Assembly (NCBI RefSeq): GCF_026130175.1
Contig: NZ_JAIGNI010000013.1
Coordinates: forward strand, 9,327-73,326
Direction: 5' to 3'
DNA: 64,000 nt
Origin: Lyngbya sp. CCAP 1446/10
GTDB lineage: Bacteria; Cyanobacteriota; Cyanobacteriia; Cyanobacteriales; Microcoleaceae
Numbering within the stretch: position 1 is the first letter of the stretch; each line of letters begins with the position of its first letter. This document shows, piece by piece, positions 1-64,000 of this stretch. The notes under the pieces are model-generated. The model worked only from the letters and a program-made list of their open reading frames with translations. It made no database searches and had not been told where the DNA came from. A program made the position numbers and the translations under genes.

Positions 1-135
1 ATTGGGCATGGGCCAAACAGGTCATTGGGCATGGGGCATGGGGCATGGGGCATTGGGCATTGGGCTATCCTCACTTTTTTGAGAAGCGCTATAGACGCGC
101 TGTAACAAATTTTGAGGGCTGAAGCCCTGACTGCG
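1..135. repeat. GGGCATT/GGGGCAT tandem tract
   Basis: Short imperfect tandem units of the type GGGCATT and GGGGCAT fill the first 65 bases. A copy of the dispersed palindromic motif GGGCTGAAGCCC followed by CTGACTGCGAACC lies at about 114-139, next to the 3' end of the neighbouring hydroxylase gene. No gene is seen here. Confidence 0.7.
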
Positions 136-138
136 AAC

Positions 139-1410
139 CTAGTTTTGCGCTAATTTTGGCGGGCGGCCCATTAAGCCGGTCATCAAGCGCAAGGATACAA
201 ATCGGACTGGGGGAATTGTTCGCAAACACCATAATCCGAAGCGGCGAAATGCGACAATTGGCAGCCAAGTATTGGAAAATAATCTGTCTAGGAAATCGGT
301 AAATCCTAACACAATTAAATTTTCTTTTTTGCGCCAGTTGTGATACCGTTTTAATACTCGCAAATCGCCGATGTCTTCGCCTTTTTGGTGGGCTTGCTGC
401 AAGATTTGGGCGATCGCCCCAGCGTCACGAATACCCATATTTAAGCCCTGTCCGCCGACAGGATGGCAGCAGTGGGCAGCGTCGCCAATTAGCGCTAATC
501 TGGGCAACACGTAGCGATCGCTCTGCATTAACTGCACCGGGAACAAAAAGCGATCGCCTTCCAACTCCAAACGGCCCAAAATCCCGCCCGTGCGTTGTTC
601 TAATAAAGCTAAAAACTCTGTTTCGTCCATTGACTGCAAATCTTTTGCTTCCGCGTGGGGTGCTGTCCAAACTACTTGACAACGGTTCCCCGGTAATGGT
701 AAGACTCCCATCGGGCCGCTCGGCCAAAAGCGCTCAAAAGCGATATCGTTGTGCGGTTTTTCTGCTTTAATGGTGATAGCAATGCAGGATTGCCAGTATT
801 TCCAGCCGCGCGTGCTGATGTTGGCTTCGGTGCGGATGCGCGATTTATATCCGTCGGCTGCAACTAATAATTTGGTGCGAATTGTGCGAGTTGCGCCGTC
901 TTGTTTGATCAGAATTTCAGCCGAATTAGTTAAATATTTTACCTCGACTACTTCCGCCGGACAAACCCAACTAAAATTAGGGTTTTTTGCCAAAGATTCT
1001 TGCAAAGCTGACAGCATGACTCGGTGCTCGCCAACGTAACCTAAAGCTGTTTTTGGTACCGGCAATTTGCCAGTATTTCCCAAGTCGGGGCGGTGGAATT
1101 CGACGACACCGGGATAGTCGCCGTCGCAGAGGCTAATTTGCTCGAAGGTGGTGATTTGTGGCAATATTTGTTCCCACACGCCGATACCTTCTAAAATCAT
1201 TCCCGACAGTAGGGTAATTGCATAGGCTTGTTTTTTGGCTGCTGCGGCTGCGGGGAGTTGGGTTTCAATTATGGCGATTTTTAATCCTGAATCTTTGAGG
1301 GCGCAGGCTAAGGTTGCGCCGACTATGCCGCCTCCGACGATCGCGATATCATAGTCGAGTGTTGGTGTTTGGGTGGAGGCTGTGGTTGCAGAAAGTTGGT
1401 TTACGGGCAT
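139..1410 (-). CDS. UbiH/Coq6-family FAD-dependent hydroxylase
   Basis: This is a flavin monooxygenase of the UbiH/VisC/Coq6 type, about 423 residues, the usual family length. The N-terminus has the dinucleotide-binding motif GGGIVGATLACAL near residue 26. The second FAD motif, LIGDAAHCCHPVGGQGLN, lies near residue 310. Family members hydroxylate aromatic quinone precursors. In cyanobacteria the plausible target is plastoquinone or another quinone or isoprenoid ring, but the substrate cannot be read from the sequence. An ATG at 1410 is preferred over the TTG two codons upstream. The gene stands alone and faces the same way as the histidine kinase upstream of it, separated by a repeat-rich spacer. 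Confidence 0.85.
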   Translation of the reverse strand: MPVNQLSATTASTQTPTLDYDIAIVGGGIVGATLACALKDSGLKIAIIETQLPAAAAAKKQAYAITLLSGMILEGIGVWEQILPQITTFEQISLCDGDYPGVVEFHRPDLGNTGKLPVPKTALGYVGEHRVMLSALQESLAKNPNFSWVCPAEVVEVKYLTNSAEILIKQDGATRTIRTKLLVAADGYKSRIRTEANISTRGWKYWQSCIAITIKAEKPHNDIAFERFWPSGPMGVLPLPGNRCQVVWTAPHAEAKDLQSMDETEFLALLEQRTGGILGRLELEGDRFLFPVQLMQSDRYVLPRLALIGDAAHCCHPVGGQGLNMGIRDAGAIAQILQQAHQKGEDIGDLRVLKRYHNWRKKENLIVLGFTDFLDRLFSNTWLPIVAFRRFGLWCLRTIPPVRFVSLRLMTGLMGRPPKLAQN

Positions 1411-1550
1411 TTTCAAGGGTTTTTTTTAAGTGAATAATTATATTTACTATTTTATTGTAAAGAATTATTGCGATTTTAGGCGATCGCGCGACGGAGACGG
1501 GAGATGGGGAGATGGGGAGACGTTGAGAAATTTATGATTAATGACAACCA

Positions 1551-1621
1551 TCAACTGCCAACTGCCAACTGCCAACTGCCAACTGCCAACTGTCAACTGC
1601 CAACTGTCAACTGTCAACTGT
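1551..1621. repeat. Heptameric tandem repeat (STRR-like)
   Basis: About nine tandem copies of a 7-bp unit, CAACTGC with CAACTGT variants, abut the stop codon of the kinase gene at 1622. The last codons of that gene (Val-Ile-Ser-His-stop) come from a related TAATGAC heptamer. This matches the short tandemly repeated repetitive sequences known from filamentous cyanobacteria. Confidence 0.85.
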
Positions 1622-4600
1622 CTAATGACTAATGACCATTTCCTTTATATTTTCCGCAGCCAGGGCTAATACTTTCTGGGAAATCGGAATTTCTACGATA
1701 AACTCTGCACCTTCTCCGGGAGCGGAAACACACTGCAATTGGCCTTGGTGTTTGTCAACTATAATCTGATAGCTGATTGACAGTCCCAATCCGGTGCCTT
1801 TACCGACGGGTTTAGTAGTGAAAAATGGGTCAAACAACTTGTGAATGACTTCTTGATTGATTCCCATCCCGCTGTCGGCTATCCGAATTGTTGCTGTGTC
1901 TGAATTCGCACTGGTGCTAATCCGAATTGTGTTGGGATGAGCATATATTTCTTGGGAAGAACGCTGGCTGTTGTATTCTTCCAGGGCGTCGATCGCATTT
2001 GCTATAAGATTCATAAATACTTGATTGAGCTGACTTGGATAGCACTCGACTTTTGGAAAGTTGCCGTATTCTTTGATAATCTTAATAACCGGACGACCTG
2101 CATTAGCTTTGAGTCGGTGCTGCAAAATTAGCAAAGTGCTTTCGATTCCTTCGTGAATATCTACTAGCTTCATCTGCGATTCGTCGAGTCGCGAAAAGTT
2201 CCGCAAGGATACAACTAAGTCGCGGATGCGATCGGCTCCGACTTTCATTGATTCCAAAATCTTCGGAAAGTCTGCCATTAAGAAGTCGATTTCAATATCT
2301 TCCGTTACTTCGGCAATTTCCGGGAGGGGATTTGGGTATTTTTCCTGGTAAAGGTGGAGCAAACTGAGCAAGTCTGTGGCGTATTCGCTGGCGTGGGTGA
2401 TGTTGCCGTAAATGAAGCTAATCGGGTTGTTAATTTCGTGGGCGACTCCGGCGACTAGCTGGCCGAGTGAAGAGATTTTTTCGGTTTGGATTAGTTGAGT
2501 TTGAGCTTGGTGCAAGTCGCGGAGAGCTTTTTCGAGCTGGACTGCTTGCGATCGATATTGTGCGGCTGATTGTTCCATCGTTGCCAAAACTTGCACTCGA
2601 TCGCTAATATCGGTGTGAGTTCCCACCCATTCGCGAACGATACCGCCGGCTTCCAAAACGGGGACGGCGCGCACCCAAAAGTGTCTGTAGCTGCCGTCTG
2701 CTGCCCGCAAGCGGTGTTCGATTTCGTAGAGACTTTTTGTTTCTATGGTGCGCGTCCAAGCTTGTATTGTGCGATCGCGGTCTTCTGGGTGCACTGCTTC
2801 TATCCAGTTGTCCGTCATCTCTTCCAAGCTCATGCCCGTGTAAGCCATCCAATCCGGCTGAGGTTTGTCGAAGAATCCGCTAGCGTTTGTCGTCCAAACC
2901 ATCTGTGCGGTGGCGATTGCTAGCGATCGATATCTTTCCTCGCTCAGACGCACCAATTCTTCGGCTTCTCGGTTGGCTGTCACGTCGCGCAAAATAGCTG
3001 TGAATATGATTTCGCCTGCAACTTCGAGTTTGGAAATAGAAGCTTCGGCGGGAAATTCTGTACCGTCTCGGCGGCGTCCTAAAATTTCTTTGCGGTTGCC
3101 CATTTTTCGGGCTTGTTTAACGCCAGCCCCGAAATTACTGACGAGGTGGCTGTGACTGACGGCGAAAGCTTCGGGCAACAGCAGGCTTAAGGATTGCCCG
3201 ATCGCCTCAGCAGCATTCCATCCAAAAATCTGTTCTGCACCTTGGTTAAACAGGATAATTTTTTGATCAGCATCCACGGAAATAATCGCGTCGTCGGCAA
3301 TTTCTACAATGCCGGCGAAACGAGCTTGAGAGAGTTGCAGCGCTTGTTCAGCTTGTTTGCGATGGCTGATGTCGCGGACGATCGTGGAAATGTATCCGAG
3401 TTTGTCGCCGGATGCGGAGTGGGAGATGATGACTTGGCTGACGGGAATTTCCAGGCCCGATGCTGACACAAAGGTTGTTTCTCCGTTCCAAACGCCCCCG
3501 GAAGCTACAGTGGCGATCGCCTCTTTCAAGGTGCTGCGGGCTGAGGCTGCTGTGAATTCTGCAATTTGTTGGTGGGATATATCCGCGTTTTCGTCGATAC
3601 CCACCATTTTTCTGCCTGCTTTGTTAATGTAAACGGCGCGTCCTTCGAGGTCGCCGATACCTACAAAATCCGGCGTTGCTTCCAGAATTGCTACCAGATT
3701 GTTTTTGGCTACTTCGGCTTCTTTGCTCTCAGTAATATCCCGCGAAATGCTAACTATACCGCTGATATTTCCTTGCCAGTCCCGGTAAGCGTTTTTGGTA
3801 GAAAGAAATGTCCGCAAATTGCCTTTAACTGCCAGTTCTTCTTCTATAACTTGCGTTTTTCCTGCTGCCACTATCTGGCGGTCTATTTTCTTAATATTGC
3901 CTGCAATTTCCGCCGGAAATAACTCGCTATCATCTCTGCCGATAATATCATCTTCCGACTTGCCAATTATACTTGCTCCCGCAGCGTTGAGCATCGTGTA
4001 ACGGCCATGAATATCTTTAACAAACAGGGCTGTTGGCATACTGTTGATGACTGTCAGGAACAGGTTGTAGTTTTTTTGGAGCGCCTGCTTTGTTGTTTGA
4101 GAATCGAGAATTTGTTGCTGCAATTGCTCGTTGGTAATTTGCAGTTGGAGAGTCCGTTTTTCTACTTGAGTTTCTAGGTCTAATTTAGCTTTTCTCAATC
4201 CCATTTCTGCTCGATGGCGCTTCCGGTCTGCCGTGCAAAGAGTCTTCGCATTCTGCCAAATCAAAACCGTAAAAATAATTACGTTTAATACACTTAATAG
4301 CGATAGTCCTAGCTCTGGTTCGTAGGCTTTAAATCGATCTCCTGAAATGATGAATAAACCCGCTAAAGGCGGGATAACAATCGCTTGGGGCAATAAGCGC
4401 CTCGCCATAACGCCGCCCGCGCGATCGCTGGCAATTACTGCTATAAATCCTCGCTCTGGATTGGCAAATAAAATTCCGAGGCTCAGCAACATAAATGCTA
4501 CGGAAGTGTGCAAAGCCATTCCTGTATTATCGCCAATTCGGTAAAATAAAGCTTTGCCGTAGATGTAGCCTATCAAACCCAGAAATGCAATTAAAAATGC

Positions 4601-5128
4601 ACAACAGCTTAAGATTTGAACCCGCAGGTATTTAGGGCGACGTTCTGACAGCAGCAACTGGGCTGTTCCCAGCAATAAAAAAGCAGCAGCAGTATTTGGT
4701 GCCATGCGTCCCGGTGTTGAGAGGCTTGTCAGGGTGTAACCTTCTTTAAATAGTAGTTGGTCAATGCCTAAGTCTAAATTAAAGCTATATTGAACGAGGG
4801 TGAGTAGGCTAATTAATATAAGTAAAAATGAACTGCTATAACTTAAAAAGTTATAGTTTTTTTGATATTTTGTTGTTGTTAATTCGCTGTGGCTGCGCTG
4901 TTGGAGGAACAGAGAAAGCCCGCCCAAAATAAAGCAGACGGCTGTATTGGCTTTCATTGTCACGAGTCCGGGCAGAATGCTTTTTAAGAGTTGGAGGTCG
5001 AATATCCAACCCAAAATGACTGTACAGCCGATCGCGATTACTGCAATTCCAGCTTTTTTGGCAAAAGACTGGAGTGCAACAATTGTGGTTGAGGGTGACT
5101 GCGCTGGTGCGGGTAAAAAACGTTCCAA
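1622..5128 (-). CDS. Membrane multi-PAS sensor histidine kinase
   Basis: A 1168-residue orphan sensor kinase. About eight hydrophobic segments lie between residues 28 and 292, followed by a coiled coil (about 300-350). Four PAS units begin near 353, 478, 605 and 730. A HisKA dimerisation domain has the H-box VAGVAHEINNP near residue 900. A HATPase domain follows, with the N-box NLIANAID, a DSGMGI box and a GTGLGLSIS box. The H-box His is present, so it should autophosphorylate. No receiver domain or response regulator lies nearby, so the partner is unknown. The start is a TTG with GAGG about 10 bases upstream. A Met at residue 58 would cut into the membrane part. The transmitter is closely similar to that of the kinase at 11564-15406. 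Confidence 0.9.
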   Translation of the reverse strand: MERFLPAPAQSPSTTIVALQSFAKKAGIAVIAIGCTVILGWIFDLQLLKSILPGLVTMKANTAVCFILGGLSLFLQQRSHSELTTTKYQKNYNFLSYSSSFLLILISLLTLVQYSFNLDLGIDQLLFKEGYTLTSLSTPGRMAPNTAAAFLLLGTAQLLLSERRPKYLRVQILSCCAFLIAFLGLIGYIYGKALFYRIGDNTGMALHTSVAFMLLSLGILFANPERGFIAVIASDRAGGVMARRLLPQAIVIPPLAGLFIISGDRFKAYEPELGLSLLSVLNVIIFTVLIWQNAKTLCTADRKRHRAEMGLRKAKLDLETQVEKRTLQLQITNEQLQQQILDSQTTKQALQKNYNLFLTVINSMPTALFVKDIHGRYTMLNAAGASIIGKSEDDIIGRDDSELFPAEIAGNIKKIDRQIVAAGKTQVIEEELAVKGNLRTFLSTKNAYRDWQGNISGIVSISRDITESKEAEVAKNNLVAILEATPDFVGIGDLEGRAVYINKAGRKMVGIDENADISHQQIAEFTAASARSTLKEAIATVASGGVWNGETTFVSASGLEIPVSQVIISHSASGDKLGYISTIVRDISHRKQAEQALQLSQARFAGIVEIADDAIISVDADQKIILFNQGAEQIFGWNAAEAIGQSLSLLLPEAFAVSHSHLVSNFGAGVKQARKMGNRKEILGRRRDGTEFPAEASISKLEVAGEIIFTAILRDVTANREAEELVRLSEERYRSLAIATAQMVWTTNASGFFDKPQPDWMAYTGMSLEEMTDNWIEAVHPEDRDRTIQAWTRTIETKSLYEIEHRLRAADGSYRHFWVRAVPVLEAGGIVREWVGTHTDISDRVQVLATMEQSAAQYRSQAVQLEKALRDLHQAQTQLIQTEKISSLGQLVAGVAHEINNPISFIYGNITHASEYATDLLSLLHLYQEKYPNPLPEIAEVTEDIEIDFLMADFPKILESMKVGADRIRDLVVSLRNFSRLDESQMKLVDIHEGIESTLLILQHRLKANAGRPVIKIIKEYGNFPKVECYPSQLNQVFMNLIANAIDALEEYNSQRSSQEIYAHPNTIRISTSANSDTATIRIADSGMGINQEVIHKLFDPFFTTKPVGKGTGLGLSISYQIIVDKHQGQLQCVSAPGEGAEFIVEIPISQKVLALAAENIKEMVISH

Positions 5129-5437
5129 TTTCTCGATACCTCAAATTATTTGTTTTTCTACGTATCTAAGGTAGCAATAAACACTATAGTTATATTGTTG
5201 CCCCTTATACAAAGCTGCTTAAGATATTGTTAAAACTGCATAGCATAAAATATTAATTATCTTATCTAACTTGAGAGAGAGTGTCAACTGAAAATCAAAG
5301 GTTCTGGTGTAGAAGGTATTTGGCAGAATTCCATAATTTTTCTTGATTGTTAGTTAGAACCAAAAATTCCTTGTTCCTTGTTCCTTCTTGCGGGGAAATT
5401 AGCGATCGCCCGATTCATCCGTCCAAATAAGACTCAG
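5129..5437. other. Intergenic, no gene seen
   Basis: AT-rich spacer upstream of the histidine kinase, presumably holding its promoter. I see no ORF with family features and no strong hairpin. A short run of CCTTGTTCCTTGTTCCTTC lies near 5368-5388. Confidence 0.5.
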
Positions 5438-5503
5438 CGGTTGAAACCGCGTCTACACAAACAAAGTCCGCCTTCGCGGACTCAAGAGGCCGTATTAAAA
5501 CCG
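5438..5503. repeat. Dispersed palindrome, CGGTTGAAACCG family
   Basis: A self-complementary CGGTTGAAACCG core is followed by GTCTACACAAACAAAGTCC and the palindrome GTCCGCCTTCGCGGAC. Further copies lie at 6968-7066, 27368-27386 (second half only), 38181-38310 and 45843-46135. It is non-coding and has no transposase. Confidence 0.7.
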
Positions 5504-5552
5504 GATTTTGGTATCAAATCTTACATCAATGGTCTTGGGTTTCGTTCTTTAA

Positions 5553-5630
5553 CTAATGACTAATGACTAATGACTAATGACTAATGACCAATGACCAATG
5601 ACTACTGTCAACTGTCAACTGTCAACTGTT
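5553..5630. repeat. Heptameric tandem repeats (STRR-like)
   Basis: Tandem TAATGAC units grade into CCAATGA and then GTCAACT units. The array runs into the 3' end of the Ser/Thr kinase gene, so the terminal Leu-Thr-Val-Asp-Ser-stop of that protein is written in repeat sequence. Confidence 0.8.
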
Positions 5631-6741
5631 GAAGTGCTTCCAAAGCTTCGGTTGCTGATGGGTAACGCTGGGGGAAAGCGTAAAGCACCATCTGGTCTAA
5701 AATGCTAGCAAACTGCGGGGTAACAGTTGCATTTTTCTGCCAGATGAGATTGCCTAAGTTATCGACTCTGAGTTGTTTCGGCCGCATCCCTGTCAAGGCT
5801 TGAATCCCGATGATTCCGACAGCATAGATGTCGCTGCAAAATTTCGGCGAGCCGATGGCTTGTTCGGGGGGAATGTAGTCTTGTTGAGTGCCGCCGCGCG
5901 ATCGCGTTTGGCCTGTGCTGTTTTGGGAGCTGTTGATTTCTTTAACTGCTCCAAAGTCAATTAATACAATCTTGCCGTCTGATGCGCGCTCGATTAAGTT
6001 TTGAGGGTGAACGTCGCGGTGAATTACATTTTGTTTGTGAACGAAGGCCATCACTTCTAAGATATCTTTTAACAAAGCAATAACGCGATGTTCTTCCCAG
6101 GGTTGACCTTCGATTAATTCTTGATATAGGGGTTCTCCTTCGATGAATTGATAGACTAAATAAAAATACCCGTTTTCTTCAAATCGAGCTAACAGTTCCG
6201 GTATCCGATCGTGTTTTCCCAAGCGATATAACACTCGCGTTTCTCGATCGAATAGCTGGCTGGTTCTGTCTGACTGGCTTTTCAGGCGCTTGACGAGACA
6301 CAAAGGTCGATCGGGCAAATTTTCATCTTCAGCGAGATAGGTATCGCTGTACTCGGTGCTCGCCAAATGTTCTCGGATTCGGTAACGCATCCGCAGTAGC
6401 TTTCCCAATATCGGATCGAGAGATTGAGCTGGTTGCGTGTCTTTTTGTACACCTCTGATGATGCAGTCCCAAAGATTTGCTCCGACTACTCTTTCTTCTG
6501 GTTCAATAATTCCTGCTTGCTTCAGTACCTTGGTGAGGTCTTTCCACAAGTTGTAGCCGACATAGCGGCCCAGGTAGCCCACTGTGTAGCCACGGGCGAT
6601 CGGATCGTTGTGCTGAATTTCTTGGTATGTCAAACCCCCTAAAACGCCTTGCGCGATCGACTGTTGCAACCGAGTTAGGCGTTTTTGGGTTTGTTCATAA
6701 ACCAGATTGTCTAAAAAATTTATTGCTTCTTCTACTGTCAT
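5608..6741 (-). CDS. Ser/Thr protein kinase with N-terminal vMAP-type HTH
   Basis: 377 residues. The first ~85 residues resemble the winged-helix region found at the N-terminus of vWA-MoxR-associated and AAA-like cyanobacterial proteins (GVLGGLTYQEI, then VGYNLWKDL). A Hanks-type kinase domain follows from about residue 118: an invariant-Lys candidate in CLVKRLK, the catalytic loop HRDVHPQN, then LIDFGAVKEI as the DFG box and a PPEQAIG activation-segment end. All key catalytic residues are present, so it should be active. No transmembrane or C-terminal sensor domain is visible, which is short for a cyanobacterial Pkn protein. Its regulation and substrates are unknown. Its neighbours do not form an operon with it. 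Confidence 0.88.
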   Translation of the reverse strand: MTVEEAINFLDNLVYEQTQKRLTRLQQSIAQGVLGGLTYQEIQHNDPIARGYTVGYLGRYVGYNLWKDLTKVLKQAGIIEPEERVVGANLWDCIIRGVQKDTQPAQSLDPILGKLLRMRYRIREHLASTEYSDTYLAEDENLPDRPLCLVKRLKSQSDRTSQLFDRETRVLYRLGKHDRIPELLARFEENGYFYLVYQFIEGEPLYQELIEGQPWEEHRVIALLKDILEVMAFVHKQNVIHRDVHPQNLIERASDGKIVLIDFGAVKEINSSQNSTGQTRSRGGTQQDYIPPEQAIGSPKFCSDIYAVGIIGIQALTGMRPKQLRVDNLGNLIWQKNATVTPQFASILDQMVLYAFPQRYPSATEALEALQQLTVDS

Positions 6742-6967
6742 TGTTTTATGGCTTAAGTTACTCGTGCAGCTACATATTGTGTTCTTGTCTTTATGTTATA
6801 TAGGGTTTAATTGAAATTTACTAGATTTTTTTGAACTTGAAATATATCTTGATAAATATGATTTTTATGAAACTCAAATTATGACTTTTATGAATTTGAT
6901 TTAGTTGACAGATGGTTGATGTCTTAGTGTTAATTTACGGATTTCTAGAGGAACTTGCCCAAAAGAT
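6742..6967. other. AT-rich intergenic, no gene seen
   Basis: This is the upstream region of the Ser/Thr kinase gene. It is strongly AT-rich around 6780-6910 and contains no convincing ORF. Only a promoter for the kinase is expected here, and I could not assign -35/-10 boxes with confidence. Confidence 0.4.
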
Positions 6968-7066
6968 CGAACGGCGGTTTCAACCGCCGTGTTTGATTTA
7001 TTGCAACCCACGGAGGTGGGTTTTGTGTGTGTAGGCGCGGTTTCAACCGCCGTCTGCATCTACAAA
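6968..7066. repeat. Dispersed palindrome, CGGTTTCAACCG family
   Basis: Two copies of the core CGGTTTCAACCGCCG flank the hairpin CCCACGGAGGTGGG. This is the same family as at 5438-5503. It sits directly behind the stop codon of the GH108 gene. Confidence 0.7.
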
Positions 7067-7074
7067 CAAAACAG

Positions 7075-7740
7075 TTAATTTTTAATTTTGTTAACGTAGC
7101 CCCACAAACTGTAATCGCGGCTCAGCCAACCCCGGAAAAAAGCCATTTGACTCGGATCTTCTTGCACCCGTTTGTAACGGTAAATAATCCGTTCGTTAAT
7201 CATTTGTAGCGCTGTATTTTTGTTATTAGCAACTTTCAATGCTTCCCTGGTGCGCGCATCAAAAACACCGCTTTGTGGCAATCCTAAAGCTTGCTGCAAA
7301 AATGTAATAGAATTGTTAATACCGAAATTAACTGCGGTGTCAAACATGACGATCGCCAAAGCAGGCTGCATAGTTCCCGAAAGACTAGAATCCCAGTAAT
7401 ATTTATAAATTTCTAGGAGCTCTGCTTCCGACATTTGCGTCACGTCGAGGGGCGGCAGCCCGCGACTGTAGCGGTACGAGTTGTATTCTGTTTGGAGAAC
7501 GCCTCGATAGGTTCTGCCGCCCTTATCGGCTGGGTGATTGCTGAATCCGCCCTCAAAATATAAGGTGAAATAAAGAGCAGTTTGAAATACTCGCTGCCGA
7601 AAGTTCGCTGTTTGCTGCTGTGCCAGAGTCTTTTGGGCAAAAGGCAAGGGGATTGCTAAGGCTAACAAGAGTATCCCCAGCAGGAGGTTTGGCTTCCACT
7701 TGATGTTAGGTTGGTGCTGTGTCGCTTGCTTGTCGCTCAT
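7075..7740 (-). CDS. GH108-family secreted muramidase-like protein
   Basis: About 222 residues from the ATG at 7740. A longer reading frame upstream lacks support and would approach the divergent gene. An N-terminal hydrophobic stretch (about residues 16-38, ending LAQ) is a signal peptide or anchor. The GH108 (ZliS-like) catalytic signature is seen in YFEGGFSNHP, with the general acid Glu before Gly-Gly, and in DKGGRTYRGV. A C-terminal PG_binding_3-like part contains FDTAVNFGI and GLPQSGVFD. The family cleaves peptidoglycan in phage endolysins and in bacterial wall remodelling. Here it is chromosomal and solitary, so a cell-wall role is more likely than a phage one. It is divergent from the TPR gene with 99 bases between. 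Confidence 0.82.
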   Translation of the reverse strand: MSDKQATQHQPNIKWKPNLLLGILLLALAIPLPFAQKTLAQQQTANFRQRVFQTALYFTLYFEGGFSNHPADKGGRTYRGVLQTEYNSYRYSRGLPPLDVTQMSEAELLEIYKYYWDSSLSGTMQPALAIVMFDTAVNFGINNSITFLQQALGLPQSGVFDARTREALKVANNKNTALQMINERIIYRYKRVQEDPSQMAFFRGWLSRDYSLWGYVNKIKN

Positions 7741-7839
7741 AAATTCTCTGTGACGATCGCGCGTAATTCCGGTAAAACTGGTACTCTGCAAAATAATATA
7801 GATTCAACCTTTAACTTGATAGCACACATAGGCCGCCAA

Positions 7840-10014
7840 ATGAATTCCGATTTTCGCAACCAATCCGAAACACCCCAATTTGAAGATGCTGCATCGCTGA
7901 CAGTCGTTGCAGAAACCTATTACTCCCAAGGCGATTTAGCAGCCGCCATCGCTGCTTGTCGCCGAGCTCTGGAATTGCAACCGGATTGGGCGGCGGCTTA
8001 CGTGACAATGGGTAATGTGCAGCAAGCCAGCGGCCAAATTGAGGAGGCGATGCGGTTTTATTCGGAGGCGATCGCCCTAAATCCCGATTTTGCTGAGGCC
8101 TATGCTAATTTAGGCAGTATGCTCTACAAGCAAGGGCGTTTGGTGGAGGCGATTGTCAATTACCAAAAGGCGATCGAACTCAAGCCAACTTTGGCCGCTG
8201 CTTACTGGAATTTGGCAAGCGCACTGAAGCAGCAGGGGCAATCGGATGCAGCCGTAGCCTATGAGCAAAAAGCCCTAGAACTCAATCCCAATCTGGCTCA
8301 GGTTGATTTTCACATAAATTTAGGCGATAAATTAGCGCGGCAGGGGCAGTTAGATGAGGCTGTGGCTGCATGGCAACGGGCGATCGCTTTCAAACCCGAT
8401 TTACCCGAAGCATACTGTCAAATTGGCATAATTTTGCGCCACCAGGGCAAGTTTAAAGATGCCATACCCAACCTGCAAAAAGCCCTAGAAATTAAACCAG
8501 ATTTTATTGCCGCCCACCAACATTTGTGCGGCATCCTCCGAGATACTAGCGATTTAGCAGCCGCGCGCCAAGCCGTACACAAATACAGCCAAATGTGCGC
8601 GGAAACCGATCCAATTATGACGGCGATTTACTACGTCAGCACCTATCAAGTGTCGGGATTGAATCAAATTGCAGGCGATCGATTTTTAGAACTAGAATCA
8701 TACTTGCAGAACAACTTAGAAACGGCTAGCCCGGTAGAAATTAAATCGCTTTATGCAAACTTGTTATTCAGCACGCCCTATCTGCGAGATGACTTGGCAG
8801 CCAACTCTAAACTTTACAGATTAATTGCCCAAAAGTACATCGAAAAATGTATCAAACCTAATTTTTCTCAACCCGTAAGTTATAGTCTCAAGCCAACAAA
8901 TAGCAAATTAAAAATCGGTTTTTTGTCCAATCACTTCAGCCGCCATTCTGTAGGTTGGTGCAGCGCTGACATCATTCGCGAATTGTCCGTCATCACACCC
9001 AATTTGTATCTGTACGCTTCCGAAAGAATTGTTCCTGACGATCGCACTCAACAATTTGACAGTTTCGGTAAACTGACTTTCCCAAAAACTTACCCCAACG
9101 GACTTGCCAATTCCGCAGAAATTATCAACCAAATTCAGCAAGATGAATTAGATATTTTAGTCGATTTAGATTCTCTCAGCGTACCAGTTCACGCAGATAT
9201 TCTTCACCAAAAACCCGCGCCAGTTTGTGTTTCCTGGTTGGGATTTGATGCACCTTACATATCCTCGAAAAATTACTTTCTTACAGACTGGTACTCGCAC
9301 CCAGCAGGTAGGGAAAAATATTATGACGAGCAACTAATTAGGATGCCGGATTCCTTTGTAGCGGTATCAGGTTTTCAGAGGTATGGAGTCGATCCGGTGG
9401 CATTGAGAAAGTCGAATCGGATCGGTTTGGATCAGATAGTTTACCTGTGCGTCGCTCCGGGCAGAAAATTTAATCGCGACTTAGTAAAAGCACAAGTTGC
9501 GATTCTCAAACAAGTTCCGAACAGTATTTTAATTCACAAAGCTTTGGGCGATGCTGCGGTGTTTGAGGGTGCGTATCATCAAGCTTGCGAAGCTGAGGGA
9601 GTTAGCCGGCATCGAATTAAGTTTTTGCCGAGGTTTGCTACGGAGGAAGAGCACAGAATTATCTATTTGCTGGCTGATGTTTTGTTAGATTCTTATCCTT
9701 ACAATGGAGGTACTCACACTTTAGAGGCTTTGTGGTTTGATTTGCCGGTGGTGACTCGCACCGGAGAGCAGTTTTTGTCGAGAATGGGTTATTCGTTTTT
9801 GCAGGCTTTGGGAATTGAAACTGGTGTGGCTTGGTCTTGGGCTGAATATGTGAATTTGGGTGTAAAATTGGGTAAAGATGGTGAATTGAGAAAGGCAATT
9901 CAAGCACATTTAATTAAGTCTAAAGACTCTGGAAGTTTGTCACCGTTGTGGAATCCGAAAAAGTTTGCGGGTGATATGTATGGGGTGTTTGAAAAGTTGT
10001 GTAAAATGGTTTGA
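7840..10014 (+). CDS. TPR protein with GT41 (SPINDLY/OGT-type) domain
   Basis: 725 residues from the ATG at 7840. The N-terminal half holds about seven tetratricopeptide repeats (roughly residues 20-260), recognisable by the recurring pattern A..Y..LG......G....A.....A..L.P. The C-terminal half, from LKIGFLSNHF near residue 350, matches the catalytic part of O-GlcNAc-transferase-like GT41 proteins. Conserved pieces are VCVSWLGFDAP, KALGDAAVFEG, LDSYPYNGGTHTLEALW and GEQFLSRMGYS. Members transfer a sugar to protein Ser/Thr. The donor and target in cyanobacteria are not established. It has no operon partner. Confidence 0.88.
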   Translation: MNSDFRNQSETPQFEDAASLTVVAETYYSQGDLAAAIAACRRALELQPDWAAAYVTMGNVQQASGQIEEAMRFYSEAIALNPDFAEAYANLGSMLYKQGRLVEAIVNYQKAIELKPTLAAAYWNLASALKQQGQSDAAVAYEQKALELNPNLAQVDFHINLGDKLARQGQLDEAVAAWQRAIAFKPDLPEAYCQIGIILRHQGKFKDAIPNLQKALEIKPDFIAAHQHLCGILRDTSDLAAARQAVHKYSQMCAETDPIMTAIYYVSTYQVSGLNQIAGDRFLELESYLQNNLETASPVEIKSLYANLLFSTPYLRDDLAANSKLYRLIAQKYIEKCIKPNFSQPVSYSLKPTNSKLKIGFLSNHFSRHSVGWCSADIIRELSVITPNLYLYASERIVPDDRTQQFDSFGKLTFPKTYPNGLANSAEIINQIQQDELDILVDLDSLSVPVHADILHQKPAPVCVSWLGFDAPYISSKNYFLTDWYSHPAGREKYYDEQLIRMPDSFVAVSGFQRYGVDPVALRKSNRIGLDQIVYLCVAPGRKFNRDLVKAQVAILKQVPNSILIHKALGDAAVFEGAYHQACEAEGVSRHRIKFLPRFATEEEHRIIYLLADVLLDSYPYNGGTHTLEALWFDLPVVTRTGEQFLSRMGYSFLQALGIETGVAWSWAEYVNLGVKLGKDGELRKAIQAHLIKSKDSGSLSPLWNPKKFAGDMYGVFEKLCKMV

Positions 10015-10044
10015 CGCGCTAGTTATAAGGGTAAGATACGCAGT

Positions 10045-10240
10045 CATTGGTGTCAAATTAAGCCTAAAACCGTTGATAAATCTCGCTTTTATCCGAGACC
10101 AGATCCCCCTAAATCCCCCTTAAGAAGGGGGACTTTGAGAAGATTCTTGTCCCCCCCTTAAGAAGGGGGGCTAGGGGGGATCTGGCCTCAGAGGTAAACA
10201 GCAGTATGTAACTACGTTTGACGTTAAGTTGACACCAATG
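10045..10240. mobile_element. MITE-like foldback element
   Basis: The outer ends are inverted repeats: CATTGGTGTCAA at 10045-10056 and TTGACACCAATG at 10229-10240, with weaker pairing five bases further inward. An inner palindrome of about 40-bp arms (10095-10133 and 10149-10189) is built from AGATCCCCCTA and CCTTAAGAAGG blocks. There is no ORF. The 196-bp size, terminal repeats and internal foldback fit a miniature inverted-repeat element. I do not see a clear target-site duplication. Confidence 0.6.
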
Positions 10241-10296
10241 GTGCGCGATGCACACCCTACAATGACTAATCTAAAATCTAAAATCTAAAATCTAAA

Positions 10297-10893
10297 ATGA
10301 ATTTGACACTACCAACTATTAAGTTTTTGAAACAGCCGACTTCGGAAGCTTGGATCGAACAGACGATCGCCCATTTGGATACAATCTTGTTAGATCATTC
10401 TCACTGCGAGCGGAAAGCGGCGGGAGTAGCGTTAAATTTAATGTTTCGCTACCCAGCGCGGGAAAAATTGGTGAGGATGCTAACAGTGATCGCCCGCGAA
10501 GAATTAGAGCATTTCGAGCAAGTCAACCAGCGGTTAGAAGAGCGCGGTATCGCTTTGGGGCCTTTGGCTGCGCCTCCCTACGGTGCCGGTTTGTCCGCCC
10601 AAATTCGCAAACAGGAACCGGAGAGACTTTTGGATTCTTTGCTGGTTTCTGCTTTGATTGAAGCGCGGAGTCACGAACGGCTGGGGCTGTTGGGCGATCG
10701 TTGTCCTGACGCAGAATTAGCTAAGTTTTATCGTAGTTTGATGGCTTCGGAAGCGCGCCATTATGGGGTATATTGGATTTTAGCCACAACTTATTGCGAT
10801 CGCACTCTGGTGATGGAGAGGCTAGAAGAATTATCATTGGTAGAAAGTCAGTTGCTGGCAACTCTTTATCCTGAACCGAGAATTCACAGTTAA
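10297..10893 (+). CDS. miaE: tRNA-(ms2io6A) hydroxylase MiaE
   Basis: 198 residues, full family length. MiaE is a non-heme diiron enzyme that hydroxylates the isopentenyl chain of ms2i6A37 in tRNAs reading codons that start with U. The ferritin-like iron ligands are visible: the first helix pair has EEL-EHF near residue 68, and the later pair has EARSHERL near 127 and SEARHYGVYW near 153. An ATCTAAAAT-type short tandem repeat lies directly upstream of the ATG, so no Shine-Dalgarno is obvious. The GNAT gene follows 92 bases downstream on the same strand. Confidence 0.92.
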   Translation: MNLTLPTIKFLKQPTSEAWIEQTIAHLDTILLDHSHCERKAAGVALNLMFRYPAREKLVRMLTVIAREELEHFEQVNQRLEERGIALGPLAAPPYGAGLSAQIRKQEPERLLDSLLVSALIEARSHERLGLLGDRCPDAELAKFYRSLMASEARHYGVYWILATTYCDRTLVMERLEELSLVESQLLATLYPEPRIHS

Positions 10894-10985
10894 AAGTTGG
10901 GTGCATTTAACGACTGTCAAATGCGAGAAAATCAGTAATTTTACGGTTGCTAAAGTCAAAAAAATAATGTAAGTTGCAACAACTA

Positions 10986-11468
10986 ATGAAAACCCAACAT
11001 CTCGATTTTTTGATTCGTTCATGGGAAACGCGCGATCGGGCGGAGGCCTTCAATTTAATTAAAAATATTTTAGCAGAATACGGTTTAAACTGTGAGCCTT
11101 GCGGGGCCGATCGAGATGTCTATGATGTCGAATTATTTTATCATAAAAATGGTGGAGAATTTTGGGTAGTAGAACGGCAAGCAGAAATCGTGGGTACAGC
11201 AGCTTACTATCCCATTGAGCGCGGTAAAAATGCTGTGGAAATTCGCAAAATGTATATTTTGCCAGCAGCAAGGAGACAAGGTTTGGGGAAGTTTTTACTG
11301 CAAGAGTTGGAAAGTATAATAATGGCTCGCGGCTTTGATGAAATCTGGATCGAAACTGCTAGCATTCTTAAGGAAGCTGTTATATTGTACGAAAATAATG
11401 GATATCTACCGACGACGGGTGTGGAAACGCCAAGGTGCGATCGGGTTTATGTTAAATCTTTAGGTTAG
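10986..11468 (+). CDS. GNAT-family N-acetyltransferase
   Basis: 160 residues from the ATG at 10986. A TTG four codons upstream is possible. The acetyl-CoA-binding motif A is clear in YILPAARRQGLGKFLL (Arg-x-x-Gly-x-Gly type), preceded by the beta strand AEIVGTAAYYP. The C-terminus has the usual ENNGYLPT strand-turn of motif B. The family acetylates amines on small molecules or proteins. The substrate here is unknown. It is followed by a symmetric hairpin shared with the convergent kinase gene. Confidence 0.85.
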   Translation: MKTQHLDFLIRSWETRDRAEAFNLIKNILAEYGLNCEPCGADRDVYDVELFYHKNGGEFWVVERQAEIVGTAAYYPIERGKNAVEIRKMYILPAARRQGLGKFLLQELESIIMARGFDEIWIETASILKEAVILYENNGYLPTTGVETPRCDRVYVKSLG

Positions 11469-11482
11469 AAGCAAAGTCTAAA

Positions 11483-11542
11483 AAACCGGGTTTCTGAGAA
11501 AATCTCAGTGGGTGGCAAAATATCTCGGAAGAAACCCGGTTT
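11483..11542. terminator. Convergent hairpin, possible bidirectional terminator
   Basis: Perfect 13-bp arms AAACCGGGTTTCT (11483-11495) and AGAAACCCGGTTT (11530-11542) enclose an inner TGAGAAAATCTCA hairpin. It lies between the GNAT gene and the convergent histidine kinase. T-tracts are weak, so this may be a structural repeat rather than a true intrinsic terminator. Confidence 0.55.
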
Positions 11543-11563
11543 CTGGGAATTTTGCATTGGGTT

Positions 11564-14500
11564 TTAATTCGTTTTTTGCCGCAGCGGAATCTCGATCGCA
11601 AATTCCGAACCTTCTCCCAATACAGAATTGCAAGAAAGCTGGCCGCCATGTTTTTCTACGACAATAGAGTGCGAAATTGCCAATCCTAAGCCCGTGCCTT
11701 TGCCGACGGGTTTTGTGGTAAAAAATGGGTCAAACAAGCGCAGTTTCACGTCTTCGCTGATTCCGGGGCCGCTGTCAGTTATACGCATCGCCACGCAGTT
11801 ATTGTCGGTTACTTCGGTGCGAATCGTAATTGTGAGATTTTTGCCCGTGCGAGAGAACTTATCAATTTCCATTTCCACAGCGTCGATCGCATTAGTCAAC
11901 AAATTCATAAATACTTGATTTAACTGACCGGGATAACATTCTACTAAAGGCAATTTACCGTATTCTTTGATAAGATTAATAGGCGGGCGATCTGGTTTAT
12001 TTTTCAGGCGGTTTTGCAAAATCATCAGCGTGCTTTCGATGCCTTCGTGAATGTCAACTTGTTTCATTTCGGCTTCGTCAAGTCTTGAGAAAGTCCGCAG
12101 GCTCAAAACAATGTCGCGGATGCGATCGGCTCCGACTTTCATAGATGTGACAATTTTTGGTAAATCTTCAATAATATAATCAATTTCCAAGTCTTCTCTG
12201 GCATCTAAAATTGCTGCGGTAGGCTGCGGGTATTCACGCTGGTAAAATTGCAGCATTTTTCGTAATTTTTGAGTGTATTCGCTAACGTAGCTGAGATTAC
12301 CGTAGATAAAGTTAACTGGGTTGTTGATTTCGTGGGCGACACCTGCTACTAATTGTCCCAAACTTGACATTTTTTCACTTTGAATTAATTGAGTTTGCGT
12401 GCGTTGTAGTTGGTGCAAAGTTTGTTCTAGCTGTTGGGTTTGAGCTTGGGCTAATTGGGCGGTTGTGCGGCTTTGGGTGTACAATTCGGCGTGCTCGATC
12501 GCGATCGCAATTTGAGCAATTACTGCTTGCATCAGCTCGACTTCCGAATCGCTCCAATGGCGCGCGGACAGAGCCTGATAGCAGCTAATCGTGCCTATAT
12601 CGCCGGAAGTAGTATGAACCGGCAGCGACAGCACTGAGTTAATTTTAAATGCTTGGAAAATTGCGCGCACTTCTACATCTTCAAAAAAGCTAAGATCATC
12701 AACTCGCATAATTTGTCGGCCCAAAATCTGCTGCACTGCGGCACTAGATTGGTCATCTACAGCATAAGTACCAAGCAAACTAGGCAAATTTGCATTCTTT
12801 GCTTCGCAAACTATTTCCCACATTGGAGGATTGCTGTTGGGGCGATACCAAATGAAGATGCACCAATCTAGCTGCATCAGATTGCGAATTTCTTGAACGG
12901 CGGTTGCTAAAATTGTGTCTAAATCTAAAGAATTGCGGATTTGGTTGGCAATTTGATTCAGCAGTTGTTCTCGCTGAGCTTGCTGTCTCAGTGCTTGTTC
13001 CGATCGCACTAATGTTTCTTCGGCAAGTTTGCGATCGGTTAAATCTTGGACGACTGCTTGGATAATTTTTTCATTTCCAACTTCGATGACTGTCAGCACG
13101 ACTTCTGCGGGAAAATCCGTACCGTCTAAGCGCTGGTGAACCCACTCAAAACGGTGGTTTCCCCGCTCAAAGGCGATCGCCATCATTTCGTCGGCTATGC
13201 TCAAAGAATCTCTGCCATTGGGTTGGAAAAAAGGCGACAGTTGGCCTGGTTTTTTGCTGTACAACTGTTGCGGGGCGGTGCAGCCAAATAGTTTTAGGGT
13301 GGCTGTGTTGGCATCTGCGATGCGACTGTCATATAACATAAAAACAGGCAAACTGGTTAATTCGTAGAGCGATCGAAATTTGGCTTCCGACTGTTGCAAT
13401 GCCGCTTCTGTTTGTTTGCGATCGGTAATGTCGGCAACCATTGCCAAAGCGCCGACATAGCGCCCTTCTTTGTCTGACAAGGAATTAGTAGAAACCATCG
13501 CCCACAAGTCGCTGCCGTCTCGACGAAGGAACTTAAAATCGTGCTTTTCGCTAATTCCTTCACGGCGGCGGTTGAGATTGGCTTCGGCGATCGCCACGCC
13601 TTCTGCATCCATGAAAGCAAATAGCGACTGCCCGATCATTTCGTTGGCGGTACAGGCGAGCATATCGACCATTTTTTGGTTGACAAAAGTAGTTTTACCC
13701 TCCGCATCGATCGTCCAAATTCCTTCATCTGCTGTCTCGACAATGCACCTGTATTTTTCCTCGCTTTCCCGGAGGGCTTCTTCTGCTAAGTGACGCTCCG
13801 TAATGTTTTGAGCCATTAACAATCCGCCGCTGATTTCTTGCCGCTTGTTTCTGACTGGCAAAGTGTAACCGAGGTAAATGCGATCGCCGTAAGTAAATTC
13901 TGAAACAACGGTTTCTCCTGCGAGCGCCGCCCGATAATTCGGCTCGAAGATACTGCAAAAATCCGGCTCGAATACTTCCCAGATTGTCTTGCCTTCCATC
14001 AACTCTTTGGAAAGTCCCACAGCGGCTAATTCTGTACCTTCTACCAGGGTGTAGCGCATTTCTTTGTCAAACAGCATCACTGCACCGTTAGGAAAGTTGC
14101 TTGCCATAGTGCGGTAAAGCTGTTCGCTTTTTTCCAGTGCTACTTCAGCTTGTTTGCGATCGCTAATGTCAACTACAACTGCACCGATGCCGATCGCCTC
14201 ACCGTCTTTGTCGAGCAGAGGAAAATAAGAGCCTGTAATATCTCGAACAACCCCAGGCTGCTTTGGACTTTCACCGCTCATATCTATGTTAATTAGGGGC
14301 TCTTTCGTTCTCAAAATTTGTTCGTACAAAGGCTCTACGATTGGAGCCAAATTCTGCAATATTTCGCTTACAGTCTTGCCAATATGTTCTGCTGGGTTCA
14401 GGCAATTTATTTCTGCTAGGTATGGATTAATTTGCACGTACCGCAATTGGGAGTCCAAAATGCAAAGTCCCACCGGCGCATCATTGAAAAAAGCATCAAA

Positions 14501-15406
14501 ACGATCTTGTCTCTGTGCTAATTCTTGTTCTAAAGCTTTGCAATCGCTAATATCCCTGATGCAGCCCACACTCCCAAAGACTTCGCCACCAACATCTTTA
14601 ACCAGAGAAATTGATAAGTGCGAGTAAAAGTCTTCTCCAGACTTGCGCTGCATAGTAATTTCTAGTTCACACTCGCCTGTTTTTTCTAGCGGTTTTGTCA
14701 CCAATTCTAATACTAATTCCCGCTGTTTCGGCGGATATATTAGACTAACATCTTGACCAACAACTTCACTTGTTTCGTAGCCGTAAAGCCTTTGAGCCTC
14801 TTTATTCCAACTGGTGATTGAGCCGTTCGTATCCGTGCAAATTACGGCTTCGCGAATTTGATCTAAAATCTGATTTTGCAGCTCCAGTTTCGATTTTGCT
14901 TGTTCCAGTTCGGCGATTTTTTGTTGGAGTAGTTCCTGAGTTTTTGTCAGTTCCGCAGTCTGGTTTGCCAGCAATTTTTCTAGATGTGAATTGCAGTGCG
15001 GTGGCGCTGATTCCCGTGGCTGACTGTTTTCATCCCGATGATTTAAAATCTTTTCAGCACTCAGCCAAATCACGCATTCTCCATCAGTTGCAATTGCCCG
15101 CTCGGAAACTCGCACGGATACGAAATGGTTATTTTTATGTTTGTATGCTGCTTCGCACGGGCTAGTACAGCTATTTTTTGCTGGAATTTCTAAATATTTT
15201 TCTCTACCAACGCAATCTGTTTGCAGAATTTCCCAGTAATTGAGGTTGAGAGTTTCTGCAACTGTGTAACCGATAATACTTGCAAAAGCTGGATTGATGT
15301 CTAGAAAACTCCCGTCTGTCCGGCACAATGCCAGCCCTAGCGGGCACAGTTGTAACAATTTGCGGTGGGAGCGATCGCGCTTGGCTTTTCCTAACTGGCT
15401 TTGCAT
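11564..15406 (-). CDS. Soluble hybrid PAS/GAF sensor histidine kinase
   Basis: 1280 residues without membrane segments, so a cytoplasmic sensor. In order: one PAS (about 18-130), a coiled coil (about 140-185), five more PAS units starting at NQILDQIREAV, RFDAFFNDAP, LYRTMASNFP, KYRCIVETAD and KFRSLYELTS, a GAF domain (LLNQIANQIRNSL through AIAIEHAEL), a linker coiled coil, then HisKA with VAGVAHEINNP and HATPase with NLLTNAID, DSGPGI and GTGLGLAIS. The phospho-acceptor His is intact. No cognate regulator is adjacent. The GAF may bind a bilin or small ligand, but I see no reason to call it a phytochrome. Its transmitter is a near copy of that of the kinase at 1622-5128. Confidence 0.9.
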   Translation of the reverse strand: MQSQLGKAKRDRSHRKLLQLCPLGLALCRTDGSFLDINPAFASIIGYTVAETLNLNYWEILQTDCVGREKYLEIPAKNSCTSPCEAAYKHKNNHFVSVRVSERAIATDGECVIWLSAEKILNHRDENSQPRESAPPHCNSHLEKLLANQTAELTKTQELLQQKIAELEQAKSKLELQNQILDQIREAVICTDTNGSITSWNKEAQRLYGYETSEVVGQDVSLIYPPKQRELVLELVTKPLEKTGECELEITMQRKSGEDFYSHLSISLVKDVGGEVFGSVGCIRDISDCKALEQELAQRQDRFDAFFNDAPVGLCILDSQLRYVQINPYLAEINCLNPAEHIGKTVSEILQNLAPIVEPLYEQILRTKEPLINIDMSGESPKQPGVVRDITGSYFPLLDKDGEAIGIGAVVVDISDRKQAEVALEKSEQLYRTMASNFPNGAVMLFDKEMRYTLVEGTELAAVGLSKELMEGKTIWEVFEPDFCSIFEPNYRAALAGETVVSEFTYGDRIYLGYTLPVRNKRQEISGGLLMAQNITERHLAEEALRESEEKYRCIVETADEGIWTIDAEGKTTFVNQKMVDMLACTANEMIGQSLFAFMDAEGVAIAEANLNRRREGISEKHDFKFLRRDGSDLWAMVSTNSLSDKEGRYVGALAMVADITDRKQTEAALQQSEAKFRSLYELTSLPVFMLYDSRIADANTATLKLFGCTAPQQLYSKKPGQLSPFFQPNGRDSLSIADEMMAIAFERGNHRFEWVHQRLDGTDFPAEVVLTVIEVGNEKIIQAVVQDLTDRKLAEETLVRSEQALRQQAQREQLLNQIANQIRNSLDLDTILATAVQEIRNLMQLDWCIFIWYRPNSNPPMWEIVCEAKNANLPSLLGTYAVDDQSSAAVQQILGRQIMRVDDLSFFEDVEVRAIFQAFKINSVLSLPVHTTSGDIGTISCYQALSARHWSDSEVELMQAVIAQIAIAIEHAELYTQSRTTAQLAQAQTQQLEQTLHQLQRTQTQLIQSEKMSSLGQLVAGVAHEINNPVNFIYGNLSYVSEYTQKLRKMLQFYQREYPQPTAAILDAREDLEIDYIIEDLPKIVTSMKVGADRIRDIVLSLRTFSRLDEAEMKQVDIHEGIESTLMILQNRLKNKPDRPPINLIKEYGKLPLVECYPGQLNQVFMNLLTNAIDAVEMEIDKFSRTGKNLTITIRTEVTDNNCVAMRITDSGPGISEDVKLRLFDPFFTTKPVGKGTGLGLAISHSIVVEKHGGQLSCNSVLGEGSEFAIEIPLRQKTN

Positions 15407-15480
15407 CTGACATAGCTGGACTTGGGTTATTTAATTATATCTTTTTATCTTGTTTATTGCTGTAACTTTTATAACTCAGT

Positions 15481-15512
15481 AAGGAAGTTCGGCAACGAGG
15501 CCGAACTTCCTT
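15481..15512. repeat. Perfect 13-bp hairpin
   Basis: Arms AAGGAAGTTCGGC and GCCGAACTTCCTT with a 6-base loop. It lies between the malic enzyme stop and the kinase start, both on the minus strand. It could end the malic enzyme transcript but lacks a T-tract. The same GCCGAACTTCC word recurs in the 17.2 kb repeats, so it may be a dispersed element. Confidence 0.55.
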
Positions 15513-15602
15513 CTATCCCGTACATTGTTCGTTGGCCGAACATCTCTCTATCCGTTACATCCGTTAAATCTGTGATAGAATCCGTTGCTGAACTTCCTGC
15601 AA

Positions 15603-16994
15603 TTAATCGCGAGCGATCCCTTCGGAGCGGGCGGCCAACTGCACTGCACCGGCGACGGCAATGGCAACTCTTTCGTCAAAAACAGACGGTATAATGTGCT
15701 CTTTGTCAAGCTGAGAAGAGCTGACTAAAGAGGCGATCGCATAAGCTGCACCCAAATACATACTTGTGGTAATCGTGCGAGCTTTGCAGTCCAAAGCACC
15801 TCGAAATATCCCCGGAAATGCCAAAACATTGTTAATTTGATTGGGGTAGTCGCTGCGTCCAGTGGCAATGATCGCCGCATCCTCCATAATTAATTCTGGC
15901 TGAATTTCGGGAATGGGATTTGCCATTGCAAAAACAATGGGATTCTGGGCCATCGATCGCACCATAGAGCGAGTGACCACCCCGGGCGCACTGACACCTA
16001 AAAATACATCTGCACCGGCCATTGCATCTTCCAAAGTACCGCCCGAAGCCACAGCAAATTCTAGTTTTTCTGGGTTCATATCCGTGCGATCTTTGCAGAG
16101 AACGCCTTTGGAGTCGCAAATGATGATGTTTTCGGCACCTGCTTTCCGCAACAAACGGGCGATCGCGATTCCGGCCGCACCAGCTCCGTTAATTACGATA
16201 CACACTTCTGCGATCGTTTTTTTGACGATTTTTAAGGCATTAATTAATGCTGCCAAACTAACAATCGCCGTGCCATGTTGATCGTCATGAAAAATTGGAA
16301 TATCTAAGGTTGCCCGCAATCTGGCTTCGATTTCAAAGCAACGGGGAGAAGAAATATCTTCCAGGTTAACGCCACCAAAAACCGGGGCGATATTCTGCAC
16401 GGTGCGAATAATTTCCTCGGTATCTTGCGTGTCCAAACAGATAGGAAAGGCATCAATTCCGGCAAATTCTTTAAATAGCATGGCTTTGCCTTCCATGACT
16501 GGCAGTGCGGCGGCTGGGCCGAGGTTTCCTAGTCCCAAAACTGCGCTACCGTCGGTAACAATCGCCACAGTATTTTGTTTGATTGTCAGGTTGTAAACTT
16601 GTTGGGGGTCATTGGCGATCGCAGTACAGATGCGGGCGACTCCTGGGGTGTATGCCATTGCCAAATCAGATTGGCGTTTGAGGGAAATTTTGCTAATTAC
16701 GCTGATTTTTCCACCACGGTGCAAGTCGAAAGTGCGATCGTACACATCGATCACTTTGATATCCGGTAGCGCTTTCACTGCTTGGACGATTTCTTCGTTG
16801 TGTTCAATGCTGTAAGCATCGACGGTGATATCGCGAATGGTAGTGGCGCGGCTTTGCTCGATTAAGTCGATTTGGCCGAAGTTGCCGCCCACAGATGCGA
16901 TCGCGCTAGTGACGCTAGCCAGCATTCCCGGCTGGTTCGGCAGAGCAACACGAATCGTTAAACTAAAGCTGGGGTTCGGTGTCAGTTTTACCAT
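15603..16994 (-). CDS. NAD(P)-malic enzyme with N-terminal ACT domain
   Basis: 463 residues from the chosen ATG at 16994. An in-frame ATG at 17054 would add 20 residues without family similarity. Residues ~8-75 form an ACT regulatory domain (IRVALPNQPGMLASVTSAI). The malic N-domain follows, with the catalytic Tyr in AMAYTPGVAR, Lys in MEGKAMLFKEFAG and metal ligands in FHDDQHGTA. The NAD-binding domain has INGAGAAGIAIARLL. It decarboxylates malate to pyruvate with reduction of NAD(P)+. The ACT domain suggests allosteric control by an amino acid. No Shine-Dalgarno is obvious at either start. Confidence 0.9.
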   Translation of the reverse strand: MVKLTPNPSFSLTIRVALPNQPGMLASVTSAIASVGGNFGQIDLIEQSRATTIRDITVDAYSIEHNEEIVQAVKALPDIKVIDVYDRTFDLHRGGKISVISKISLKRQSDLAMAYTPGVARICTAIANDPQQVYNLTIKQNTVAIVTDGSAVLGLGNLGPAAALPVMEGKAMLFKEFAGIDAFPICLDTQDTEEIIRTVQNIAPVFGGVNLEDISSPRCFEIEARLRATLDIPIFHDDQHGTAIVSLAALINALKIVKKTIAEVCIVINGAGAAGIAIARLLRKAGAENIIICDSKGVLCKDRTDMNPEKLEFAVASGGTLEDAMAGADVFLGVSAPGVVTRSMVRSMAQNPIVFAMANPIPEIQPELIMEDAAIIATGRSDYPNQINNVLAFPGIFRGALDCKARTITTSMYLGAAYAIASLVSSSQLDKEHIIPSVFDERVAIAVAGAVQLAARSEGIARD

Positions 16995-17054
16995 AATGGC
17001 TTGATTGTAGATTTGAGAATTGCAATCTTTGATTTTATCGCCAATATTAGACAT

Positions 17055-17134
17055 AAAATTTAATAATTAAAATTTTCAACTGAAATTTTTAACAAATTCT
17101 ATCAACTGGTGATGCGATCGCACTATATTTCCCC
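17055..17134. other. Start of a 570-base gene-free stretch
   Basis: AT-rich region upstream of the malic enzyme, with a HIP1-like GCGATCGC. No gene is seen. The rest of the stretch up to 17627 is repeats and unassigned sequence. Confidence 0.4.
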
Positions 17135-17196
17135 GTAGGGTGCGTCAGTTTCAATATGTTTGAATTGGAGCGAAACTTGGGACTGACGAACCCTAC
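17135..17196. repeat. Dispersed palindrome, GTAGGGTGCGTCAG family
   Basis: Left end GTAGGGTGCGTCAG, right end CTGACGAACCCTAC, about 34 bases between. Related copies are at 20089-20152, 27393-27433, 40160-40223 and 56544-56605. Confidence 0.75.
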
Positions 17197-17205
17197 TAAC
17201 TATTA

Positions 17206-17385
17206 ACTTTTAAATCCGTTACATCCGTTACAAAATCCGTTGCCGAACTTCCCTTTTTCTGCTTCCCTCTTCCTTGACTTTTAAATCCGTTACATCCGTT
17301 ACAAAATCCGTTGCCGAACTTCCCTCTTTCTTCTTCCTTCTTCCTTCTTCCTTCTTCCTTCTGTCAACTGTCAACTGTCAGTAGA
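17206..17385. repeat. Two 45-bp direct repeats and CTTCTTC tract
   Basis: Two near-identical copies (about 17206-17253 and 17276-17324) of a unit containing TAAATCCGTTACATCCGTTA and TTGCCGAACTTCCC. They are followed by a CTTCCTTCTTC pyrimidine tract and four CTGTCAA heptamers. A partial copy of the unit lies at about 15548-15600. I see nothing that looks like a gene from here to 17627. Confidence 0.7.
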
Positions 17386-17627
17386 TGCAACACTGTTTGA
17401 TCCAGCAGGTAAAAATTAGATCGACTGACAAGCGGGCATTTCTTATGTATTATGCTTGTTTGTTAAAATTTGCCTTCAATAGCGAATGCAACCGGGCAAA
17501 CGATCGAACTACCTGCACGCTTTGCTGGAGAATTCCAGCGACTGTTACTAATAAGGAATTTACCCCGCGCCAGTAAAAACACAGGTTTAGCGCAGCACAG
17601 CGAGTTGCTGGTTGCTAACTGTCAATT

Positions 17628-18023
17628 TTAGCGATCGGTCGCAGCATCCGCACACATAATTGTAAAGAATTTGCAAGCGATACAATCGGGGGGAACTTTT
17701 TCTGAGTTTGGGAGATCTACAGGTTGTTCGTCTTCGCTGCCGGCGGGAAAGATGCACAGGCCCACTTGTTTGACTCCAGCCATGAGTTCGACAACTCGAT
17801 CTAAAATGCTGTCGATTCTTTCAATTAGTTCATCTGCTACATCTAGACTCGGCGCGATGATGAAAAAGGTTTTGACTCCTTCGGGACAAGGGGCGAAGCC
17901 GAGGGTGCACTCTTCTAATAGTGCTTGAGTCGAGAGACTCAGAGGCTCATCGAAGCGAGCGATTACTGCTCGATCAAAGGCTTGTGTCAGGGAACGATCG
18001 CCAAAAACAGGTTGAGATAACAT
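17628..18023 (-). CDS. Conserved-looking hypothetical protein, Cys-containing
   Basis: 131 residues, not recognised. The composition and helix-strand alternation look genuine (TFFIIAPSLDVADELIERID, 20 residues in the middle). The C-terminus carries two close cysteines in DCIACKFF and another in IMCADA, which could bind metal or form a disulphide. There is no signal peptide or membrane segment. An ATG at 18023 is preceded by GGAAG about 8 bases upstream on the minus strand. It is divergent from argS with a 291-base spacer. I do not propose a function. Confidence 0.65.
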   Translation of the reverse strand: MLSQPVFGDRSLTQAFDRAVIARFDEPLSLSTQALLEECTLGFAPCPEGVKTFFIIAPSLDVADELIERIDSILDRVVELMAGVKQVGLCIFPAGSEDEQPVDLPNSEKVPPDCIACKFFTIMCADAATDR

Positions 18024-18314
18024 AACTACTTCCTTTCGTAGAATTTTTGGAGCATTGAAAAAATATTAACATACCTTAATGTAACTGATTTAACTAAATT
18101 GTATGGCGATCGCGATCATGACTAGATGTGATATTTTTTGATGTGTAGAGCGATCGGCATTGTGATAATCTGTAATCTCAGATACAAAACCCTGTGATTT
18201 AGATCAGGATGGAAAATATTTTCGAGGGGGTAATCCCCGGAGAAGTACAGCTAAAAGTTGCGATCGACCTCAACCTCTAGCGTTTAAAATAAATATCCAA
18301 TCAAAATATTAAAG

Positions 18315-20072
18315 ATGAACTCGATCGCCCAACAGTTAAAAACCAGATTTGAAAAAGCCTTCACCTCCGCATTCGGCGAGAGTTATGCCGATACGGATCT
18401 GATGCTAGCCCCTGCGGGAAATCCCAAGTTTGGGGACTTTCAGTGCAATGCAGCGATGAGTTTGGGCAAAAAGTTAGGTAAGCCACCGCGGGCGATCGCC
18501 TCTACAATCATCGAAAACCTCGACATCGCCGACATCTGCGAAACCCCAGAAATCGCCGGCCCGGGTTTTATCAATTTGAAGCTCAAACCGGCGTATTTGG
18601 AAGCGCAAATAAGTGAGATCGCCGCCGACACCCGTTTGGGGATTGAACCGGTGAAAACGCCTCAGAGAGTGGCGATCGACTTTTCGAGCCCGAATATCGC
18701 CAAAGAAATGCACGTCGGACATTTGCGATCGACAATCATCGGAGATGCGATCGCCCGCACCCTCGAATTTCAAGGCCACGACGTAATCAGAATCAACCAC
18801 ATCGGCGACTGGGGCACCCAATTCGGGATGCTGATCGCATACTTGCGCGAAGTTCACCCCCAAGCCCTCACCACCGCTGACGCTCTAGATTTAGGCGATT
18901 TAGTCGCATTTTACCGCCAAGCAAAACAGCGCTTCGACGCAGACGCAACCTTCAAAGAAACCGCCCGCCAAGAAGTAGTAAAACTGCAAGCAGGCGCAGA
19001 AGACACCAGGCGCGCCTGGAAACTGCTGTGCGATCAATCCCGCCGCGAATTCCAAGTAATCTACGACTTACTAGACATCAAACTAACCGAACGCGGCGAA
19101 TCCTTTTACAATCCATTATTGTCCGCAGTAATCGCCGACTTAAACAAGTTAGGTTTGCTAGTAGAAAGCGACGGCGCAAAATGCATATTTGTAGACGGTT
19201 TCACCAACAAAGAAGGCGAACCATTACCGCTAATCGTGCAGAAAAGCGACGGCGGATACAACTACGCAACAACAGATTTAGCCGCCATCCGCTACCGCAT
19301 CCAAAACGACAAGGCAAAACGCATAGTTTACGTCACAGATTCAGGACAAGCCAACCATTTCGCCCAAGTATTTGCAGTAGCCAGAAAAGCCGGTTGGATT
19401 CCCGAAGATGTCGAAATTGTCCACGTTCCCTTCGGTTTGGTATGCGGAGAAGATGGCAAAAGATTAAAAACTCGTTCTGGGGATGCAGTGCGCTTGCAGG
19501 ATTTGCTTGATGAGGCGATCGTCCGCACCCGCCAAGATTTAGAAAACAGATTAAAAGCAGAGGAAAGACACGAAACAGAAGAATTTATTGCCAGCGTCTC
19601 TCGAACCGTTGGTTTGAGTGCCGTTAAGTATGCCGATTTAAGTCAAAACCGCGCCAGCAACTATGTATTTAGCTACGACAAAATGCTCGCATTGCAAGGA
19701 AATACTGCTCCTTATATGCTGTATGCCTACGTGCGCGTGCAGGGAATTCGCCGCAAAGGAGAGATTGATTTTGATAACTTAGATGCTAGTGCAAAAGTGA
19801 TTTTGCAGTCAGATGCCGAGTTAGTATTGGCAAAGCATTTATTGCAGTTCAATGAAGTTATAAATGCTGTGGGCGGCGACTTGTTGCCAAATCGGATTTG
19901 TCAGTATTTGTTTGAATTAAGTCAAAAGTTCAATCAATTTTTTGAACAATGTCCGGTACTGAAAGCTGAGGAACCGTTGCGGACTTCGCGGTTAATGTTG
20001 TGCGATTTGACGGCGAGGACTCTGAAGTTGGGTTTAGATTTGTTGGGGATTCAAGTGTTGGAGAGAATGTAA
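18315..20072 (+). CDS. argS: Arginyl-tRNA synthetase
   Basis: 585 residues, the normal length for class I ArgRS. It charges tRNA-Arg with arginine in the cytoplasm. An N-terminal Add-1 (Arg-N) domain is followed by the HIGH-type signature in [20 protein letters not shown] (His-Val-Gly-His near 135). [13 protein letters not shown] follows. The KMSK position is degenerate ([10 protein letters not shown]), which is common in ArgRS. The C-terminal DALR anticodon-binding domain begins near 470 with the YAYVRVQGI segment and ends in GIQVLERM, the usual ending. It is a single-gene unit. Confidence 0.96.
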
Positions 20073-20088
20073 TCTAAGGTTTGTAGCT

Positions 20089-20152
20089 GTAGGGTGCGTG
20101 AGAGCAATAAATATTTGAATCTCGGTGATGAAACTGTTTGCACTCACGCACC
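20089..20152. repeat. Dispersed palindrome, GTAGGGTGCGT family
   Basis: GTAGGGTGCGTGAG at the left and CTCACGCACC at the right, directly behind argS. It could act as an mRNA end structure. Three tandem CGCTGATAAA units follow at about 20203-20232. Confidence 0.65.
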
Positions 20153-20238
20153 GCCAAAAGTCTTGAACAATACCGATGCAACCGGAAATAAGATAATTTT
20201 AACCGCTGATAAACGCTGATAAACGCTGATAGAGAGGA

Positions 20239-20448
20239 CTATTCTGCATCAATTCCTTGCCACAGTTCAGAAAGCGGTACAGTCTCTCCTGTCATGGCTT
20301 CGTGCCATCCTTGACGAAAACAGTCTTCGGCTGACTTCAGCGGTTCCTCAGCAAGAACGATGATGCGGACTCTGTGTCCAGAAAATTTGGCTGCTTGGGC
20401 GAGAATTTCTTCCCACGTTCCCTCTAGTTCTAGTATTTGTGGTGTCAT
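20239..20448 (-). CDS. Second antitoxin-like protein (paralogue)
   Basis: 69 residues, clearly a paralogue of the protein at 20860-21078. Both share the LELEGTWEEILAQ start, an RVRIIVLA strand, a FRQ.W segment and a SELW.GIDAE ending. It follows the RelE-like toxin gene by 17 bases on the same strand. The N-terminus is a short strand-helix unit like those that bind DNA in small antitoxins, and the C-terminus would wrap the toxin. This is inferred from context. The duplication gives the toxin an antitoxin-like gene on each side. Confidence 0.7.
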   Translation of the reverse strand: MTPQILELEGTWEEILAQAAKFSGHRVRIIVLAEEPLKSAEDCFRQGWHEAMTGETVPLSELWQGIDAE

Positions 20449-20465
20449 TTTTGTGATTTTAATTT

Positions 20466-20870
20466 TTAACCGTCAGGGCGATCGCTATCTTCTTCATCTT
20501 GTATTTCTTTAGGAATAGTGGCATCATTCAACTGACTAATAATTTGTATAATTTGCTCGGCTGAAATATCCACTTGTTCTGATTTTGCATAAATACTCAT
20601 CAAAAAGATAGCTATAGGTGTCTGAACGTAATATATCAGTCGATAGCCAGCACTTTTGCCCTTTTTGATGTCGCTGTTTTTGACTCGCACCTTAAAGACA
20701 ATATCATTAATCCCTGATATTCGATTTCCAGGCAATTCTCCCGCTTGAAGTTGTTCAACAATCGGCTGAACGTCAGAGCGAATGTGGCGGTACTTTTTGG
20801 ACAGTGCGCGTAAATTGCGCTTAAATTCATCGGCAAAGTACACCTTAATTGAAGGAGAATCATTCTGCAT
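20466..20870 (-). CDS. RelE/ParE-superfamily toxin
   Basis: 134 residues from the ATG at 20870. It overlaps the upstream antitoxin gene by 11 bases in another frame, a typical toxin-antitoxin coupling. The fold signature is RelE-like: IKVYFADEFKRNLRALSKKY at the start, GNRISGINDIVFKVRVKN in the core, and the sequence GYRLIYYVQT then IFLMSIYAKSEQ at the end (Arg and Tyr are the usual active-site types). RelE toxins cut mRNA on the ribosome, whereas ParE relatives hit gyrase. The branch is not clear. The 35 acidic residues at the C-terminus extend beyond the usual ~90-residue core. Confidence 0.82.
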   Translation of the reverse strand: MQNDSPSIKVYFADEFKRNLRALSKKYRHIRSDVQPIVEQLQAGELPGNRISGINDIVFKVRVKNSDIKKGKSAGYRLIYYVQTPIAIFLMSIYAKSEQVDISAEQIIQIISQLNDATIPKEIQDEEDSDRPDG

Positions 20871-21078
20871 CAATACCTTCCCACAGTTCCGATACAGGTC
20901 TAGTTTTTCCTGCCTTTATTTCCAGCCATGCTTGCCGAAAGCTTTCTTCTGGAGATGGGAGTGCTTCTTCGTCTTCGTCAGCAAGAACGATGATGCGGAC
21001 TCTGCGTCCAGCAAACTCTGCTGATTGGGCGAGAATTTCTTCCCACGTCCCTTCTAGTTCTAACACTTGTGCTGTCAT
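20860..21078 (-). CDS. Antitoxin of RelE-type toxin module
   Basis: 72 residues. It is the first gene of a three-gene unit and lies directly upstream of the toxin, whose ATG is inside this gene's last codons (GATGCAGAATGA). Acidic stretch DEDEEALPSPEES sits in the middle, as expected for a flexible toxin-wrapping segment. It should neutralise the toxin and repress the operon. It differs from its downstream copy mainly by a three-residue acidic insertion. Confidence 0.75.
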   Translation of the reverse strand: MTAQVLELEGTWEEILAQSAEFAGRRVRIIVLADEDEEALPSPEESFRQAWLEIKAGKTRPVSELWEGIDAE

Positions 21079-21140
21079 TGGTTTGACTTTTTTAAAGAGT
21101 TGGATTTAGTTAATTATAGCGCATTCCTCAAATCGAGCAT

Positions 21141-21983
21141 TTACGGCTTTTTGTTAACAACCAAGCTATCCAGAAGGCCTTTAAACATTGTTACGACAAT
21201 CTGGCGATCGTTATCTCTCACAAATATATCGTAATTGGGACTTGAGTTAATTTCAATCAACCAATATGCTCCGTTTTTATCTAGCGCGATGTCAAGCCCA
21301 GCATAATTAATCGCAATTTCCGCAAAAACAGGTTTAACAAAATCTTCCATCTCAGACATGAGATAGGGGTTAATTATATGTTTGGCTTTTGCACCTTCCC
21401 AGTGCAGCGGGCTTAAATTCCCCGCAAATTTAGCCTGAGATTTGTCTTTTTCGTACAGCAAAACTAGCTTTTTTTTGCAGAATACAGCCCGATATTCGTG
21501 AGCAATTTCGATATATTCTTGAGCGAGCGCCACATAGTCATAATCTTTGCTGTTGACGTTAAATATAATTTCTAGGGCTTCTTTAATTTGCTCTATCGTT
21601 TCACACAAAAAAACATTGTTGCCACCAGCACCGCGATTTCTTTTGAGAATCACCGGGAAAGAGAAATTTTTGTGGACTTCTAAAACTATTGATTCAATAT
21701 CTGGGAAACTCAAATACTTTTTATACTTCTCCTCGCAGTGAGGCGAGACAAAACCGAGAGTTTTGGGAGTATTTATTTTGCCGTTTAATAGTTGATAGGT
21801 ATATTCTTTGTCTTTAAAAATCTCTGCTACTGAGGCGCTATTAAATGGCGTTATGTAATTGACAAAATAATATTCTTCGCCACCCTGTTTGAGTCTAATC
21901 AAGTTTTGGCAATTATGCAGGATTTCGTAAGGGATATTTAATTCCTCACAAGCTGCCAGCAGGATTTCAATATTGGTCAGCAT
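21141..21983 (-). CDS. ATP-grasp domain protein, carboxylate-amine ligase type
   Basis: 280 residues. It has an ATP-grasp core: glycine-rich loop in LKRNRGAGGNNVF (near residue 125), an adenine-binding LAQEYIE segment, and the metal-binding end WLIEINSSPNYD. Family enzymes join a carboxylate to an amine through an acyl-phosphate, as in RimK, peptide ligases and cyanophycin-type synthetases. The partner substrates are unknown. It is close to d-Ala-d-Ala/RimK-like members by eye. It is monocistronic, 62 bases upstream of the antitoxin start and in the same direction. Confidence 0.8.
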   Translation of the reverse strand: MLTNIEILLAACEELNIPYEILHNCQNLIRLKQGGEEYYFVNYITPFNSASVAEIFKDKEYTYQLLNGKINTPKTLGFVSPHCEEKYKKYLSFPDIESIVLEVHKNFSFPVILKRNRGAGGNNVFLCETIEQIKEALEIIFNVNSKDYDYVALAQEYIEIAHEYRAVFCKKKLVLLYEKDKSQAKFAGNLSPLHWEGAKAKHIINPYLMSEMEDFVKPVFAEIAINYAGLDIALDKNGAYWLIEINSSPNYDIFVRDNDRQIVVTMFKGLLDSLVVNKKP

Positions 21984-22064
21984 AAAATGTAACTTAATTA
22001 AAAAGTAATTTTAACAATTTGAGAAGCGCGATCGCACTTCTCAAACTTCAAATTCAATCAAATT

Positions 22065-22754
22065 CTACCCAAACAGCCGCTGCTGACCGTTTGCGGCATC
22101 TTTCCCGGCATAAATCTCGCGCGTTCCCTTGGGAATATAAATCCAGTCGAACTCTTGCAAGCGGTTTGTCAAGTTGGAAATGCTCACTCCCAATTCATCT
22201 CTCATTTTGTATAAATGCGACCATTTTGTTAAATCGCGTCCCTGTCTTTTATCTTCCAAAACTCCTCTGGGCATTAACAAACAGCTTGCAAAATATTGGG
22301 CTTGCCATTCGATCGAGGCAATTTTGGTATTTGCGATCGCACCCCGACACACAAACGGTTCTTCGACATCAGATGCTGTTTTTTCTCGATCGCCCAAATC
22401 TAGTTCCAACTGTTCCACAGTACCGTCTGCTTCGTCTTGATTGACGTGCAGCACCCAGTGGCCGATTTCGTGGGCGATCGTCGATTCGATGAACCCCGGC
22501 GGTTTTTCGAGAATCAATTCGTTGATTTCGATTAACCGCTGCTGGGGTAAAATCCTCGCAGCGATCGCACCTTCTTCATCCGGCTCAATGTAGTCCCAAA
22601 CTACGCCCAAGTCCAGAAAATCAGCAACAGTTGTCGCTTCAAAAGGCCATTTCGGAGCAAACTTTTGCGTTTTCTGCATCTGCATCAGGATGTCATTTGC
22701 CAAACGCTCGATCGATTCTTTGGGATAGAAGCAATACGGTTTAAAAATACTCAC
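22065..22754 (-). CDS. ImmA/IrrE-family metallo-endopeptidase
   Basis: 229 residues starting at a GTG with AGAGAGG about 10 bases upstream. The zinc motif HEIGHW is at residues 95-100, and the third ligand Glu is in IEWQAQYFASCLLMP near 148. This is the layout of ImmA (cleaves the ImmR repressor) and IrrE/PprI (cleaves DdrO). It lies 16 bases behind an XRE repressor gene, so the expected role is stress-triggered cleavage of that repressor. The C-terminus, about 75 residues after the ligand Glu, lacks any recognised sensor domain. Confidence 0.88.
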   Translation of the reverse strand: MSIFKPYCFYPKESIERLANDILMQMQKTQKFAPKWPFEATTVADFLDLGVVWDYIEPDEEGAIAARILPQQRLIEINELILEKPPGFIESTIAHEIGHWVLHVNQDEADGTVEQLELDLGDREKTASDVEEPFVCRGAIANTKIASIEWQAQYFASCLLMPRGVLEDKRQGRDLTKWSHLYKMRDELGVSISNLTNRLQEFDWIYIPKGTREIYAGKDAANGQQRLFG

Positions 22755-22770
22755 GCTTCAGGGGCCTCTC

Positions 22771-23118
22771 TTACGCTTCAAAAGATTGTTTGAGCCAATC
22801 TGGATTTTCTTGCATCCGGCGGAAAAGAGCCTGCATTTCCTTCGGATTCTGCTTCAGCAGCGCTTCGTACTGCTGAGGCAGTCTACCGGCAAGAAAAATC
22901 AATTCCTCTTCGTTGATGTCGAGATTCCGCGCTAGCGATCGAATTACGTCTTCTTTTGGCGCATAATCCGCGCGATCGTTCTCCAACTTCGACAAATAAG
23001 TAAAATCCACACTTAGCATAGCAGCAAGCTCACGTTGTGAGTAAGCCTTATCCTTGCGAGCTTGACGGATCAGTCTTCCAAATGTTTGTTCCACGGTTTT
23101 TCGCCTCCTGACAAGCAT
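22771..23118 (-). CDS. XRE-family transcriptional repressor
   Basis: 115 residues from the ATG at 23118. The frame extends 18 codons further, but those residues are a non-conserved hydrophobic stretch. The HTH is clear in LIRQARKDKAYSQRELAAML with the recognition helix in VDFTYLSKLENDR. The C-terminal ~45 residues (LAGRLPQQYEALL onward) are helical and could hold the site cut by the downstream metalloprotease. It is predicted to repress its own operon and the divergent one through the palindrome at 23190-23207. The arrangement mirrors ImmR/ImmA and DdrO/IrrE. Confidence 0.88.
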   Translation of the reverse strand: MLVRRRKTVEQTFGRLIRQARKDKAYSQRELAAMLSVDFTYLSKLENDRADYAPKEDVIRSLARNLDINEEELIFLAGRLPQQYEALLKQNPKEMQALFRRMQENPDWLKQSFEA

Positions 23119-23189
23119 TCTAGCCTGTTTTGATGAAAACTTCAACAAAATACTTGACGGGAAAATCAACATACGTTACCATGAATTTA

Positions 23190-23207
23190 GTTGACGCTTT
23201 AGTCAAC
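23190..23207. promoter_or_regulatory. Operator-like palindrome in divergent spacer
   Basis: Perfect inverted repeat GTTGAC-N6-GTCAAC, 72 bases upstream of the XRE gene and 140 bases before the divergent gene. It carries a TTGAC -35-like word on both strands, so a bound repressor would block both. Convincing -10 boxes are not obvious. Confidence 0.6.
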
Positions 23208-23346
23208 GCTTCTGACCACACTGCTGTGGTTGAAAGTGGAAATCAGCTAAAAAACACGTACATATAGCGTAGTTAAGTTGAGAGGAGCGATCGCCACCCG
23301 GCATCTAAACCCTTGTACGCAGCCAATAAGGAGGAACAGATAGCAA

Positions 23347-23613
23347 ATGCTGAGAACCTGGACAGACACGCATTACAAGCTCGAAGACGATGACTGGCTA
23401 TACATCGCCACCCACGAAGAACAAAGCTCAGCCTCACTGGTTTGTCCGGGCTACGCGCGGGATGGCGAAGGCTTTAGCATCCACTTCACCCCAGCGCACT
23501 TAGAAACCTTAGAGCATTTGCTCACCGCATTGCGGATTATTCAAGCTCAACAAGAGGCGATGCTTGAGTATACCTATCCAGAACCAAAAGCGACTACACA
23601 TCTTATTAGGTAA
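23347..23613 (+). CDS. Small hypothetical protein, first of divergent operon
   Basis: 88 residues, not recognised. It is acidic, with aromatic residues and no membrane or signal segment (WLYIATHEEQ, then FSIHFTPAHLETLEHLL). AAGGAGG lies 12 bases upstream of the ATG. It is the first gene of a five-gene run facing away from the XRE/ImmA pair, so it is the most likely direct target of the repressor. Its function is unknown. Confidence 0.7.
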   Translation: MLRTWTDTHYKLEDDDWLYIATHEEQSSASLVCPGYARDGEGFSIHFTPAHLETLEHLLTALRIIQAQQEAMLEYTYPEPKATTHLIR

Positions 23614-23617
23614 TCGG

Positions 23618-23666
23618 ATGGGGAGATGGGGAGATGGGGAGATGGGGAGATGGGGAGATGGGGAGA
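23618..23666. repeat. GATGGGGAGA tandem repeat
   Basis: Five to six tandem copies of a GATGGGGA unit, followed by about four TTACCAA-type heptamers up to 23720. They separate the first and second genes of the putative operon. Confidence 0.8.
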
Positions 23667-23756
23667 ATTAGCCAATTACCAATTACTAATTCCCAATTAC
23701 CAATTACCGATTACCAATTGTCTGTAAATCAATAAATAACTAAGGAAAAACTAACC

Positions 23757-24458
23757 ATGACTACCACAAAAGAAAGACCTACATTTTCAGTATTTGGAGC
23801 CAAACCTAGCAATGCTTTGCTAGTACCAGAAATCCCGATCGCCGTTCGCAACAATTGCCAAAGCGGCCAGTGGGCGATCGGCGATACAGATTACGGTTCC
23901 AAGTGTTCGATCACTATCCTTAAATTTGCCAAATTTTTCGGTTCCCTCGGTCAAACTTCCCACACACTTTGGGGTCAACTCTGGTTCGTCGCAGAAACAG
24001 GCGAACTCCCCCAAGGAGTTGTCATGGTGACATACATCAAAAACCGCAGTTTAAACGACTTTAACCGTTTAGTCGCATCAGTTCAATCGCGCGGCGTAGA
24101 GCCAGCAACTGGAATTTTTGTTCCCGAATTTGTAAAACATTCCGGTCAAAAACCAGACGACAGCGGAGTAGTTAAACCCATAAATTACTACAGTTTAAAA
24201 TGGTCGTGGATGGAGCGCAAAGACTGGGCAGTTATCGATCAAGCAGCAGCAGTTTTGTCCGATACGAGCAATCAATCGCGGATGATTGACTTAGAAGGAA
24301 CCAGGGCTATGATCTGTTTAGATAACCTACCAGCAGCACAAGTTGCGTCCTTGATGGCCGCTCACACTAGCGGTGAAAGCGATGCGATTGCTTTGAATTC
24401 TAACGGCGGTATGTCGCTACCGTCAGCGGAAGACAGAGCAACTGCTGACTTGTTCTAA
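23757..24458 (+). CDS. Hypothetical protein of XRE/ImmA-linked island
   Basis: 233 residues, not recognised. The first ~35 residues are polar. The body (WAIGDTDYGSKCSITILKF, then LWGQLWFVAETGEL) alternates strands and looks like a globular beta-rich fold, and the last ~40 residues are acidic and disordered. An acidic C-terminal tail after a beta core recalls single-stranded-DNA-binding proteins, but I cannot support that assignment. ATAACTAAGGAAAAA precedes the ATG, giving a plausible ribosome site. A strong hairpin follows at 24467-24493. Confidence 0.72.
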   Translation: MTTTKERPTFSVFGAKPSNALLVPEIPIAVRNNCQSGQWAIGDTDYGSKCSITILKFAKFFGSLGQTSHTLWGQLWFVAETGELPQGVVMVTYIKNRSLNDFNRLVASVQSRGVEPATGIFVPEFVKHSGQKPDDSGVVKPINYYSLKWSWMERKDWAVIDQAAAVLSDTSNQSRMIDLEGTRAMICLDNLPAAQVASLMAAHTSGESDAIALNSNGGMSLPSAEDRATADLF

Positions 24459-24466
24459 TTGTGTAG

Positions 24467-24493
24467 AAAAGGCGCGATTAAATCGCGCCTTTT
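24467..24493. terminator. Perfect intrinsic-terminator-like hairpin
   Basis: Arms AAAAGGCGCGATT and AATCGCGCCTTTT around one base, giving a U-tract on either strand. It lies 9 bases behind the stop of the 233-residue gene and 27 bases before the next ATG. It would end or attenuate transcription inside the gene run. Confidence 0.8.
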
Positions 24494-24519
24494 CCGTAAC
24501 TGTGACCAGGAAGAGTAAA

Positions 24520-24888
24520 ATGAAAAAAGTCACTAAAATCAAAGCCAAACCAAACCTGCAACAAAGCCGTTTGAGAGAGAATTTCGAGATGCTCGATCGC
24601 ATTCGGGATGATACAGTTAACGACATCGAAAGTCTTACCGAAGATTTCCAGCACATGACTTTAGTTGCGGAATCTATCCGGCGGAATTACCGAGCTTTGC
24701 TTTCGGAAAATCAACTGCTAAAAAACACGCTTTTAAGTATAATTGAGGAGTGCGAATGCTGGCAAAGCAATCGGTGCGATCGCTGTCAAAAGATTCTCAA
24801 ATCTCTACACAGCAATAATTCAGACTTTCCACCGAATGCAGCCAAAGAATACCGAACTATTCTCAGCAAACTCAGGAACTTAGGATAG
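24520..24888 (+). CDS. Hypothetical basic/coiled protein with Cys pairs
   Basis: 122 residues from the ATG at 24520, which has AGGAAGAG 5 bases upstream. The GTG at 24502 is less likely. The N-terminus is lysine-rich. The middle is helical. The segment CECWQSNRCDRCQK holds four cysteines in C-x-C and C-x-x-C pairs, which could form a small zinc knuckle. It is not recognised. It lies 57 bases before the first coiled-coil gene. Confidence 0.68.
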   Translation: MKKVTKIKAKPNLQQSRLRENFEMLDRIRDDTVNDIESLTEDFQHMTLVAESIRRNYRALLSENQLLKNTLLSIIEECECWQSNRCDRCQKILKSLHSNNSDFPPNAAKEYRTILSKLRNLG

Positions 24889-24945
24889 CTCAAAACGTCT
24901 CACTAACCAAGCCAATAATAGTTTGAATCAGGAGCAAAAAACCTT

Positions 24946-25923
24946 ATGACACTAGCAACAGCCAAAGATAGCAAAGCCAAGATTTTGCAAAATTTTCAGC
25001 AGATTTTAGCAGAAAAGAAAAAGATTGAATCTAAAGTCGAAACTAAGGAACAGTCCGCCGAAAAAGCCAAAAGCAAACAACTCCTAGAAGTTGCTTCTAC
25101 CTATACAATTGACAGCATTGTTAAAGGCTTGGCAGATTTGCAATTAGATTTCGGTAGCATCACCAGCGGACTTTCGGAAAAACTGAAGGCGGAATCTTCC
25201 AAATTAGATGAATTAAAACGGGCGATCGAAATTGAAGCCGAACAATTGCAAGAGTTACAGCAAGTTAGAGTTGTAGCAGATGCTCTCCACATTTTAACTC
25301 AAGAACACCGGGAAAAACTGACGCTCCTGGAACAAAACAGCGCCAATCAGCGCGAAGTCATCGAAAAAGATACAACCCAAAAACGCAAGATTTGGGAAAA
25401 AGAACAGCAAGAATTTGATGCAGCAGTTCAAGAACAAACTGCACTCACAACAAAAGGGCGCCAGCAGGAAACAGCGGATTATCAATACGAATTGCAGCGC
25501 GATCGTAAAATTGAAACCGACGAATACGAAGAAACGAAGCGCAAACTAGAACGGCAATTGCAAGAATCTACCCGCGAAAAAGACAAAAACTGGGCGGAAA
25601 GAGAAAAAACCCTCAGCGACAATCAACCGGAGTTTGAAGAGAATCAAAGGAAAGCTGCTGGATTTGAAGAAGAACTCAAACAGGCTTATACGAAAGCCAA
25701 AGAAGAAGCAATTCAAGAAGTTTCCCGCGAAGCTAAAGTCAAGGCAGATTTAGCGGATAAGGAATGGGAAGGAAGCAAGCAGGGATATGAGTTGAAAGTG
25801 CAATCTTTACAGCAGACAATTGCGCGGCAAACTGAACAAATTGCTGAGATTTCCGCGCAACTGCAAGCTACGATGAAGCAAGCGCAAGATTTGGCAATGA
25901 AAGCTTTTGCAAGCAAAGCTTAA
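24946..25923 (+). CDS. Long coiled-coil protein, copy 1
   Basis: 325 residues, almost entirely charged heptad sequence rich in Glu, Lys and Gln (for example from residue 85 to 300). There is no ATPase head, membrane segment or signal peptide. AGGAGC stands about 12 bases upstream of the ATG. It is a paralogue of the next gene: shared landmarks are GLSEKLKAESSKLDEL, EQLQELQQ, a WAEREK segment and an AQDLAMKAF ending. Such proteins are filament or scaffold formers (CCRP type) or SMC-like accessory rods. Which of these applies is not known. Confidence 0.8.
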   Translation: MTLATAKDSKAKILQNFQQILAEKKKIESKVETKEQSAEKAKSKQLLEVASTYTIDSIVKGLADLQLDFGSITSGLSEKLKAESSKLDELKRAIEIEAEQLQELQQVRVVADALHILTQEHREKLTLLEQNSANQREVIEKDTTQKRKIWEKEQQEFDAAVQEQTALTTKGRQQETADYQYELQRDRKIETDEYEETKRKLERQLQESTREKDKNWAEREKTLSDNQPEFEENQRKAAGFEEELKQAYTKAKEEAIQEVSREAKVKADLADKEWEGSKQGYELKVQSLQQTIARQTEQIAEISAQLQATMKQAQDLAMKAFASKA

Positions 25924-25926
25924 AAC

Positions 25927-26065
25927 TCGGTTCGTAGTGAGGACTTTAGTCCGCATCCGAGTTCGTAGTGAAGACTTTATTCCTTATTTTCTCAAAACTT
26001 TCGGAATTTAGTCCGAACTATCGAACCTGGAAGGACTGAAGTCCTGACTACGAACCTAATTCAAA
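25927..26065. repeat. Dispersed palindrome, GGACTTTAGTCC family
   Basis: TTCGTAGTGAGGACTTTAGTCC at the left (split across 25931-25952) and a mirrored GGACTGAAGTCC-TGACTACGAAC at the right. Related copies lie at 114-139 and 54339-54436. It separates the two coiled-coil genes. Confidence 0.65.
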
Positions 26066-26085
26066 CTATTAACAAATCAAAAGCC

Positions 26086-27165
26086 ATGAACAAAAAAGTT
26101 AGCGACAAAAGCACCAAGGCTCAAATCTTAGAAGCGTACAAGGAAGCCGCAGAAGAAAAAGCTGCATTAGAATTGCAAGTCAAACAGCTAAATGCTTCCC
26201 CAAAGCAACCAGCAGTTCCTGAAAAACTTATTGTGGAGGCAAAGAAACCAATGGCTTTAACTGAAAATCAACAAAAAATGCAGTCCACAATCGACAATCT
26301 AATTTTGCTGCAATTTGGCTTTGGTGGCGCTGTCAGCGAGTTGTCTGAGAAGTTAACTTCCGAAGCTACTAAATTGGAAGAATTGCGGCGCGTTGTGGGC
26401 GAAGAAGTTCAACAACTGCAAGAGTTGCACAGTTTAGAAGATGTTGCGGAAGATACGCTGGATAATTTAATTCAGCAGTACGAAGAAAGTGCGAAAACTT
26501 TTACTGACGAACTCAGTGAAGGGCGCGAAACTGTTGAACAGGAGTTGTTGGAACTGCGGCTGGCTTGGGAAAAAGAGCAGGAATTGCAAAAGTTGGCAGT
26601 TAAAGAACGTAATGAGAATGAGCAAAAAAATCGCGATCGCGATGAGGAGTTGTATGATTACGATCTGAATCTTCAGCGAAATCTTGATATCGAAGAATAC
26701 GAACAGCGCCAGCAAAGGCTTTATCAAGAAATTGAAGAGTTTCGCCAGGAACAGGAGAAACAGTGGGCGGAACGCGAAAAAGCTATTTCGGAACGGGAAA
26801 AACTGTCTGCGGATGTTAAGGCTAAGGTGGAGGCTTTCCCGAAGGAACTGGAAGCTAATATCAAGAATGGGAAAGATACTGGTCGCAATATTGGCAATTA
26901 TCAAGCTAAGGTTAAGGCGGATTTGTTGGCTAAAGATATTGAAGGACAAAAGCAAAATTATGAACTGCAAATTCAAGGGATGTTGCAGACTATTCAAAAT
27001 CAAGATGGGCGGCTTGCTAGTTTGTCACAGCAACTTGATTCTGCTTTGAAACAGGTTCAAGATTTGGCGGTGAAGGCGATTGAGGGTTCGTCGAATTTGA
27101 GTTCTTTCCAAGCTGTGAGGGAAATTGCGATCGAACAAGCTAAGACTCAGCAGAAAAATAAGTAG
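26086..27165 (+). CDS. Long coiled-coil protein, copy 2
   Basis: 359 residues, paralogous to the preceding gene but diverged. Shared blocks are SELSEKLTSEATKLEEL, VQQLQEL, QWAEREKAIS, VKADL and KQVQDLAVKAI. The N-terminal 60 residues and a short Gly/Asn-rich region (KNGKDTGRNIGN) differ. Both copies have a hydrophobic stretch after the first 60 residues (LILLQFGFGG here, LADLQLDFGS in copy 1), possibly an assembly patch. It closes the island. A 98-bp tandem repeat follows. Confidence 0.8.
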   Translation: MNKKVSDKSTKAQILEAYKEAAEEKAALELQVKQLNASPKQPAVPEKLIVEAKKPMALTENQQKMQSTIDNLILLQFGFGGAVSELSEKLTSEATKLEELRRVVGEEVQQLQELHSLEDVAEDTLDNLIQQYEESAKTFTDELSEGRETVEQELLELRLAWEKEQELQKLAVKERNENEQKNRDRDEELYDYDLNLQRNLDIEEYEQRQQRLYQEIEEFRQEQEKQWAEREKAISEREKLSADVKAKVEAFPKELEANIKNGKDTGRNIGNYQAKVKADLLAKDIEGQKQNYELQIQGMLQTIQNQDGRLASLSQQLDSALKQVQDLAVKAIEGSSNLSSFQAVREIAIEQAKTQQKNK

Positions 27166-27195
27166 CAGTTAACCTACCCGATTGATTAACCCAGT

Positions 27196-27370
27196 GAATG
27201 GAATTCGGGGAGTTTACGGGCACACAAATAAAGAAGCCCGCCGAATGGAATTCGGGGCTACAAAAACGAAGCACACAAATAAAGAAGCCCGTCGAATGGA
27301 ATTCGGGGAGTTTACGGGCACACAAATAAAGAAGCCCGCCGAATGGAATTCGGGGCTACAAAAACGAAGT
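27196..27370. repeat. 98-bp tandem repeat with internal half-repeats
   Basis: GAATGGAATTCGGGG recurs at 27196, 27243, 27294 and 27341, which is a 98-bp period split 47+51. CACACAAATAAAGAAGCCCG occurs three times. It sits just downstream of the coiled-coil gene and ends in a GTCCGCCTCCGCGGAC palindrome. There is no ORF. Confidence 0.85.
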
Positions 27371-27392
27371 CCGCCTCCGCGGACTGGGAGAA

Positions 27393-27433
27393 GTAGGGTG
27401 CGCGTTGCATTTCATGTAACGCGCACTTTACGC
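27393..27433. repeat. Short GTAGGGTGCGCGTT palindrome
   Basis: GTAGGGTGCGCGTT and AACGCGCACTTTAC surround a short loop. It is a compact member of the GTAGGGTGCGT family. The stretch from here to 27658 shows no gene. Confidence 0.6.
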
Positions 27434-27658
27434 TATTTTGAGCAAAAAGTCGCTTTCTTTAGTGAAGTTTCTAAATTGTCCACTCGCTGCGTGTCTTCTT
27501 TGACGGTCAAACCCTATTTACAGCGTTGTAGTTTGTAGTCAAAAGCCCGATCGCCCTGTGCACTTCTATAAACTGTCATTTGTTCTCCTGACCGCTTCAG
27601 TCACGCTCATTATTGTATAAGTTAATCAACCAAAAGATATATTTGGGGCTTAAAGATT

Positions 27659-27940
27659 ATGTCACAACAAATTATACGTCAAAAAGATACTAATGCTTGG
27701 ATTCTTCAGTGCTGGGTTTCTTTTATTGTTGCCATTTCTGCAACTACTATTGGTGTGATTTATTTACAGGTAGATCCTTGGCAAAAGGCTTTTATGGGTA
27801 TGGGTTTAACTTTTTCGGTTGGCTCGTCTTTTACTTTAGCAAAAACCATTCGCGATAACAATGAGTCAACAAGATTGACTGCGAGAATCGACGAAGCGAG
27901 AGTTGAGAAAATTCTCGCGGAACATCATCCTCTCAAATAA
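27659..27940 (+). CDS. YiaA/YiaB-type two-helix membrane protein
   Basis: 93 residues with two transmembrane helices (about 14-36 and 44-64) separated by a short loop QVDPWQKAFMGMG. The pattern W.LQCWVSF...IG..YL.VD.W.KA..GMG..F.VGS.FTLAKT.RD matches the YiaA/YiaB helix-pair domain. The C-terminal 30 residues are charged and cytoplasmic. The function of the family is not established. It has its own terminator at 27964-27989. Confidence 0.82.
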   Translation: MSQQIIRQKDTNAWILQCWVSFIVAISATTIGVIYLQVDPWQKAFMGMGLTFSVGSSFTLAKTIRDNNESTRLTARIDEARVEKILAEHHPLK

Positions 27941-27963
27941 ACTTGAATTATACAATGTATATA

Positions 27964-27989
27964 AAAAACAGCCCGCGCGGGCTGTTTTT
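27964..27989. terminator. Bidirectional intrinsic terminator
   Basis: A perfect palindrome: AAAAACAGCCCGC joined to GCGGGCTGTTTTT. GC-rich stem plus T-runs on both strands. It lies between the convergent YiaA-like and ferredoxin genes and fits a shared Rho-independent terminator. Confidence 0.9.
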
Positions 27990-28018
27990 GTTGAGCTTGA
28001 GGTGAAAACCTGCGGATT

Positions 28019-28486
28019 TCAATGGCTACCTTTGAACTTACGATCGCCCTTAGCCTTCTGACGCTGGCGAATGCCGGCCTGAACGGTAGCCATATCTACG
28101 GGAAAACCAACGACAGGAATCACCTGATCCTTGCGTTCTTCTTCCAGATTCTTGAGTTCGGTGTAGTCAACCCAGTGAATGCAATTTACCGGACAAGTGT
28201 CGATCGCCTCAGCAATCAACTCCTCAGAATCACCGTCTTGTCGGACTACGCGCGATCGCCCATAATCCGGCTCAATGTAGAAAGTATTGCGAGCAACATG
28301 AGCGCAATGCTTGCAGCCAATGCAGGTAATCTCATCAACATAGACACCTTTTTGGCGAAACGCACCGCCTAATTCCGGTTCCAAACCAGAGCGATCGGGC
28401 GCATCCCGCAAAAATCCGCCCAACTCCGGTTCCAAACCAGTGCGATCGCCTGCTGTATCTATTCCGAGTCCAGAAAGCTCAGACAT
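28019..28486 (-). CDS. 4Fe-4S ferredoxin with N-terminal repeat
   Basis: 155 residues. The iron-sulphur ligands are in DEITCIGCKHCAHVA and DTCPVNCIHWV (single 4Fe-4S type, Cys-x2-Cys-x2-Cys and a distant Cys-Pro). The N-terminal 45 residues contain a tandem motif, TGLEPELGGFLRDAPDR then SGLEPELGGAF, that looks disordered. It is the last gene of the run DUF2997 - Ycf35 - ferredoxin. The same pairing is known in cyanobacteria (Synechocystis sll0661/sll0662, the latter called Fed7, linked to photooxidative and low-carbon acclimation). A redox role next to Ycf35 is inferred. Confidence 0.88.
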   Translation of the reverse strand: MSELSGLGIDTAGDRTGLEPELGGFLRDAPDRSGLEPELGGAFRQKGVYVDEITCIGCKHCAHVARNTFYIEPDYGRSRVVRQDGDSEELIAEAIDTCPVNCIHWVDYTELKNLEEERKDQVIPVVGFPVDMATVQAGIRQRQKAKGDRKFKGSH

Positions 28487-28509
28487 TTAGATCCCTCACA
28501 ATAATAAAT

Positions 28510-28529
28510 AAGTCCGCTTGGGCGGACTT
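28510..28529 (-). promoter_or_regulatory. Intercistronic hairpin
   Basis: AAGTCCGC-TTGG-GCGGACTT lies between the ycf35 stop and the ferredoxin start. It may set differential expression of the two genes by mRNA stability, or be a small dispersed palindrome. Confidence 0.5.
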
Positions 28530-28564
28530 GAAAGAGACAAGATTGCAAAAATCTCGAAAAACTC

Positions 28565-28951
28565 TTAAGCACACCAGCGCTGAACCACCAAGCGGATCGA
28601 ACCGTCTTGATTTTGTTTTTGCTCAGAAACTTGGAAACCCTGCTTAGCGCTTTCATTTACCACAGTATGGTAAGCATAGCGCTGAGTCACCTTATTCAGA
28701 AAGCGATCGACAGACCAAGCTTGCTGCCAAAATTGCAAATCAGCCACCAATTCATACTCAGTCCCGTTCCAGCTAAAACCTAAGTCATAGCCATTTTCTT
28801 GCTCAATTACAACCTCAGCAGTGCTGGTGAGGCCGCGATAGCCGCGCACCTCAGTCGGGCCCGACTTCCAGTCGATACCCAAATCAGTTAAAGCAGCTTC
28901 CAAAGAATTCAAATTGCGGATCTGGGTCTTAATTTGGCTAAAGTGTGACAT
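28565..28951 (-). CDS. ycf35: Ycf35 / DUF1257 protein
   Basis: 128 residues starting MSHFSQIKTQIR, the typical start of Ycf35, with a WSVDRFLNKVTQRYAYH segment and an R.VVQRW C-terminal end. It is conserved in cyanobacteria and red-algal plastids. The function is unknown. It lies between DUF2997 (40 bases upstream) and the ferredoxin gene (78 bases downstream), all on the minus strand, so it is a probable operon. Confidence 0.93.
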   Translation of the reverse strand: MSHFSQIKTQIRNLNSLEAALTDLGIDWKSGPTEVRGYRGLTSTAEVVIEQENGYDLGFSWNGTEYELVADLQFWQQAWSVDRFLNKVTQRYAYHTVVNESAKQGFQVSEQKQNQDGSIRLVVQRWCA

Positions 28952-28991
28952 GGTGATTCCAAAAAAATTTAAGTGAACTGAACAAAAAAGA

Positions 28992-29201
28992 TTACCAATC
29001 GCTAAAAGCCACTTGGGCCGTCGCTTCGGCTGACTGATTCAGCGCTTGCGCGAAATATTCAGATGTTGACTCTTGATGAAGCACCACGCCAAGCTGGGCT
29101 TCAATAGCAGCAGTTACCTCAGCGCAGGAAGCACCGACAATGCCGGTGACTGTTTCCTGTACGCGGCCATCTGGATAAATCACAAATTCTAGTGTTTCCA
29201 T
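28992..29201 (-). CDS. DUF2997 small protein
   Basis: 69 residues from the ATG at 29201. The frame continues upstream for 17 codons without similarity. METLEFVIYPDGRVQE is the usual start of this family, with a conserved SC residue pair (ASCAEVTAAIE). It is the first gene of the Ycf35/ferredoxin operon. Its function is unknown. Confidence 0.83.
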   Translation of the reverse strand: METLEFVIYPDGRVQETVTGIVGASCAEVTAAIEAQLGVVLHQESTSEYFAQALNQSAEATAQVAFSDW

Positions 29202-29430
29202 AATCCGGGCTGACTGAATAGGAACGATGAAATCAGACACCGACGCCAGCAAGCTTGGTACGATGCCTCCTGAAGTCGCTTATTGAGAGTTGGCTGACTC
29301 GCCACTATATCAATTTTGACTAATTGATAGGTTTTGAGTCACAACTTAACAGAACTTATTAATAGGTGGTATCAATACGTCAGTGTTATGTAAAGTTTCG
29401 CGTACATTGTGACATCAGTCAAGTCATCTG

Positions 29431-29583
29431 AAGGAAGAAAGAAGGAAGAAGGAAGAAGGAAGAAGGAAGAAGGAAGAAGGAAGAGGGAAGAAGGAAGAAG
29501 GAAGAGGGAAGAAGGAAGAAGGAAGAAGGAAGAGGGAAGAGGGGATGAACCGCAGAGGGCGCAGAGGGCGCAGAGGGAAGAAG
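29431..29583. repeat. GGAAGAA purine tract
   Basis: A long simple tract of GGAAGAA and GGAAGAG units followed by three GCAGAGG units (GCAGAGGGC). The open frames across it encode only Gly/Glu/Arg/Lys runs and are not believed. The rest of the 29202-29619 gap, including the upstream region of DUF2997, shows nothing else. Confidence 0.9.
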
Positions 29584-29619
29584 GTAAAACGAAAAAGTAT
29601 AAATTCCCCCATCTCCCCT

Positions 29620-30492
29620 CTAATTTCCTCTGGGGTCTAGAACGTCTCGCAGGCCGTCGCCCAAAAGGTTAAAACCCAGAACAGTCAAGGTAATTAGCAA
29701 ACCGGGAAATAAAATAGTCCAAGGAGACGAAAGAGCGTATCCGCCTTTGAAAGCGTCCGAAAGCATTGTCCCTAACTCCGGGGCTGGTGGCTGCGCGCCC
29801 AAACCGAGAAAACCTAAACCCGCGGCTTCTAGTGTGGCTGTACCAGTGGAAAGAGTTGCTTGTACTACTAGCGGTGGGAGACTTCCCGGCAAAATGTGGC
29901 GAAAAATAATCCGTAAATCGCCAGCGCCCAAGGCTTTGACTGCTAAGACAAATTCTTGTTCTCGCAGCGATAACACCATGCTGCGTGTGAGGCGGATGTA
30001 AATGGGAATTTGCACGGCGCTGACGGCGATAATTACGCTTTGCAGGCTGGGGCCGGTGACGGTGACAATGGCGATCGCCAGTAAGATTGAAGGGAAAGCT
30101 AGCAAAATATCCGCCAAAATCCCGATCGCCACTTCAGCCCATCCGCGAAAATATCCGGCGAAGAGTCCCAACAGCCCTCCCACAAACAATCCCGCAGCCA
30201 CAGAAACCAAGCTGACGAGCAAAGATATCCCCAATCCGTGCCACACTCGCACCAACAAATCTCGCCCCAAACTGTCGGTGCCGAACCAATGTTTGACACT
30301 AGGAGCCACTAATCGGGATAAATAATCGCGATCGACCGCCGGATTGTAGGGGGAAATTAGGGGAGCTAACACAGCCGACAAAATCAGCGCTAAAGTCAAA
30401 AATAAGCCGATTTTCCCGGAGGTCGATCGCCCAAATCGTTGCCAAGCTGGCTGTAAAAATATTAATTTTTTATGCAATTTGGGATTTTCCAT
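29620..30492 (-). CDS. ABC transporter permease, DppC/OppC type
   Basis: 290 residues with about six membrane helices. The N-terminal OppC motif is followed by HWFGTDSLGRDLLVR, the mark of the dipeptide/oligopeptide/nickel permease family. The EAA loop is in REQEFVLAVKALGAGDLRIIF (residues ~190-210). It would pair with a DppB-like permease, two ATPases and a binding protein. None of these lies nearby, so the complex must be completed elsewhere. Its 5' end is close to the M16 peptidase gene, in divergent orientation. Confidence 0.88.
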   Translation of the reverse strand: MENPKLHKKLIFLQPAWQRFGRSTSGKIGLFLTLALILSAVLAPLISPYNPAVDRDYLSRLVAPSVKHWFGTDSLGRDLLVRVWHGLGISLLVSLVSVAAGLFVGGLLGLFAGYFRGWAEVAIGILADILLAFPSILLAIAIVTVTGPSLQSVIIAVSAVQIPIYIRLTRSMVLSLREQEFVLAVKALGAGDLRIIFRHILPGSLPPLVVQATLSTGTATLEAAGLGFLGLGAQPPAPELGTMLSDAFKGGYALSSPWTILFPGLLITLTVLGFNLLGDGLRDVLDPRGN

Positions 30493-30639
30493 CGAGTGCC
30501 TTTACAAAAAAAACTCAACTATACGGTGCGGGAGTTTTGCCCGATCGCAGTTTTTATAGCGAATGGTAGATGCCAAATGCCCGATCCCTTCCTAAAAGAC
30601 CCTTTAAGATATAAAGAACAAGATAAATTTAAAAGCCAA

Positions 30640-31968
30640 ATGACATCAACCCTACTCAAATCCTCCTCCAGACCGCCCCTGAACGCTCCAACAGTGCGCC
30701 ATTTCCCCAACGGCCTCACAGTTATAGCCGAACACTTACCAGTCGATGCTGTTAACCTCAGCGTGTGGATGAATTTAGGCTCAGCCGTCGAATCAGACGA
30801 AATCAACGGTATGGCGCACTTTTTAGAACACATGATTTTTAAGGGAACTCCCAGTATTCCCAGTGGAGAATTTGAGCGGGCGATCGAGCAACGTGGCGCT
30901 GTCACCAATGCAGCCACCAGCCAAGATTACACTAACTATTACATCACCACAGCCCCTAAAGATTTTGCTGAACTAGCCCCGCTGCAAGTCGATGTCTTGC
31001 TCAACGCCAGCATTCCTGACGATGCTTTCGATCGCGAACGGCTGGTAGTATTGGAAGAAATTAGACGATCGGAAGACAATCCGCGCCGGCGCACCTATCA
31101 GCGATCGGTGGAATTAGCCTTTGAAGTCCTGCCCTACAAGCGACCGGTACTAGGCCCGACTTCCGTGATCGAAAATCTGAGAGCCCAACAAATGCGGGAT
31201 TTCCACAGCAGCCGATATCAGCCAGGGGCGATGACAGCAGTCGCTGTAGGTAACTTGCCGGTCGATCGACTAATTGAAATTGTCGCCGAAAGTTTTGCCA
31301 GCAAAAGCACAGCACAAAACAGCAGCATAAATCTGCCCGCCCTCAGCAGCTTTCACCCAGAATCCGAAATTCTCAACTACGGCCAAGAATCGCCCTTTAC
31401 CGAAACAGTCCGCCGCGAATTTGTAGACTCTGCCCTCCAGCAAGCTCGACTGATCGTGATGTGGCGAGTCCCCGGTTTTGTGGAAATGTCCGAAACCTAT
31501 GCCCTCGATGTGTTAGCGACAGTATTGGGCCACGGGCGCACAACTCGTCTGGTTAAGGATTTGCGCGAAGATCAAGGGCTAGTCTCGTCAATTTCCGTCA
31601 GCAACATGACTCAGCGACTCGGCGGTGTATTTTCGATTTCTGCTCAACTAGCGACAGAAAACTTAGCAGCAGTCGAAGCAGCCATCGTCGGACATATTCG
31701 TACTCTCCAAACCGAACTGGTTACAGATGCCGAAATTTCGCGCATCCGCACCCAAGTAGCAAATCGGTTTATCTTCGGTAACGAAACTCCCAGCGATCGA
31801 GCAAGTTTGTACGGTTACTATCAGTCGATGGTAGGAGATATCGCTCCCGCCCTCAACTACGCAGCCTGCATTCAAGCGCTGACTGCGGAGGATCTCCGGG
31901 AAGCCGCTGTCAAATACCTATCTCCCGATGCGATGGGTGTTGTGATAATTCGCCCCGAAGCAGCATAA
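30640..31968 (+). CDS. M16-family zinc peptidase
   Basis: 442 residues from the ATG at 30640, chosen because similarity starts at VRHFPNGLTVIAEHLP. Upstream in-frame starts exist at 30472 and 30577. The inverted zinc motif HFLEH is near residue 65, with the downstream Glu in VVLEEIRRSEDN. The C-terminal inactive-like domain follows, with VLGHGRTTRLVKDLRED. Homologues are the mitochondrial processing peptidase and PqqL-like enzymes. It is probably a processing or degradative peptidase. No second M16 subunit is adjacent. A terminator hairpin follows at 32034-32059. Confidence 0.9.
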   Translation: MTSTLLKSSSRPPLNAPTVRHFPNGLTVIAEHLPVDAVNLSVWMNLGSAVESDEINGMAHFLEHMIFKGTPSIPSGEFERAIEQRGAVTNAATSQDYTNYYITTAPKDFAELAPLQVDVLLNASIPDDAFDRERLVVLEEIRRSEDNPRRRTYQRSVELAFEVLPYKRPVLGPTSVIENLRAQQMRDFHSSRYQPGAMTAVAVGNLPVDRLIEIVAESFASKSTAQNSSINLPALSSFHPESEILNYGQESPFTETVRREFVDSALQQARLIVMWRVPGFVEMSETYALDVLATVLGHGRTTRLVKDLREDQGLVSSISVSNMTQRLGGVFSISAQLATENLAAVEAAIVGHIRTLQTELVTDAEISRIRTQVANRFIFGNETPSDRASLYGYYQSMVGDIAPALNYAACIQALTAEDLREAAVKYLSPDAMGVVIIRPEAA

Positions 31969-32033
31969 ACCCGACTGCTTCCTTTCCAGGCGCAATCCTT
32001 TGCTTGTCAAGCTAGGGAGACTTCCCACAGCAC

Positions 32034-32059
32034 AAAGAAGGTAAATCATCACCTTCTTT
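32034..32059 (+). terminator. Terminator-like hairpin after M16 peptidase
   Basis: AAAGAAGGT and ACCTTCTTT with an 8-base loop, followed by GATTTG. It is 65 bases behind the stop codon. Confidence 0.6.
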
Positions 32060-32214
32060 GATTTGAGAATACTGTGTCAAAGTTTGATCGCTCGCAGCCT
32101 TAAAGGTTTTGTATCGAATCATGAATTTAAAGCTTTTAAGGTACGGGCGATCGGTAGAATTGCCATAAATTTCTCATAGTATAAACTTGGAATCGTTGAA
32201 GTGTGCAGGGAAGC

Positions 32215-33243
32215 ATGAAATTACAAAACTTTCTCAACTCAAAAATTAGGTACGATGTCAAAGCAATCGCTGCCGACAACGAACTCAGCCGCCAAGTTCA
32301 AAGCCGCCTCATTGACCTGGGTTTACTGAAACCTCCAGTAGACGGCGCTTTTGGCCCACTTTCTACCGCCGCCCTCCACCGATTTCAAACCTTGATGAAG
32401 TGTGGCGAACCGGGTTTTTTGGGAGCAATTACAGCCAAAAAGCTGATCGAAGCCAAACCGGCGGACATTCCCACACCTCGCCCGATCCTGAAAATCCTCA
32501 AAGACACCATTTTTAAATCAAAACCGCTGGCGTCTTCTCAACTTCAGGAATCAGAAAAACAAGTAATCCCAGCGGGAAAAGAGTTTGAACTCCTGGCTTT
32601 TGTTCCAATTCGCGGTCACATTAGGGTTGCTCTCCGCAACGAATCTTTCAAAGGTTCAGGGATTTGGTATGTTTACGGAGGACACGCTCAAGTTACTCTA
32701 GATGGCGTTTTGCTGTATCCCAAACCGAATCCGCCCACTGTCAGACTTGGCATTCCTTATCGATCGCAATTAGATAATTTTTACAATCCTACAGGTGCTT
32801 GTAATGTAACTTCCATAGCGATGTGTCTGGACTTTTTGAGAGTGCCGCGGCGCAATAGAAGCGGACAATATGAAGATGAACTCTACGAATATGCGATCGC
32901 CAAAGGTTATAGTCGCTGGGATCCCTATGATTTAGCAAAGATTGTTAAAGATTACGGCGCTCAAGATTACTATACTGAGAATGCAACGATTGATGATGTT
33001 CAAGATTGGCTAGCTAGCGGAAATCCGGCTGTGATCCACGGATACTTCACGTCTTTCGGTCACATTATAGTTGCGGCAGGTTACGACAGCGAAGGATTCT
33101 TTGTTCACGATCCCTATGGCGAGTGGTTCCCAAGTGGTTATGACACAAGTGTCAGCGGTTCTTATTTGCACTATTCCTATCGTTTAATCCGCAGCGTTTG
33201 TATGGCTGACGGAAATTTTTGGGTGCATTTTATCTCCAAGTAA
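32215..33243 (+). CDS. Peptidoglycan-binding, C39-like cysteine peptidase
   Basis: 342 residues from the ATG at 32215, with GGGA upstream. The N-terminal part is a PG_binding_1 domain (DLGLLKPPVDGAFGPLSTAA). The middle is a basic linker and an SH3-like strand region. The C-terminal Peptidase_C39_2 domain has IPYRSQLDN, catalytic Cys in TGACNVTSIAM, His in FGHIIVAAGYD and Asp in HDPYGEW. It may cleave wall peptides. No signal peptide is evident, so its route to the wall is unclear. It is monocistronic. Confidence 0.82.
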   Translation: MKLQNFLNSKIRYDVKAIAADNELSRQVQSRLIDLGLLKPPVDGAFGPLSTAALHRFQTLMKCGEPGFLGAITAKKLIEAKPADIPTPRPILKILKDTIFKSKPLASSQLQESEKQVIPAGKEFELLAFVPIRGHIRVALRNESFKGSGIWYVYGGHAQVTLDGVLLYPKPNPPTVRLGIPYRSQLDNFYNPTGACNVTSIAMCLDFLRVPRRNRSGQYEDELYEYAIAKGYSRWDPYDLAKIVKDYGAQDYYTENATIDDVQDWLASGNPAVIHGYFTSFGHIIVAAGYDSEGFFVHDPYGEWFPSGYDTSVSGSYLHYSYRLIRSVCMADGNFWVHFISK

Positions 33244-33253
33244 TAATTGGGAA

Positions 33254-33484
33254 TTAGGAACTGGGAATTGATAATCGGTAATCGATAATATCGTTTCCGT
33301 AGGTTACTTTTTCTCTATTTGGATTGACTTTTTCTACTCGGTAAAAATCCTCTAGGTAGTACACTCGGCGACTGTTACGCAGTTCGACTTCTCCAATAAA
33401 CTTAATCAATGGTTCCTCCTGATTTAGTTGAGCGATCGCACTTTTGTAACTTCTCCCTGTAGCGTTAAGGTGGGCAATGCCCAC
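33254..33484 (-). CDS. Doubtful small hypothetical protein
   Basis: 76 codons with a GTG start inside a palindrome, GGTGGGCAATGCCCACC at 33469-33485, so the upstream part is doubtful. The C-terminal 45 residues (IKFIGEVELRNSRRVYYLED) look more protein-like than random. It may be the tail of a decayed gene. I do not recognise it. Confidence 0.3.
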   Translation of the reverse strand: MGIAHLNATGRSYKSAIAQLNQEEPLIKFIGEVELRNSRRVYYLEDFYRVEKVNPNREKVTYGNDIIDYRLSIPSS

Positions 33485-33610
33485 CTACCTACAGATAGAG
33501 TTTGCGCGTAAGTTCTGTTCGTGTTTAGTAGAAAGAGAAGGGTTACGAAGCCTCCATAGTTTATAGATTGAGAAATTGAAAATCTGATCCTGAAATTTGC
33601 CGATTCAACT

Positions 33611-34369
33611 TCAGGCGTTAACTAATTCTGATTCTTCCGATTCTTCCGATTTATCCCGGACTCGGAAGTAGTAAAAGAGATTAGCAACAGCCAAATCAGA
33701 CGCTTTTTCCAAATTCGACGCTACTAAACTTTTATGACCAGCTATTTCCCCTTGCTCAATAATATAATTTTCATGATCTTTTCGTTGCTGCGGATCGAGC
33801 ATAAATTCCAGTTGAGTGTAAAGCGCATAAAAATGAGACTTCGGCCTCAAATTTTCATAAAATAACTGTTCATCTGGTATTGCTAAAGCTGTTGTTGCTG
33901 ATTTTTTATCTTCAATAACCGCCAAGTTTGATTTGCTGAAATCAGCACTCTGCAACTGCTTTAACTCACTTGGAGGCAAAGCTTTAGTCCATTCAATCTG
34001 ATTAAGCCAAATGTCTAAGGCGGCTAAATCGTGATTGTGAATTCGCGTGATTTCAGGAAAGAGAAAATCAAGCTCTTCATCGGAGTCACAGCATTGTATA
34101 ATACCGAGGCCATCTTGACGGATTTGTTGTTGAAGTTGAGAAATGCGATCGCCCGCAGCACCAAATTCATTCTGCACCTGATACGTGCCAATGATACTTT
34201 GCTCGATCGCCCAACTGCACTCTAACCGGCGCAACTGTCCCGCCGCACAAGTTTCTGACAACAACTGCGGATTTTTGTAATCTGCTAAAGCCTCAAACAA
34301 CATCCCCCGCGCCGCATCAATTTCAGCATTGCGGCGGTTGATATCTTGAAGTTGCAAAGCCGATCGCAT
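33611..34369 (-). CDS. Hypothetical protein near the ATPase cassette
   Basis: 252 residues, not recognised. Mostly helical, acidic C-terminus (KSEESEESE). No signal peptide or membrane helix. Cysteines are scattered (ETCAAGQ, IIQCCDSDEELDF). It lies 104 bases behind the ATPase gene on the same strand, so it may belong to that unit as a third gene. It could also be independent. I do not propose a function. Confidence 0.65.
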   Translation of the reverse strand: MRSALQLQDINRRNAEIDAARGMLFEALADYKNPQLLSETCAAGQLRRLECSWAIEQSIIGTYQVQNEFGAAGDRISQLQQQIRQDGLGIIQCCDSDEELDFLFPEITRIHNHDLAALDIWLNQIEWTKALPPSELKQLQSADFSKSNLAVIEDKKSATTALAIPDEQLFYENLRPKSHFYALYTQLEFMLDPQQRKDHENYIIEQGEIAGHKSLVASNLEKASDLAVANLFYYFRVRDKSEESEESELVNA

Positions 34370-34473
34370 TCGTTGAATTGCTTGCTATTTGCATAACATA
34401 AGAGCGATTGGAGGGGATTAAGGATGTGCGATCGCCTACCAACTATCACATGATCTAATCATTGCATCTTCTG

Positions 34474-36222
34474 TTAAAAGCAAATCTCACCTTTATCAAA
34501 CTTTGCTTGAAGTTTTTTCTTTGCTGCTGGAGTAAGGTTTAGATAAGATGCCAGATCATCAAGAGTACGATAAGTTTTTATCTTTCTATCGCCGATCAAT
34601 TTATCAATAGTTTTCTGCTTGATACTGGTTCCCTTAAAAGCCTTTGTTAGTTCGGATTTATTGGCTCCATTGAGATTAATAGGTGATGTCGTTGGTGTAG
34701 GTGATGGCGTTGATGTAGGTGTTGGTATTGGTATTGGTGTGGGTGTGGGTGTTGGTGTGCTAATCACCTTATCAGATTTGATAAATTGAATGCGTTTAAG
34801 TTCCAACTTTCTTTGCAGGAGAGTTGGACAGGAAGGAGCAATCATAAAAGATAGATCTCCCGGTGTCCTATCAGTCTCATGAGGTTTGAAATCGGCATCT
34901 TTTAACCATTGATTAAACGTTTCTAAATGGCTGCTCAACAGTTCATAGTTTTTAGCTTCGCCAAAGGCTCTAGCAACAAGATCCCCATTGTGAAGTAATT
35001 CTACATAACAGTCGAAGGCATGACCTGCAATCACTGTTGTAGTTGAAACTGCCGATAGAGTGTAGGATTTCTGGCTCAGGTAACTTGCCCACTGTTGTTT
35101 ACACTCAGATTTTACTAACTCGCGTGAATTGCCTTCAAATACTTGCTCGGGAGCTTCTTGAAAATATTTTTCATGTATTTCTAAAACTGCACCAGCATAG
35201 TCTCGACAAAACTTTCTCAAATTATTAGCAGGATTCAATGGTATATCTTTGATTTCTTGCCATGCTAGAGCAAAATTTTGATATCCCTTATAAGCTCCTT
35301 CAATACGCTCATCCATTTTCTTTCTGATCTCTTCAATTTCATTAGTGTAGACTGGATTCAGATTTATAACTGAATCACTTAAAAGGCTTTCCATGACTGA
35401 ATCATCAACAATAAAACGTTCTACGTTTCCTGATGTGCCTGCTAAGTAAATTAACAGGCGAATTTTTGATCCAAATTCTTGTCCTAATGCCCTTCTAATT
35501 AATTGTTTGAAAAGCAATCTAGTTTCTTTGATTTCATTAGGAAGTTGTGCTATAGAATCTAATTCATCTATGAGATAAACAAAACTAAATGTTGGATCTA
35601 CTGCTGATACTTTAGATATTGTATAAAATAAAAATTGTTCAAGACTATCTACACGATCAGCAATATATATTTTAAATTGGTTGCGAAATAGCATCGAATC
35701 TTGGGCAGCATTAAGTTGGGGCAGTTGATTATTATCTAAATAATCACTCAAAATCTGTGCAGCTACATTTTTAACCGAACCCGATAGATTAGAATTGTGT
35801 AACAACTCATAAAATGTATGAGCTAGGATGTGAGAGTACAATCTTTCCTTAAAACCATCTCCAAGAGTTACATCAGAGATTTGGAAGTCAACAACTACAG
35901 AATGATTCTGATAAGTTGGTTTAGTTCTAGCTAATTCATGTAAGTAAATTAACAGGGAGGTTTTACCACTACCAAATGAGGCCGCAACAAATCTAAATGT
36001 AAAGTAACCATCATCAAATGTACGACTTAGATCGTCTTCAAGAAGCTGAGTTAGGTTAGATATTTGCCGCCCCGACAAACTTTTGGCTGTAGATCCTTCA
36101 CCCTCTGACCCTGGAAGTCTAACAACTCGTTCTATCCTAATATCATCAATAAATCCTACGCCCCCCTTTACTTGTTGAATAAAGTCTCTTATGTACCTTT
36201 TTTTTCCTGCATCTTCTGGCAT
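34474..36222 (-). CDS. P-loop ATPase with nuclease-like and HhH domains
   Basis: 582 residues. The P-loop ATPase core has Walker A GSGKTS at 84-89 and Walker B FVYLIDELD at 214-222, with the feel of BREX BrxC/BrxD-type ATPases. A region at ~400-430 reads FDCYVELL then FGEAKNY, with Asp404 and Glu422-x-Lys424, a PD-(D/E)xK nuclease-like signature. A Thr-Pro linker (488-513) leads to a ComEA-like helix-hairpin-helix (515-576: INLNGANKSEL, LASYLNLTPAA). The upstream wHTH gene ends only 3 bases before this start, so the two are translationally coupled. A defence or DNA-repair ATPase is inferred. The exact system is not recognised. It looks more AT-rich than its neighbours. Confidence 0.72.
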   Translation of the reverse strand: MPEDAGKKRYIRDFIQQVKGGVGFIDDIRIERVVRLPGSEGEGSTAKSLSGRQISNLTQLLEDDLSRTFDDGYFTFRFVAASFGSGKTSLLIYLHELARTKPTYQNHSVVVDFQISDVTLGDGFKERLYSHILAHTFYELLHNSNLSGSVKNVAAQILSDYLDNNQLPQLNAAQDSMLFRNQFKIYIADRVDSLEQFLFYTISKVSAVDPTFSFVYLIDELDSIAQLPNEIKETRLLFKQLIRRALGQEFGSKIRLLIYLAGTSGNVERFIVDDSVMESLLSDSVINLNPVYTNEIEEIRKKMDERIEGAYKGYQNFALAWQEIKDIPLNPANNLRKFCRDYAGAVLEIHEKYFQEAPEQVFEGNSRELVKSECKQQWASYLSQKSYTLSAVSTTTVIAGHAFDCYVELLHNGDLVARAFGEAKNYELLSSHLETFNQWLKDADFKPHETDRTPGDLSFMIAPSCPTLLQRKLELKRIQFIKSDKVISTPTPTPTPIPIPTPTSTPSPTPTTSPINLNGANKSELTKAFKGTSIKQKTIDKLIGDRKIKTYRTLDDLASYLNLTPAAKKKLQAKFDKGEICF

Positions 36223-36225
36223 AGC

Positions 36226-36801
36226 TTACTCTACCCACTGAATAAGTTCATCTTCTTGTTCGATAACTGCAAAGACTTTGCCAGTTGATTTAAGCAAAGC
36301 AAAGTTTTTGTTCAAATTTGAGAGAGATACATCGTTTTGTTCCAAAAATTTCTGACAAATTTCTCGGCTGCGAATAGCAACTACTCCCCTTAATTCTTGA
36401 CGCTTTCTTTCTTCAAAATAAAGAGCCTTAAACTTTTCTACAAATGTCTCAAAGTCCATCTCTTTACCACCATCGGAAGTCTGAGAATCCGCAACTCCGA
36501 TTTGACAGTATCGCCAAAGAGTATTTATGAGTTTTGCCCCTTTTGCTGATTCAAACTCATACTTACTGCTTTGCAGATTAGCAGCTAAAACTTTCTTACC
36601 TTGATCTGTCACAAAAAGCTGACCCTTTTTAGGAGATTCGAGCAATTGCTTCTGACACAAAGCATCACAGATAGCAGGCGCGTCCTTCTGGTATCCTTTA
36701 GATAAATGCTGTTTCACATCGCTTTTAGTCACCTTATTCTGTTTTGAGTAGGCTACTGCGTACAGCAAGTAAAGCAGTTGTTCGGTAGAAAGCTCGATCA
36801 T
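36226..36801 (-). CDS. Winged-helix-like partner of the ATPase
   Basis: 191 residues. The N-terminal ~80 residues form a winged-helix-like unit (KVTKSDVKQHLSKGY, LLESPKKGQLFVTDQGKKVL). A second ~90-residue helical part follows, with FETFVEKFKALYFEERKR. It is not recognised as a named family. An inverted repeat lies about 40 bases upstream. Together with the coupled ATPase it forms a two-gene unit. It may load the ATPase on DNA or sense the trigger. This is inference. Confidence 0.68.
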   Translation of the reverse strand: MIELSTEQLLYLLYAVAYSKQNKVTKSDVKQHLSKGYQKDAPAICDALCQKQLLESPKKGQLFVTDQGKKVLAANLQSSKYEFESAKGAKLINTLWRYCQIGVADSQTSDGGKEMDFETFVEKFKALYFEERKRQELRGVVAIRSREICQKFLEQNDVSLSNLNKNFALLKSTGKVFAVIEQEDELIQWVE

Positions 36802-36839
36802 AAGTTCCTCTTGTTCACTGTTACTGGGATGAACGTTGG

Positions 36840-36859
36840 TGGTATTTTAGAGAATACCA
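36840..36859 (-). promoter_or_regulatory. Operator-like palindrome before wHTH gene
   Basis: TGGTATT-N6-AATACCA, 39 bases upstream of the wHTH start. It is a candidate self-regulation site for this DNA-binding-like protein, or a promoter-proximal repeat. Confidence 0.45.
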
Positions 36860-36895
36860 TGCCTCATAGTCCTAAAGCAGCCATAAAGTAAAAGA

Positions 36896-36918
36896 CAAGC
36901 TAACTTTAACTTAGCTTG
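36896..36918 (-). terminator. Terminator of the DAHP synthase gene
   Basis: On the minus strand CAAGCTAA-GTTAAAG-TTAGCTTG is followed by TCTTTTACTTT, fitting a Rho-independent terminator about 117 bases behind the aroF-type stop. It separates the cassette from the housekeeping block. Confidence 0.7.
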
Positions 36919-37034
36919 CCCTCAACTTTCTGAATATTTTATCGATCCCTACTAAAGCATTGTTTAGTCTAAATATGGGTAGAGATTAGGAACAAAGTTA
37001 CTCACCCATATCAGTTGAGGAGTTTCGTCTGTTT

Positions 37035-38096
37035 CTACGCCAAAACTGGCACCGGTTGCGGCCAGCGTTTCATGACTTTGCCAATTACAGCCAATTCTTC
37101 CATCAACTTGTCGAACTGATCCGGTGTTAACGATTGCGGCCCGTCAGACAAGGCTTTTTTCGGATTCGGGTGCACTTCTATCATCAGCGAATCAGTACCA
37201 GAGGCGATCGACGCAAACGCCATCGAAGGTACAAACTGCGCCCAACCAGTCCCGTGACTAGGATCAACCATAATCGGTAAGTGAGTCAGGGTACGCAGCA
37301 CTGGAACCGCCGACAAATCAAGCGTATTCCGCGTATACTGCCTGTCATAGCCGCGAATTCCGCGCTCGCACAAAATCACGTTCGGATTCCCCGCAGCCAT
37401 GATATACTCAGCAGCCATCAACCATTCTTCAATAGTTGCGGAAATGCCACGCTTCAGCAAAATCGGTTTGTCTTGAGCTCCGACTTTCTTCAACAGCGAG
37501 AAATTCTGCATATTTCGGGCTCCGACTTGAACCACGTCGGCTACTTCTACGATCGCACTTAAGTCCGCCGCATCCATAACTTCGGTAATAATTCCCAAAC
37601 CGCTAGCTTCCCGCGCCGCCGCCAGCAGTCCCAAAGCACTCTCGCCGTGTCCTTGGAAAGCGTAGGGAGACGTTCTCGGTTTGTACGCTCCACCGCGCAA
37701 AAATTGAGCGCCAGCAGCTTTGACGCGCATTGCCGTCTCAACAATCATTTCTTCGTTTTCGACGGAGCAAGGGCCTGCTACGATTGCGATCGGGTGATTT
37801 AAGCCGATCGTCACAGTTCCTAAAGGAGTCGCAACCGCTACGGAGCTCGGTTCACCTTGGCGGTATTCCAGACAAGCGCGTTTGTAGGGTTTTTCCACTC
37901 GCAGAACTTCCTCAATCCAGGTGCTCATTTCCCGCAGTTGCATCGGTTCGAGCTCGGCGGTGTCGCCTACCAAACCCATGACGACTTTGTAACGCCCGAC
38001 GATTTTTTCTGGTGTCAAACCCCAGTTAGTGCGGAGTTCTTCGTCTAGTCGATCGATCTCGGCTTCTGGAGTGCCGGCTTTCATGACAATAATCAT
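37035..38096 (-). CDS. aroF: DAHP synthase (3-deoxy-7-phosphoheptulonate synthase)
   Basis: 353 residues from the ATG at 38096. The 49 codons upstream in frame are repeat sequence and not family-like. It condenses PEP with erythrose-4-phosphate, the first step of the shikimate pathway. It is a type I-beta enzyme: an N-terminal ferredoxin-like regulatory domain (about 1-90: VMKAGTPEAEIDRL) precedes the barrel. Barrel motifs are VAGPCSVENEEMI, RGGAYKPRTSPY, LLKRGISATIEEWL and MVDPSHGTG. The regulatory domain suggests feedback control. It is followed by a terminator. Confidence 0.95.
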   Translation of the reverse strand: MIIVMKAGTPEAEIDRLDEELRTNWGLTPEKIVGRYKVVMGLVGDTAELEPMQLREMSTWIEEVLRVEKPYKRACLEYRQGEPSSVAVATPLGTVTIGLNHPIAIVAGPCSVENEEMIVETAMRVKAAGAQFLRGGAYKPRTSPYAFQGHGESALGLLAAAREASGLGIITEVMDAADLSAIVEVADVVQVGARNMQNFSLLKKVGAQDKPILLKRGISATIEEWLMAAEYIMAAGNPNVILCERGIRGYDRQYTRNTLDLSAVPVLRTLTHLPIMVDPSHGTGWAQFVPSMAFASIASGTDSLMIEVHPNPKKALSDGPQSLTPDQFDKLMEELAVIGKVMKRWPQPVPVLA

Positions 38097-38180
38097 ATTT
38101 TTTTTCCCTTGGTCTGTTGCGCTAAGACACGAATTATGACACGGATTTAGTGCGATCGAGCTTCTATAAATAGAAGACTG

Positions 38181-38310
38181 GGCGGTTGAAACCGCGTCTA
38201 TACAGGCAAAACCCGCCTCCGCGGGTTGAAGAGGCGGTTCCAACCGTACGTCCGATCTTAGTCCGCGGAGGCGGACATTGTTTGTGTAGGCGCGGTTTCA
38301 ACCGCCGTCT
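38181..38310. repeat. Dispersed palindrome array, CGGTTGAAACCG family
   Basis: A GGCGGTTGAAACCGCGTCTA unit, the hairpin CCCGCCTCCGCGGG, a degenerate second unit, the palindrome GTCCGCGGAGGCGGAC, and a mirrored GGTTTCAACCGCCGTC. It lies between aroF and pam68. Confidence 0.75.
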
Positions 38311-38325
38311 GATCTTCTTTTTGGT

Positions 38326-38802
38326 TTAACTTTTGGGTTTAGCCGCGCGCCACGCTTCTCGCATCCGTCCAAAATTAGTATTAAATTCTTCCCACCCCAG
38401 AGTGCTTCCTGAATTGTCTTCATCCCAGGAAGCCGAGAGAACTCCGTAGCTTAATCCCAGTACACCTAAACCAAAACAGCCCATGCTTACCAGCAATACT
38501 GCTGTGTTGGGTAAGTCAAACAGGCCTTTGCTGACTATCAAATAACTCACAAAAAATGTGGAAATTCCCAGGAGTGTCGGCGCGCCACAGAATACCGCTA
38601 TGCGGGAGATCATGCGTTTGCTGACTGCTTCCGGGATGGATTGCGCCTGCGGGCCAGTTTTTTTTGTGGCTTTGGGCTGCTTGTCTGGTTTTGGTTCTTC
38701 TGTGACTGGCTTTGCTTCGGTTTCTGGGGGCTTTTTAGCGGTTTTTTTCCGATTTGAGGCCGGTTCAAAGGGTAGGCGCTGGGTGGGTGGTTCGGAGGAC
38801 AT
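38326..38802 (-). CDS. pam68: PAM68-family photosystem II assembly protein
   Basis: 158 residues. The N-terminal half is basic and disordered with many Lys and Pro. Two transmembrane helices follow (about 72-92 and 98-122). The C-terminus has SASWDEDNSGSTLGWEEF, the family signature. In Synechocystis the homologue (sll0933) binds ribosomes and helps chlorophyll insertion into CP47. It follows rpsO by 170 bases on the same strand, an order also known there. Membrane protein of the thylakoid. Confidence 0.92.
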   Translation of the reverse strand: MSSEPPTQRLPFEPASNRKKTAKKPPETEAKPVTEEPKPDKQPKATKKTGPQAQSIPEAVSKRMISRIAVFCGAPTLLGISTFFVSYLIVSKGLFDLPNTAVLLVSMGCFGLGVLGLSYGVLSASWDEDNSGSTLGWEEFNTNFGRMREAWRAAKPKS

Positions 38803-38972
38803 ATTTTTTGTTTAACCTGAAATCTCGAACAATTATTCAATAAATCTTGGCGAGGGTTTACGCAACTCTGATGGTTAATCAACGGTTTGAAACGGATTTG
38901 TGATCAGTGCGTAAATCCTGCTGGCGATTGTCCAAGATTCTTGAATATTGTCGCAAATTTTCGCTTGGCTGT

Positions 38973-39242
38973 TTAGCCGCGAATGCCTAGACGGGCAATT
39001 AATGCTCTGTAACGATCGACATTTTCCTTTTGCAGGTATGCTAGCAAGCGCTTGCGGCGGCTGATCATCATCATCAAACCGCGCCGGGAGGCGAAGTCTT
39101 TTTGGTTGATTTTCAGGTGGGCGCTGAGTTTGCTGATGCGATCGCTCAGCATGGCGACTTGGACATCTGCTGAACCTGTGTCGGTTTCATGGGTTTGAAA
39201 ATCGCCCATGATTTCTTGTTTGCGTTGTTGTGTAAGAGCCAT
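38973..39242 (-). CDS. rpsO: 30S ribosomal protein S15
   Basis: 89 residues, full length. It shows the S15 signature (DTGSADVQVAMLSDRISKL, the H-x-K-D segment NQKDFASRRGLMMMISRRKR). It binds 16S rRNA and the central domain of the small subunit. It precedes pam68. Confidence 0.98.
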   Translation of the reverse strand: MALTQQRKQEIMGDFQTHETDTGSADVQVAMLSDRISKLSAHLKINQKDFASRRGLMMMISRRKRLLAYLQKENVDRYRALIARLGIRG

Positions 39243-39381
39243 GAATTGATTTTATGCTTTTTTGTACGATTGTCACAATCCCATATAGTATCACAGGGGA
39301 ACCGTGAAGGATCAAATTTTTCGCACGGATGAGTTTATTTTTTTGAGCAGCATAGACTTGAATTGCCAACAGACTTAGGAC

Positions 39382-39426
39382 GGGCTGGACATCCCACAAT
39401 TTTTTTTCCTGTGGGATGTCCCGCCC
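39382..39426. repeat. Long hairpin between ruvA and rpsO
   Basis: GGGCTGGACATCCCACA and TGTGGGATGTCCCGCCC (one mismatch) enclose an A/T-rich loop of 11 bases. It could end the ruvA transcript but has no T-tract after the stem. Confidence 0.6.
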
Positions 39427-39465
39427 ATCCTGGGTGTATTCCCGGTTGCTGGATGTAGTATGTGA

Positions 39466-40086
39466 TTATCTGCTTAAATGCCCGATCGCCTCACGAATCC
39501 AATCTTCCGCACCTTTACCCGACAAACTATCGTCTTGACAGAGATTTTGCAGCGCATCCAAGACTTCCGCCCCAGTGTATCCCATCGCCAGCAAGACCAT
39601 CTCCACTTCTTCTTGAATAGCTGGGGGGACTCCGGCGGCCATTGAAGTTGTCAAACCTGCTTCCTGTCTCCATTCCGAGAGTTTGTTTTTGAGTTCGAGG
39701 ACAAGGCGTTCAGCCGTTTTTGCGCCCACACCGGAGGTTTTGGCGAGGACACGGGTGTTAGCGCCGACGATCGCCTGTACTAAGTCTTGCATTCCTAGAG
39801 TATCAAGAAGTGCGATCGCCAATTGAGCACCAACACCGCTAACACTCGTCAACTGCCGAAACAAATCGCGTTCTGCCGCGCTACCAAAACCATACAATAT
39901 GATTTGGTCTTCCTTAACTTGCTGGTGAGTAAAGATTTGGGCGACTTCGCCGGATGTTGGCAATTGACCAGTCACACGGGGCAAAATCTGGATTGCATAG
40001 CCAATTCCATTGACTTCGAGAATCAAGATGACGCGGTTGCTGCCTTTGCTGATATCGGCGACTGTGCCTTTGAGATAGCTGATCAT
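39466..40086 (-). CDS. ruvA: Holliday junction branch migration protein RuvA
   Basis: 206 residues. The N-terminal OB domain (MISYLKGTVADI), the tandem HhH domain (SVSGVGAQLAIALL, KTSGVGAKTAERLVLEL) and the C-terminal domain III (ALLAMGY-like LLAMGYTGAEVLDAL) are all present. It binds the junction and guides the RuvB motor. ruvB is not adjacent, as usual in cyanobacteria. Confidence 0.97.
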   Translation of the reverse strand: MISYLKGTVADISKGSNRVILILEVNGIGYAIQILPRVTGQLPTSGEVAQIFTHQQVKEDQIILYGFGSAAERDLFRQLTSVSGVGAQLAIALLDTLGMQDLVQAIVGANTRVLAKTSGVGAKTAERLVLELKNKLSEWRQEAGLTTSMAAGVPPAIQEEVEMVLLAMGYTGAEVLDALQNLCQDDSLSGKGAEDWIREAIGHLSR

Positions 40087-40159
40087 ATTGTTTTTGACTG
40101 AATACTACTATACTTCTGTATCGCTCTCATTGTTTTCTAATTCAAAATAAGCACAATTA

Positions 40160-40223
40160 GTAGGGTGCGTCAGTCTGGAAAACCCTAGTTTTTGATAGTA
40201 ACCTGAAAACAGACGCACCCTAC
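40160..40223. repeat. Dispersed palindrome, GTAGGGTGCGTC family
   Basis: GTAGGGTGCGTC at the left and GACGCACCCTAC at the right, 40 bases between. The arm match is exact over 12 bases. It lies between ruvA and the AAA-like gene. Confidence 0.75.
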
Positions 40224-40254
40224 AACTATACTTCTGTATCGCTGTGCTGATTTT

Positions 40255-42897
40255 TCAATTCAAAATAAGATGCTCTTTAACCAAAGACAAATCAGTATTG
40301 CTAAAATTCACCACAAAAGCCACATTTAAATTTTCCAACGATTTGACAAACCACATAATTTCATCAGAAGCTTTACCTTCATAGTGGTTGAACAAAACAG
40401 AAAATCGCTTTTCCAACTCAGGTTTAACTTTACCCGAAAGCAGTAATATTTTCAGCAGTAAACCCATTGTCCGGCTGGGGCCGAGGTTGTATACCAAGTC
40501 GTAAAAAACATAGTGGCTGGGATGTTGAGGATTTTTCACTACCAAAAAATTGAACAATTGGTTGCAAGTCCGAGCTAACAATATATGATTTAATTTCGCC
40601 GAGTCGTTTTCGGGAAATATATTTTTGATGAACTTGTACAAGCGTTCGTTAAATTGACGCCCGCCATATTCTGGCTCGATCGACGAGATTAAATATTCAT
40701 ATAATGCTACTTTAAATGAGCCGTAAGATGGAATTTTTCTAGCATCTCTCAGAAAATATTGAGCCGATTCTTTGTAACTGCGATCGCCTGCTACTTTCCC
40801 GGCAAATTCTCTAACAGCTAAGTGCAGTTCCGCATCATTCAAAAGTGTGGGATTTGGCGCCGAATGCACAATTCCTATTTCTGTATTTCTCGGTTCAACT
40901 AAATAATTTAAATATTGAGACAAGTTTTTTTCAAATTGTCGCTGTCTTTGAAATTCCAGTTTTTTGATAGTTTGGTGGTCTTCCTCAATGCTGCCTTTGC
41001 TCAGCAAAGAATGCCCGTACAAATAAGGATACCGACAAATTAATTCACCCAAGGGAGCATGACTATCTTTTTCCTGCGGTTGCGGCTCTTGCTCTACGGC
41101 TTTTACTAAGCGCTCTAGAGTCTGAAATTCTTCACTTTGAGTAAAGAATGTTATTTGTTCTTGCAAGCGCTTGACTATGTAAAATTCCATCCCGAATCGG
41201 GGAGAAGTCTGCTTAAATAAAGCTACTAGATTGGCGATCGCAAATTTGTGCTGTGAGTGCAATTGCCAACGGTTGATCGGGATGTAGCAGCAGCGGTGGA
41301 GGATATATTTAAACTCCCGATCCGATCGCTTGACGGAGATGATATTATACAAAGTTGCTTCAATTTCGCGATCGGGATAGCCCATGCCGTCGATAAATAG
41401 CTTGCGGAAGCGCTCGATCACCTGTGCGGGTGATTCTTGTTCCACGCAGGAGACGATGTGATCGTACAATATCTGTTCGTTGCTGCCCGATAAAACAGCA
41501 TCTGAGGGCGGGGTGAGAATACTCTCTGCACCACTGTCTGAACTGCTTTTTACAACTTGTGCGACAGCGACTGTGGGTTTATTTTGAAAATTCCCGGGAT
41601 TCAAGAACCAATAATGTTCTTGGCTTAATTGTTTGTTTGCGGCCCAATCCAAAGCTGACTGCAAACTTTTCCCGGTCAACAACTGCGATTTATCTTCGCG
41701 ATCGGAAGCCAGCCATGCTGCCAGCGCTTCGCGGTACGGAGCCAGATTTCCCAGTTCTTTTTCCACCCAAAACTGATTGAAAACAGATTGATAAATTAGG
41801 TTGGCAACTATTAATTTACCGTGAGTTTTTACCACCAATCCTGACAGTTGCAATTCGATTTTTTCGGGAGCATTATCGGCAGCAACTCCCGGCGTTTGTT
41901 CCGGTTTTTTGGGATCGGGCGGTTGCAAAATTTGCTGGTACAGCGTTAACAGTCTGGTGAGATCACAGCGGTTGTGGAAAAGGCGATCGCGAATTTCTGT
42001 CAAATGCTGGGGTTCGTCCCATTCTTCCCAATTTGTAATAATTCTGTGTTTGAGCAGTTGTTCCACCTGCTGGGCTTCGCAATTTCTGCCAATGAAATTC
42101 CCGTATTCAAGTACCAATTGGCACAGTCTTTGAGTCAAAAAAGGTTGACCGTCCGTCCAAGCTAATATTTCTTGGAGCACTTTTTGCGGGCGAAAAGCTT
42201 TGAGTGCCAATCCTTTTGTTAGTGGAAAACTTTCGTCCAGTTGCAATCGACTTAAATTAATTGACCGTCCAATATGAAAAGGGTTGCAGCTTGGATCTCG
42301 GATCAATTGTGATGGGGTTGCTACTCCGAAAACTGCAAAATTCAGGCGATCGTATTCTGGTTGCTCTGCCCGCTTGGAGTAACAACCCCGGATCAATGCG
42401 AAAAAATCGCTGGTACTGAAATTTAGGCTACTGGTGCTGTCAATGTCGTCTATCAAAATTACCAGATTTTGCCGCAGAGACTTGAGCAGAACTTTTTCGA
42501 TGAATATCTCCAATCGCTGCACCGGTGATAGCACTTCGCGATCGTTCCACCATTTGAGGGCATCAAACCTATTTGTGAGGCGTAAGCTGCTGGCGATGCG
42601 GTACACGATCGCGGCATACCATTTTTCGAGGGAAATTTCTGGGCTGCTGATGCTTCTCAAATTGATGGCGACAAAAGCTGTACCTTCTGCTTGCAACCTT
42701 TTGGCAGTTTGCACTAGCAGGCTGGACTTTCCCATTTGTGGCGAACTCAACACGTAGCAGAATTGTCCGGCTTTTAGTCCTTCGTAGAGTTCGCTATCTG
42801 CCGATCGCCTGACATAGGTGGGCGCATCGGCAGGCAAATATCCTCCGACTTGATATTGGTTGGTTGAGTTGACGTATGCTGTCATCTGCGAATTCAT
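40255..42897 (-). CDS. AAA_35-like ATPase fused to unknown C-terminal domain
   Basis: 880 residues from the ATG at 42897 (a TTG precedes it). Residues ~18-380 match the cyanobacterial AAA-like family: [17 protein letters not shown] then Walker [11 protein letters not shown], Walker [10 protein letters not shown] and the conserved [11 protein letters not shown] helix. A 60-residue polar linker (~445-500) leads to a ~380-residue helical C-terminus ([40 protein letters not shown]) that I do not recognise as a named domain. By impression it resembles stand-alone conserved cyanobacterial proteins. AAA_35 proteins often act as NTP-switches beside conflict or signalling effectors, so the C-terminus could be the effector or sensor. 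This is inference. Confidence 0.75.
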
Positions 42898-43310
42898 CAA
42901 GATCCTGCGCCCCTATACTGTGCGATCGAAAGGTTACAAATTGCAATAATTATTATTTCCAGCTTCCTATTATGGAAAATTTTTGTGCATCTTTCTCTAT
43001 TGTCTACTAACTGACCTTTCTGTTGCTCAATCTTTACCGTATCTTTGCAACTGTTGACCTCAAATCTGGTTTCGCGGGCGATCGGACTCCGACACTTGAT
43101 TCTTTACACTCGTTCACATAACGATATCAATTTTTGCTCGATCGGATTGAGAACACCAAAACGCCCTTGAGTTCATATTTTTTTACAATAATACTTTAAA
43201 ATTCACCCGATGGTATGATGTTGCCAGGGAAACTCATAACCGCAATGGCGTCAACCTTCTGCCTCCGGCTGCGGAATGCCGCAGAAAAAGGCTCAGCAAT
43301 GAGTAGCAAT
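42898..43310. other. Gene-poor stretch before the iterated repeats
   Basis: No ORF with protein-like character is seen from here to 43853. It includes a CTGCGG-AATG-CCGCAG hairpin at 43269-43284. The region may hold promoters and small RNAs. Confidence 0.4.
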
Positions 43311-43335
43311 AAAAAACCTCAGCGTTTGGCTGAGG
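43311..43335 (-). terminator. Minus-strand intrinsic terminator in gene-free region
   Basis: On the minus strand CCTCAGC-CAAAC-GCTGAGG is followed by TTTTTTATT. No annotated minus-strand gene lies within 1 kb upstream, so it may end an unknown small RNA made from the 43340-43850 strand. Confidence 0.65.
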
Positions 43336-43563
43336 ACTGCTTGAGTGGGAGATATCGTTAATCTGCGTTTTTTTTGTTGACTTAGATTGCATGAAATTCC
43401 ATGCTGCTGACACTTCCCCAGCTTTCGCGTGCGGGAATCTTTAAGGACAAACTTTTGGGGATGAATCCACAAAAAGTTTAATTCTTAAAAGCGCTGTCAG
43501 TGCGCTGCTAGCCACTGGCTCAACGATAAAAGTTAAGTCTGTGGCTAATTTGTAGAAGATGCG

Positions 43564-43643
43564 CCCTGATGAATTAACTACCCGATAGATGAGCACCCTG
43601 ATGGCATAACTCCCTGATGGATCGACGCCCTGATGGCCTTAGC
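43564..43643. repeat. Five 16-bp iterated repeats
   Basis: Five contiguous 16-base units start at 43564, 43580, 43596, 43612 and 43628. Units 1, 3, 4 and 5 begin CCCTGATG. Unit 2 is degenerate (ACCCGATAGATGAGCA). Spacing of 16 bases is not a clean helical multiple. The array could bind a protein or be a relic of slippage. Confidence 0.75.
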
Positions 43644-43728
43644 CCCACTACCCAAAAAAATCTGGTTGGTGGATGATCGTGGACATTAGTAACACGTCAC
43701 TTCCGGCGTTTCCGATCGCAAGCGGGTG

Positions 43729-43796
43729 TGCCTGTCTGAATTGATTATGGCAGGCAGATTTATCAGAAGACAAGTGGGCTATTGCATCAACCCACT
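43729..43796 (+). promoter_or_regulatory. Two leader hairpins before small exported protein
   Basis: TGCCTG...CAGGCA (about 43729-43756) and AGTGGG...CCCACT (about 43772-43796) lie in the spacer directly before the small secreted-protein gene. They are a candidate structured 5' leader. No named riboswitch is recognised. Confidence 0.4.
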
Positions 43797-43853
43797 TCTG
43801 ACAGATCGGGTTAGCCAAAAGGTGTCTATCTACTCAAATCAGGGTCATCGAAC

Positions 43854-44063
43854 ATGAAAAACAGCATCTTAGTATTAGCGGTAATTGCCACCGGTGGCAT
43901 GAGCTTTTTCCATACGGGCAGCGCCCGCGCTTCTGCGATCGTCCGACAATCTTCATCAGCCAGCAGTTTTACTGCGGGGGACAGTCGTCCCGACTTTAAC
44001 TACACTGGAACGAATGAGGATGGGGAGCAAGAAGATGTAAAGACAGGTAAAGGCAGGAAATAA
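43854..44063 (+). CDS. Small exported protein of unknown function
   Basis: 69 residues. The N-terminus has an export signal (NSILVLAVIATGGMSFF, then ARASA as a likely cleavage site). The mature part is about 40 residues, acidic to mixed, and ends in charged KTGKGRK. It is not recognised. The gene follows a 956-base gene-poor region and a hairpin-rich leader. It may be a periplasmic or extracellular peptide. Confidence 0.6.
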   Translation: MKNSILVLAVIATGGMSFFHTGSARASAIVRQSSSASSFTAGDSRPDFNYTGTNEDGEQEDVKTGKGRK

Positions 44064-44325
44064 TTGGCGCTGTCACTGGTTCGCCGGCGCTGCGGTTGTG
44101 TTTGTGGTGTGTTTGTTGTCGCAACCACCTTGGCTCAAGGGGGGTGAAAACTCGCTCGGAATATTCATTCTACCTAATCCGAGGGGTTGAAGTCAGAACG
44201 GTGAATGGGAAAATAAACAGGTAAGGCGAGTCTGTCGGTGGAGTTTCCCCGCCTATCAACTGCCTTATCTTCTGATGTTCGGGATTCGGATCTGGCACAA
44301 TCGTATTTCATCTCGTAAAAACCCA

Positions 44326-44898
44326 ATGGAAAATATTCTCGAAACTACCCGCAGACAGCGCGTATTGACAAGAACCCAGGAACGGCGTCAGGCGACACCA
44401 AAAGAAAAACAGTTAATTCACCTGCTGGCCAATATGGCTTGCAGTTTAGTTAACTATGACTACAAACACTCAACCGGGAAGGGAACTCTCGCGCCTTCGG
44501 AACGCAAGCGTTTAGCGGAATGGCACTACCTGCGAGTTCAGCAAATTCGCCGGATCGAACGCTCATTGGAGCCCGTAGCGACCCTCAAGCGCGTTTACTA
44601 CAAGAGCATTCTCAGTCCGAGGGATCTGAAGTCTTTGAAACTTCTGTGGCTTGATGACGACAAAAACCGCGTCAAACGGGTCGATCCTGACTTGGACGAC
44701 ATCCTCAGCTCCGCTTTGGATCGGGGAGATACTTTAAAACAGCTATTTCACTCGATCGAATCCAAGGAACGGATCTTTGCAGAAACTCCTCGCCCGGGCG
44801 TTGTACCGCTGTGGGTGAAGGAGTGGGAAGACTCGGAATATGACATTAACTTTTTTCCGCCTTCGTTCTCTGCATGGGTTTCGATCGTGGACGATTAG
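44326..44898 (+). CDS. Hypothetical protein
   Basis: 190 residues from the ATG at 44326. The in-frame upstream start at 44275 lacks similarity to anything. The N-terminal 20 residues are Arg-rich. The body is helical and charged (LAPSERKRLAEWHYLRVQQI, 20 residues) and the C-terminus is Trp/Pro-rich. No signal, membrane or named domain. Function unknown. Confidence 0.6.
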   Translation: MENILETTRRQRVLTRTQERRQATPKEKQLIHLLANMACSLVNYDYKHSTGKGTLAPSERKRLAEWHYLRVQQIRRIERSLEPVATLKRVYYKSILSPRDLKSLKLLWLDDDKNRVKRVDPDLDDILSSALDRGDTLKQLFHSIESKERIFAETPRPGVVPLWVKEWEDSEYDINFFPPSFSAWVSIVDD

Positions 44899-45123
44899 GC
44901 TGGGCCAGAAACTCTTGGACATGGCAGCGATCGCAAATTTCAGATGGTAAACCGGCGTTGCGATTGCTGTCATTGACTAGGAGTGTGCGATCGGCTCGGA
45001 CGGTAGCGGCGTTGCGCGCAGACATCCGAGTAGAGACAAGTGAATCGAAGTCAGTACCATTGTACAATGGGGGAAAACCAGGGCTTCAGCTAATAGCTGA
45101 GAGCTGATAGCTGATAGTTTCCC

Positions 45124-45840
45124 ATGACTGACTCGATTTCTACTTCTCCATTGGACTCGGCGGCCGATACAGCCGAATTGCGCTCTCAGTTGAGGTCGGG
45201 TTCGGAAAAATCTCAACTGCAACTGCTGCAACAACACATAGCAGATGCCGGTTGGGACGTATTGATGGAATTTTTATTAGAACGCAAGTCGGAGGAACCG
45301 ACGGCGGTAATGGGTAAGGCTTACCAAATTCTTTACAGTGCTGACTCTCCGAGAGTGACGGAGTTTTTGCAATCGAATTTTCCGACTGGAGTTGTGCCGC
45401 TGCGATCGGACTCTAACATTGATTACACTCCGCTGCAACAATTATTGGCGCTACAGGAATTTCAAGAAGCCGATCGCTTGACATTAGAGAAGCTTTGTGA
45501 ATTGGCGGGCGAAACAGCTTTGCAAAGAAAGTGGCTGTATTTTACGCAAGTTGAGAGTTTGCCGGTGGCGGATTTGCAAACAATGAATGTGCTGTGGAAA
45601 GTTCATTCCGAAGGTAAATTTGGCTTTTCGGTGCAGCGGGAAATTTGGATGAGTTCGGGCAAGAATTGGGATAAATTGTGGCCGCTAATTGGCTGGAAGA
45701 AGGGGAATAATTGGACGCGCTACCCGCAGGAGTTTATTTGGGATTTGAGCGCGCCTAGGGGTCATTTACCGCTGTCGAATCAGTTGCGGGGAGTGCGGCC
45801 GTTTGCGGCTTTGATGGGTCATCGGGCTTGGGTGAAGTAA
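45124..45840 (+). CDS. gun4: GUN4 Mg-chelatase regulator
   Basis: 238 residues. The N-terminal ~90 residues are a helical bundle (as in cyanobacterial Gun4), and the C-terminal GUN4 core contains LQEFQEADRLTLEKL, the tetrapyrrole-cleft loop around KFGFSVQREIWMS, and GWKKGNNWTRYPQEF. It binds protoporphyrin IX and Mg-protoporphyrin and stimulates magnesium chelatase in chlorophyll synthesis. The length fits Synechocystis Gun4. It is monocistronic, with a repeat array directly behind it. Confidence 0.92.
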   Translation: MTDSISTSPLDSAADTAELRSQLRSGSEKSQLQLLQQHIADAGWDVLMEFLLERKSEEPTAVMGKAYQILYSADSPRVTEFLQSNFPTGVVPLRSDSNIDYTPLQQLLALQEFQEADRLTLEKLCELAGETALQRKWLYFTQVESLPVADLQTMNVLWKVHSEGKFGFSVQREIWMSSGKNWDKLWPLIGWKKGNNWTRYPQEFIWDLSAPRGHLPLSNQLRGVRPFAALMGHRAWVK

Positions 45841-45842
45841 GG

Positions 45843-46135
45843 CGGCGGTTGAAACCGTGTCTTGACAAACATAAATCGAACGGCGGTTGAAACCGTGTCT
45901 TGACAAACGAAGATCGAACGGCGGTTGAAACCGCGTCTTGACAAACGAAGAAGATCGAACGGCGGTTGAAACCGCGTATTGACAAACAAAGATCGAACGG
46001 CGGTTGAAACCGCGTCTACACAAACGATGTCCGCCTCCGCGGACTTAAGAGAATCACGTAAAACGTGATTTTCACCGCCTATTCTTCAACCCCTCTCAGC
46101 TCGGGTTTTGTTTGTGTAGCCGCGGTTTCAACCGC
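45843..46135. repeat. Five-copy tandem CGGTTGAAACCG array
   Basis: Five units of about 37-40 bases (45843-46026), each with GAACGGCGGTTGAAACCG and CTTGACAAACGAAGA or CTACACAAACGA. The array is followed by GTCCGCCTCCGCGGAC and a mirrored GGTTTCAACCGCC at 46122-46135. It is contiguous with no unique spacers, so it is not CRISPR. It belongs to the dispersed family. Confidence 0.85.
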
Positions 46136-46141
46136 CCGGTC

Positions 46142-46264
46142 TTCTGTTTCCCTGATGGTTCTAGTCAGGTGTATACGGATAGAATGGCGATCGCGGATGA
46201 GTTATTGCCTGGTTTGGAGTTGACTACTCGGCAAATTTTTGAGGAGGCCCAGTTGATTGATTGA
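46142..46264 (+). pseudogene. Remnant of a Uma2-family protein C-terminus
   Basis: A 40-codon open stretch ending in TGA translates to a Uma2-like tail (GSSQVYTDRMAIADELLPGL, then LTTRQIFEE). Uma2 proteins are PD-(D/E)XK-fold proteins abundant in filamentous cyanobacteria. Only the last strand and helix are present. The nuclease core is missing, replaced by repeat sequence. Confidence 0.45.
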
Positions 46265-46315
46265 GGGCGATCGCTCTTTTTGGGTAGGTGGAGCGATCGC
46301 AGTGCAAGATATCAG

Positions 46316-46651
46316 TTATACTTCCATGCGGATTTTTACGGTAGTACCAAAAGCTTTTGTGAAGGCTGATTCAATTTCGGGTAGTTTTTGAATTGCCATT
46401 AGCAAAAGTGGTGTTGACGAAACTTTAATTCTTGCTTCCCCATCATTGAGAGCTATTAGTTTTCCGTGCTGTTGCATCAGTTCTTTAGTAGTGCGTGGTG
46501 ATATGTGAAGTAGCACAGTTTTCCATGTTAGGTCTAGCATTCCTTGGATTGCTTGTTCCATTTGTTTCAGTGGATCTATTTTCTGAGGCATTACAGGCAG
46601 TTCTAGTTGAATTGGAAAGTTGGGTGATTGTCGATGATTGAGACTTGTCAT
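46316..46651 (-). CDS. Stand-alone DnaX C-terminal-tail-like protein
   Basis: 111 residues from the ATG at 46651, with GAGGAAA upstream. It resembles the C-terminal domain of cyanobacterial DNA polymerase III gamma/tau: a W-x-x-V-L helix start, TKELMQQHGKLIAL, ARIKVSSTPLLLMA and FTKAFGTTVKIRM. In DnaX this part contacts the polymerase or partner proteins. Here there is no ATPase part. It is divergent from the NACHT gene, 100 bases apart. Possible roles are a DnaX decoy or a free tail partner. The assignment is by eye. Confidence 0.6.
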   Translation of the reverse strand: MTSLNHRQSPNFPIQLELPVMPQKIDPLKQMEQAIQGMLDLTWKTVLLHISPRTTKELMQQHGKLIALNDGEARIKVSSTPLLLMAIQKLPEIESAFTKAFGTTVKIRMEV

Positions 46652-46751
46652 AATCAAAGTTTCCTCTGTGGCTGGACTTTTTAAGCATGACAGCTAGGAA
46701 TCTCATATATTGGTAGTGAGACAAATCTCAGTTTTATGAGAAACGCCTGAT

Positions 46752-49223
46752 ATGGATGCCAAAACTGTCAAAGAGATTTTCGATCAACTACCTTCCAAGC
46801 AGAAGCAGGTACTCCTGAGAGTGTTAGCAGGTGAGAGTAAGACAAAAATTGCCTGTGATGTTTGTGATGGGAGCGAAGGTGCAGTACAGCAGAATTTGAG
46901 GCAGCTTTATAAAAAGTTTCAGATTCTAGATGATAGAGAACGCAAGCTACGAGCGTTAATTGCTCTGTTTGCCAAGTCAATGCCTGAGTTGATAGGTGTT
47001 GGTAATTCTCAAGGGATTAAGGAATCACAGCCATCAGTCTATGATGATGAGACTTGGGTAGGTGGTGAGGAACCGAAGATCGCAAACCCAAGCACCATTC
47101 TCGATCGAGAATGGAAACTTAGTTCGGTTGAAGATGCTTCAGAGGATAACCCCGATGTCTTGGTGCAAAAGGTGCGATCGCATCCCTATCACAATGCTAA
47201 GATTCAAGATCAGTGTGGACAATTACGTATTTTAGATGTTGAATGGCCGGTTGACATAGATAATATTTACATTAATGTCAACGTTTTGGAAAAGCTTCAT
47301 AGCAATAGATTTAACAATATTTCTGATTTTCAATCTGGAAATTTAGCTATAGATAATTTTGACCGTTTAGGTTTAGATCGAGTACAACAAGAAAGAGTAA
47401 CTGGAATAGATGTAGCAGCAAATAATTCGAGGCTAATGGTACTGGGAAAACCAGGGTCAGGGAAAACAACTTTTTTGAAATTTTTAGCAATTCAGTGCAA
47501 GCAAGGTAGGTTTAAGTCTCAATTTATACCTATTTTTATAGAGCTGAAATATTGGGCCAGAATTGTCAGAAATAAATCTAATTTTAGTCTTTTAAAATAC
47601 ATCTACGACGAATTGTCAAATTGTAATATTTGGGAAGGGCAGATTAATACATTGCTTTTTAATGGCATATTTTTTATTTTACTAGATGGTTTAGATGAAG
47701 TCGGACCCGAAAATGCTGATGTAATTTTAACGGAAATATCTGATTTTTTAAAACAATATTTTAGCAATACATTTGTTATAACTTGTAGGATTACAACTCA
47801 GCTTGCCAATCGGGGATTTAGTTTTAATTTTACTGAGGTCGAAGTTGCAGATTTTCATATTTCTCAAATAAAAGCATTTTCTAAAAAATGGTTTGTAGCA
47901 GTTGCCAGGAACTCTAGAGAGCAGGGTTTAACCCAAGCTACTAAGTTTATTGAAAAATTGTATCTTTCAGAAAATAAATCAATTTTAGAACTAGCGGGCA
48001 CACCTATCTTGCTCAATCTAGCTTGCTTAGTTTTCCAAGAAAAAGCTAATTTTCCTTCTAGCCGAGCTAAACTTTATGAACAAGGATTAGAAATTATGCT
48101 TTTCCGATGGGATGATGCCAAGAACATTAAACGAGACGAAGTTTATCGAAAATTGCCTGTGCGAAACAAAAAACAACTGCTGAGTCAAGTAGCAGCCATT
48201 GCATTTGAGCGAAATAATTACTTTTTTGAGGGAGATAGAATACAGGAGCTGATCGCCGACTCTATTACTAACTTAACTGATGAAAAAAAAGCTCCTGTGC
48301 AAGTTCAGTTAGATAGTGAAGCAGTGCTGAAGTCTATTGTAGAGCAACATGGACTACTGGTGGAACGCTCAAGAGGAATTTACTCTTTTTCTCATCTCAC
48401 ATTTCAGGAGTATTTTACAGCTTGGAGATTTGCTAATAGTTTAGAACCACAGTCTTTAGAAAATTTAGTCGCCCACATTAATGAAGAGCGCTGGCGAGAA
48501 GTTTTTTTGTTGACTGCCGAAATCTTACCATCTGCTGATGAATTAATGCGGTTAATGAAAGAACAAGTTGATAAAATTATACCCAATGATCGAAACTCGC
48601 AGCAGTTCTTTACATGGTTAAACCACAAATCTTTATCAGTCAAGAATCAAGACAAAGTTCCGTTTAAACTAGCTACCGTTCGGAGTTTGTATTTTGCTCA
48701 TGAAGTAGACAGATTTTCGCACCGTATCCGAGAGCGTGTACCCAGTCTTTTTAAGTGTGCTTATGCTCTGGAGCCAACTGCTTATTTTGGAAATAATAAT
48801 GCTCTTGATATCGATAGTGCAGTTTACTTTTTTGTGGTTTTTGCCAGTGAACCTAAACGTATCCGTTCTCATACGCTTGATGCTGTTCTCGATCTTAAAC
48901 CTGAACTCAAGCAAAAGCTCGAAAAACTCCAATATGAGATACCTAATGAAATACCTGACGATCGGGAAAACGAAGAACAATTTAATAAATGGTTTGAAAC
49001 TAATTTTAGTAGTTGGTTTAAGCAAGTAGAAACAACAACAATTAAGTATCGCAATATAGGCAATGATTGGCAGTTTAGCGAAGAATATAAAAGTCAGTTA
49101 CGGCAGTATTATGATGCTAATAAGTTATTAATTGACTGTCTGAATAGTAGTCGTAATATCAGTCCCACAATAATAGCGCATATCGAAGACACTTTTTTAT
49201 TACCGCTTAATCAAACACAATAA
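46752..49223 (+). CDS. NACHT-domain STAND NTPase with N-terminal wHTH
   Basis: 823 residues. The first ~80 residues form a LuxR/sigma-4-like HTH (LPSKQKQVLLRVLAGESKTK, then GAVQQNLRQLYKKFQI). The NACHT has Walker A GKPGSGKTT (232-240) and Walker B FFILLDGLDEV (307-317). FSHLTFQEYFTAW (~545) is the conserved end of the NACHT helical part. The C-terminus (~660-823) resembles the NCH2 helical domain of bacterial NACHT proteins. Bacterial NACHT proteins are known to protect against phage. Sensor and effector here are not identified. The DNA-binding-like N-terminus suggests a switch tied to DNA or transcription. It looks more AT-rich than its surroundings. Confidence 0.85.
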   Translation: MDAKTVKEIFDQLPSKQKQVLLRVLAGESKTKIACDVCDGSEGAVQQNLRQLYKKFQILDDRERKLRALIALFAKSMPELIGVGNSQGIKESQPSVYDDETWVGGEEPKIANPSTILDREWKLSSVEDASEDNPDVLVQKVRSHPYHNAKIQDQCGQLRILDVEWPVDIDNIYINVNVLEKLHSNRFNNISDFQSGNLAIDNFDRLGLDRVQQERVTGIDVAANNSRLMVLGKPGSGKTTFLKFLAIQCKQGRFKSQFIPIFIELKYWARIVRNKSNFSLLKYIYDELSNCNIWEGQINTLLFNGIFFILLDGLDEVGPENADVILTEISDFLKQYFSNTFVITCRITTQLANRGFSFNFTEVEVADFHISQIKAFSKKWFVAVARNSREQGLTQATKFIEKLYLSENKSILELAGTPILLNLACLVFQEKANFPSSRAKLYEQGLEIMLFRWDDAKNIKRDEVYRKLPVRNKKQLLSQVAAIAFERNNYFFEGDRIQELIADSITNLTDEKKAPVQVQLDSEAVLKSIVEQHGLLVERSRGIYSFSHLTFQEYFTAWRFANSLEPQSLENLVAHINEERWREVFLLTAEILPSADELMRLMKEQVDKIIPNDRNSQQFFTWLNHKSLSVKNQDKVPFKLATVRSLYFAHEVDRFSHRIRERVPSLFKCAYALEPTAYFGNNNALDIDSAVYFFVVFASEPKRIRSHTLDAVLDLKPELKQKLEKLQYEIPNEIPDDRENEEQFNKWFETNFSSWFKQVETTTIKYRNIGNDWQFSEEYKSQLRQYYDANKLLIDCLNSSRNISPTIIAHIEDTFLLPLNQTQ

Positions 49224-49297
49224 GCACGATGATTAATGCTAAATTGAGTATCAGTTATTGTTTTAACTTTAGCCCCTCGGCTTTGTAAATCAACGAT

Positions 49298-49510
49298 TTA
49301 AGCAAACAGCGATCGACCTTTAGGTTTTGGGATAACGCGCGCTAATTGTTGTGCAGTTTCAATCCATTTTTGAATCACGAGTTCTAGATTTTGTACGGCT
49401 TCCTGGTAGGTTTCACCGTCTGCTGCACAACCCGAAAGTTCAGGCACTTCGACAATGAAAGCTTGATCTACTTCACTCCAGTAAATGATCAGTTCATACT
49501 TGATCTTCAT
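49298..49510 (-). CDS. HicB-type antitoxin-like protein
   Basis: 70 residues of the HicB_lk fold: YELIIYWSEVDQAFIVEVPE then LSGCAADGETYQEAVQNLE and a helix. HicB normally neutralises the HicA ribonuclease. No HicA-like gene is adjacent: the gene upstream on the same strand encodes a DUF433 protein. It may be orphan, or act with a distant toxin. Confidence 0.8.
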   Translation of the reverse strand: MKIKYELIIYWSEVDQAFIVEVPELSGCAADGETYQEAVQNLELVIQKWIETAQQLARVIPKPKGRSLFA

Positions 49511-49557
49511 TTTGTTATTTACCGTTTAGCCGCGAAACTCAAACAAGCCAAAATATC

Positions 49558-49725
49558 CTATTGAGTGAGATAGGGAAAATCATCTAGGATTTCTTGATAA
49601 GTCATCCCAGAAGCAAGATATTCCAGCACGTCATAAACCGTAATTCTCATACCTAGAATACAAGGTTTGCCACCTCGCTTACCCGGTTCTATGGTTATGA
49701 TATTAGCAATTTCTTGGTCTGACAT
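49558..49725 (-). CDS. DUF433 protein (antitoxin-like)
   Basis: 55 residues read directly from the sequence. DUF433 landmarks are KRGGKPCILGMRITVYDVLE and LASGMTYQEILDDFPYLT. It is a short HTH-like family that in cyanobacteria commonly accompanies a DUF5615 PIN-like toxin. Here no such gene follows. The HicB-type gene is 47 bases downstream. It is complete, with ATG and TAG. Confidence 0.8.
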   Translation of the reverse strand: MSDQEIANIITIEPGKRGGKPCILGMRITVYDVLEYLASGMTYQEILDDFPYLTQ

Positions 49726-49761
49726 GACACTTTTGATTTTACAATAATAACAATCCAGATC

Positions 49762-50481
49762 TCAAACACACTCATTAAGTTGTTTCATATCCTCTGGCGG
49801 CTGCACTTGCTTTTGCAAACTAATTTTGTCGCCCACTTCATAGCCAGAATTAAAGCCAGCCTCGCTGCTGACTTGAGAATCTGTTCTCGTTTTAACTTTA
49901 ACCCCTCGGCCTTTTAAATAATCGGCGATCGCCAGTTGATTCTTCTCAAACATCGATCGCACTACAATAGCAGGAGTAGCCCCCGTATCAGCCGAACCCG
50001 GAATCCCCGACTCCTCCATCTCCCGCTTTTGTTCCAGCAATCGCTGTCTCAGCCTTGTGGCGCATCCCACCCGAAAAGCATTCAGATACGCCAATCCCCG
50101 GCCGCTTCCCTTGCGGTATTTCGCCCGTTTCTCGATCGCAGAACTCAAATACTCGTAAAGGTGCTTGCAAACAATCAGATTTGTAGAGCTTCCCACCAAA
50201 AACATACTACCAGTATAAGTGTTCCGCATACCAGTACAACCGTTAGCTTCCGCAATTCCCGACAGCAGCATCATTTTCCAAGTGACAAATTTGGATGTTG
50301 TCTCAACTCCACTTTCATCAATCTCTTCTTGGTGATTCGGGCCTAAATCTGCGAGGCCCAGATTGTACTGCGCCAGTAAAACCGAAGCTTTTTCGGCCGC
50401 CGCCGTCGATTCGTTTTCATTGGATGAGGTGGCGAGGGCTAGCAGCTTTTTGATTTTTTCGACAATACTTGTGTCTGCCAT
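49762..50481 (-). CDS. DUF2786 domain protein
   Basis: 239 residues. The N-terminal DUF2786 helical unit (IVEKIKKLLALATSSNENES, EKASVLLAQYNL) is followed by a larger domain with conserved ANGC and a YRKGSGRGLAYLNAFRVG loop, as in DUF7168. The family occurs in bacteria, phages and Streptomyces and has no agreed function. There is no operon partner. A single gene 36 bases upstream of the DUF433 start. Confidence 0.78.
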   Translation of the reverse strand: MADTSIVEKIKKLLALATSSNENESTAAAEKASVLLAQYNLGLADLGPNHQEEIDESGVETTSKFVTWKMMLLSGIAEANGCTGMRNTYTGSMFLVGSSTNLIVCKHLYEYLSSAIEKRAKYRKGSGRGLAYLNAFRVGCATRLRQRLLEQKREMEESGIPGSADTGATPAIVVRSMFEKNQLAIADYLKGRGVKVKTRTDSQVSSEAGFNSGYEVGDKISLQKQVQPPEDMKQLNECV

Positions 50482-50677
50482 TGTTCGATGGGTTGTGGGT
50501 GAGGGTAGGCGGTGGTATGGATTTGGGGATGTTTGTATTTTACTGGAGTTTGGAATGTGCGATCGTCTTTTTAGGATAATTTAATTGATAGAAGAGGTTT
50601 TTTGAACCGCAGAGGGCGCAGAGTTCACAGAGGAAGAGAGGAAGAAAGAAGTTTGCAAGTGATGGAATGATGGCATA

Positions 50678-51892
50678 CTATTCGAGGACTTCTAGGACTG
50701 ATTTGGGCTGCAATTTATCTTTAAACCAGACTATTTTTGCAGGAACATCTTTGATATTCACCCCAGCTTTTTCTAAATTCAGCCGTTCGGAAATAGCTAA
50801 AATTAAGTTATCGCATCCAGACTTCTGTACTTGAGCAAATTTCTTTTGCAAATACTCGGGCCGCCAATAGCCGACTATTTCTAAGATAAATACTCGCCCG
50901 TCGGGATGGACTAACCGAAAATCGGGAATCATCACGCTTCCGGGAATCGGGATTAAATCAACTTCTCGTTCGAGTTTCCACTCGGTTTTTAAGCTATCCC
51001 ACCTGCCAGCAAATGCTGCTTCTAGCATACTATCATAGGGTTTGCCGGGGGGATAGTGGCTGACTAAACCGCAGTCGGAATTTAGGGTGAATTTACCTGT
51101 TTTCACAACCCCGCTAAAGGCATCTTTGGTTTGCAGGGTTGAGTGCATACTCCACTTGGTGACGTGTAGGAGTGCGGGGAGCATTTTCGCGAGGGCTAAG
51201 CCGTAGCGGGTGCTGGGTTTGAATAAGCTTGTGGGGCCGTCTATTGTGAGGGTGAAACCGTGGTCTGCATCGCCTTCGATGTAGGTCATTAATTGAAATA
51301 GTTTTAAATATCTAAATAGGAGTTTGTATTCTCCGGGATCGTTGCGGTGCGCGGTTAATTGGACTTGACTTGCTCGGTAAAATATGCCTTGGACTTGGGA
51401 AAGGTTGTATCGGTGAAGCAGGTTTTCCGGTGTTGGTGCGTCAAATTCGGTGAGGATTTTGTTTTCGTTTAAATCGGCGTATAAACCTGTTTTGATTTCG
51501 TGGGTAAAAACTTCTCTGTTTAAGTCTTGGCTGAGCTCTGTTGCTACTGTTTCGAGGGTTATTTGGGTGGATTGTGGGCTGGGAGTCGATCGCGCGGACA
51601 AGGCAAATACCCGCTGTCTCAAGTCTGATGGTTCTAGGGGGCTGATGACTTCCAAGGTGCTGAAACCGCCCTTCAGTAGGTGCGCTAATCCACGTTTGAG
51701 GCGATAGTCGGGGCTGTCGCCTTCTAATTCTAGCAAGCGTCCGTCGAGTTCGCCTTGGGTTTTGCCGATCGACTCTTGGAAGCAGTTAATTATTTCGGTC
51801 GCTACTTCTAAGTTTTTCGCATCTATCTTGAGGCAGAGAGGAATAATTGATTCCCCATTTTGGCGGTGACTTAATAAATCAGTGGGTAGCAT
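50678..51892 (-). CDS. DUF790/Bax1-like nuclease
   Basis: 404 residues. The conserved C-terminal block has MIPDFRLVHPDGR (Pro323-Asp324), then FILEIVGYW (Glu338), a PD-(D/E)XK-like nuclease arrangement. The N-terminus (LLSHRQNGESIIP) is typical of the DUF790 family. The archaeal counterpart Bax1 cuts DNA next to the XPB helicase. Here the XPB-like gene lies 713 bases upstream with a small gene between, all on the minus strand, so a repair complex is inferred. Confidence 0.82.
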   Translation of the reverse strand: MLPTDLLSHRQNGESIIPLCLKIDAKNLEVATEIINCFQESIGKTQGELDGRLLELEGDSPDYRLKRGLAHLLKGGFSTLEVISPLEPSDLRQRVFALSARSTPSPQSTQITLETVATELSQDLNREVFTHEIKTGLYADLNENKILTEFDAPTPENLLHRYNLSQVQGIFYRASQVQLTAHRNDPGEYKLLFRYLKLFQLMTYIEGDADHGFTLTIDGPTSLFKPSTRYGLALAKMLPALLHVTKWSMHSTLQTKDAFSGVVKTGKFTLNSDCGLVSHYPPGKPYDSMLEAAFAGRWDSLKTEWKLEREVDLIPIPGSVMIPDFRLVHPDGRVFILEIVGYWRPEYLQKKFAQVQKSGCDNLILAISERLNLEKAGVNIKDVPAKIVWFKDKLQPKSVLEVLE

Positions 51893-51907
51893 AAACAGTG
51901 AAAAGTT

Positions 51908-52369
51908 TTACTCAATTTTTTGTTCGACAATAACCATAACTCCCCTAAGTTTTCCCTCTTCTGTCAAGCTTTGGGTAGTCCGAATTCGCCGATTGTCACT
52001 GACTAGATTTATGGTTTCTACAGCCCTGAGAATGTTAGTTGCTTTATCCCATATTTGAAAAACTATCAGATGATCTCCAACTTCTGTGGCTAGTGTCTTG
52101 TAGTTAGAAAAGATAGAGTCAGGACTTTCAATTTCCACTTGTCCTTCACCGACAACATGACCCACAAAGTTTTGGGTTTCAGTCTTGCCATTGGCATAGG
52201 TTTGAACGTTAGTTTGCCTCCACTGGTTGTCAACAATTTCCTGGGTTAACACTGCTGTAAACTTCTGCATTTCTTTGCAGTCAGCATCTAGTATTGTCCA
52301 GCTTCCCTCCCAAATTCCAGTATGTTTTGGAAAGACTTTAAAGTTTCTTATTTGTCTGGTATCGCTCAT
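51908..52369 (-). CDS. Lipocalin-like DUF3598-type protein
   Basis: 153 residues, one domain of beta strands: HTGIWEGSWTILDADCKEM at the start, TQNFVGHVVGEGQVEIES in the middle, SLTEEGKLRGVMVIVEQ at the end. The pattern fits the DUF3598/CpcS-like calycin fold, which binds hydrophobic or bilin ligands. The ligand is unknown. It sits between the helicase and nuclease genes of the XPB/Bax1 pair but does not look related to them. Confidence 0.6.
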   Translation of the reverse strand: MSDTRQIRNFKVFPKHTGIWEGSWTILDADCKEMQKFTAVLTQEIVDNQWRQTNVQTYANGKTETQNFVGHVVGEGQVEIESPDSIFSNYKTLATEVGDHLIVFQIWDKATNILRAVETINLVSDNRRIRTTQSLTEEGKLRGVMVIVEQKIE

Positions 52370-52435
52370 TTGTAGGTAATCTGAATTAATTGATTATGAG
52401 ATTATACACTAAATTGGCTATATTCAATGTTTATT

Positions 52436-52510
52436 TTACTCATCAGTTTTGACCCATTTTATTGCTGATTCTGCTGCTTTTTTCGTCGCCTCTAGGTTGA
52501 CTTTGTAAAT
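52436..52510 (-). pseudogene. Remnant of the XPB-like helicase C-terminus
   Basis: The minus strand reads a 24-residue tail ending in a TAA, IYKVNLEATKKAAESAIKWV followed by KTDE. It parallels the last residues of the helicase gene just upstream (IYGVNRETTKKVAESPAKWG). It has no start and a stop four codons upstream. It is a diverged duplicate of the gene's 3' end. Confidence 0.75.
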
Positions 52511-52604
52511 CAATTTGAAATTTTAAAGAAACCTAGGAGTGATTGAATTATATAGCAATCCTTTCCTTAAAACTGCCCTCCCAAAACTAACTTTTTTAAG
52601 ATGA

Positions 52605-54140
52605 CTACCAAGGAATTTCATCATCATCTCCCCATTTCGCTGGTGATTCTGCTACTTTTTTAGTTGTCTCTCGGTTGACTCCGTAAATGGGTGTTGGTTT
52701 GACAATTTCTAATTTCTGATATTCGGGCTGCGGTGGTTGTATTTGTGTTTGCGGTGGGGCTTTTTGAACTTGCATTCCGCCTCGGCGGCGCTGTGATGTT
52801 CTTTCTTCGCTGGTGTCTTCGGTGACGACTTCGTAGAGAATTGCTAACTTATTTACATCGCTGCTTTTGCGGAGAACTCGACCCAATCTCTGGATGTATT
52901 CGCGTTCGCTTCCCGTACCTGATAATATGATCGCAATTCTCGCGTCTGGTACGTCAACTCCTTCGTTGAGGACGTGGGAAGCGACGAGGGTTTTGTATTC
53001 GCCGCTGCGAAATCTATCGAGGATTTCGTGTCTTTCTTTGACTGGGGTTTGGTGGGTGATTGTGGGGATGAGAAATTCTTGGGAAATTCGGTAGACTGTG
53101 GCGTTGTCTCCGGTGAAGATTAAGGTACGCTGGGGAGAGTGTTCGGCTAATATTTGAGCTAGGATTCTCAGTTTGCCTTCGGTACAAAGAGCGATTTCTT
53201 TGGCTTGGCGGTGGGCAATCATGGCGCGTCTTCCTAATGGCGATCGCGCGCTGGCCATGATAAACTGTTTCCAACCTTCGAGGCTGGATATTTTGATGTT
53301 AGACTGTTTTAAGAAGTCGTTGCGAATGTTCATGGATTCGGCATAGCGATCAGTTTCTTCTTTTGACAGTTTGACCATGATTTGAACTATTTTATGGTCG
53401 GCTAATGCGTCGCCTGCTAAATCTTCTGGTTTTTTGCTATATACTGTCGGGCCGACGAGGAAATGTAAGTCGCTGTGGCGGCCGTCGGTGCGATCGGGTG
53501 TTGCTGTTAATCCGAGTCGAAAAGGCGCGATCGCATATTCGGATATTACCCGATAAAAGTCCGTTGGTAAATGGTGGCATTCGTCAAACACCAACAAGCC
53601 GTATTTATTGCCCAAGGTTTCGGCATGAATGCTGGCGCTGTCGTAAGTTGCGACTAAAATTGGCGTTTTGTCCCGCGAACCTCCGCCCAACAATCCAATT
53701 TCGATGTCGGGAAAAGCTGCTTTTAAATTAGCGTACCACTGGTGCATTAAATCGAGAGTCGGTACTACAATTAGTGTACTGCGACCTGTGACTTGCATGG
53801 CTAATTGTGCCAGATAAGTTTTGCCGGAAGCGGTGGGGAGGACGACTACTCCTTGGCTTCCCGCTTCCTGCCAAGCTGCGAGGGCTTCTTGTTGATGCTG
53901 GTAAGGCTGCATTTCAAGGCTGGGCACGAGTTCAAGTAGTTCGTATCCCCTGGCTTCGTCGGTGAAGTTAGTACACTCGGCTTGGAGCGATTCTACCAGC
54001 GGGCGGTAGTGAATGGCCCGAATGCGGAATTTTTCCACGCGATCGTCCCACGTAGCAAAGTCCGCCCAGTCTCTGCCTTTGGGCGGCGGGTGCAACAGGA
54101 GCGTTCCGCGATCGAATGTTAGGGTTGGTATGCGGGGCAT
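52605..54140 (-). CDS. XPB-like DEAD/H-box helicase
   Basis: 511 residues of SF2 helicase: Walker A LPTASGKT (101-108), motif II FDECHH (185-190), motif III LTATPDR (211-217), and motif VI QRLGRVLRKS in the C-terminal RecA domain. The order and N-terminal domain fit XPB-like proteins. XPB unwinds DNA for nucleotide excision repair and pairs with the Bax1 nuclease. The DUF790 gene downstream is consistent with this. The C-terminal Gln/Pro-rich tail (TQIQPPQPEYQ) is extra. Confidence 0.9.
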   Translation of the reverse strand: MPRIPTLTFDRGTLLLHPPPKGRDWADFATWDDRVEKFRIRAIHYRPLVESLQAECTNFTDEARGYELLELVPSLEMQPYQHQQEALAAWQEAGSQGVVVLPTASGKTYLAQLAMQVTGRSTLIVVPTLDLMHQWYANLKAAFPDIEIGLLGGGSRDKTPILVATYDSASIHAETLGNKYGLLVFDECHHLPTDFYRVISEYAIAPFRLGLTATPDRTDGRHSDLHFLVGPTVYSKKPEDLAGDALADHKIVQIMVKLSKEETDRYAESMNIRNDFLKQSNIKISSLEGWKQFIMASARSPLGRRAMIAHRQAKEIALCTEGKLRILAQILAEHSPQRTLIFTGDNATVYRISQEFLIPTITHQTPVKERHEILDRFRSGEYKTLVASHVLNEGVDVPDARIAIILSGTGSEREYIQRLGRVLRKSSDVNKLAILYEVVTEDTSEERTSQRRRGGMQVQKAPPQTQIQPPQPEYQKLEIVKPTPIYGVNRETTKKVAESPAKWGDDDEIPW

Positions 54141-54338
54141 TTGTTTTTGAGACGCGCTGAGTGCAAGCCTGTTAAATTATAGGCGATCGATCAAATATAT
54201 TGACAGCAGACTCTCTATAAGTTATTTTTTTTCTAAGCAAATCTATAGAAGCACAATCTACTTTATACTGTTACAGGTTGTTTGTTGAGATTTTTACCCT
54301 TTTTTTGGCAAACTTATTTGCCAAAGTGTCAAAATTTT
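54141..54338. other. AT-rich intergenic, no gene seen
   Basis: The region before the helicase gene and up to the dispersed repeat at 54339 shows no ORF or hairpin of note. It presumably carries the helicase promoter. Confidence 0.4.
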
Positions 54339-54436
54339 GTAGTAGGGACTTTAGTCCTTGCCGCTGACGGGGAAAGAAAAGAATGAAGTCCTGACTGCAA
54401 ACGGCTTGGGAAAGAAAAAACTGAAGTCCTGACTAA
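54339..54436. repeat. Dispersed palindrome, GGACTTTAGTCC family
   Basis: GTAGTAGGGACTTTAGTCC at the left, then GAAGTCCTGACTGCAAACGG and a second GAAGTCCTGACT. The same family as at 114-139 and 25927-26065. It lies before the methyltransferase gene. Confidence 0.7.
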
Positions 54437-54492
54437 AAAGGGGTTTTTATCGAGTTTCTCCATGCTTTGAGCTCACTTACCCTCTGAATAAT

Positions 54493-55338
54493 ATGTTAGA
54501 CTTTATCAAATACAAACAAAATTTTTTAGACGCGACTAAAGACTGGGATAACGAGAAATGGAATAATTGGTCTGACAATCCATTGGTGATTTATGCTCCA
54601 ATGCTTCAACACAGCCATATCAAAAATTGCCGTTTGGTTGAAAACCGCCTTAAAATGTTGGAATTTTTACCTAAAAATAGTGTGGTTGCTGAGGTTGGAA
54701 CTCAATACGGACGGTTTGCAGAGAAAATTATTTCTATTACCAAGCCCCAAAAACTGCACCTCATAGATTATAGTTTTGACTTGTTTAAACAAGAGCTAAG
54801 TCAGAAAGAAATAAATATATTTCAAGAGGGGATAGAAAATGGAACTATCGAGCTTCACGAAGGCGATTCCTCTACAATTTTAAGCAGCTTTCCTAACGAG
54901 TATTTCGACTGGATATATATCGATGCCGACCACGCCTATGAAGGTGTCTGCAAAGATATTCAGCAAGGTTATACTAAAGTCAAGCCCGACGGAATGATGG
55001 TTTTTAACGATTATACGAATTGGTCGGTATGCGAGATCATACCTTATGGTGTTGCGAAAGCAGCAAATGAGTTTTGTATTGCGAATGATTGGGAAGTAGT
55101 ATTTTTAGCACTTCAGTCTCTAGGCTATCATGATATTGCGATTAGGAAAAACCCTGGGGAAAAGGAGGTGCGAATTCAGTTGCAGGAGGCTAAGTCGGAA
55201 TTAGAAAACTCGCAGCTTCAGATGCAGCAGCTTGAGTTAAAGTTGGAACAGGCTAAAAGCGCGATCGACTTTATGGAAAATGATAAATTTTGGAAATTGC
55301 GATCGCACTGGATGAAAATCAAACAAATATTCTCCTAG
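54493..55338 (+). CDS. Class I SAM-dependent methyltransferase with coiled-coil tail
   Basis: 281 residues. Motif I is AEVGTQYGRFAEKI near residue 67, motif II-like YFDWIYIDADHAYEG near 137 and the acidic FNDYTNW near 170. The fold resembles MdmC-like methyltransferases that act on sugars or small molecules. The last ~60 residues (from IQLQEAKSELENSQLQMQQL) are a coiled coil ending KFWKLRSHWMKIKQ, a motif often found in glycosyltransferase and polysaccharide gene clusters. The substrate is unknown. Confidence 0.8.
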   Translation: MLDFIKYKQNFLDATKDWDNEKWNNWSDNPLVIYAPMLQHSHIKNCRLVENRLKMLEFLPKNSVVAEVGTQYGRFAEKIISITKPQKLHLIDYSFDLFKQELSQKEINIFQEGIENGTIELHEGDSSTILSSFPNEYFDWIYIDADHAYEGVCKDIQQGYTKVKPDGMMVFNDYTNWSVCEIIPYGVAKAANEFCIANDWEVVFLALQSLGYHDIAIRKNPGEKEVRIQLQEAKSELENSQLQMQQLELKLEQAKSAIDFMENDKFWKLRSHWMKIKQIFS

Positions 55339-55443
55339 CCCCGCCGGATTCCCAAATCTAAAATCTCCAAGAGTATTGTCCCGGTGGGGCTGGTTTTTAG
55401 GTTAAATTCGATCGACATAAGCCTGAGATTTAGAGTATCACGT

Positions 55444-56532
55444 ATGGAAATAGGCGTCCCCAAGGAAATCAAGGATTTGGAGTTTCGAGTCGGGCTCAGC
55501 CCCACCAGTGTCCGGGCTTGTTCGGACAAAGGCCACACAGTTTTTGTGGAAACGAATGCTGGTGCTGGGGCAGGTTTTACCGACGAGGACTACGTTCAAG
55601 CCGGGGCGAAGATTGTCTCCAAGGCTTCAGATGTCTGGAATCGGCAACTAATTGTTAAAGTTAAAGAACCGCTGCCCGCTGAGTATCCGCTGATTGAAAA
55701 AGAGCAGTTGCTGTTTACATATTTGCACTTAGCAGCCGATCGTACATTAACCGAGCACTTAATCAGCAGCGGAGTCCAGGCCATCGCCTACGAAACCGTC
55801 GAACTCCCCGACAGGAAATTGCCGCTGCTAACGCCGATGAGCATTATTGCAGGGCGTTTGGCCATGCAGTTCGGTGCTCGGTTTCTGGAACGGCAGCAAG
55901 GCGGCAGAGGCGTACTTTTGGGCGGCGTAGCGGGGGTAAGACCGGGCAAAGTTGTGATTTTGGGCGGCGGAATCGTTGGCACAGAAGCAGCCCGTATTGC
56001 TGTCGGAATGGGCGCTAGAGTCCAGATTTTAGATGTAAATGTCGATCGACTCGCTTATCTAGAAACTCTGTTCGGTTCCAGAGTAGAATACCTCTACAGC
56101 AGTCCTTTGCAAATTGAAGCAGTTATCCCCGATGCTGATTTATTAATCGGTGCAGTTTTGGTGTTGGGCAAAAAAGCTCCGGTGTTGGTTTCTCGCGCAT
56201 TTGTTGCCAAGATGCACCCCGGTTCTGTGATTGTTGACGTAGCCGTTGACCAAGGCGGCTGCGTGGAAACTTTGCGAGTAACTTCTCACACAAATCCTAC
56301 TTATGTTGAGGAAGGAGTTGTGCATTACGGTGTACCAAATATGCCCGGTGCCGTGCCTTGGACTGCAACTCAAGCTTTGAATAACAGCACTTTGCCTTAT
56401 GTTTTGCAGTTGGCAAATAACGGGATTAAAGCTTTAGAAATTAATCCGAGTTTAGCGAAGGGATTGAACGTGCAGAATCACCGATTGGTGCATCCGGCGG
56501 TGCGCGAGGTTTTCCCCGATTTGCCTGATTAA
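55444..56532 (+). CDS. ald: Alanine dehydrogenase
   Basis: 362 residues from the ATG at 55444; upstream codons are not family-like. MEIGVPKEIKDLEFRVGLSP is the canonical start. The NAD loop is VVILGGGIVGTEAARIAVGM with Gly-x-Gly-x-x-Gly. Catalytic Lys is in LIVKVKEP and the Asp in VDVAVDQGG. The conserved MPGAVPWTATQAL end is seen. It converts alanine and pyruvate plus ammonia with NAD. Monocistronic; a GTAGGGTGCGT palindrome follows. Confidence 0.95.
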   Translation: MEIGVPKEIKDLEFRVGLSPTSVRACSDKGHTVFVETNAGAGAGFTDEDYVQAGAKIVSKASDVWNRQLIVKVKEPLPAEYPLIEKEQLLFTYLHLAADRTLTEHLISSGVQAIAYETVELPDRKLPLLTPMSIIAGRLAMQFGARFLERQQGGRGVLLGGVAGVRPGKVVILGGGIVGTEAARIAVGMGARVQILDVNVDRLAYLETLFGSRVEYLYSSPLQIEAVIPDADLLIGAVLVLGKKAPVLVSRAFVAKMHPGSVIVDVAVDQGGCVETLRVTSHTNPTYVEEGVVHYGVPNMPGAVPWTATQALNNSTLPYVLQLANNGIKALEINPSLAKGLNVQNHRLVHPAVREVFPDLPD

Positions 56533-56543
56533 ATTTAAATCCT

Positions 56544-56605
56544 GTAGGGTGCGTCAGGTCGTAGTTTCTCGATTAATAAACTAACACTTTGCTGACGTAC
56601 CCTAC
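56544..56605. repeat. Dispersed palindrome, GTAGGGTGCGTCAG family
   Basis: GTAGGGTGCGTCAG and CTGACGTACCCTAC (one mismatch) with about 34 bases between. It lies directly behind alanine dehydrogenase. The rest of the gap to 56850 shows no gene, only short repeats. Confidence 0.75.
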
Positions 56606-56850
56606 AAGATTACTAAATTTTGTAGTTATTGAATAGCCTGGTGCGTCGCTGTTAGATTGTCGCTCTTTCTTGAGGATCGAGGGTTAATGGCTGACACATA
56701 GGTAGCCGAGGTGAGAACTATCTGCCAAGACAATTTTAACATAATGGGCATGGGGCATTTAAATTAATCGCATCCCCGAATTAAAATTTAATTGCAAAAA
56801 ACACTTGACAGATTCCCGAAGATATGGGACAGTAGTGATTCGTGACCAAT

Positions 56851-56932
56851 GCGGAACTGGCGGAATTGGTAGACGCGCATGATTCAGGTTCATGTGGTGC
56901 AAGCCTTCCGGGTTCAAGTCCCGGGTTCCGCA
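56851..56932 (+). tRNA. tRNA-Leu(CAG)
   Basis: 82 bases. Acceptor GCGGAAC pairs with GTTCCGC at the 3' end, discriminator A. The anticodon loop TTCAGGT gives CAG (reads CUG, Leu). D-loop GAATTGGTAGA, T-arm GGGTTCAAGTCCC, and a variable arm GGTGCAAGCC, the long class II arm of leucine tRNAs. No CCA is encoded. Confidence 0.95.
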
Positions 56933-57006
56933 TTCCCAAGGCAGAAAAAAGTTTGGGGTTAACCCGATACAGGCAATTAACCCCATTCGCTCTGCTGAAT
57001 TAAACA

Positions 57007-57789
57007 ATGATTACAAGTATTCAAAATCCCCTAGTTAAAGAAGTCCGCAGGCTGCACAGCTCGAAGGGACGCAGGGAACAACAATTATTTTTACTCGAAG
57101 GGACGCATTTGCTGGAAGAAGCTTGCGCGGCAAAGTACCCGTTAGAAACAGTTTGCTGTACTCCCGAATGGCTGGATCAGCACGAAAAACTGTGGGATCA
57201 AATTCTTAGTTTAGCCGATCGCACAGAATTAGTAAGTGCAAAAGTCTTAGAGTCGATCGCCACCACAGTTCAACCAGACGGCATTATCGCCACCGCACCC
57301 CGCACCGCCACCGCGCCCGCAGAAATCTCAAATTTAGGAATAGCCCTCGAAACCATCCAAGATCCCGGCAACTTAGGGGCGATCGTCCGTACGGCTGCGG
57401 CTGCTAATGCCGACGGTTTACTGCTGAGCGCAGACAGCGCAGATTTAGACCATCCAAAGGTGCTGCGCGCCTCAGCAGGAGCTTGGTTTAAACTGCCCAT
57501 AGCTGTCACTCCAGATTTAACCGCCGAAGTCTCCAGGTACAAAAATCGGGGAATGCAAATATTAGCAACCGTCGCCGACGCCAGTTTAACTTATTGGGAA
57601 GTAGATTTGCGAGTGCCAACTCTGATAGTTTTGGGTAACGAAGGTTCTGGATTGTCGCCAGAATTGAGAAGTTTGGCCGATCGACAAATCCAAATCCCCC
57701 TCAGTCGCAGTGTAGAATCATTAAATGTGTCGATCGCCTCTGCCCTAATCTTGTATGAAGCTCAACGGCAAAGAAGTCAGTCGATGTGA
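57007..57789 (+). CDS. TrmH/SpoU-family RNA methyltransferase
   Basis: 260 residues. The SpoU fold is shown by the N-terminal substrate-binding domain (LVKEVRRLHSSKGRREQQLF), motif 1 ETIQDPGNLGAIVRTAAAAN, motif 2 LGNEGSGLSPEL and motif 3 IPLSRSVESLNVSIASALIL, with a trefoil knot. It methylates a ribose 2'-O in rRNA or tRNA. The exact target is not known. It lies next to tRNA-Leu but that is not evidence of a link. Confidence 0.92.
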   Translation: MITSIQNPLVKEVRRLHSSKGRREQQLFLLEGTHLLEEACAAKYPLETVCCTPEWLDQHEKLWDQILSLADRTELVSAKVLESIATTVQPDGIIATAPRTATAPAEISNLGIALETIQDPGNLGAIVRTAAAANADGLLLSADSADLDHPKVLRASAGAWFKLPIAVTPDLTAEVSRYKNRGMQILATVADASLTYWEVDLRVPTLIVLGNEGSGLSPELRSLADRQIQIPLSRSVESLNVSIASALILYEAQRQRSQSM

Positions 57790-57861
57790 GATTTGAGACT
57801 TCGATTTGAGATTTATCTGATGTCCGGTGGATTGACCTTTATCGCATCTGGCTATTTATTT

Positions 57862-59139
57862 ATGACTCATTTTGGTCTGATTTGTCCCGCATCAACTGGT
57901 CATCTCAACACTATGTTGCCCTTGGGGAAAGAACTGCACCGGCGAGGTCATCGCGTCACCCTATTCGGGATACTCGATGCTCAAACCAAGACACTAGCCG
58001 CAGGATTGGAATTTCAAGCGATAGGTGAATCTGAATATCCCCTTGGATCAGTAGCGCAAGTGCTTACCCAGCTAGGAAAACTGAGCGGCATGACAGCATT
58101 GCGATATACCCTTAGCTGGATAGGGAAAACGGTGACCTTGTTTCTGCGAGAACTTCCGCCAGCATTGAAAGCCGCTGGCGTAGAAGCCTTGCTAATAGAT
58201 CAAATTTCACCAGGCGCAGGGACGGTGGCAGATTTCCTGGGGATTCCCTTTGTTACCATTTGCAGTGCCGTAGTTGTGAATCGAGAAGCAACAATTCCGC
58301 CTTTTTTCACAACTTGGGGCTATAATCCGGCTTTGTGGTCAATATTGCGAAATCGAGCAGCTTATTCTTTTTTCGATCGCATGGCGCAACCAGTTCAAGA
58401 TTTAATAGATGAATATCGCAGAGAGTGGAAGTTGCCTCTACAGTCACACCCCAATCAAGGTTATTCGCAACTGGCTCAAATCAGTCAACAGCCTGCTGAA
58501 TTAGAATTTCCCCGCCAGCAGTTGCCCCAATGCTTCCATTTCACAGGGCCTTACCATAGCGCAACAGGTAGGCAAATCGCCGATTTCCCCTTTGAAAAGT
58601 TGACTGGGCAACCGTTGATTTATGCTTCAATGGGGACGATCCAAAATCGCCTATTAGAAACTTTTTATAATATTGCTGAGGCTTGTGTGGGTTTAGATGC
58701 TCAATTAGTGATTTCTTTGGGCGGTTCAGCCACTCCCGACTCGCTGCCTAATTTGCCTGGTTCGCCGCTGGTTGTAGAATATGCACCGCAATTGGAATTG
58801 CTTCAAAAAGCTACACTTACTATTACCCATTGTGGCATGAATACTACCCTAGAATCTTTAACCAATGGTGTACCGATCGTAGCAATTCCAGTTACTAACG
58901 ATCAACCCGGAATAGCAGCGCGTGTTGCTTGGACGGGTGCGGGTGAAGTCGTTCCCCTTGCTAAGTTGAACGTTTCTAGATTGCGAACTGCTGTTAAGCG
59001 GGTGCTGACGGAAGATGCTTATAAAAAGAATGCTTCCAGGTTACAAGCAGCTATTCGTGGGGCTGGTGGGGTTAGTCGGGCTATTGATATTGTGGAACAG
59101 GTGATATCTACAGGAAAAACTGTATTATTTCAAAAATAG
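57862..59139 (+). CDS. MGT-type family 1 glycosyltransferase
   Basis: 425 residues from the ATG at 57862. It is a family 1 macrolide/UGT-like glycosyltransferase: HFGLICPASTGHLNTMLPLG at the N-terminus, and the C-terminal donor motif EYAPQLELLQKATLTITHCG then MNTTLESLTNGVPIVAIPV. YASMGTIQNR begins the C-domain. The relatives include zeaxanthin glucosyltransferase CrtX. The acceptor is likely a hydrophobic aglycone. It lies directly before the acyltransferase gene, spacing 101 bases. Confidence 0.85.
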   Translation: MTHFGLICPASTGHLNTMLPLGKELHRRGHRVTLFGILDAQTKTLAAGLEFQAIGESEYPLGSVAQVLTQLGKLSGMTALRYTLSWIGKTVTLFLRELPPALKAAGVEALLIDQISPGAGTVADFLGIPFVTICSAVVVNREATIPPFFTTWGYNPALWSILRNRAAYSFFDRMAQPVQDLIDEYRREWKLPLQSHPNQGYSQLAQISQQPAELEFPRQQLPQCFHFTGPYHSATGRQIADFPFEKLTGQPLIYASMGTIQNRLLETFYNIAEACVGLDAQLVISLGGSATPDSLPNLPGSPLVVEYAPQLELLQKATLTITHCGMNTTLESLTNGVPIVAIPVTNDQPGIAARVAWTGAGEVVPLAKLNVSRLRTAVKRVLTEDAYKKNASRLQAAIRGAGGVSRAIDIVEQVISTGKTVLFQK

Positions 59140-59240
59140 AAAAACAGGAATTTTTCACCCTTAGTCATCAGGCATTTGTATAATGGGCTTGAGCGCTGTG
59201 CGTAAGTCCTGATTATTTTACATTCTCCCATTCCACTAAT

Positions 59241-60566
59241 ATGAACATCCTAAATAGAAAACTTGGTCTGCTCGAAAATCTATTTGAAATTATCCACGAG
59301 TTGGGTGGAATGATCGATGTAAATGTTGCTAGAATCGAAGGTGAACTTACACCTGATATCCTGCAACAGGCTCTCGATTTGATACAGAAGCGTCATCCAA
59401 TGTTGCAAGTTCATATCGTTAATGCAGAAGATGGCAATTATTTTAAATCGGAAGGAACACCGAAAATTCCTTTGCAGGTTATAGATAAGCAATCTGAGAA
59501 TCAATGGATTGAGATTGCTGAAGAAGAATTGCACAAAAAATTCCCTGGTGGCACAAATCCTCTTTGTAGAGTGACGTTTATTCGTGCTGCTAAAAGTAAC
59601 GAATTCAGTGAAATTATTGCCACATTTCATCACGCTATCATTGATGGTATGTCTTGCATGAATTTCATCAATGAACTATTGTCCTATTGTCACAAAATTC
59701 CAGATGGAGAAAATATATCTGAAATCCCTACGATGAAACTTCTACCGCCACTAGAAGAGATGCTAAACAGGAATCTCATCAGTCCAAATAACCTTGATGA
59801 AGCTGAACAAAAACCACTTCAAGAATTTCCCAAACCTCAGTTAATTATTGAAACCGAAGCACCTCCAAGTCAGCGACGCACAAATCTTGTGACTCGAATT
59901 TTCAGTAAAGAGATGACTCTAAGACTGAAAGAACGTTGTAAACAAGAACAAACTACCATACATGGTGCTTTATGTGCAGCAATGTTATTGGGAACAGCAA
60001 AAATTGCTTTTAAGGATACATCTCTGAGTTTATCCTGCGGCTCAAATGTAAGTTTAAGAAAGTCTTGTCAGCCTGAAATAACTCCTGAATCTATTGGTTG
60101 CTTTATCTCGATCGTGGAAGAAATTCACACCTTAGAAGAAAATACTACTTTTTGGGATTTGGCAAGGGAATGTAAATCAAAAATCAGTAAGTCCATTAGT
60201 CTAGGAATTCCGATAGCTCGTTTTTGTAATGAAAGTTTGCAATATGTAAATGAGGATATAATTATCCAACTTTCTAATCAGAATATGGGACGAAAAAATA
60301 CAATAGAGATATCAAATCGTGGTCAATTTAATTTAGCCGACAAATATGGCGAATTAAAACTGAAAGAGTTATACTTTGCGACAGGACAGCATTGGCTTGG
60401 TGGTTCTTTTTGGTTAGGTGTAGTAACTTTCCATGAAGAGCTATTTTGTAGTTTTGCCCATGTAGTCCCTTTAGTAAGTGCTAAGACTGCACAATTGTTA
60501 GCAGATTCTTTTAGAGACACTGTTGAGCAAGCTTGTATATCGGAATCAAATCATAAAACAACTTGA
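59241..60566 (+). CDS. Condensation-type acyltransferase (PapA/WES-like)
   Basis: 441 residues. The active-site motif HHAIIDG is at residues 130-136, in the setting of NRPS condensation and PapA5/alcohol acyltransferases. SIGCFISIVEE (around 285) is the second family motif. There is no carrier or adenylation domain. It should move an acyl chain to an alcohol or sugar, for example the product of the neighbouring glycosyltransferase. The sequence looks AT-richer than neighbours. Convergent with the P450 gene. Confidence 0.82.
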   Translation: MNILNRKLGLLENLFEIIHELGGMIDVNVARIEGELTPDILQQALDLIQKRHPMLQVHIVNAEDGNYFKSEGTPKIPLQVIDKQSENQWIEIAEEELHKKFPGGTNPLCRVTFIRAAKSNEFSEIIATFHHAIIDGMSCMNFINELLSYCHKIPDGENISEIPTMKLLPPLEEMLNRNLISPNNLDEAEQKPLQEFPKPQLIIETEAPPSQRRTNLVTRIFSKEMTLRLKERCKQEQTTIHGALCAAMLLGTAKIAFKDTSLSLSCGSNVSLRKSCQPEITPESIGCFISIVEEIHTLEENTTFWDLARECKSKISKSISLGIPIARFCNESLQYVNEDIIIQLSNQNMGRKNTIEISNRGQFNLADKYGELKLKELYFATGQHWLGGSFWLGVVTFHEELFCSFAHVVPLVSAKTAQLLADSFRDTVEQACISESNHKTT

Positions 60567-60654
60567 TTAGCCTTTGAATCTAATTACACCATTGCTCACG
60601 GATTATTTTAACATCTTTAAAAACAATCGAGCTAGTTTTGAGAATTCCCTGATT

Positions 60655-62010
60655 TTAGGATCGCATCCCATTTGCAACCATCTTAACACCTTCTGACGGT
60701 CTTAATAGAAAGCCCCCACGAACCGGCTGCACAGGCTTAGTATTTGCAAGTTCCATCTGCCAACTAGATAAAACTTTTGCCAGCACCACTTTCATTTCAA
60801 ATTGGGCAAATGCCATGCCAATACAGCGCCGATTGCCGCCGCCAAAGGGAAAATACTCATAGGTGGCAAATTGACGCTCTAAAAAACGTTCTGGTTTAAA
60901 CTGTTTTGGCTCAGGATATAAATCTTCCCGATGATGGGTGAGATAAATACAGGGAATTACCAAAGTACCTGGTTCTAAACAATACCCCATGATTTCTAAA
61001 GGTGATTTCACAACTCGATTTAATGCCAACATTACTACTGGGTAAAGACGCTGTGTTTCTTGGCAAACAGCATTCAAATATGGCAGCTTTAAAATGGCAT
61101 TAGAATCTGGATTTTCACCCAGGGAATCTAATTCTTGCAGCAGTTTCTCGCGTACTTCTGGCAGATAGTGAATCCAGTATAATGCCCAGGCCAAAGAAGT
61201 CGCCGTAGTTTCGTGACCCGCAGCTAAGAGGGTAATCAACTCATCGCGTAATTCCACATTCGTCATCGCTTCACCAGCTTCATCACGAGCCGCCATCATC
61301 AAAGACAAAATATCAGTCCGAGAGGGATCTGGTTGTGCTTTGCGTTCCTGAATTTCAGCATAGATTAGATCGTCAATTTGCTGCTTTAACACTATGAACT
61401 TTCCCCAAGGACTCCACGCGCCTAAATCCTGTTGTAATGACGGAAAAAGTAGCATTAATCCCATCACAAAAGGTTGTTTTGGATTCAGTATTTCGATCAG
61501 AAGTTCTTTAAGTTTTTCATAACGTAGCCCTTCCTCCAGACCAAATACAGCTTTTAAAATCACCTGAAAGGAGATTTCTTGCATGGAAGAAAGGACTGAA
61601 AAAGGTGCGCCGATCGCCCATTGCGCCGTCACTTGCTGAGTGATATCAGCAATTAACTCACCATAAGCCCGCATCCGTTCTCCATGCAAGGGAGGAGTCA
61701 ACAGCTTGCGCTGGCGTTGGTGCGGTTCCCCCGCCAGAGCAAGCATTGATTGCTGTCCCAACAAAGGCGATTTAATACCCGCCGATTCCCCAGAGTCTAA
61801 TTGTTTGGGATCGGTGCTAAAAATCTCCTGAATTGCCTGGGGGTTGCTAACGAATACTTGAGGCGTAAAAACAGGGCCAATGCGGAGGGTGAAAATATCA
61901 CCATAGCTTTGGGAACAGGCTTCCATATATTCCAGAGGTTTAGTCATCCACTGGAATGTCTGTCTTAAGGGGGATGTTTCGGGGCCTTCAGGCAGTTTGT
62001 TGTAGGGCAT
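60655..62010 (-). CDS. Cytochrome P450, CYP110-like
   Basis: 451 residues. All P450 motifs are present: I-helix AGHETT (264-269), ExxR at 318-321, PERF (373-376), and heme-binding FGGGNRRCIG with Cys396. The N-terminus has a hydrophobic proline-rich start (LPEGPETSPLRQTF) without a strong membrane anchor. It resembles the CYP110 group of cyanobacteria, which oxidise fatty acids, terpenes or alkanes. The redox partner is not adjacent. Together with the glycosyltransferase and acyltransferase it may form a tailoring cluster. Confidence 0.9.
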   Translation of the reverse strand: MPYNKLPEGPETSPLRQTFQWMTKPLEYMEACSQSYGDIFTLRIGPVFTPQVFVSNPQAIQEIFSTDPKQLDSGESAGIKSPLLGQQSMLALAGEPHQRQRKLLTPPLHGERMRAYGELIADITQQVTAQWAIGAPFSVLSSMQEISFQVILKAVFGLEEGLRYEKLKELLIEILNPKQPFVMGLMLLFPSLQQDLGAWSPWGKFIVLKQQIDDLIYAEIQERKAQPDPSRTDILSLMMAARDEAGEAMTNVELRDELITLLAAGHETTATSLAWALYWIHYLPEVREKLLQELDSLGENPDSNAILKLPYLNAVCQETQRLYPVVMLALNRVVKSPLEIMGYCLEPGTLVIPCIYLTHHREDLYPEPKQFKPERFLERQFATYEYFPFGGGNRRCIGMAFAQFEMKVVLAKVLSSWQMELANTKPVQPVRGGFLLRPSEGVKMVANGMRS

Positions 62011-62114
62011 TTTTTATTTATTTTAAAATTCTTTGTTTTAATAATAAACTATAGCATCTGTCCAAATTTATGGTACATAACACCTAAACAGTCAGAAAAT
62101 TTGTCAGCGATTAC

Positions 62115-62223
62115 TTACTGAGCAAATCCCATGCCAATAGAGCGCCGGTTGCCGCCACCAAAGGGAAAATATTGGTATGGGGAAAATTGCCGTTCCAGAA
62201 ACCGCTCTGGTTTAAACTCCTCA
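62115..62223 (-). pseudogene. Decayed duplicate tail of the P450
   Basis: The minus strand reads FKPERFLERQFSPYQYFPFG then GGNRRSIGMGFAQ and a stop. It aligns with residues 371-403 of the intact P450, but the heme Cys is Ser and the C-terminal 48 residues are cut. The rest of the gene is not visible, so it is a remnant. Confidence 0.85.
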
Positions 62224-62624
62224 TCTCCCCCTCACCAGATCCTGACTGGTGTAGGTTTTTTGGTAAACGTCTTATCCCATAAAAGTTTAAAATTTGTGCG
62301 AAACCAAAGCTTAAAACCGTTGCAATATCTAGGTTTGCAGTTTTTTTTTGCAAAAAACTTACACCTGTCATTCCCCCATTTCCCTCTCTGATATTTCCGG
62401 GATTTTGTTGAATACGATGCAACTGTGAAGCTAGTTTGCCGGTACTCTCGTACCAACAGTGCAGGCTTGCAAGAAATAAATGTGAAGAAATGTAGCCAAG
62501 CGCTCTCACAAATGTTAAGATTCTTAACACAAGTAGTATTTTGCACCCCCCAACCAAAACCTAACCTGAGACGGTGCTGAGTGGGAGTAGCAGCTAGCTA
62601 CCATAAAACGAAGCCTCTTTAAAT
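62224..62624. other. Gene-free stretch before the sigma factor
   Basis: Between the P450 remnant and the hairpin pair I see no convincing gene. Short open frames exist on both strands but have no family character. Confidence 0.4.
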
Positions 62625-62700
62625 GGAAGGAAAGCGCAAATCCCCGCCCGCTTTCCTTCCTTACTAAAACTAAAGGTTTGCGGTAGTCGCAAACCTTTAG
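62625..62700 (+). promoter_or_regulatory. Tandem perfect hairpins in sigma-factor leader
   Basis: Hairpin 1: GGAAGGAAAGCG (62625-62636) and CGCTTTCCTTCC (62649-62660). Hairpin 2: CTAAAGGTTTGCG (62670-62682) and CGCAAACCTTTAG (62688-62700). Both are perfect. The second ends 28 bases before the sigma ATG. They suggest control of the sigma mRNA, for example a translational switch or RNase site. Confidence 0.6.
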
Positions 62701-62728
62701 AGGCAAAGATCCTCAGCGGGAAAAGCTC

Positions 62729-63688
62729 ATGAAAACTCTTAAGTCCTCAGATACAGATTCTGTTCGTGCTTACTTGCGGGAAATCGGCCGCGTTCCCTTG
62801 TTGACCCATGAGCAAGAAATACTCTACGGGAAACAGGTACAGCGATCGGCGGCACTGCATCAGGAGAAAAAGATTTTAGCCGAAGAGTTAGGCCGCGACC
62901 CGACGGCGGCTGAATGGGCACAGGCAGTCGGGCTGTCTGAGGCACAGTTGCAGCGGACGATCGACCACGGGGACAGGGCAAAGCGCCAAATGGTGGAAGC
63001 AAATCTCCGCCTGGTAGTGTCTGTCGCCAAAAAATATATCAAGCGCAACGTAGATTTACTCGACCTCATTCAGGAAGGGACGATCGGGATGCAGCGGGGA
63101 GTCGAAAAATTTGACCCGACAAAGGGCTACAGATTTTCAACTTATGCTTATTGGTGGATTCGTCAAGCAATTACGCGGGCGATCGCCGAAAAAGGTCGCA
63201 CCATCCGCCTGCCGATCCACATTACCGAAAAACTCAACAAAATTAAAAAAGCTCAGCGCCAGCTAGCTCAAGAGCTCGGCCGCGCGGCTACTTCTGCCGA
63301 GTTGGCTGCCGAGTTAGATTTGACTCCCAAGCAAATTCGCGAATATCTCGATCGCGCGCGCCTACCACTTTCCCTGGACTTGCGCGTGGGAGACAATCAA
63401 GATACTGAGTTGGGGGATTTGTTGGAAGATACGGGTACTACTCCAGAAGATTTTGCCCTGCAATCTTCCCTGCGGACTGACTTAGACCAACTGATGGCGG
63501 AACTGACTCAGCAACAGCGAGATGTGCTAGCCTTGCGGTTCGGTTTAGAAGACGGTCAAACCTTAACTTTGGCAAAAATAGGTGATCGACTCAACATCAG
63601 TCGGGAACGGGTGCGGCAAATCGAACGGGAAGCATTGACCAAACTCCGCAAGCGCAAGCAAGATATCAACGATTATCTCGCCAGCTAG
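62729..63688 (+). CDS. Group 2 RpoD-family sigma factor
   Basis: 319 residues. Region 1.2 ([20 protein letters not shown]), region 2 with [20 protein letters not shown] and [20 protein letters not shown], region 3 and region 4 HTH in [20 protein letters not shown]. The long region 1.1 of the main RpoD is absent, so it is a non-essential group 2 sigma of cyanobacteria (SigB/C/D/E type). The exact subgroup cannot be fixed by eye. Its leader carries two hairpins. Confidence 0.93.
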
Positions 63689-63916
63689 CTAGATTCGGGA
63701 TTGTGCGATCGGGACGCACCAGATCGCCATTCCCCAATCTAAAATAGTAAAAACCGCCGCCTTTGATTCGGTTGTGCCCACTTGGTTGCTGCGACTGTCC
63801 TGCTACATTAGTAAATACTTAGTAATAAAGATCAACAGCGATCGGATCAGGTAAGGGTTATTTAATTTCACCGCCCGCATCTAAAATAACAAGCTGTCTC
63901 TGAAACGGAGGTACTC

Positions 63917-64000
63917 GTGAGTAATTCATCTAATAAATCCCCAGAATTCTTTGAAGAAGATGGAGAAAATGCCAATTTATTATGGCAATACGTGCAGTCA
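63917..64000 (+). CDS. 5' end of DUF760-like protein, cut by window
   Basis: A GTG start with a full GGAGG 6 bases upstream. The first 28 residues (MSNSSNKSPEFFEEDGENAN, then LLWQYVQS) match the start of cyanobacterial DUF760 proteins as I know them. The gene continues outside the window. The region 63689-63916 shows no other gene. Confidence 0.6.
   Translation, partial: MSNSSNKSPEFFEEDGENANLLWQYVQS

Follow-up and report, generated by a model that had tools for sequence, protein, structure and literature searches.

We found that two adjacent genes in a 64,000-nucleotide stretch of DNA from Lyngbya sp. CCAP 1446/10 (hereafter the window) constitute one co-inherited unit, and we propose, at a probability of roughly 0.6, that they form a two-gene anti-phage module in which the first protein, A, acts as the sensor and the second, B, as an ATP-gated nuclease. 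Gene A (36226..36801, minus strand, as are all features below) encodes 191 amino acids, and gene B (34474..36222) encodes 582 amino acids; just 3 bases separate the A stop codon from the start codon (ATG) of B. An earlier note on this DNA had placed both open reading frames and their spacing at these positions.

Co-inheritance and decay of the A-B pair

In whole-genome searches, which covered cyanobacteria only, strong matches to A (E <1e-25) were present in 33 of the 388 genomes of the order and matches to B (E <=1e-6) in 34; weak matches to A (E >1e-10, mostly in open reading frames of 220-310 aa), seen in 39 of 72 genomes, were excluded before the strong matches were counted. Both genes occurred in 32 of the 35 genomes that carry either one, and the other three hold fragments, so that the conservation of the pair elsewhere, which the earlier note had set as a check on its reading, was borne out. 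A lies directly upstream of B in all 36 distinct full-length pairs, the gap between them being 3 nt in 29 pairs and -13 to 16 nt in the remainder, and across these pairs the distances among A proteins correlate with those among B proteins (Pearson r = 0.80).

The distribution of B, at 34 of 388 genomes, is patchy, and in the genus of Planktothrix rubescens the pair is found in 2 of 10 genomes. Moreover, copies of the pair are sometimes damaged: the B frame is broken in two draft assemblies (G595 and G640), a deletion in G638 has joined what is left of A to what is left of B, and in G631 A forms a fusion with a peptidase gene. The tree conflicts with taxonomy, two families (f1 and f6) each requiring at least two changes on well-supported branches. 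A tblastn search with the window's B and a distant B protein (L081) returned no match among 72,556 plasmid and 50,697 phage records, A had no match among plasmids, and two B profiles found none in viral contigs; the scans of viral and GTDB contigs can miss divergent forms because they relied on short peptide patterns.

Domain composition of A and B

In agreement with the winged-helix protein claimed by the earlier note, A is modelled by AlphaFold (mean pLDDT 83.6) as two winged helices joined by a long helix. Its N-terminal winged helix comprises residues 1-80 (36562..36801), as read from the secondary structure of the model, and its C-terminal winged helix, A_C, comprises residues 110-191 (36229..36474), as delimited by alignment and profile matches. 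The closest PDB structure to the model is SarS (E 1.9e-4), followed by winged-helix regulators among others. The layout would also suit an addiction (toxin-antitoxin-like) pair, since a small winged-helix gene immediately precedes a larger nuclease-like one and either overlaps it or stands at most 16 nt away; A would then serve as repressor and antitoxin and B as a toxic nuclease, with phage protection secondary or absent. We consider this quite unlikely, given that A has two winged-helix domains, that plasmid copies were not found, and that the 28 upstream regions examined share no common operator. Specifically, a GGTATT-type inverted repeat upstream of A is confined to the Microcoleus group among these 28 loci, and in most regions the longest arms of any perfect inverted repeat are close to the values of shuffled sequence; a few regions have longer arms (8 in L040, L041, L115, and the window; 11 in L049).

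For B, conservation was counted over 36 distinct full-length proteins, including the window's copy. The Walker A motif GSGKTS (residues 84-89; 35956..35973) retains GxGKT in all 36, and the Walker B motif FVYLIDELD (residues 214-222; 35557..35583) has Asp followed by Glu or Asp in all 36. The ATPase fold is, in the model, an ORC/Cdc6-like AAA+ domain: the model aligns with a human ORC chain (7jpq_D) at a VIA-align Z of 16.7 (rmsd 3.5 over 256 residues), the best Foldseek E-value is 3.1e-5, and TnsC chains (Z 12.8-14.2) and BrxC (9zdx_A, Z 13.1) follow in the fold comparison. The domain arrangement of A and B is unsure, given model pTM values of 0.52 and 0.57, respectively.

Downstream of the ATPase lies a PD-(D/E)XK-like nuclease region (residues 362-487; 34762..35139), delimited by alignment, whose predicted order of helix, strands, helix, and strand in the model fits a PD-(D/E)XK fold; structural matches mostly span residues 1-354. 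The putative catalytic Asp404 (35011..35013) sits between predicted strands 401-403 and 405-411, the putative catalytic Glu422-Ala-Lys424 (34951..34959) ends predicted strand 414-423, and both elements are kept in 35 of the 36 proteins. Since these residues and GxGKT are retained to this extent and A is always upstream of B, we regard the A-B layout as more than chance. No significant profile match was found for the nuclease region: PDDEXK_5 appears in only 2 of 29 such regions, at a best E of 0.024 and with unrelated families scoring equally, and the best hit of a PDB sequence search is a BrxC chain (E 0.07), followed by transferrins. A Pro/Thr-rich linker of variable length (about residues 488-511; 34690..34761; pLDDT <50 at 485-511) leads to a ComEA-like helix-hairpin-helix (HhH) tail (residues 512-582; 34477..34689). 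Among 28 homologous tails, HHH_3 is matched at E<=0.1 in 15 (best 4.9e-5) and T2SSK in 14, and in the window's own tail HTH_26 (0.0091) ranks ahead of HHH_3 (0.072), the latter scoring 13.6 bits, short of its cut-off of 27. When compared with PDB sequences, the profile of the tail matched mostly annexins (best E 2.6e-5) and a few PsbU proteins; we took the annexin matches to be chance alignments of short helical stretches. Of the architecture that the earlier note had read in B, the Walker motifs, the nuclease-like Glu-x-Lys motif, and the Pro/Thr linker are present, together with an HhH-like tail.

Two B proteins with other domains tell most about this architecture, with one case of each form. 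In L074, B is fused to a TIR domain (TIR_2, 64.2 bits against a cut-off of 28, E 2.1e-17) and carries Lys at the position of Asp404 and Gly-Ser-Arg in place of Glu422-Ala-Lys424, making it the one protein of 36 that lacks the putative catalytic triad. This TIR domain aligns with solved bacterial TIR domains (7uxr, 7uwg), including W-x(3)-E, and matches to four solved TIR chains have E-values of 2.4e-4 to 0.0036, with AbTIR (8g83) last. Because L074 has the longest end branch in the tree (1.69) and has lost other conserved residues as well, its motif loss could be general decay. In L068, WD40 repeats (E 1e-43) replace the HhH tail. These variants also bear on the view that A and B are an accessory pair for repair or recombination, in which an ORC-like ATPase with an HhH tail would load onto damaged or branched DNA, the nuclease would trim it, and A would tether or regulate B. 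HhH and PD-(D/E)XK domains are frequent in repair proteins, and ORC/Cdc6, TnsC, and BrxC, which appear in the fold list, are all DNA-loading ATPases, yet the pair is patchy, sometimes broken, and set in varied surroundings, and we know of no role for TIR domains in bacterial repair, so that with the TIR and WD40 forms taken into account this explanation appears unlikely.

Surroundings of the pair and comparison with known systems

The neighbourhood of the pair varies. We collected 146 neighbouring proteins from 27 of the 34 loci and scanned 139. The seven omitted were near-copies from L041 (four) and L114 (one), plus a single protein from L120 and another from L122. The most widely shared neighbour gene occurs at no more than 6 of the 34 loci, and neighbours shared across groups are of common kinds. 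Against PADLOC (1e-10; first 25 of 102 families), the neighbours include defence-type genes, with mad3, mad2, and PD-Lambda-2_B in two cases each, together with single methyltransferases and one REase_II; these are raw counts, and we claim no enrichment. Tyrosine integrases account for 3 of the 139 neighbours, which, like the Z scores of the TnsC chains, would suit a component of a mobile element, for example a nuclease-bearing target selector of the TnsC type. This seems very improbable, as the pair has no constant companion gene, any one neighbour recurring at 6 of the 34 loci at most, and the nuclease motif is intact in 35 of 36 proteins.

On the other side of A lies a DAHP synthase gene, judged by its counterpart in L036. 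Beyond B, a 252-aa open reading frame (33611..34369) had been put forward in the earlier note as a possible third member; it adjoins the pair at no loci other than those of L036, L037, and the window, whereas 28 of the 29 genomes in the genus have related sequence whether or not the pair is present. In genomes that lack the pair, the relative of this frame is part of a 430-837-aa gene beside a dynamin gene, and in four such genomes of the same genus the A-B site is occupied by a TerB-dynamin gene and its partner. The one dynamin scanned (L139) matches PADLOC LeoA (E 4.7e-25). We therefore rejected the frame as a member of the system, and comparison with relatives identifies it as a truncated remnant of the partner gene of the Leo-like dynamin. 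A LeoA-like gene thus occupies the chromosomal site of A-B in relatives without the pair, whereas the Leo proteins are unrelated to A and B and form no part of the pair.

A-B could be assigned to none of the known defence systems that we tried, consistent with the earlier view that the combination matches no system that can be named. That view had singled out BREX ATPases as the nearest impression, with the other BREX genes absent: the window's B is a distant relative that scores below the cut-offs of BrxC_BrxD (PF10923; 20.3 against 22.2 bits) and BrxD (NF033438, NCBIfam; 12.1 against 350), as does L081 for BrxC_BrxD (21.7 against 22.2 bits), and PglZ (PF08665) was not found in the window's own genome (171 contigs, completeness 100; 0/1) and was found in 2 of 14 control genomes. 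BREX membership was rejected on these two grounds. A BrxX/PglX methyltransferase was not seen in the five window proteins scanned, and the loci have no conserved neighbours of whatever kind. BrxC and BrxD share with B an ORC/Cdc6-like AAA+ domain. In PMC12839542, BrxC is placed in the ORC/Cdc6 clade with winged-helix domains following; B is half the size given there for BrxC, has an intact nuclease-like motif and an HhH tail, and has its winged helices in a separate protein.

Other systems resemble B in the ATPase part alone. The distant protein L081 exceeds the cut-off for KAP NTPases (PF07693; 23.8 against 20 bits) and the P-loop part of L068 matches PADLOC PifA (E 1.6e-5), with only the ATPase part aligning; no KAP match is listed for the window's B, L074, L068 (best 25 of 64 families), L120, L066, or L075. 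Two distant B proteins match MADS Mad8 (PADLOC PDLC04140) weakly (E 2e-4 and 0.0041), again through the P-loop part alone, and no MADS set was identified, the mad2- and mad3-like neighbours numbering 2 of 139 each. The P-loop region of B also matches Shango SngB (E 0.0092), whereas the PADLOC scan of five window proteins gave neither SngA nor SngC. Modular NTPase-centred conflict systems with varied effectors, including REase, are described mostly from multicellular prokaryotes in an excerpt of PMC7159879, which does not contain the terms 'HhH', 'BREX', or 'CDC6' and in which the A-B pair was not met. None of the papers listed by the literature searches, judged by titles and abstract openings, describes the pair.

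Proposed mode of action and a shared cyanophage domain

In favour of a defence module we count the pairing, the patchiness, the damaged copies, the variable neighbours, and the conflict between tree and taxonomy, as well as the TerB-dynamin gene at the same site, the TIR and WD40 variants, the presence of A_C in cyanophages (below), and the ORC fold. Against it we count the absence of B from plasmids, phages, and viral contigs, the single cases of TIR and WD40, the lack of a significant nuclease profile match, and the low pTM. The compact defence role suggested by the earlier note is supported only indirectly. We propose that A would be a sensor or adaptor that binds DNA or a product of the invader, that B would bind ATP and assemble on DNA through its ATPase domain and HhH tail, and that a signal from A would free the PD-(D/E)XK-like nuclease to cut DNA. 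With the TIR-fused variant, depletion of NAD+ would replace DNA cutting as the output, which points to a shutdown of the infected cell and not to classical restriction. In our judgement, anti-virus defence in filamentous cyanobacteria is little charted, and a compact two-gene unit whose effector appears replaceable offers a clean test of an ORC-like ATPase gating a killing domain.

Among 19 PaV-LD-like contigs, six carry an extra gene in the head region in which profile matches place A_C twice; these variants of head-region proteins of Planktothrix phages thus share two copies of the C-terminal winged helix of A, whereas a B-like ATPase was not found in viral contigs. The winged helix common to A and the phages may reflect DNA binding only. 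More speculatively, and on balance doubtfully, A-B could be a new cyanobacterial immune system with an exchangeable effector (nuclease or TIR) and tail (HhH or WD40), and PaV-LD-like virions could package a mimic of A that blocks it. Such a mimic would be the 362-aa product of an accessory gene within a locus of variable head proteins. Its tandem A_C would enter the cell along with the phage DNA and would occupy the face on B to which A binds, or the DNA site of A, before the nuclease is released. Cyanobacterial blooms are affected by cyanophages, and should the domain in the phages prove to be an antagonist or trigger, A-B and the relatives of PaV-LD would provide a ready model of defence and counter-defence in a bloom-forming host. 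Equally open is the mirror reading that the domain of A descends from, and senses, this class of phage proteins; the N-terminus of the phage A_C proteins is head-protein-like (phrog_16619).

Conservation of the gene pair

Both genes lie on the minus strand: A (36226-36801; 191 aa) encodes a winged-helix protein and is separated by 3 bases, from stop codon to ATG, from B (34474-36222; 582 aa), whose product combines an ATPase, a nuclease-like region and a helix-hairpin-helix (HhH)-like tail. One scan of GTDB contigs, the sole search to cover other phyla, returned 21 loci, each from a cyanobacterium according to its title (Microcoleus, Tychonema, Planktothrix, Nostoc, Trichormus, Trichodesmium, Okeania, Acaryochloris and others), and in all 21 B lies directly downstream of A, including L056, where the start of B alone is present. 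The order-level search covered 388 genomes, of which 34 have B (E <= 1e-6), 33 a strong A match (E under 1e-25) and 32 both, bearing out the earlier note's treatment of A and B as a coupled pair. The three exceptions are a contig end (G207), a genome with 75 residues of B tail and nothing more (G600), and G631, in which a truncated A (~131 codons) runs in frame into a prolyl oligopeptidase gene (L112:6289-8772). Because A-B stands before that gene in L051 and L126, we read this fusion as a deletion scar. In 39 of the 388 genomes the sole A-type match was a weak one to a separate family (ORFs mostly 220-310 aa), and a broader B profile matched 7 of 386 genomes of the phylum. The A-B gap is 3 nt in 29 of 36 distinct full-length pairs, window pair counted, and -13 to 16 nt in the remaining 7. 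Upstream of A (36740-36930) we observed an inverted repeat, CAAGCTAA..TTAGCTTG, and a second repeat, GGTATT..AATACC, whose partial conservation is confined to the Microcoleus group.

Predicted folds and domain variants of B

Pfam and NCBIfam scans placed neither protein in a family over cut-off; A matched only Mrr_N, weakly. B scored 20.3 bits against the BrxC_BrxD cut-off of 22.2 and PglZ was not found in the genome, so B was rejected as a BREX member, in line with the earlier note's remark that the other BREX genes are absent. Membership in Shango was likewise rejected: in a PADLOC scan of five window proteins the one match was a weak SngB, on B. We found no description of the pair in the literature searched; B resembles modular NTPase-effector conflict systems (PMC7159879).

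AlphaFold modelled A as two winged helices (mean pLDDT 83.6, pTM 0.52). The N-terminal half of the B model (mean pLDDT 82.0, pTM 0.57) resembles ORC/Cdc6 ATPases (7jpq_D, Z 16.7, 256 residues, 3.5 A), and by this modelled fold, for which TnsC and BrxC rank lower, B is an ORC/Cdc6-like AAA+ protein; a distant B (L081) passes Pfam KAP_NTPase (23.8 bits, cut-off 20). Within residues 358-482 the model places D404 and E422-x-K424 next to strands that lie between two helices, with more strands after the second helix, an order that would fit PD-(D/E)XK, with weak profile support and fold-comparison rows that mostly span residues 1-354. The tail gave a weak HHH_3 match in 15 of 28 homologues, and in the window's own B HTH_26 (0.0091) came ahead of HHH_3 (0.072).

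The putative catalytic residues D404, E422 and K424 are retained in 35 of 36 distinct full-length B proteins. The sole exception (L074, G408; 729 aa), which forms the longest end branch of the tree, has K, G and R at these positions. Its C-terminus is a TIR_2 domain (E 2.1e-17), alignable to bacterial TIR domains of solved structure; the only further G408-family genome examined gave no match. In another B (L068, G439; 816 aa) the nuclease motif is intact, and WD40 repeats (E 1e-43) occupy the place of the HhH tail of the others. The TIR and WD40 forms were each seen once. We propose that A senses or adapts and that B may be an ATP-gated effector on DNA. Its output would be DNA cleavage, replaced in the TIR form by loss of NAD+, and the pair could confer protection.

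Genomic setting and displaced genes

The most widespread neighbour gene is common to no more than 6 of 34 loci, and neighbours common beyond near relatives are of common kinds, such as response regulators. Families f1 and f6 are split by the tree, with at least 2 changes each on starred branches. In the order-level search, B was present in 5 of the 25 same-genus genomes listed. Broken B frames occur in G595 and G640, draft assemblies in which sequencing errors are possible, and in G638 a deletion joins remains of A and B.

Four same-genus genomes without B (G615, G564, G605, G203) carry, beside DAHP synthase, a gene of 866-870 aa and, in divergent orientation to it, a partner of 430-837 aa. 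TerB-dynamin-type genes with such partners lie at L139:1609-4215, L140:4920-7520, L141:2330-4930, L142:1553-4165 and L144:1678-4281; those of L139-L142 are at the site occupied by A-B in the window. The L139 gene, the only one scanned and hence the sole basis of the Leo-like assignment, matched TerB and Dynamin_N (Pfam) and is LeoA-like (PADLOC, E 4.7e-25). The partner varies at its C-terminus. Homology between this partner and C (33611-34369, minus; 252 aa), which the earlier note had suggested as a third member of the cassette, begins at 34385; neither the dynamin gene nor the start of the partner is present in the window. C is thus the remnant of the partner and does not belong to the A-B system, and A-B occupies a site where relatives have another defence-like system. 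A C39-type peptidase with a peptidoglycan-binding domain (32203-33243) adjoins this remnant. In Trichormus (G646, L114:341-6161), a small gene pair, HicB- and VapC-like by eye, occurs in three near-identical copies adjoining B-tail fragments, in a stretch that partly reads N.

The C-terminal domain of A in cyanophages

The A profile detected seven loci among viral contigs, and the C-terminal winged-helix domain alone (A_C, residues 110-191) returned the same seven contigs. Planktothrix phage PaV-LD is related to six of them, with ~97-98% DNA identity for four and ~85% for two; L148 matches it at 98.4% over 7.5 kb, and the portal protein is 99.1% identical. These six carry an extra 362-aa gene whose product resembles head proteins at its N-terminus (phrog_16619) and contains A_C twice in tandem (E 3.4e-22 and 5.3e-24 in L148); PaV-LD itself has no A_C match. 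Among 19 contigs having the gene just upstream, some possibly sampling the same virus twice, the A_C gene is present in 6 and absent from the flank examined in 13. A second phage contig, L153, has a single A_C copy. In cellular genomes A_C was found in 12 of 176, always at an A gene; outside this draw, a 704-aa ORF close to a tyrosine integrase gene in G609 (L113:4164-6278) has A_C at residues 483-560. A-B is present in 2 of 10 genomes of the Planktothrix rubescens genus. Phage and host A_C copies are only ~35-40% identical and hence do not stem from a recent exchange. We speculate that the phage gene could serve in counter-defence. In PaV-LD-like phages the head-region proteins also form a variable cluster (L173:5268-9790 and its counterparts in L172-L189) with a common N-terminus and differing later modules, some of whose C-termini, without a Pfam match, look ADP-ribosyltransferase-like by eye.
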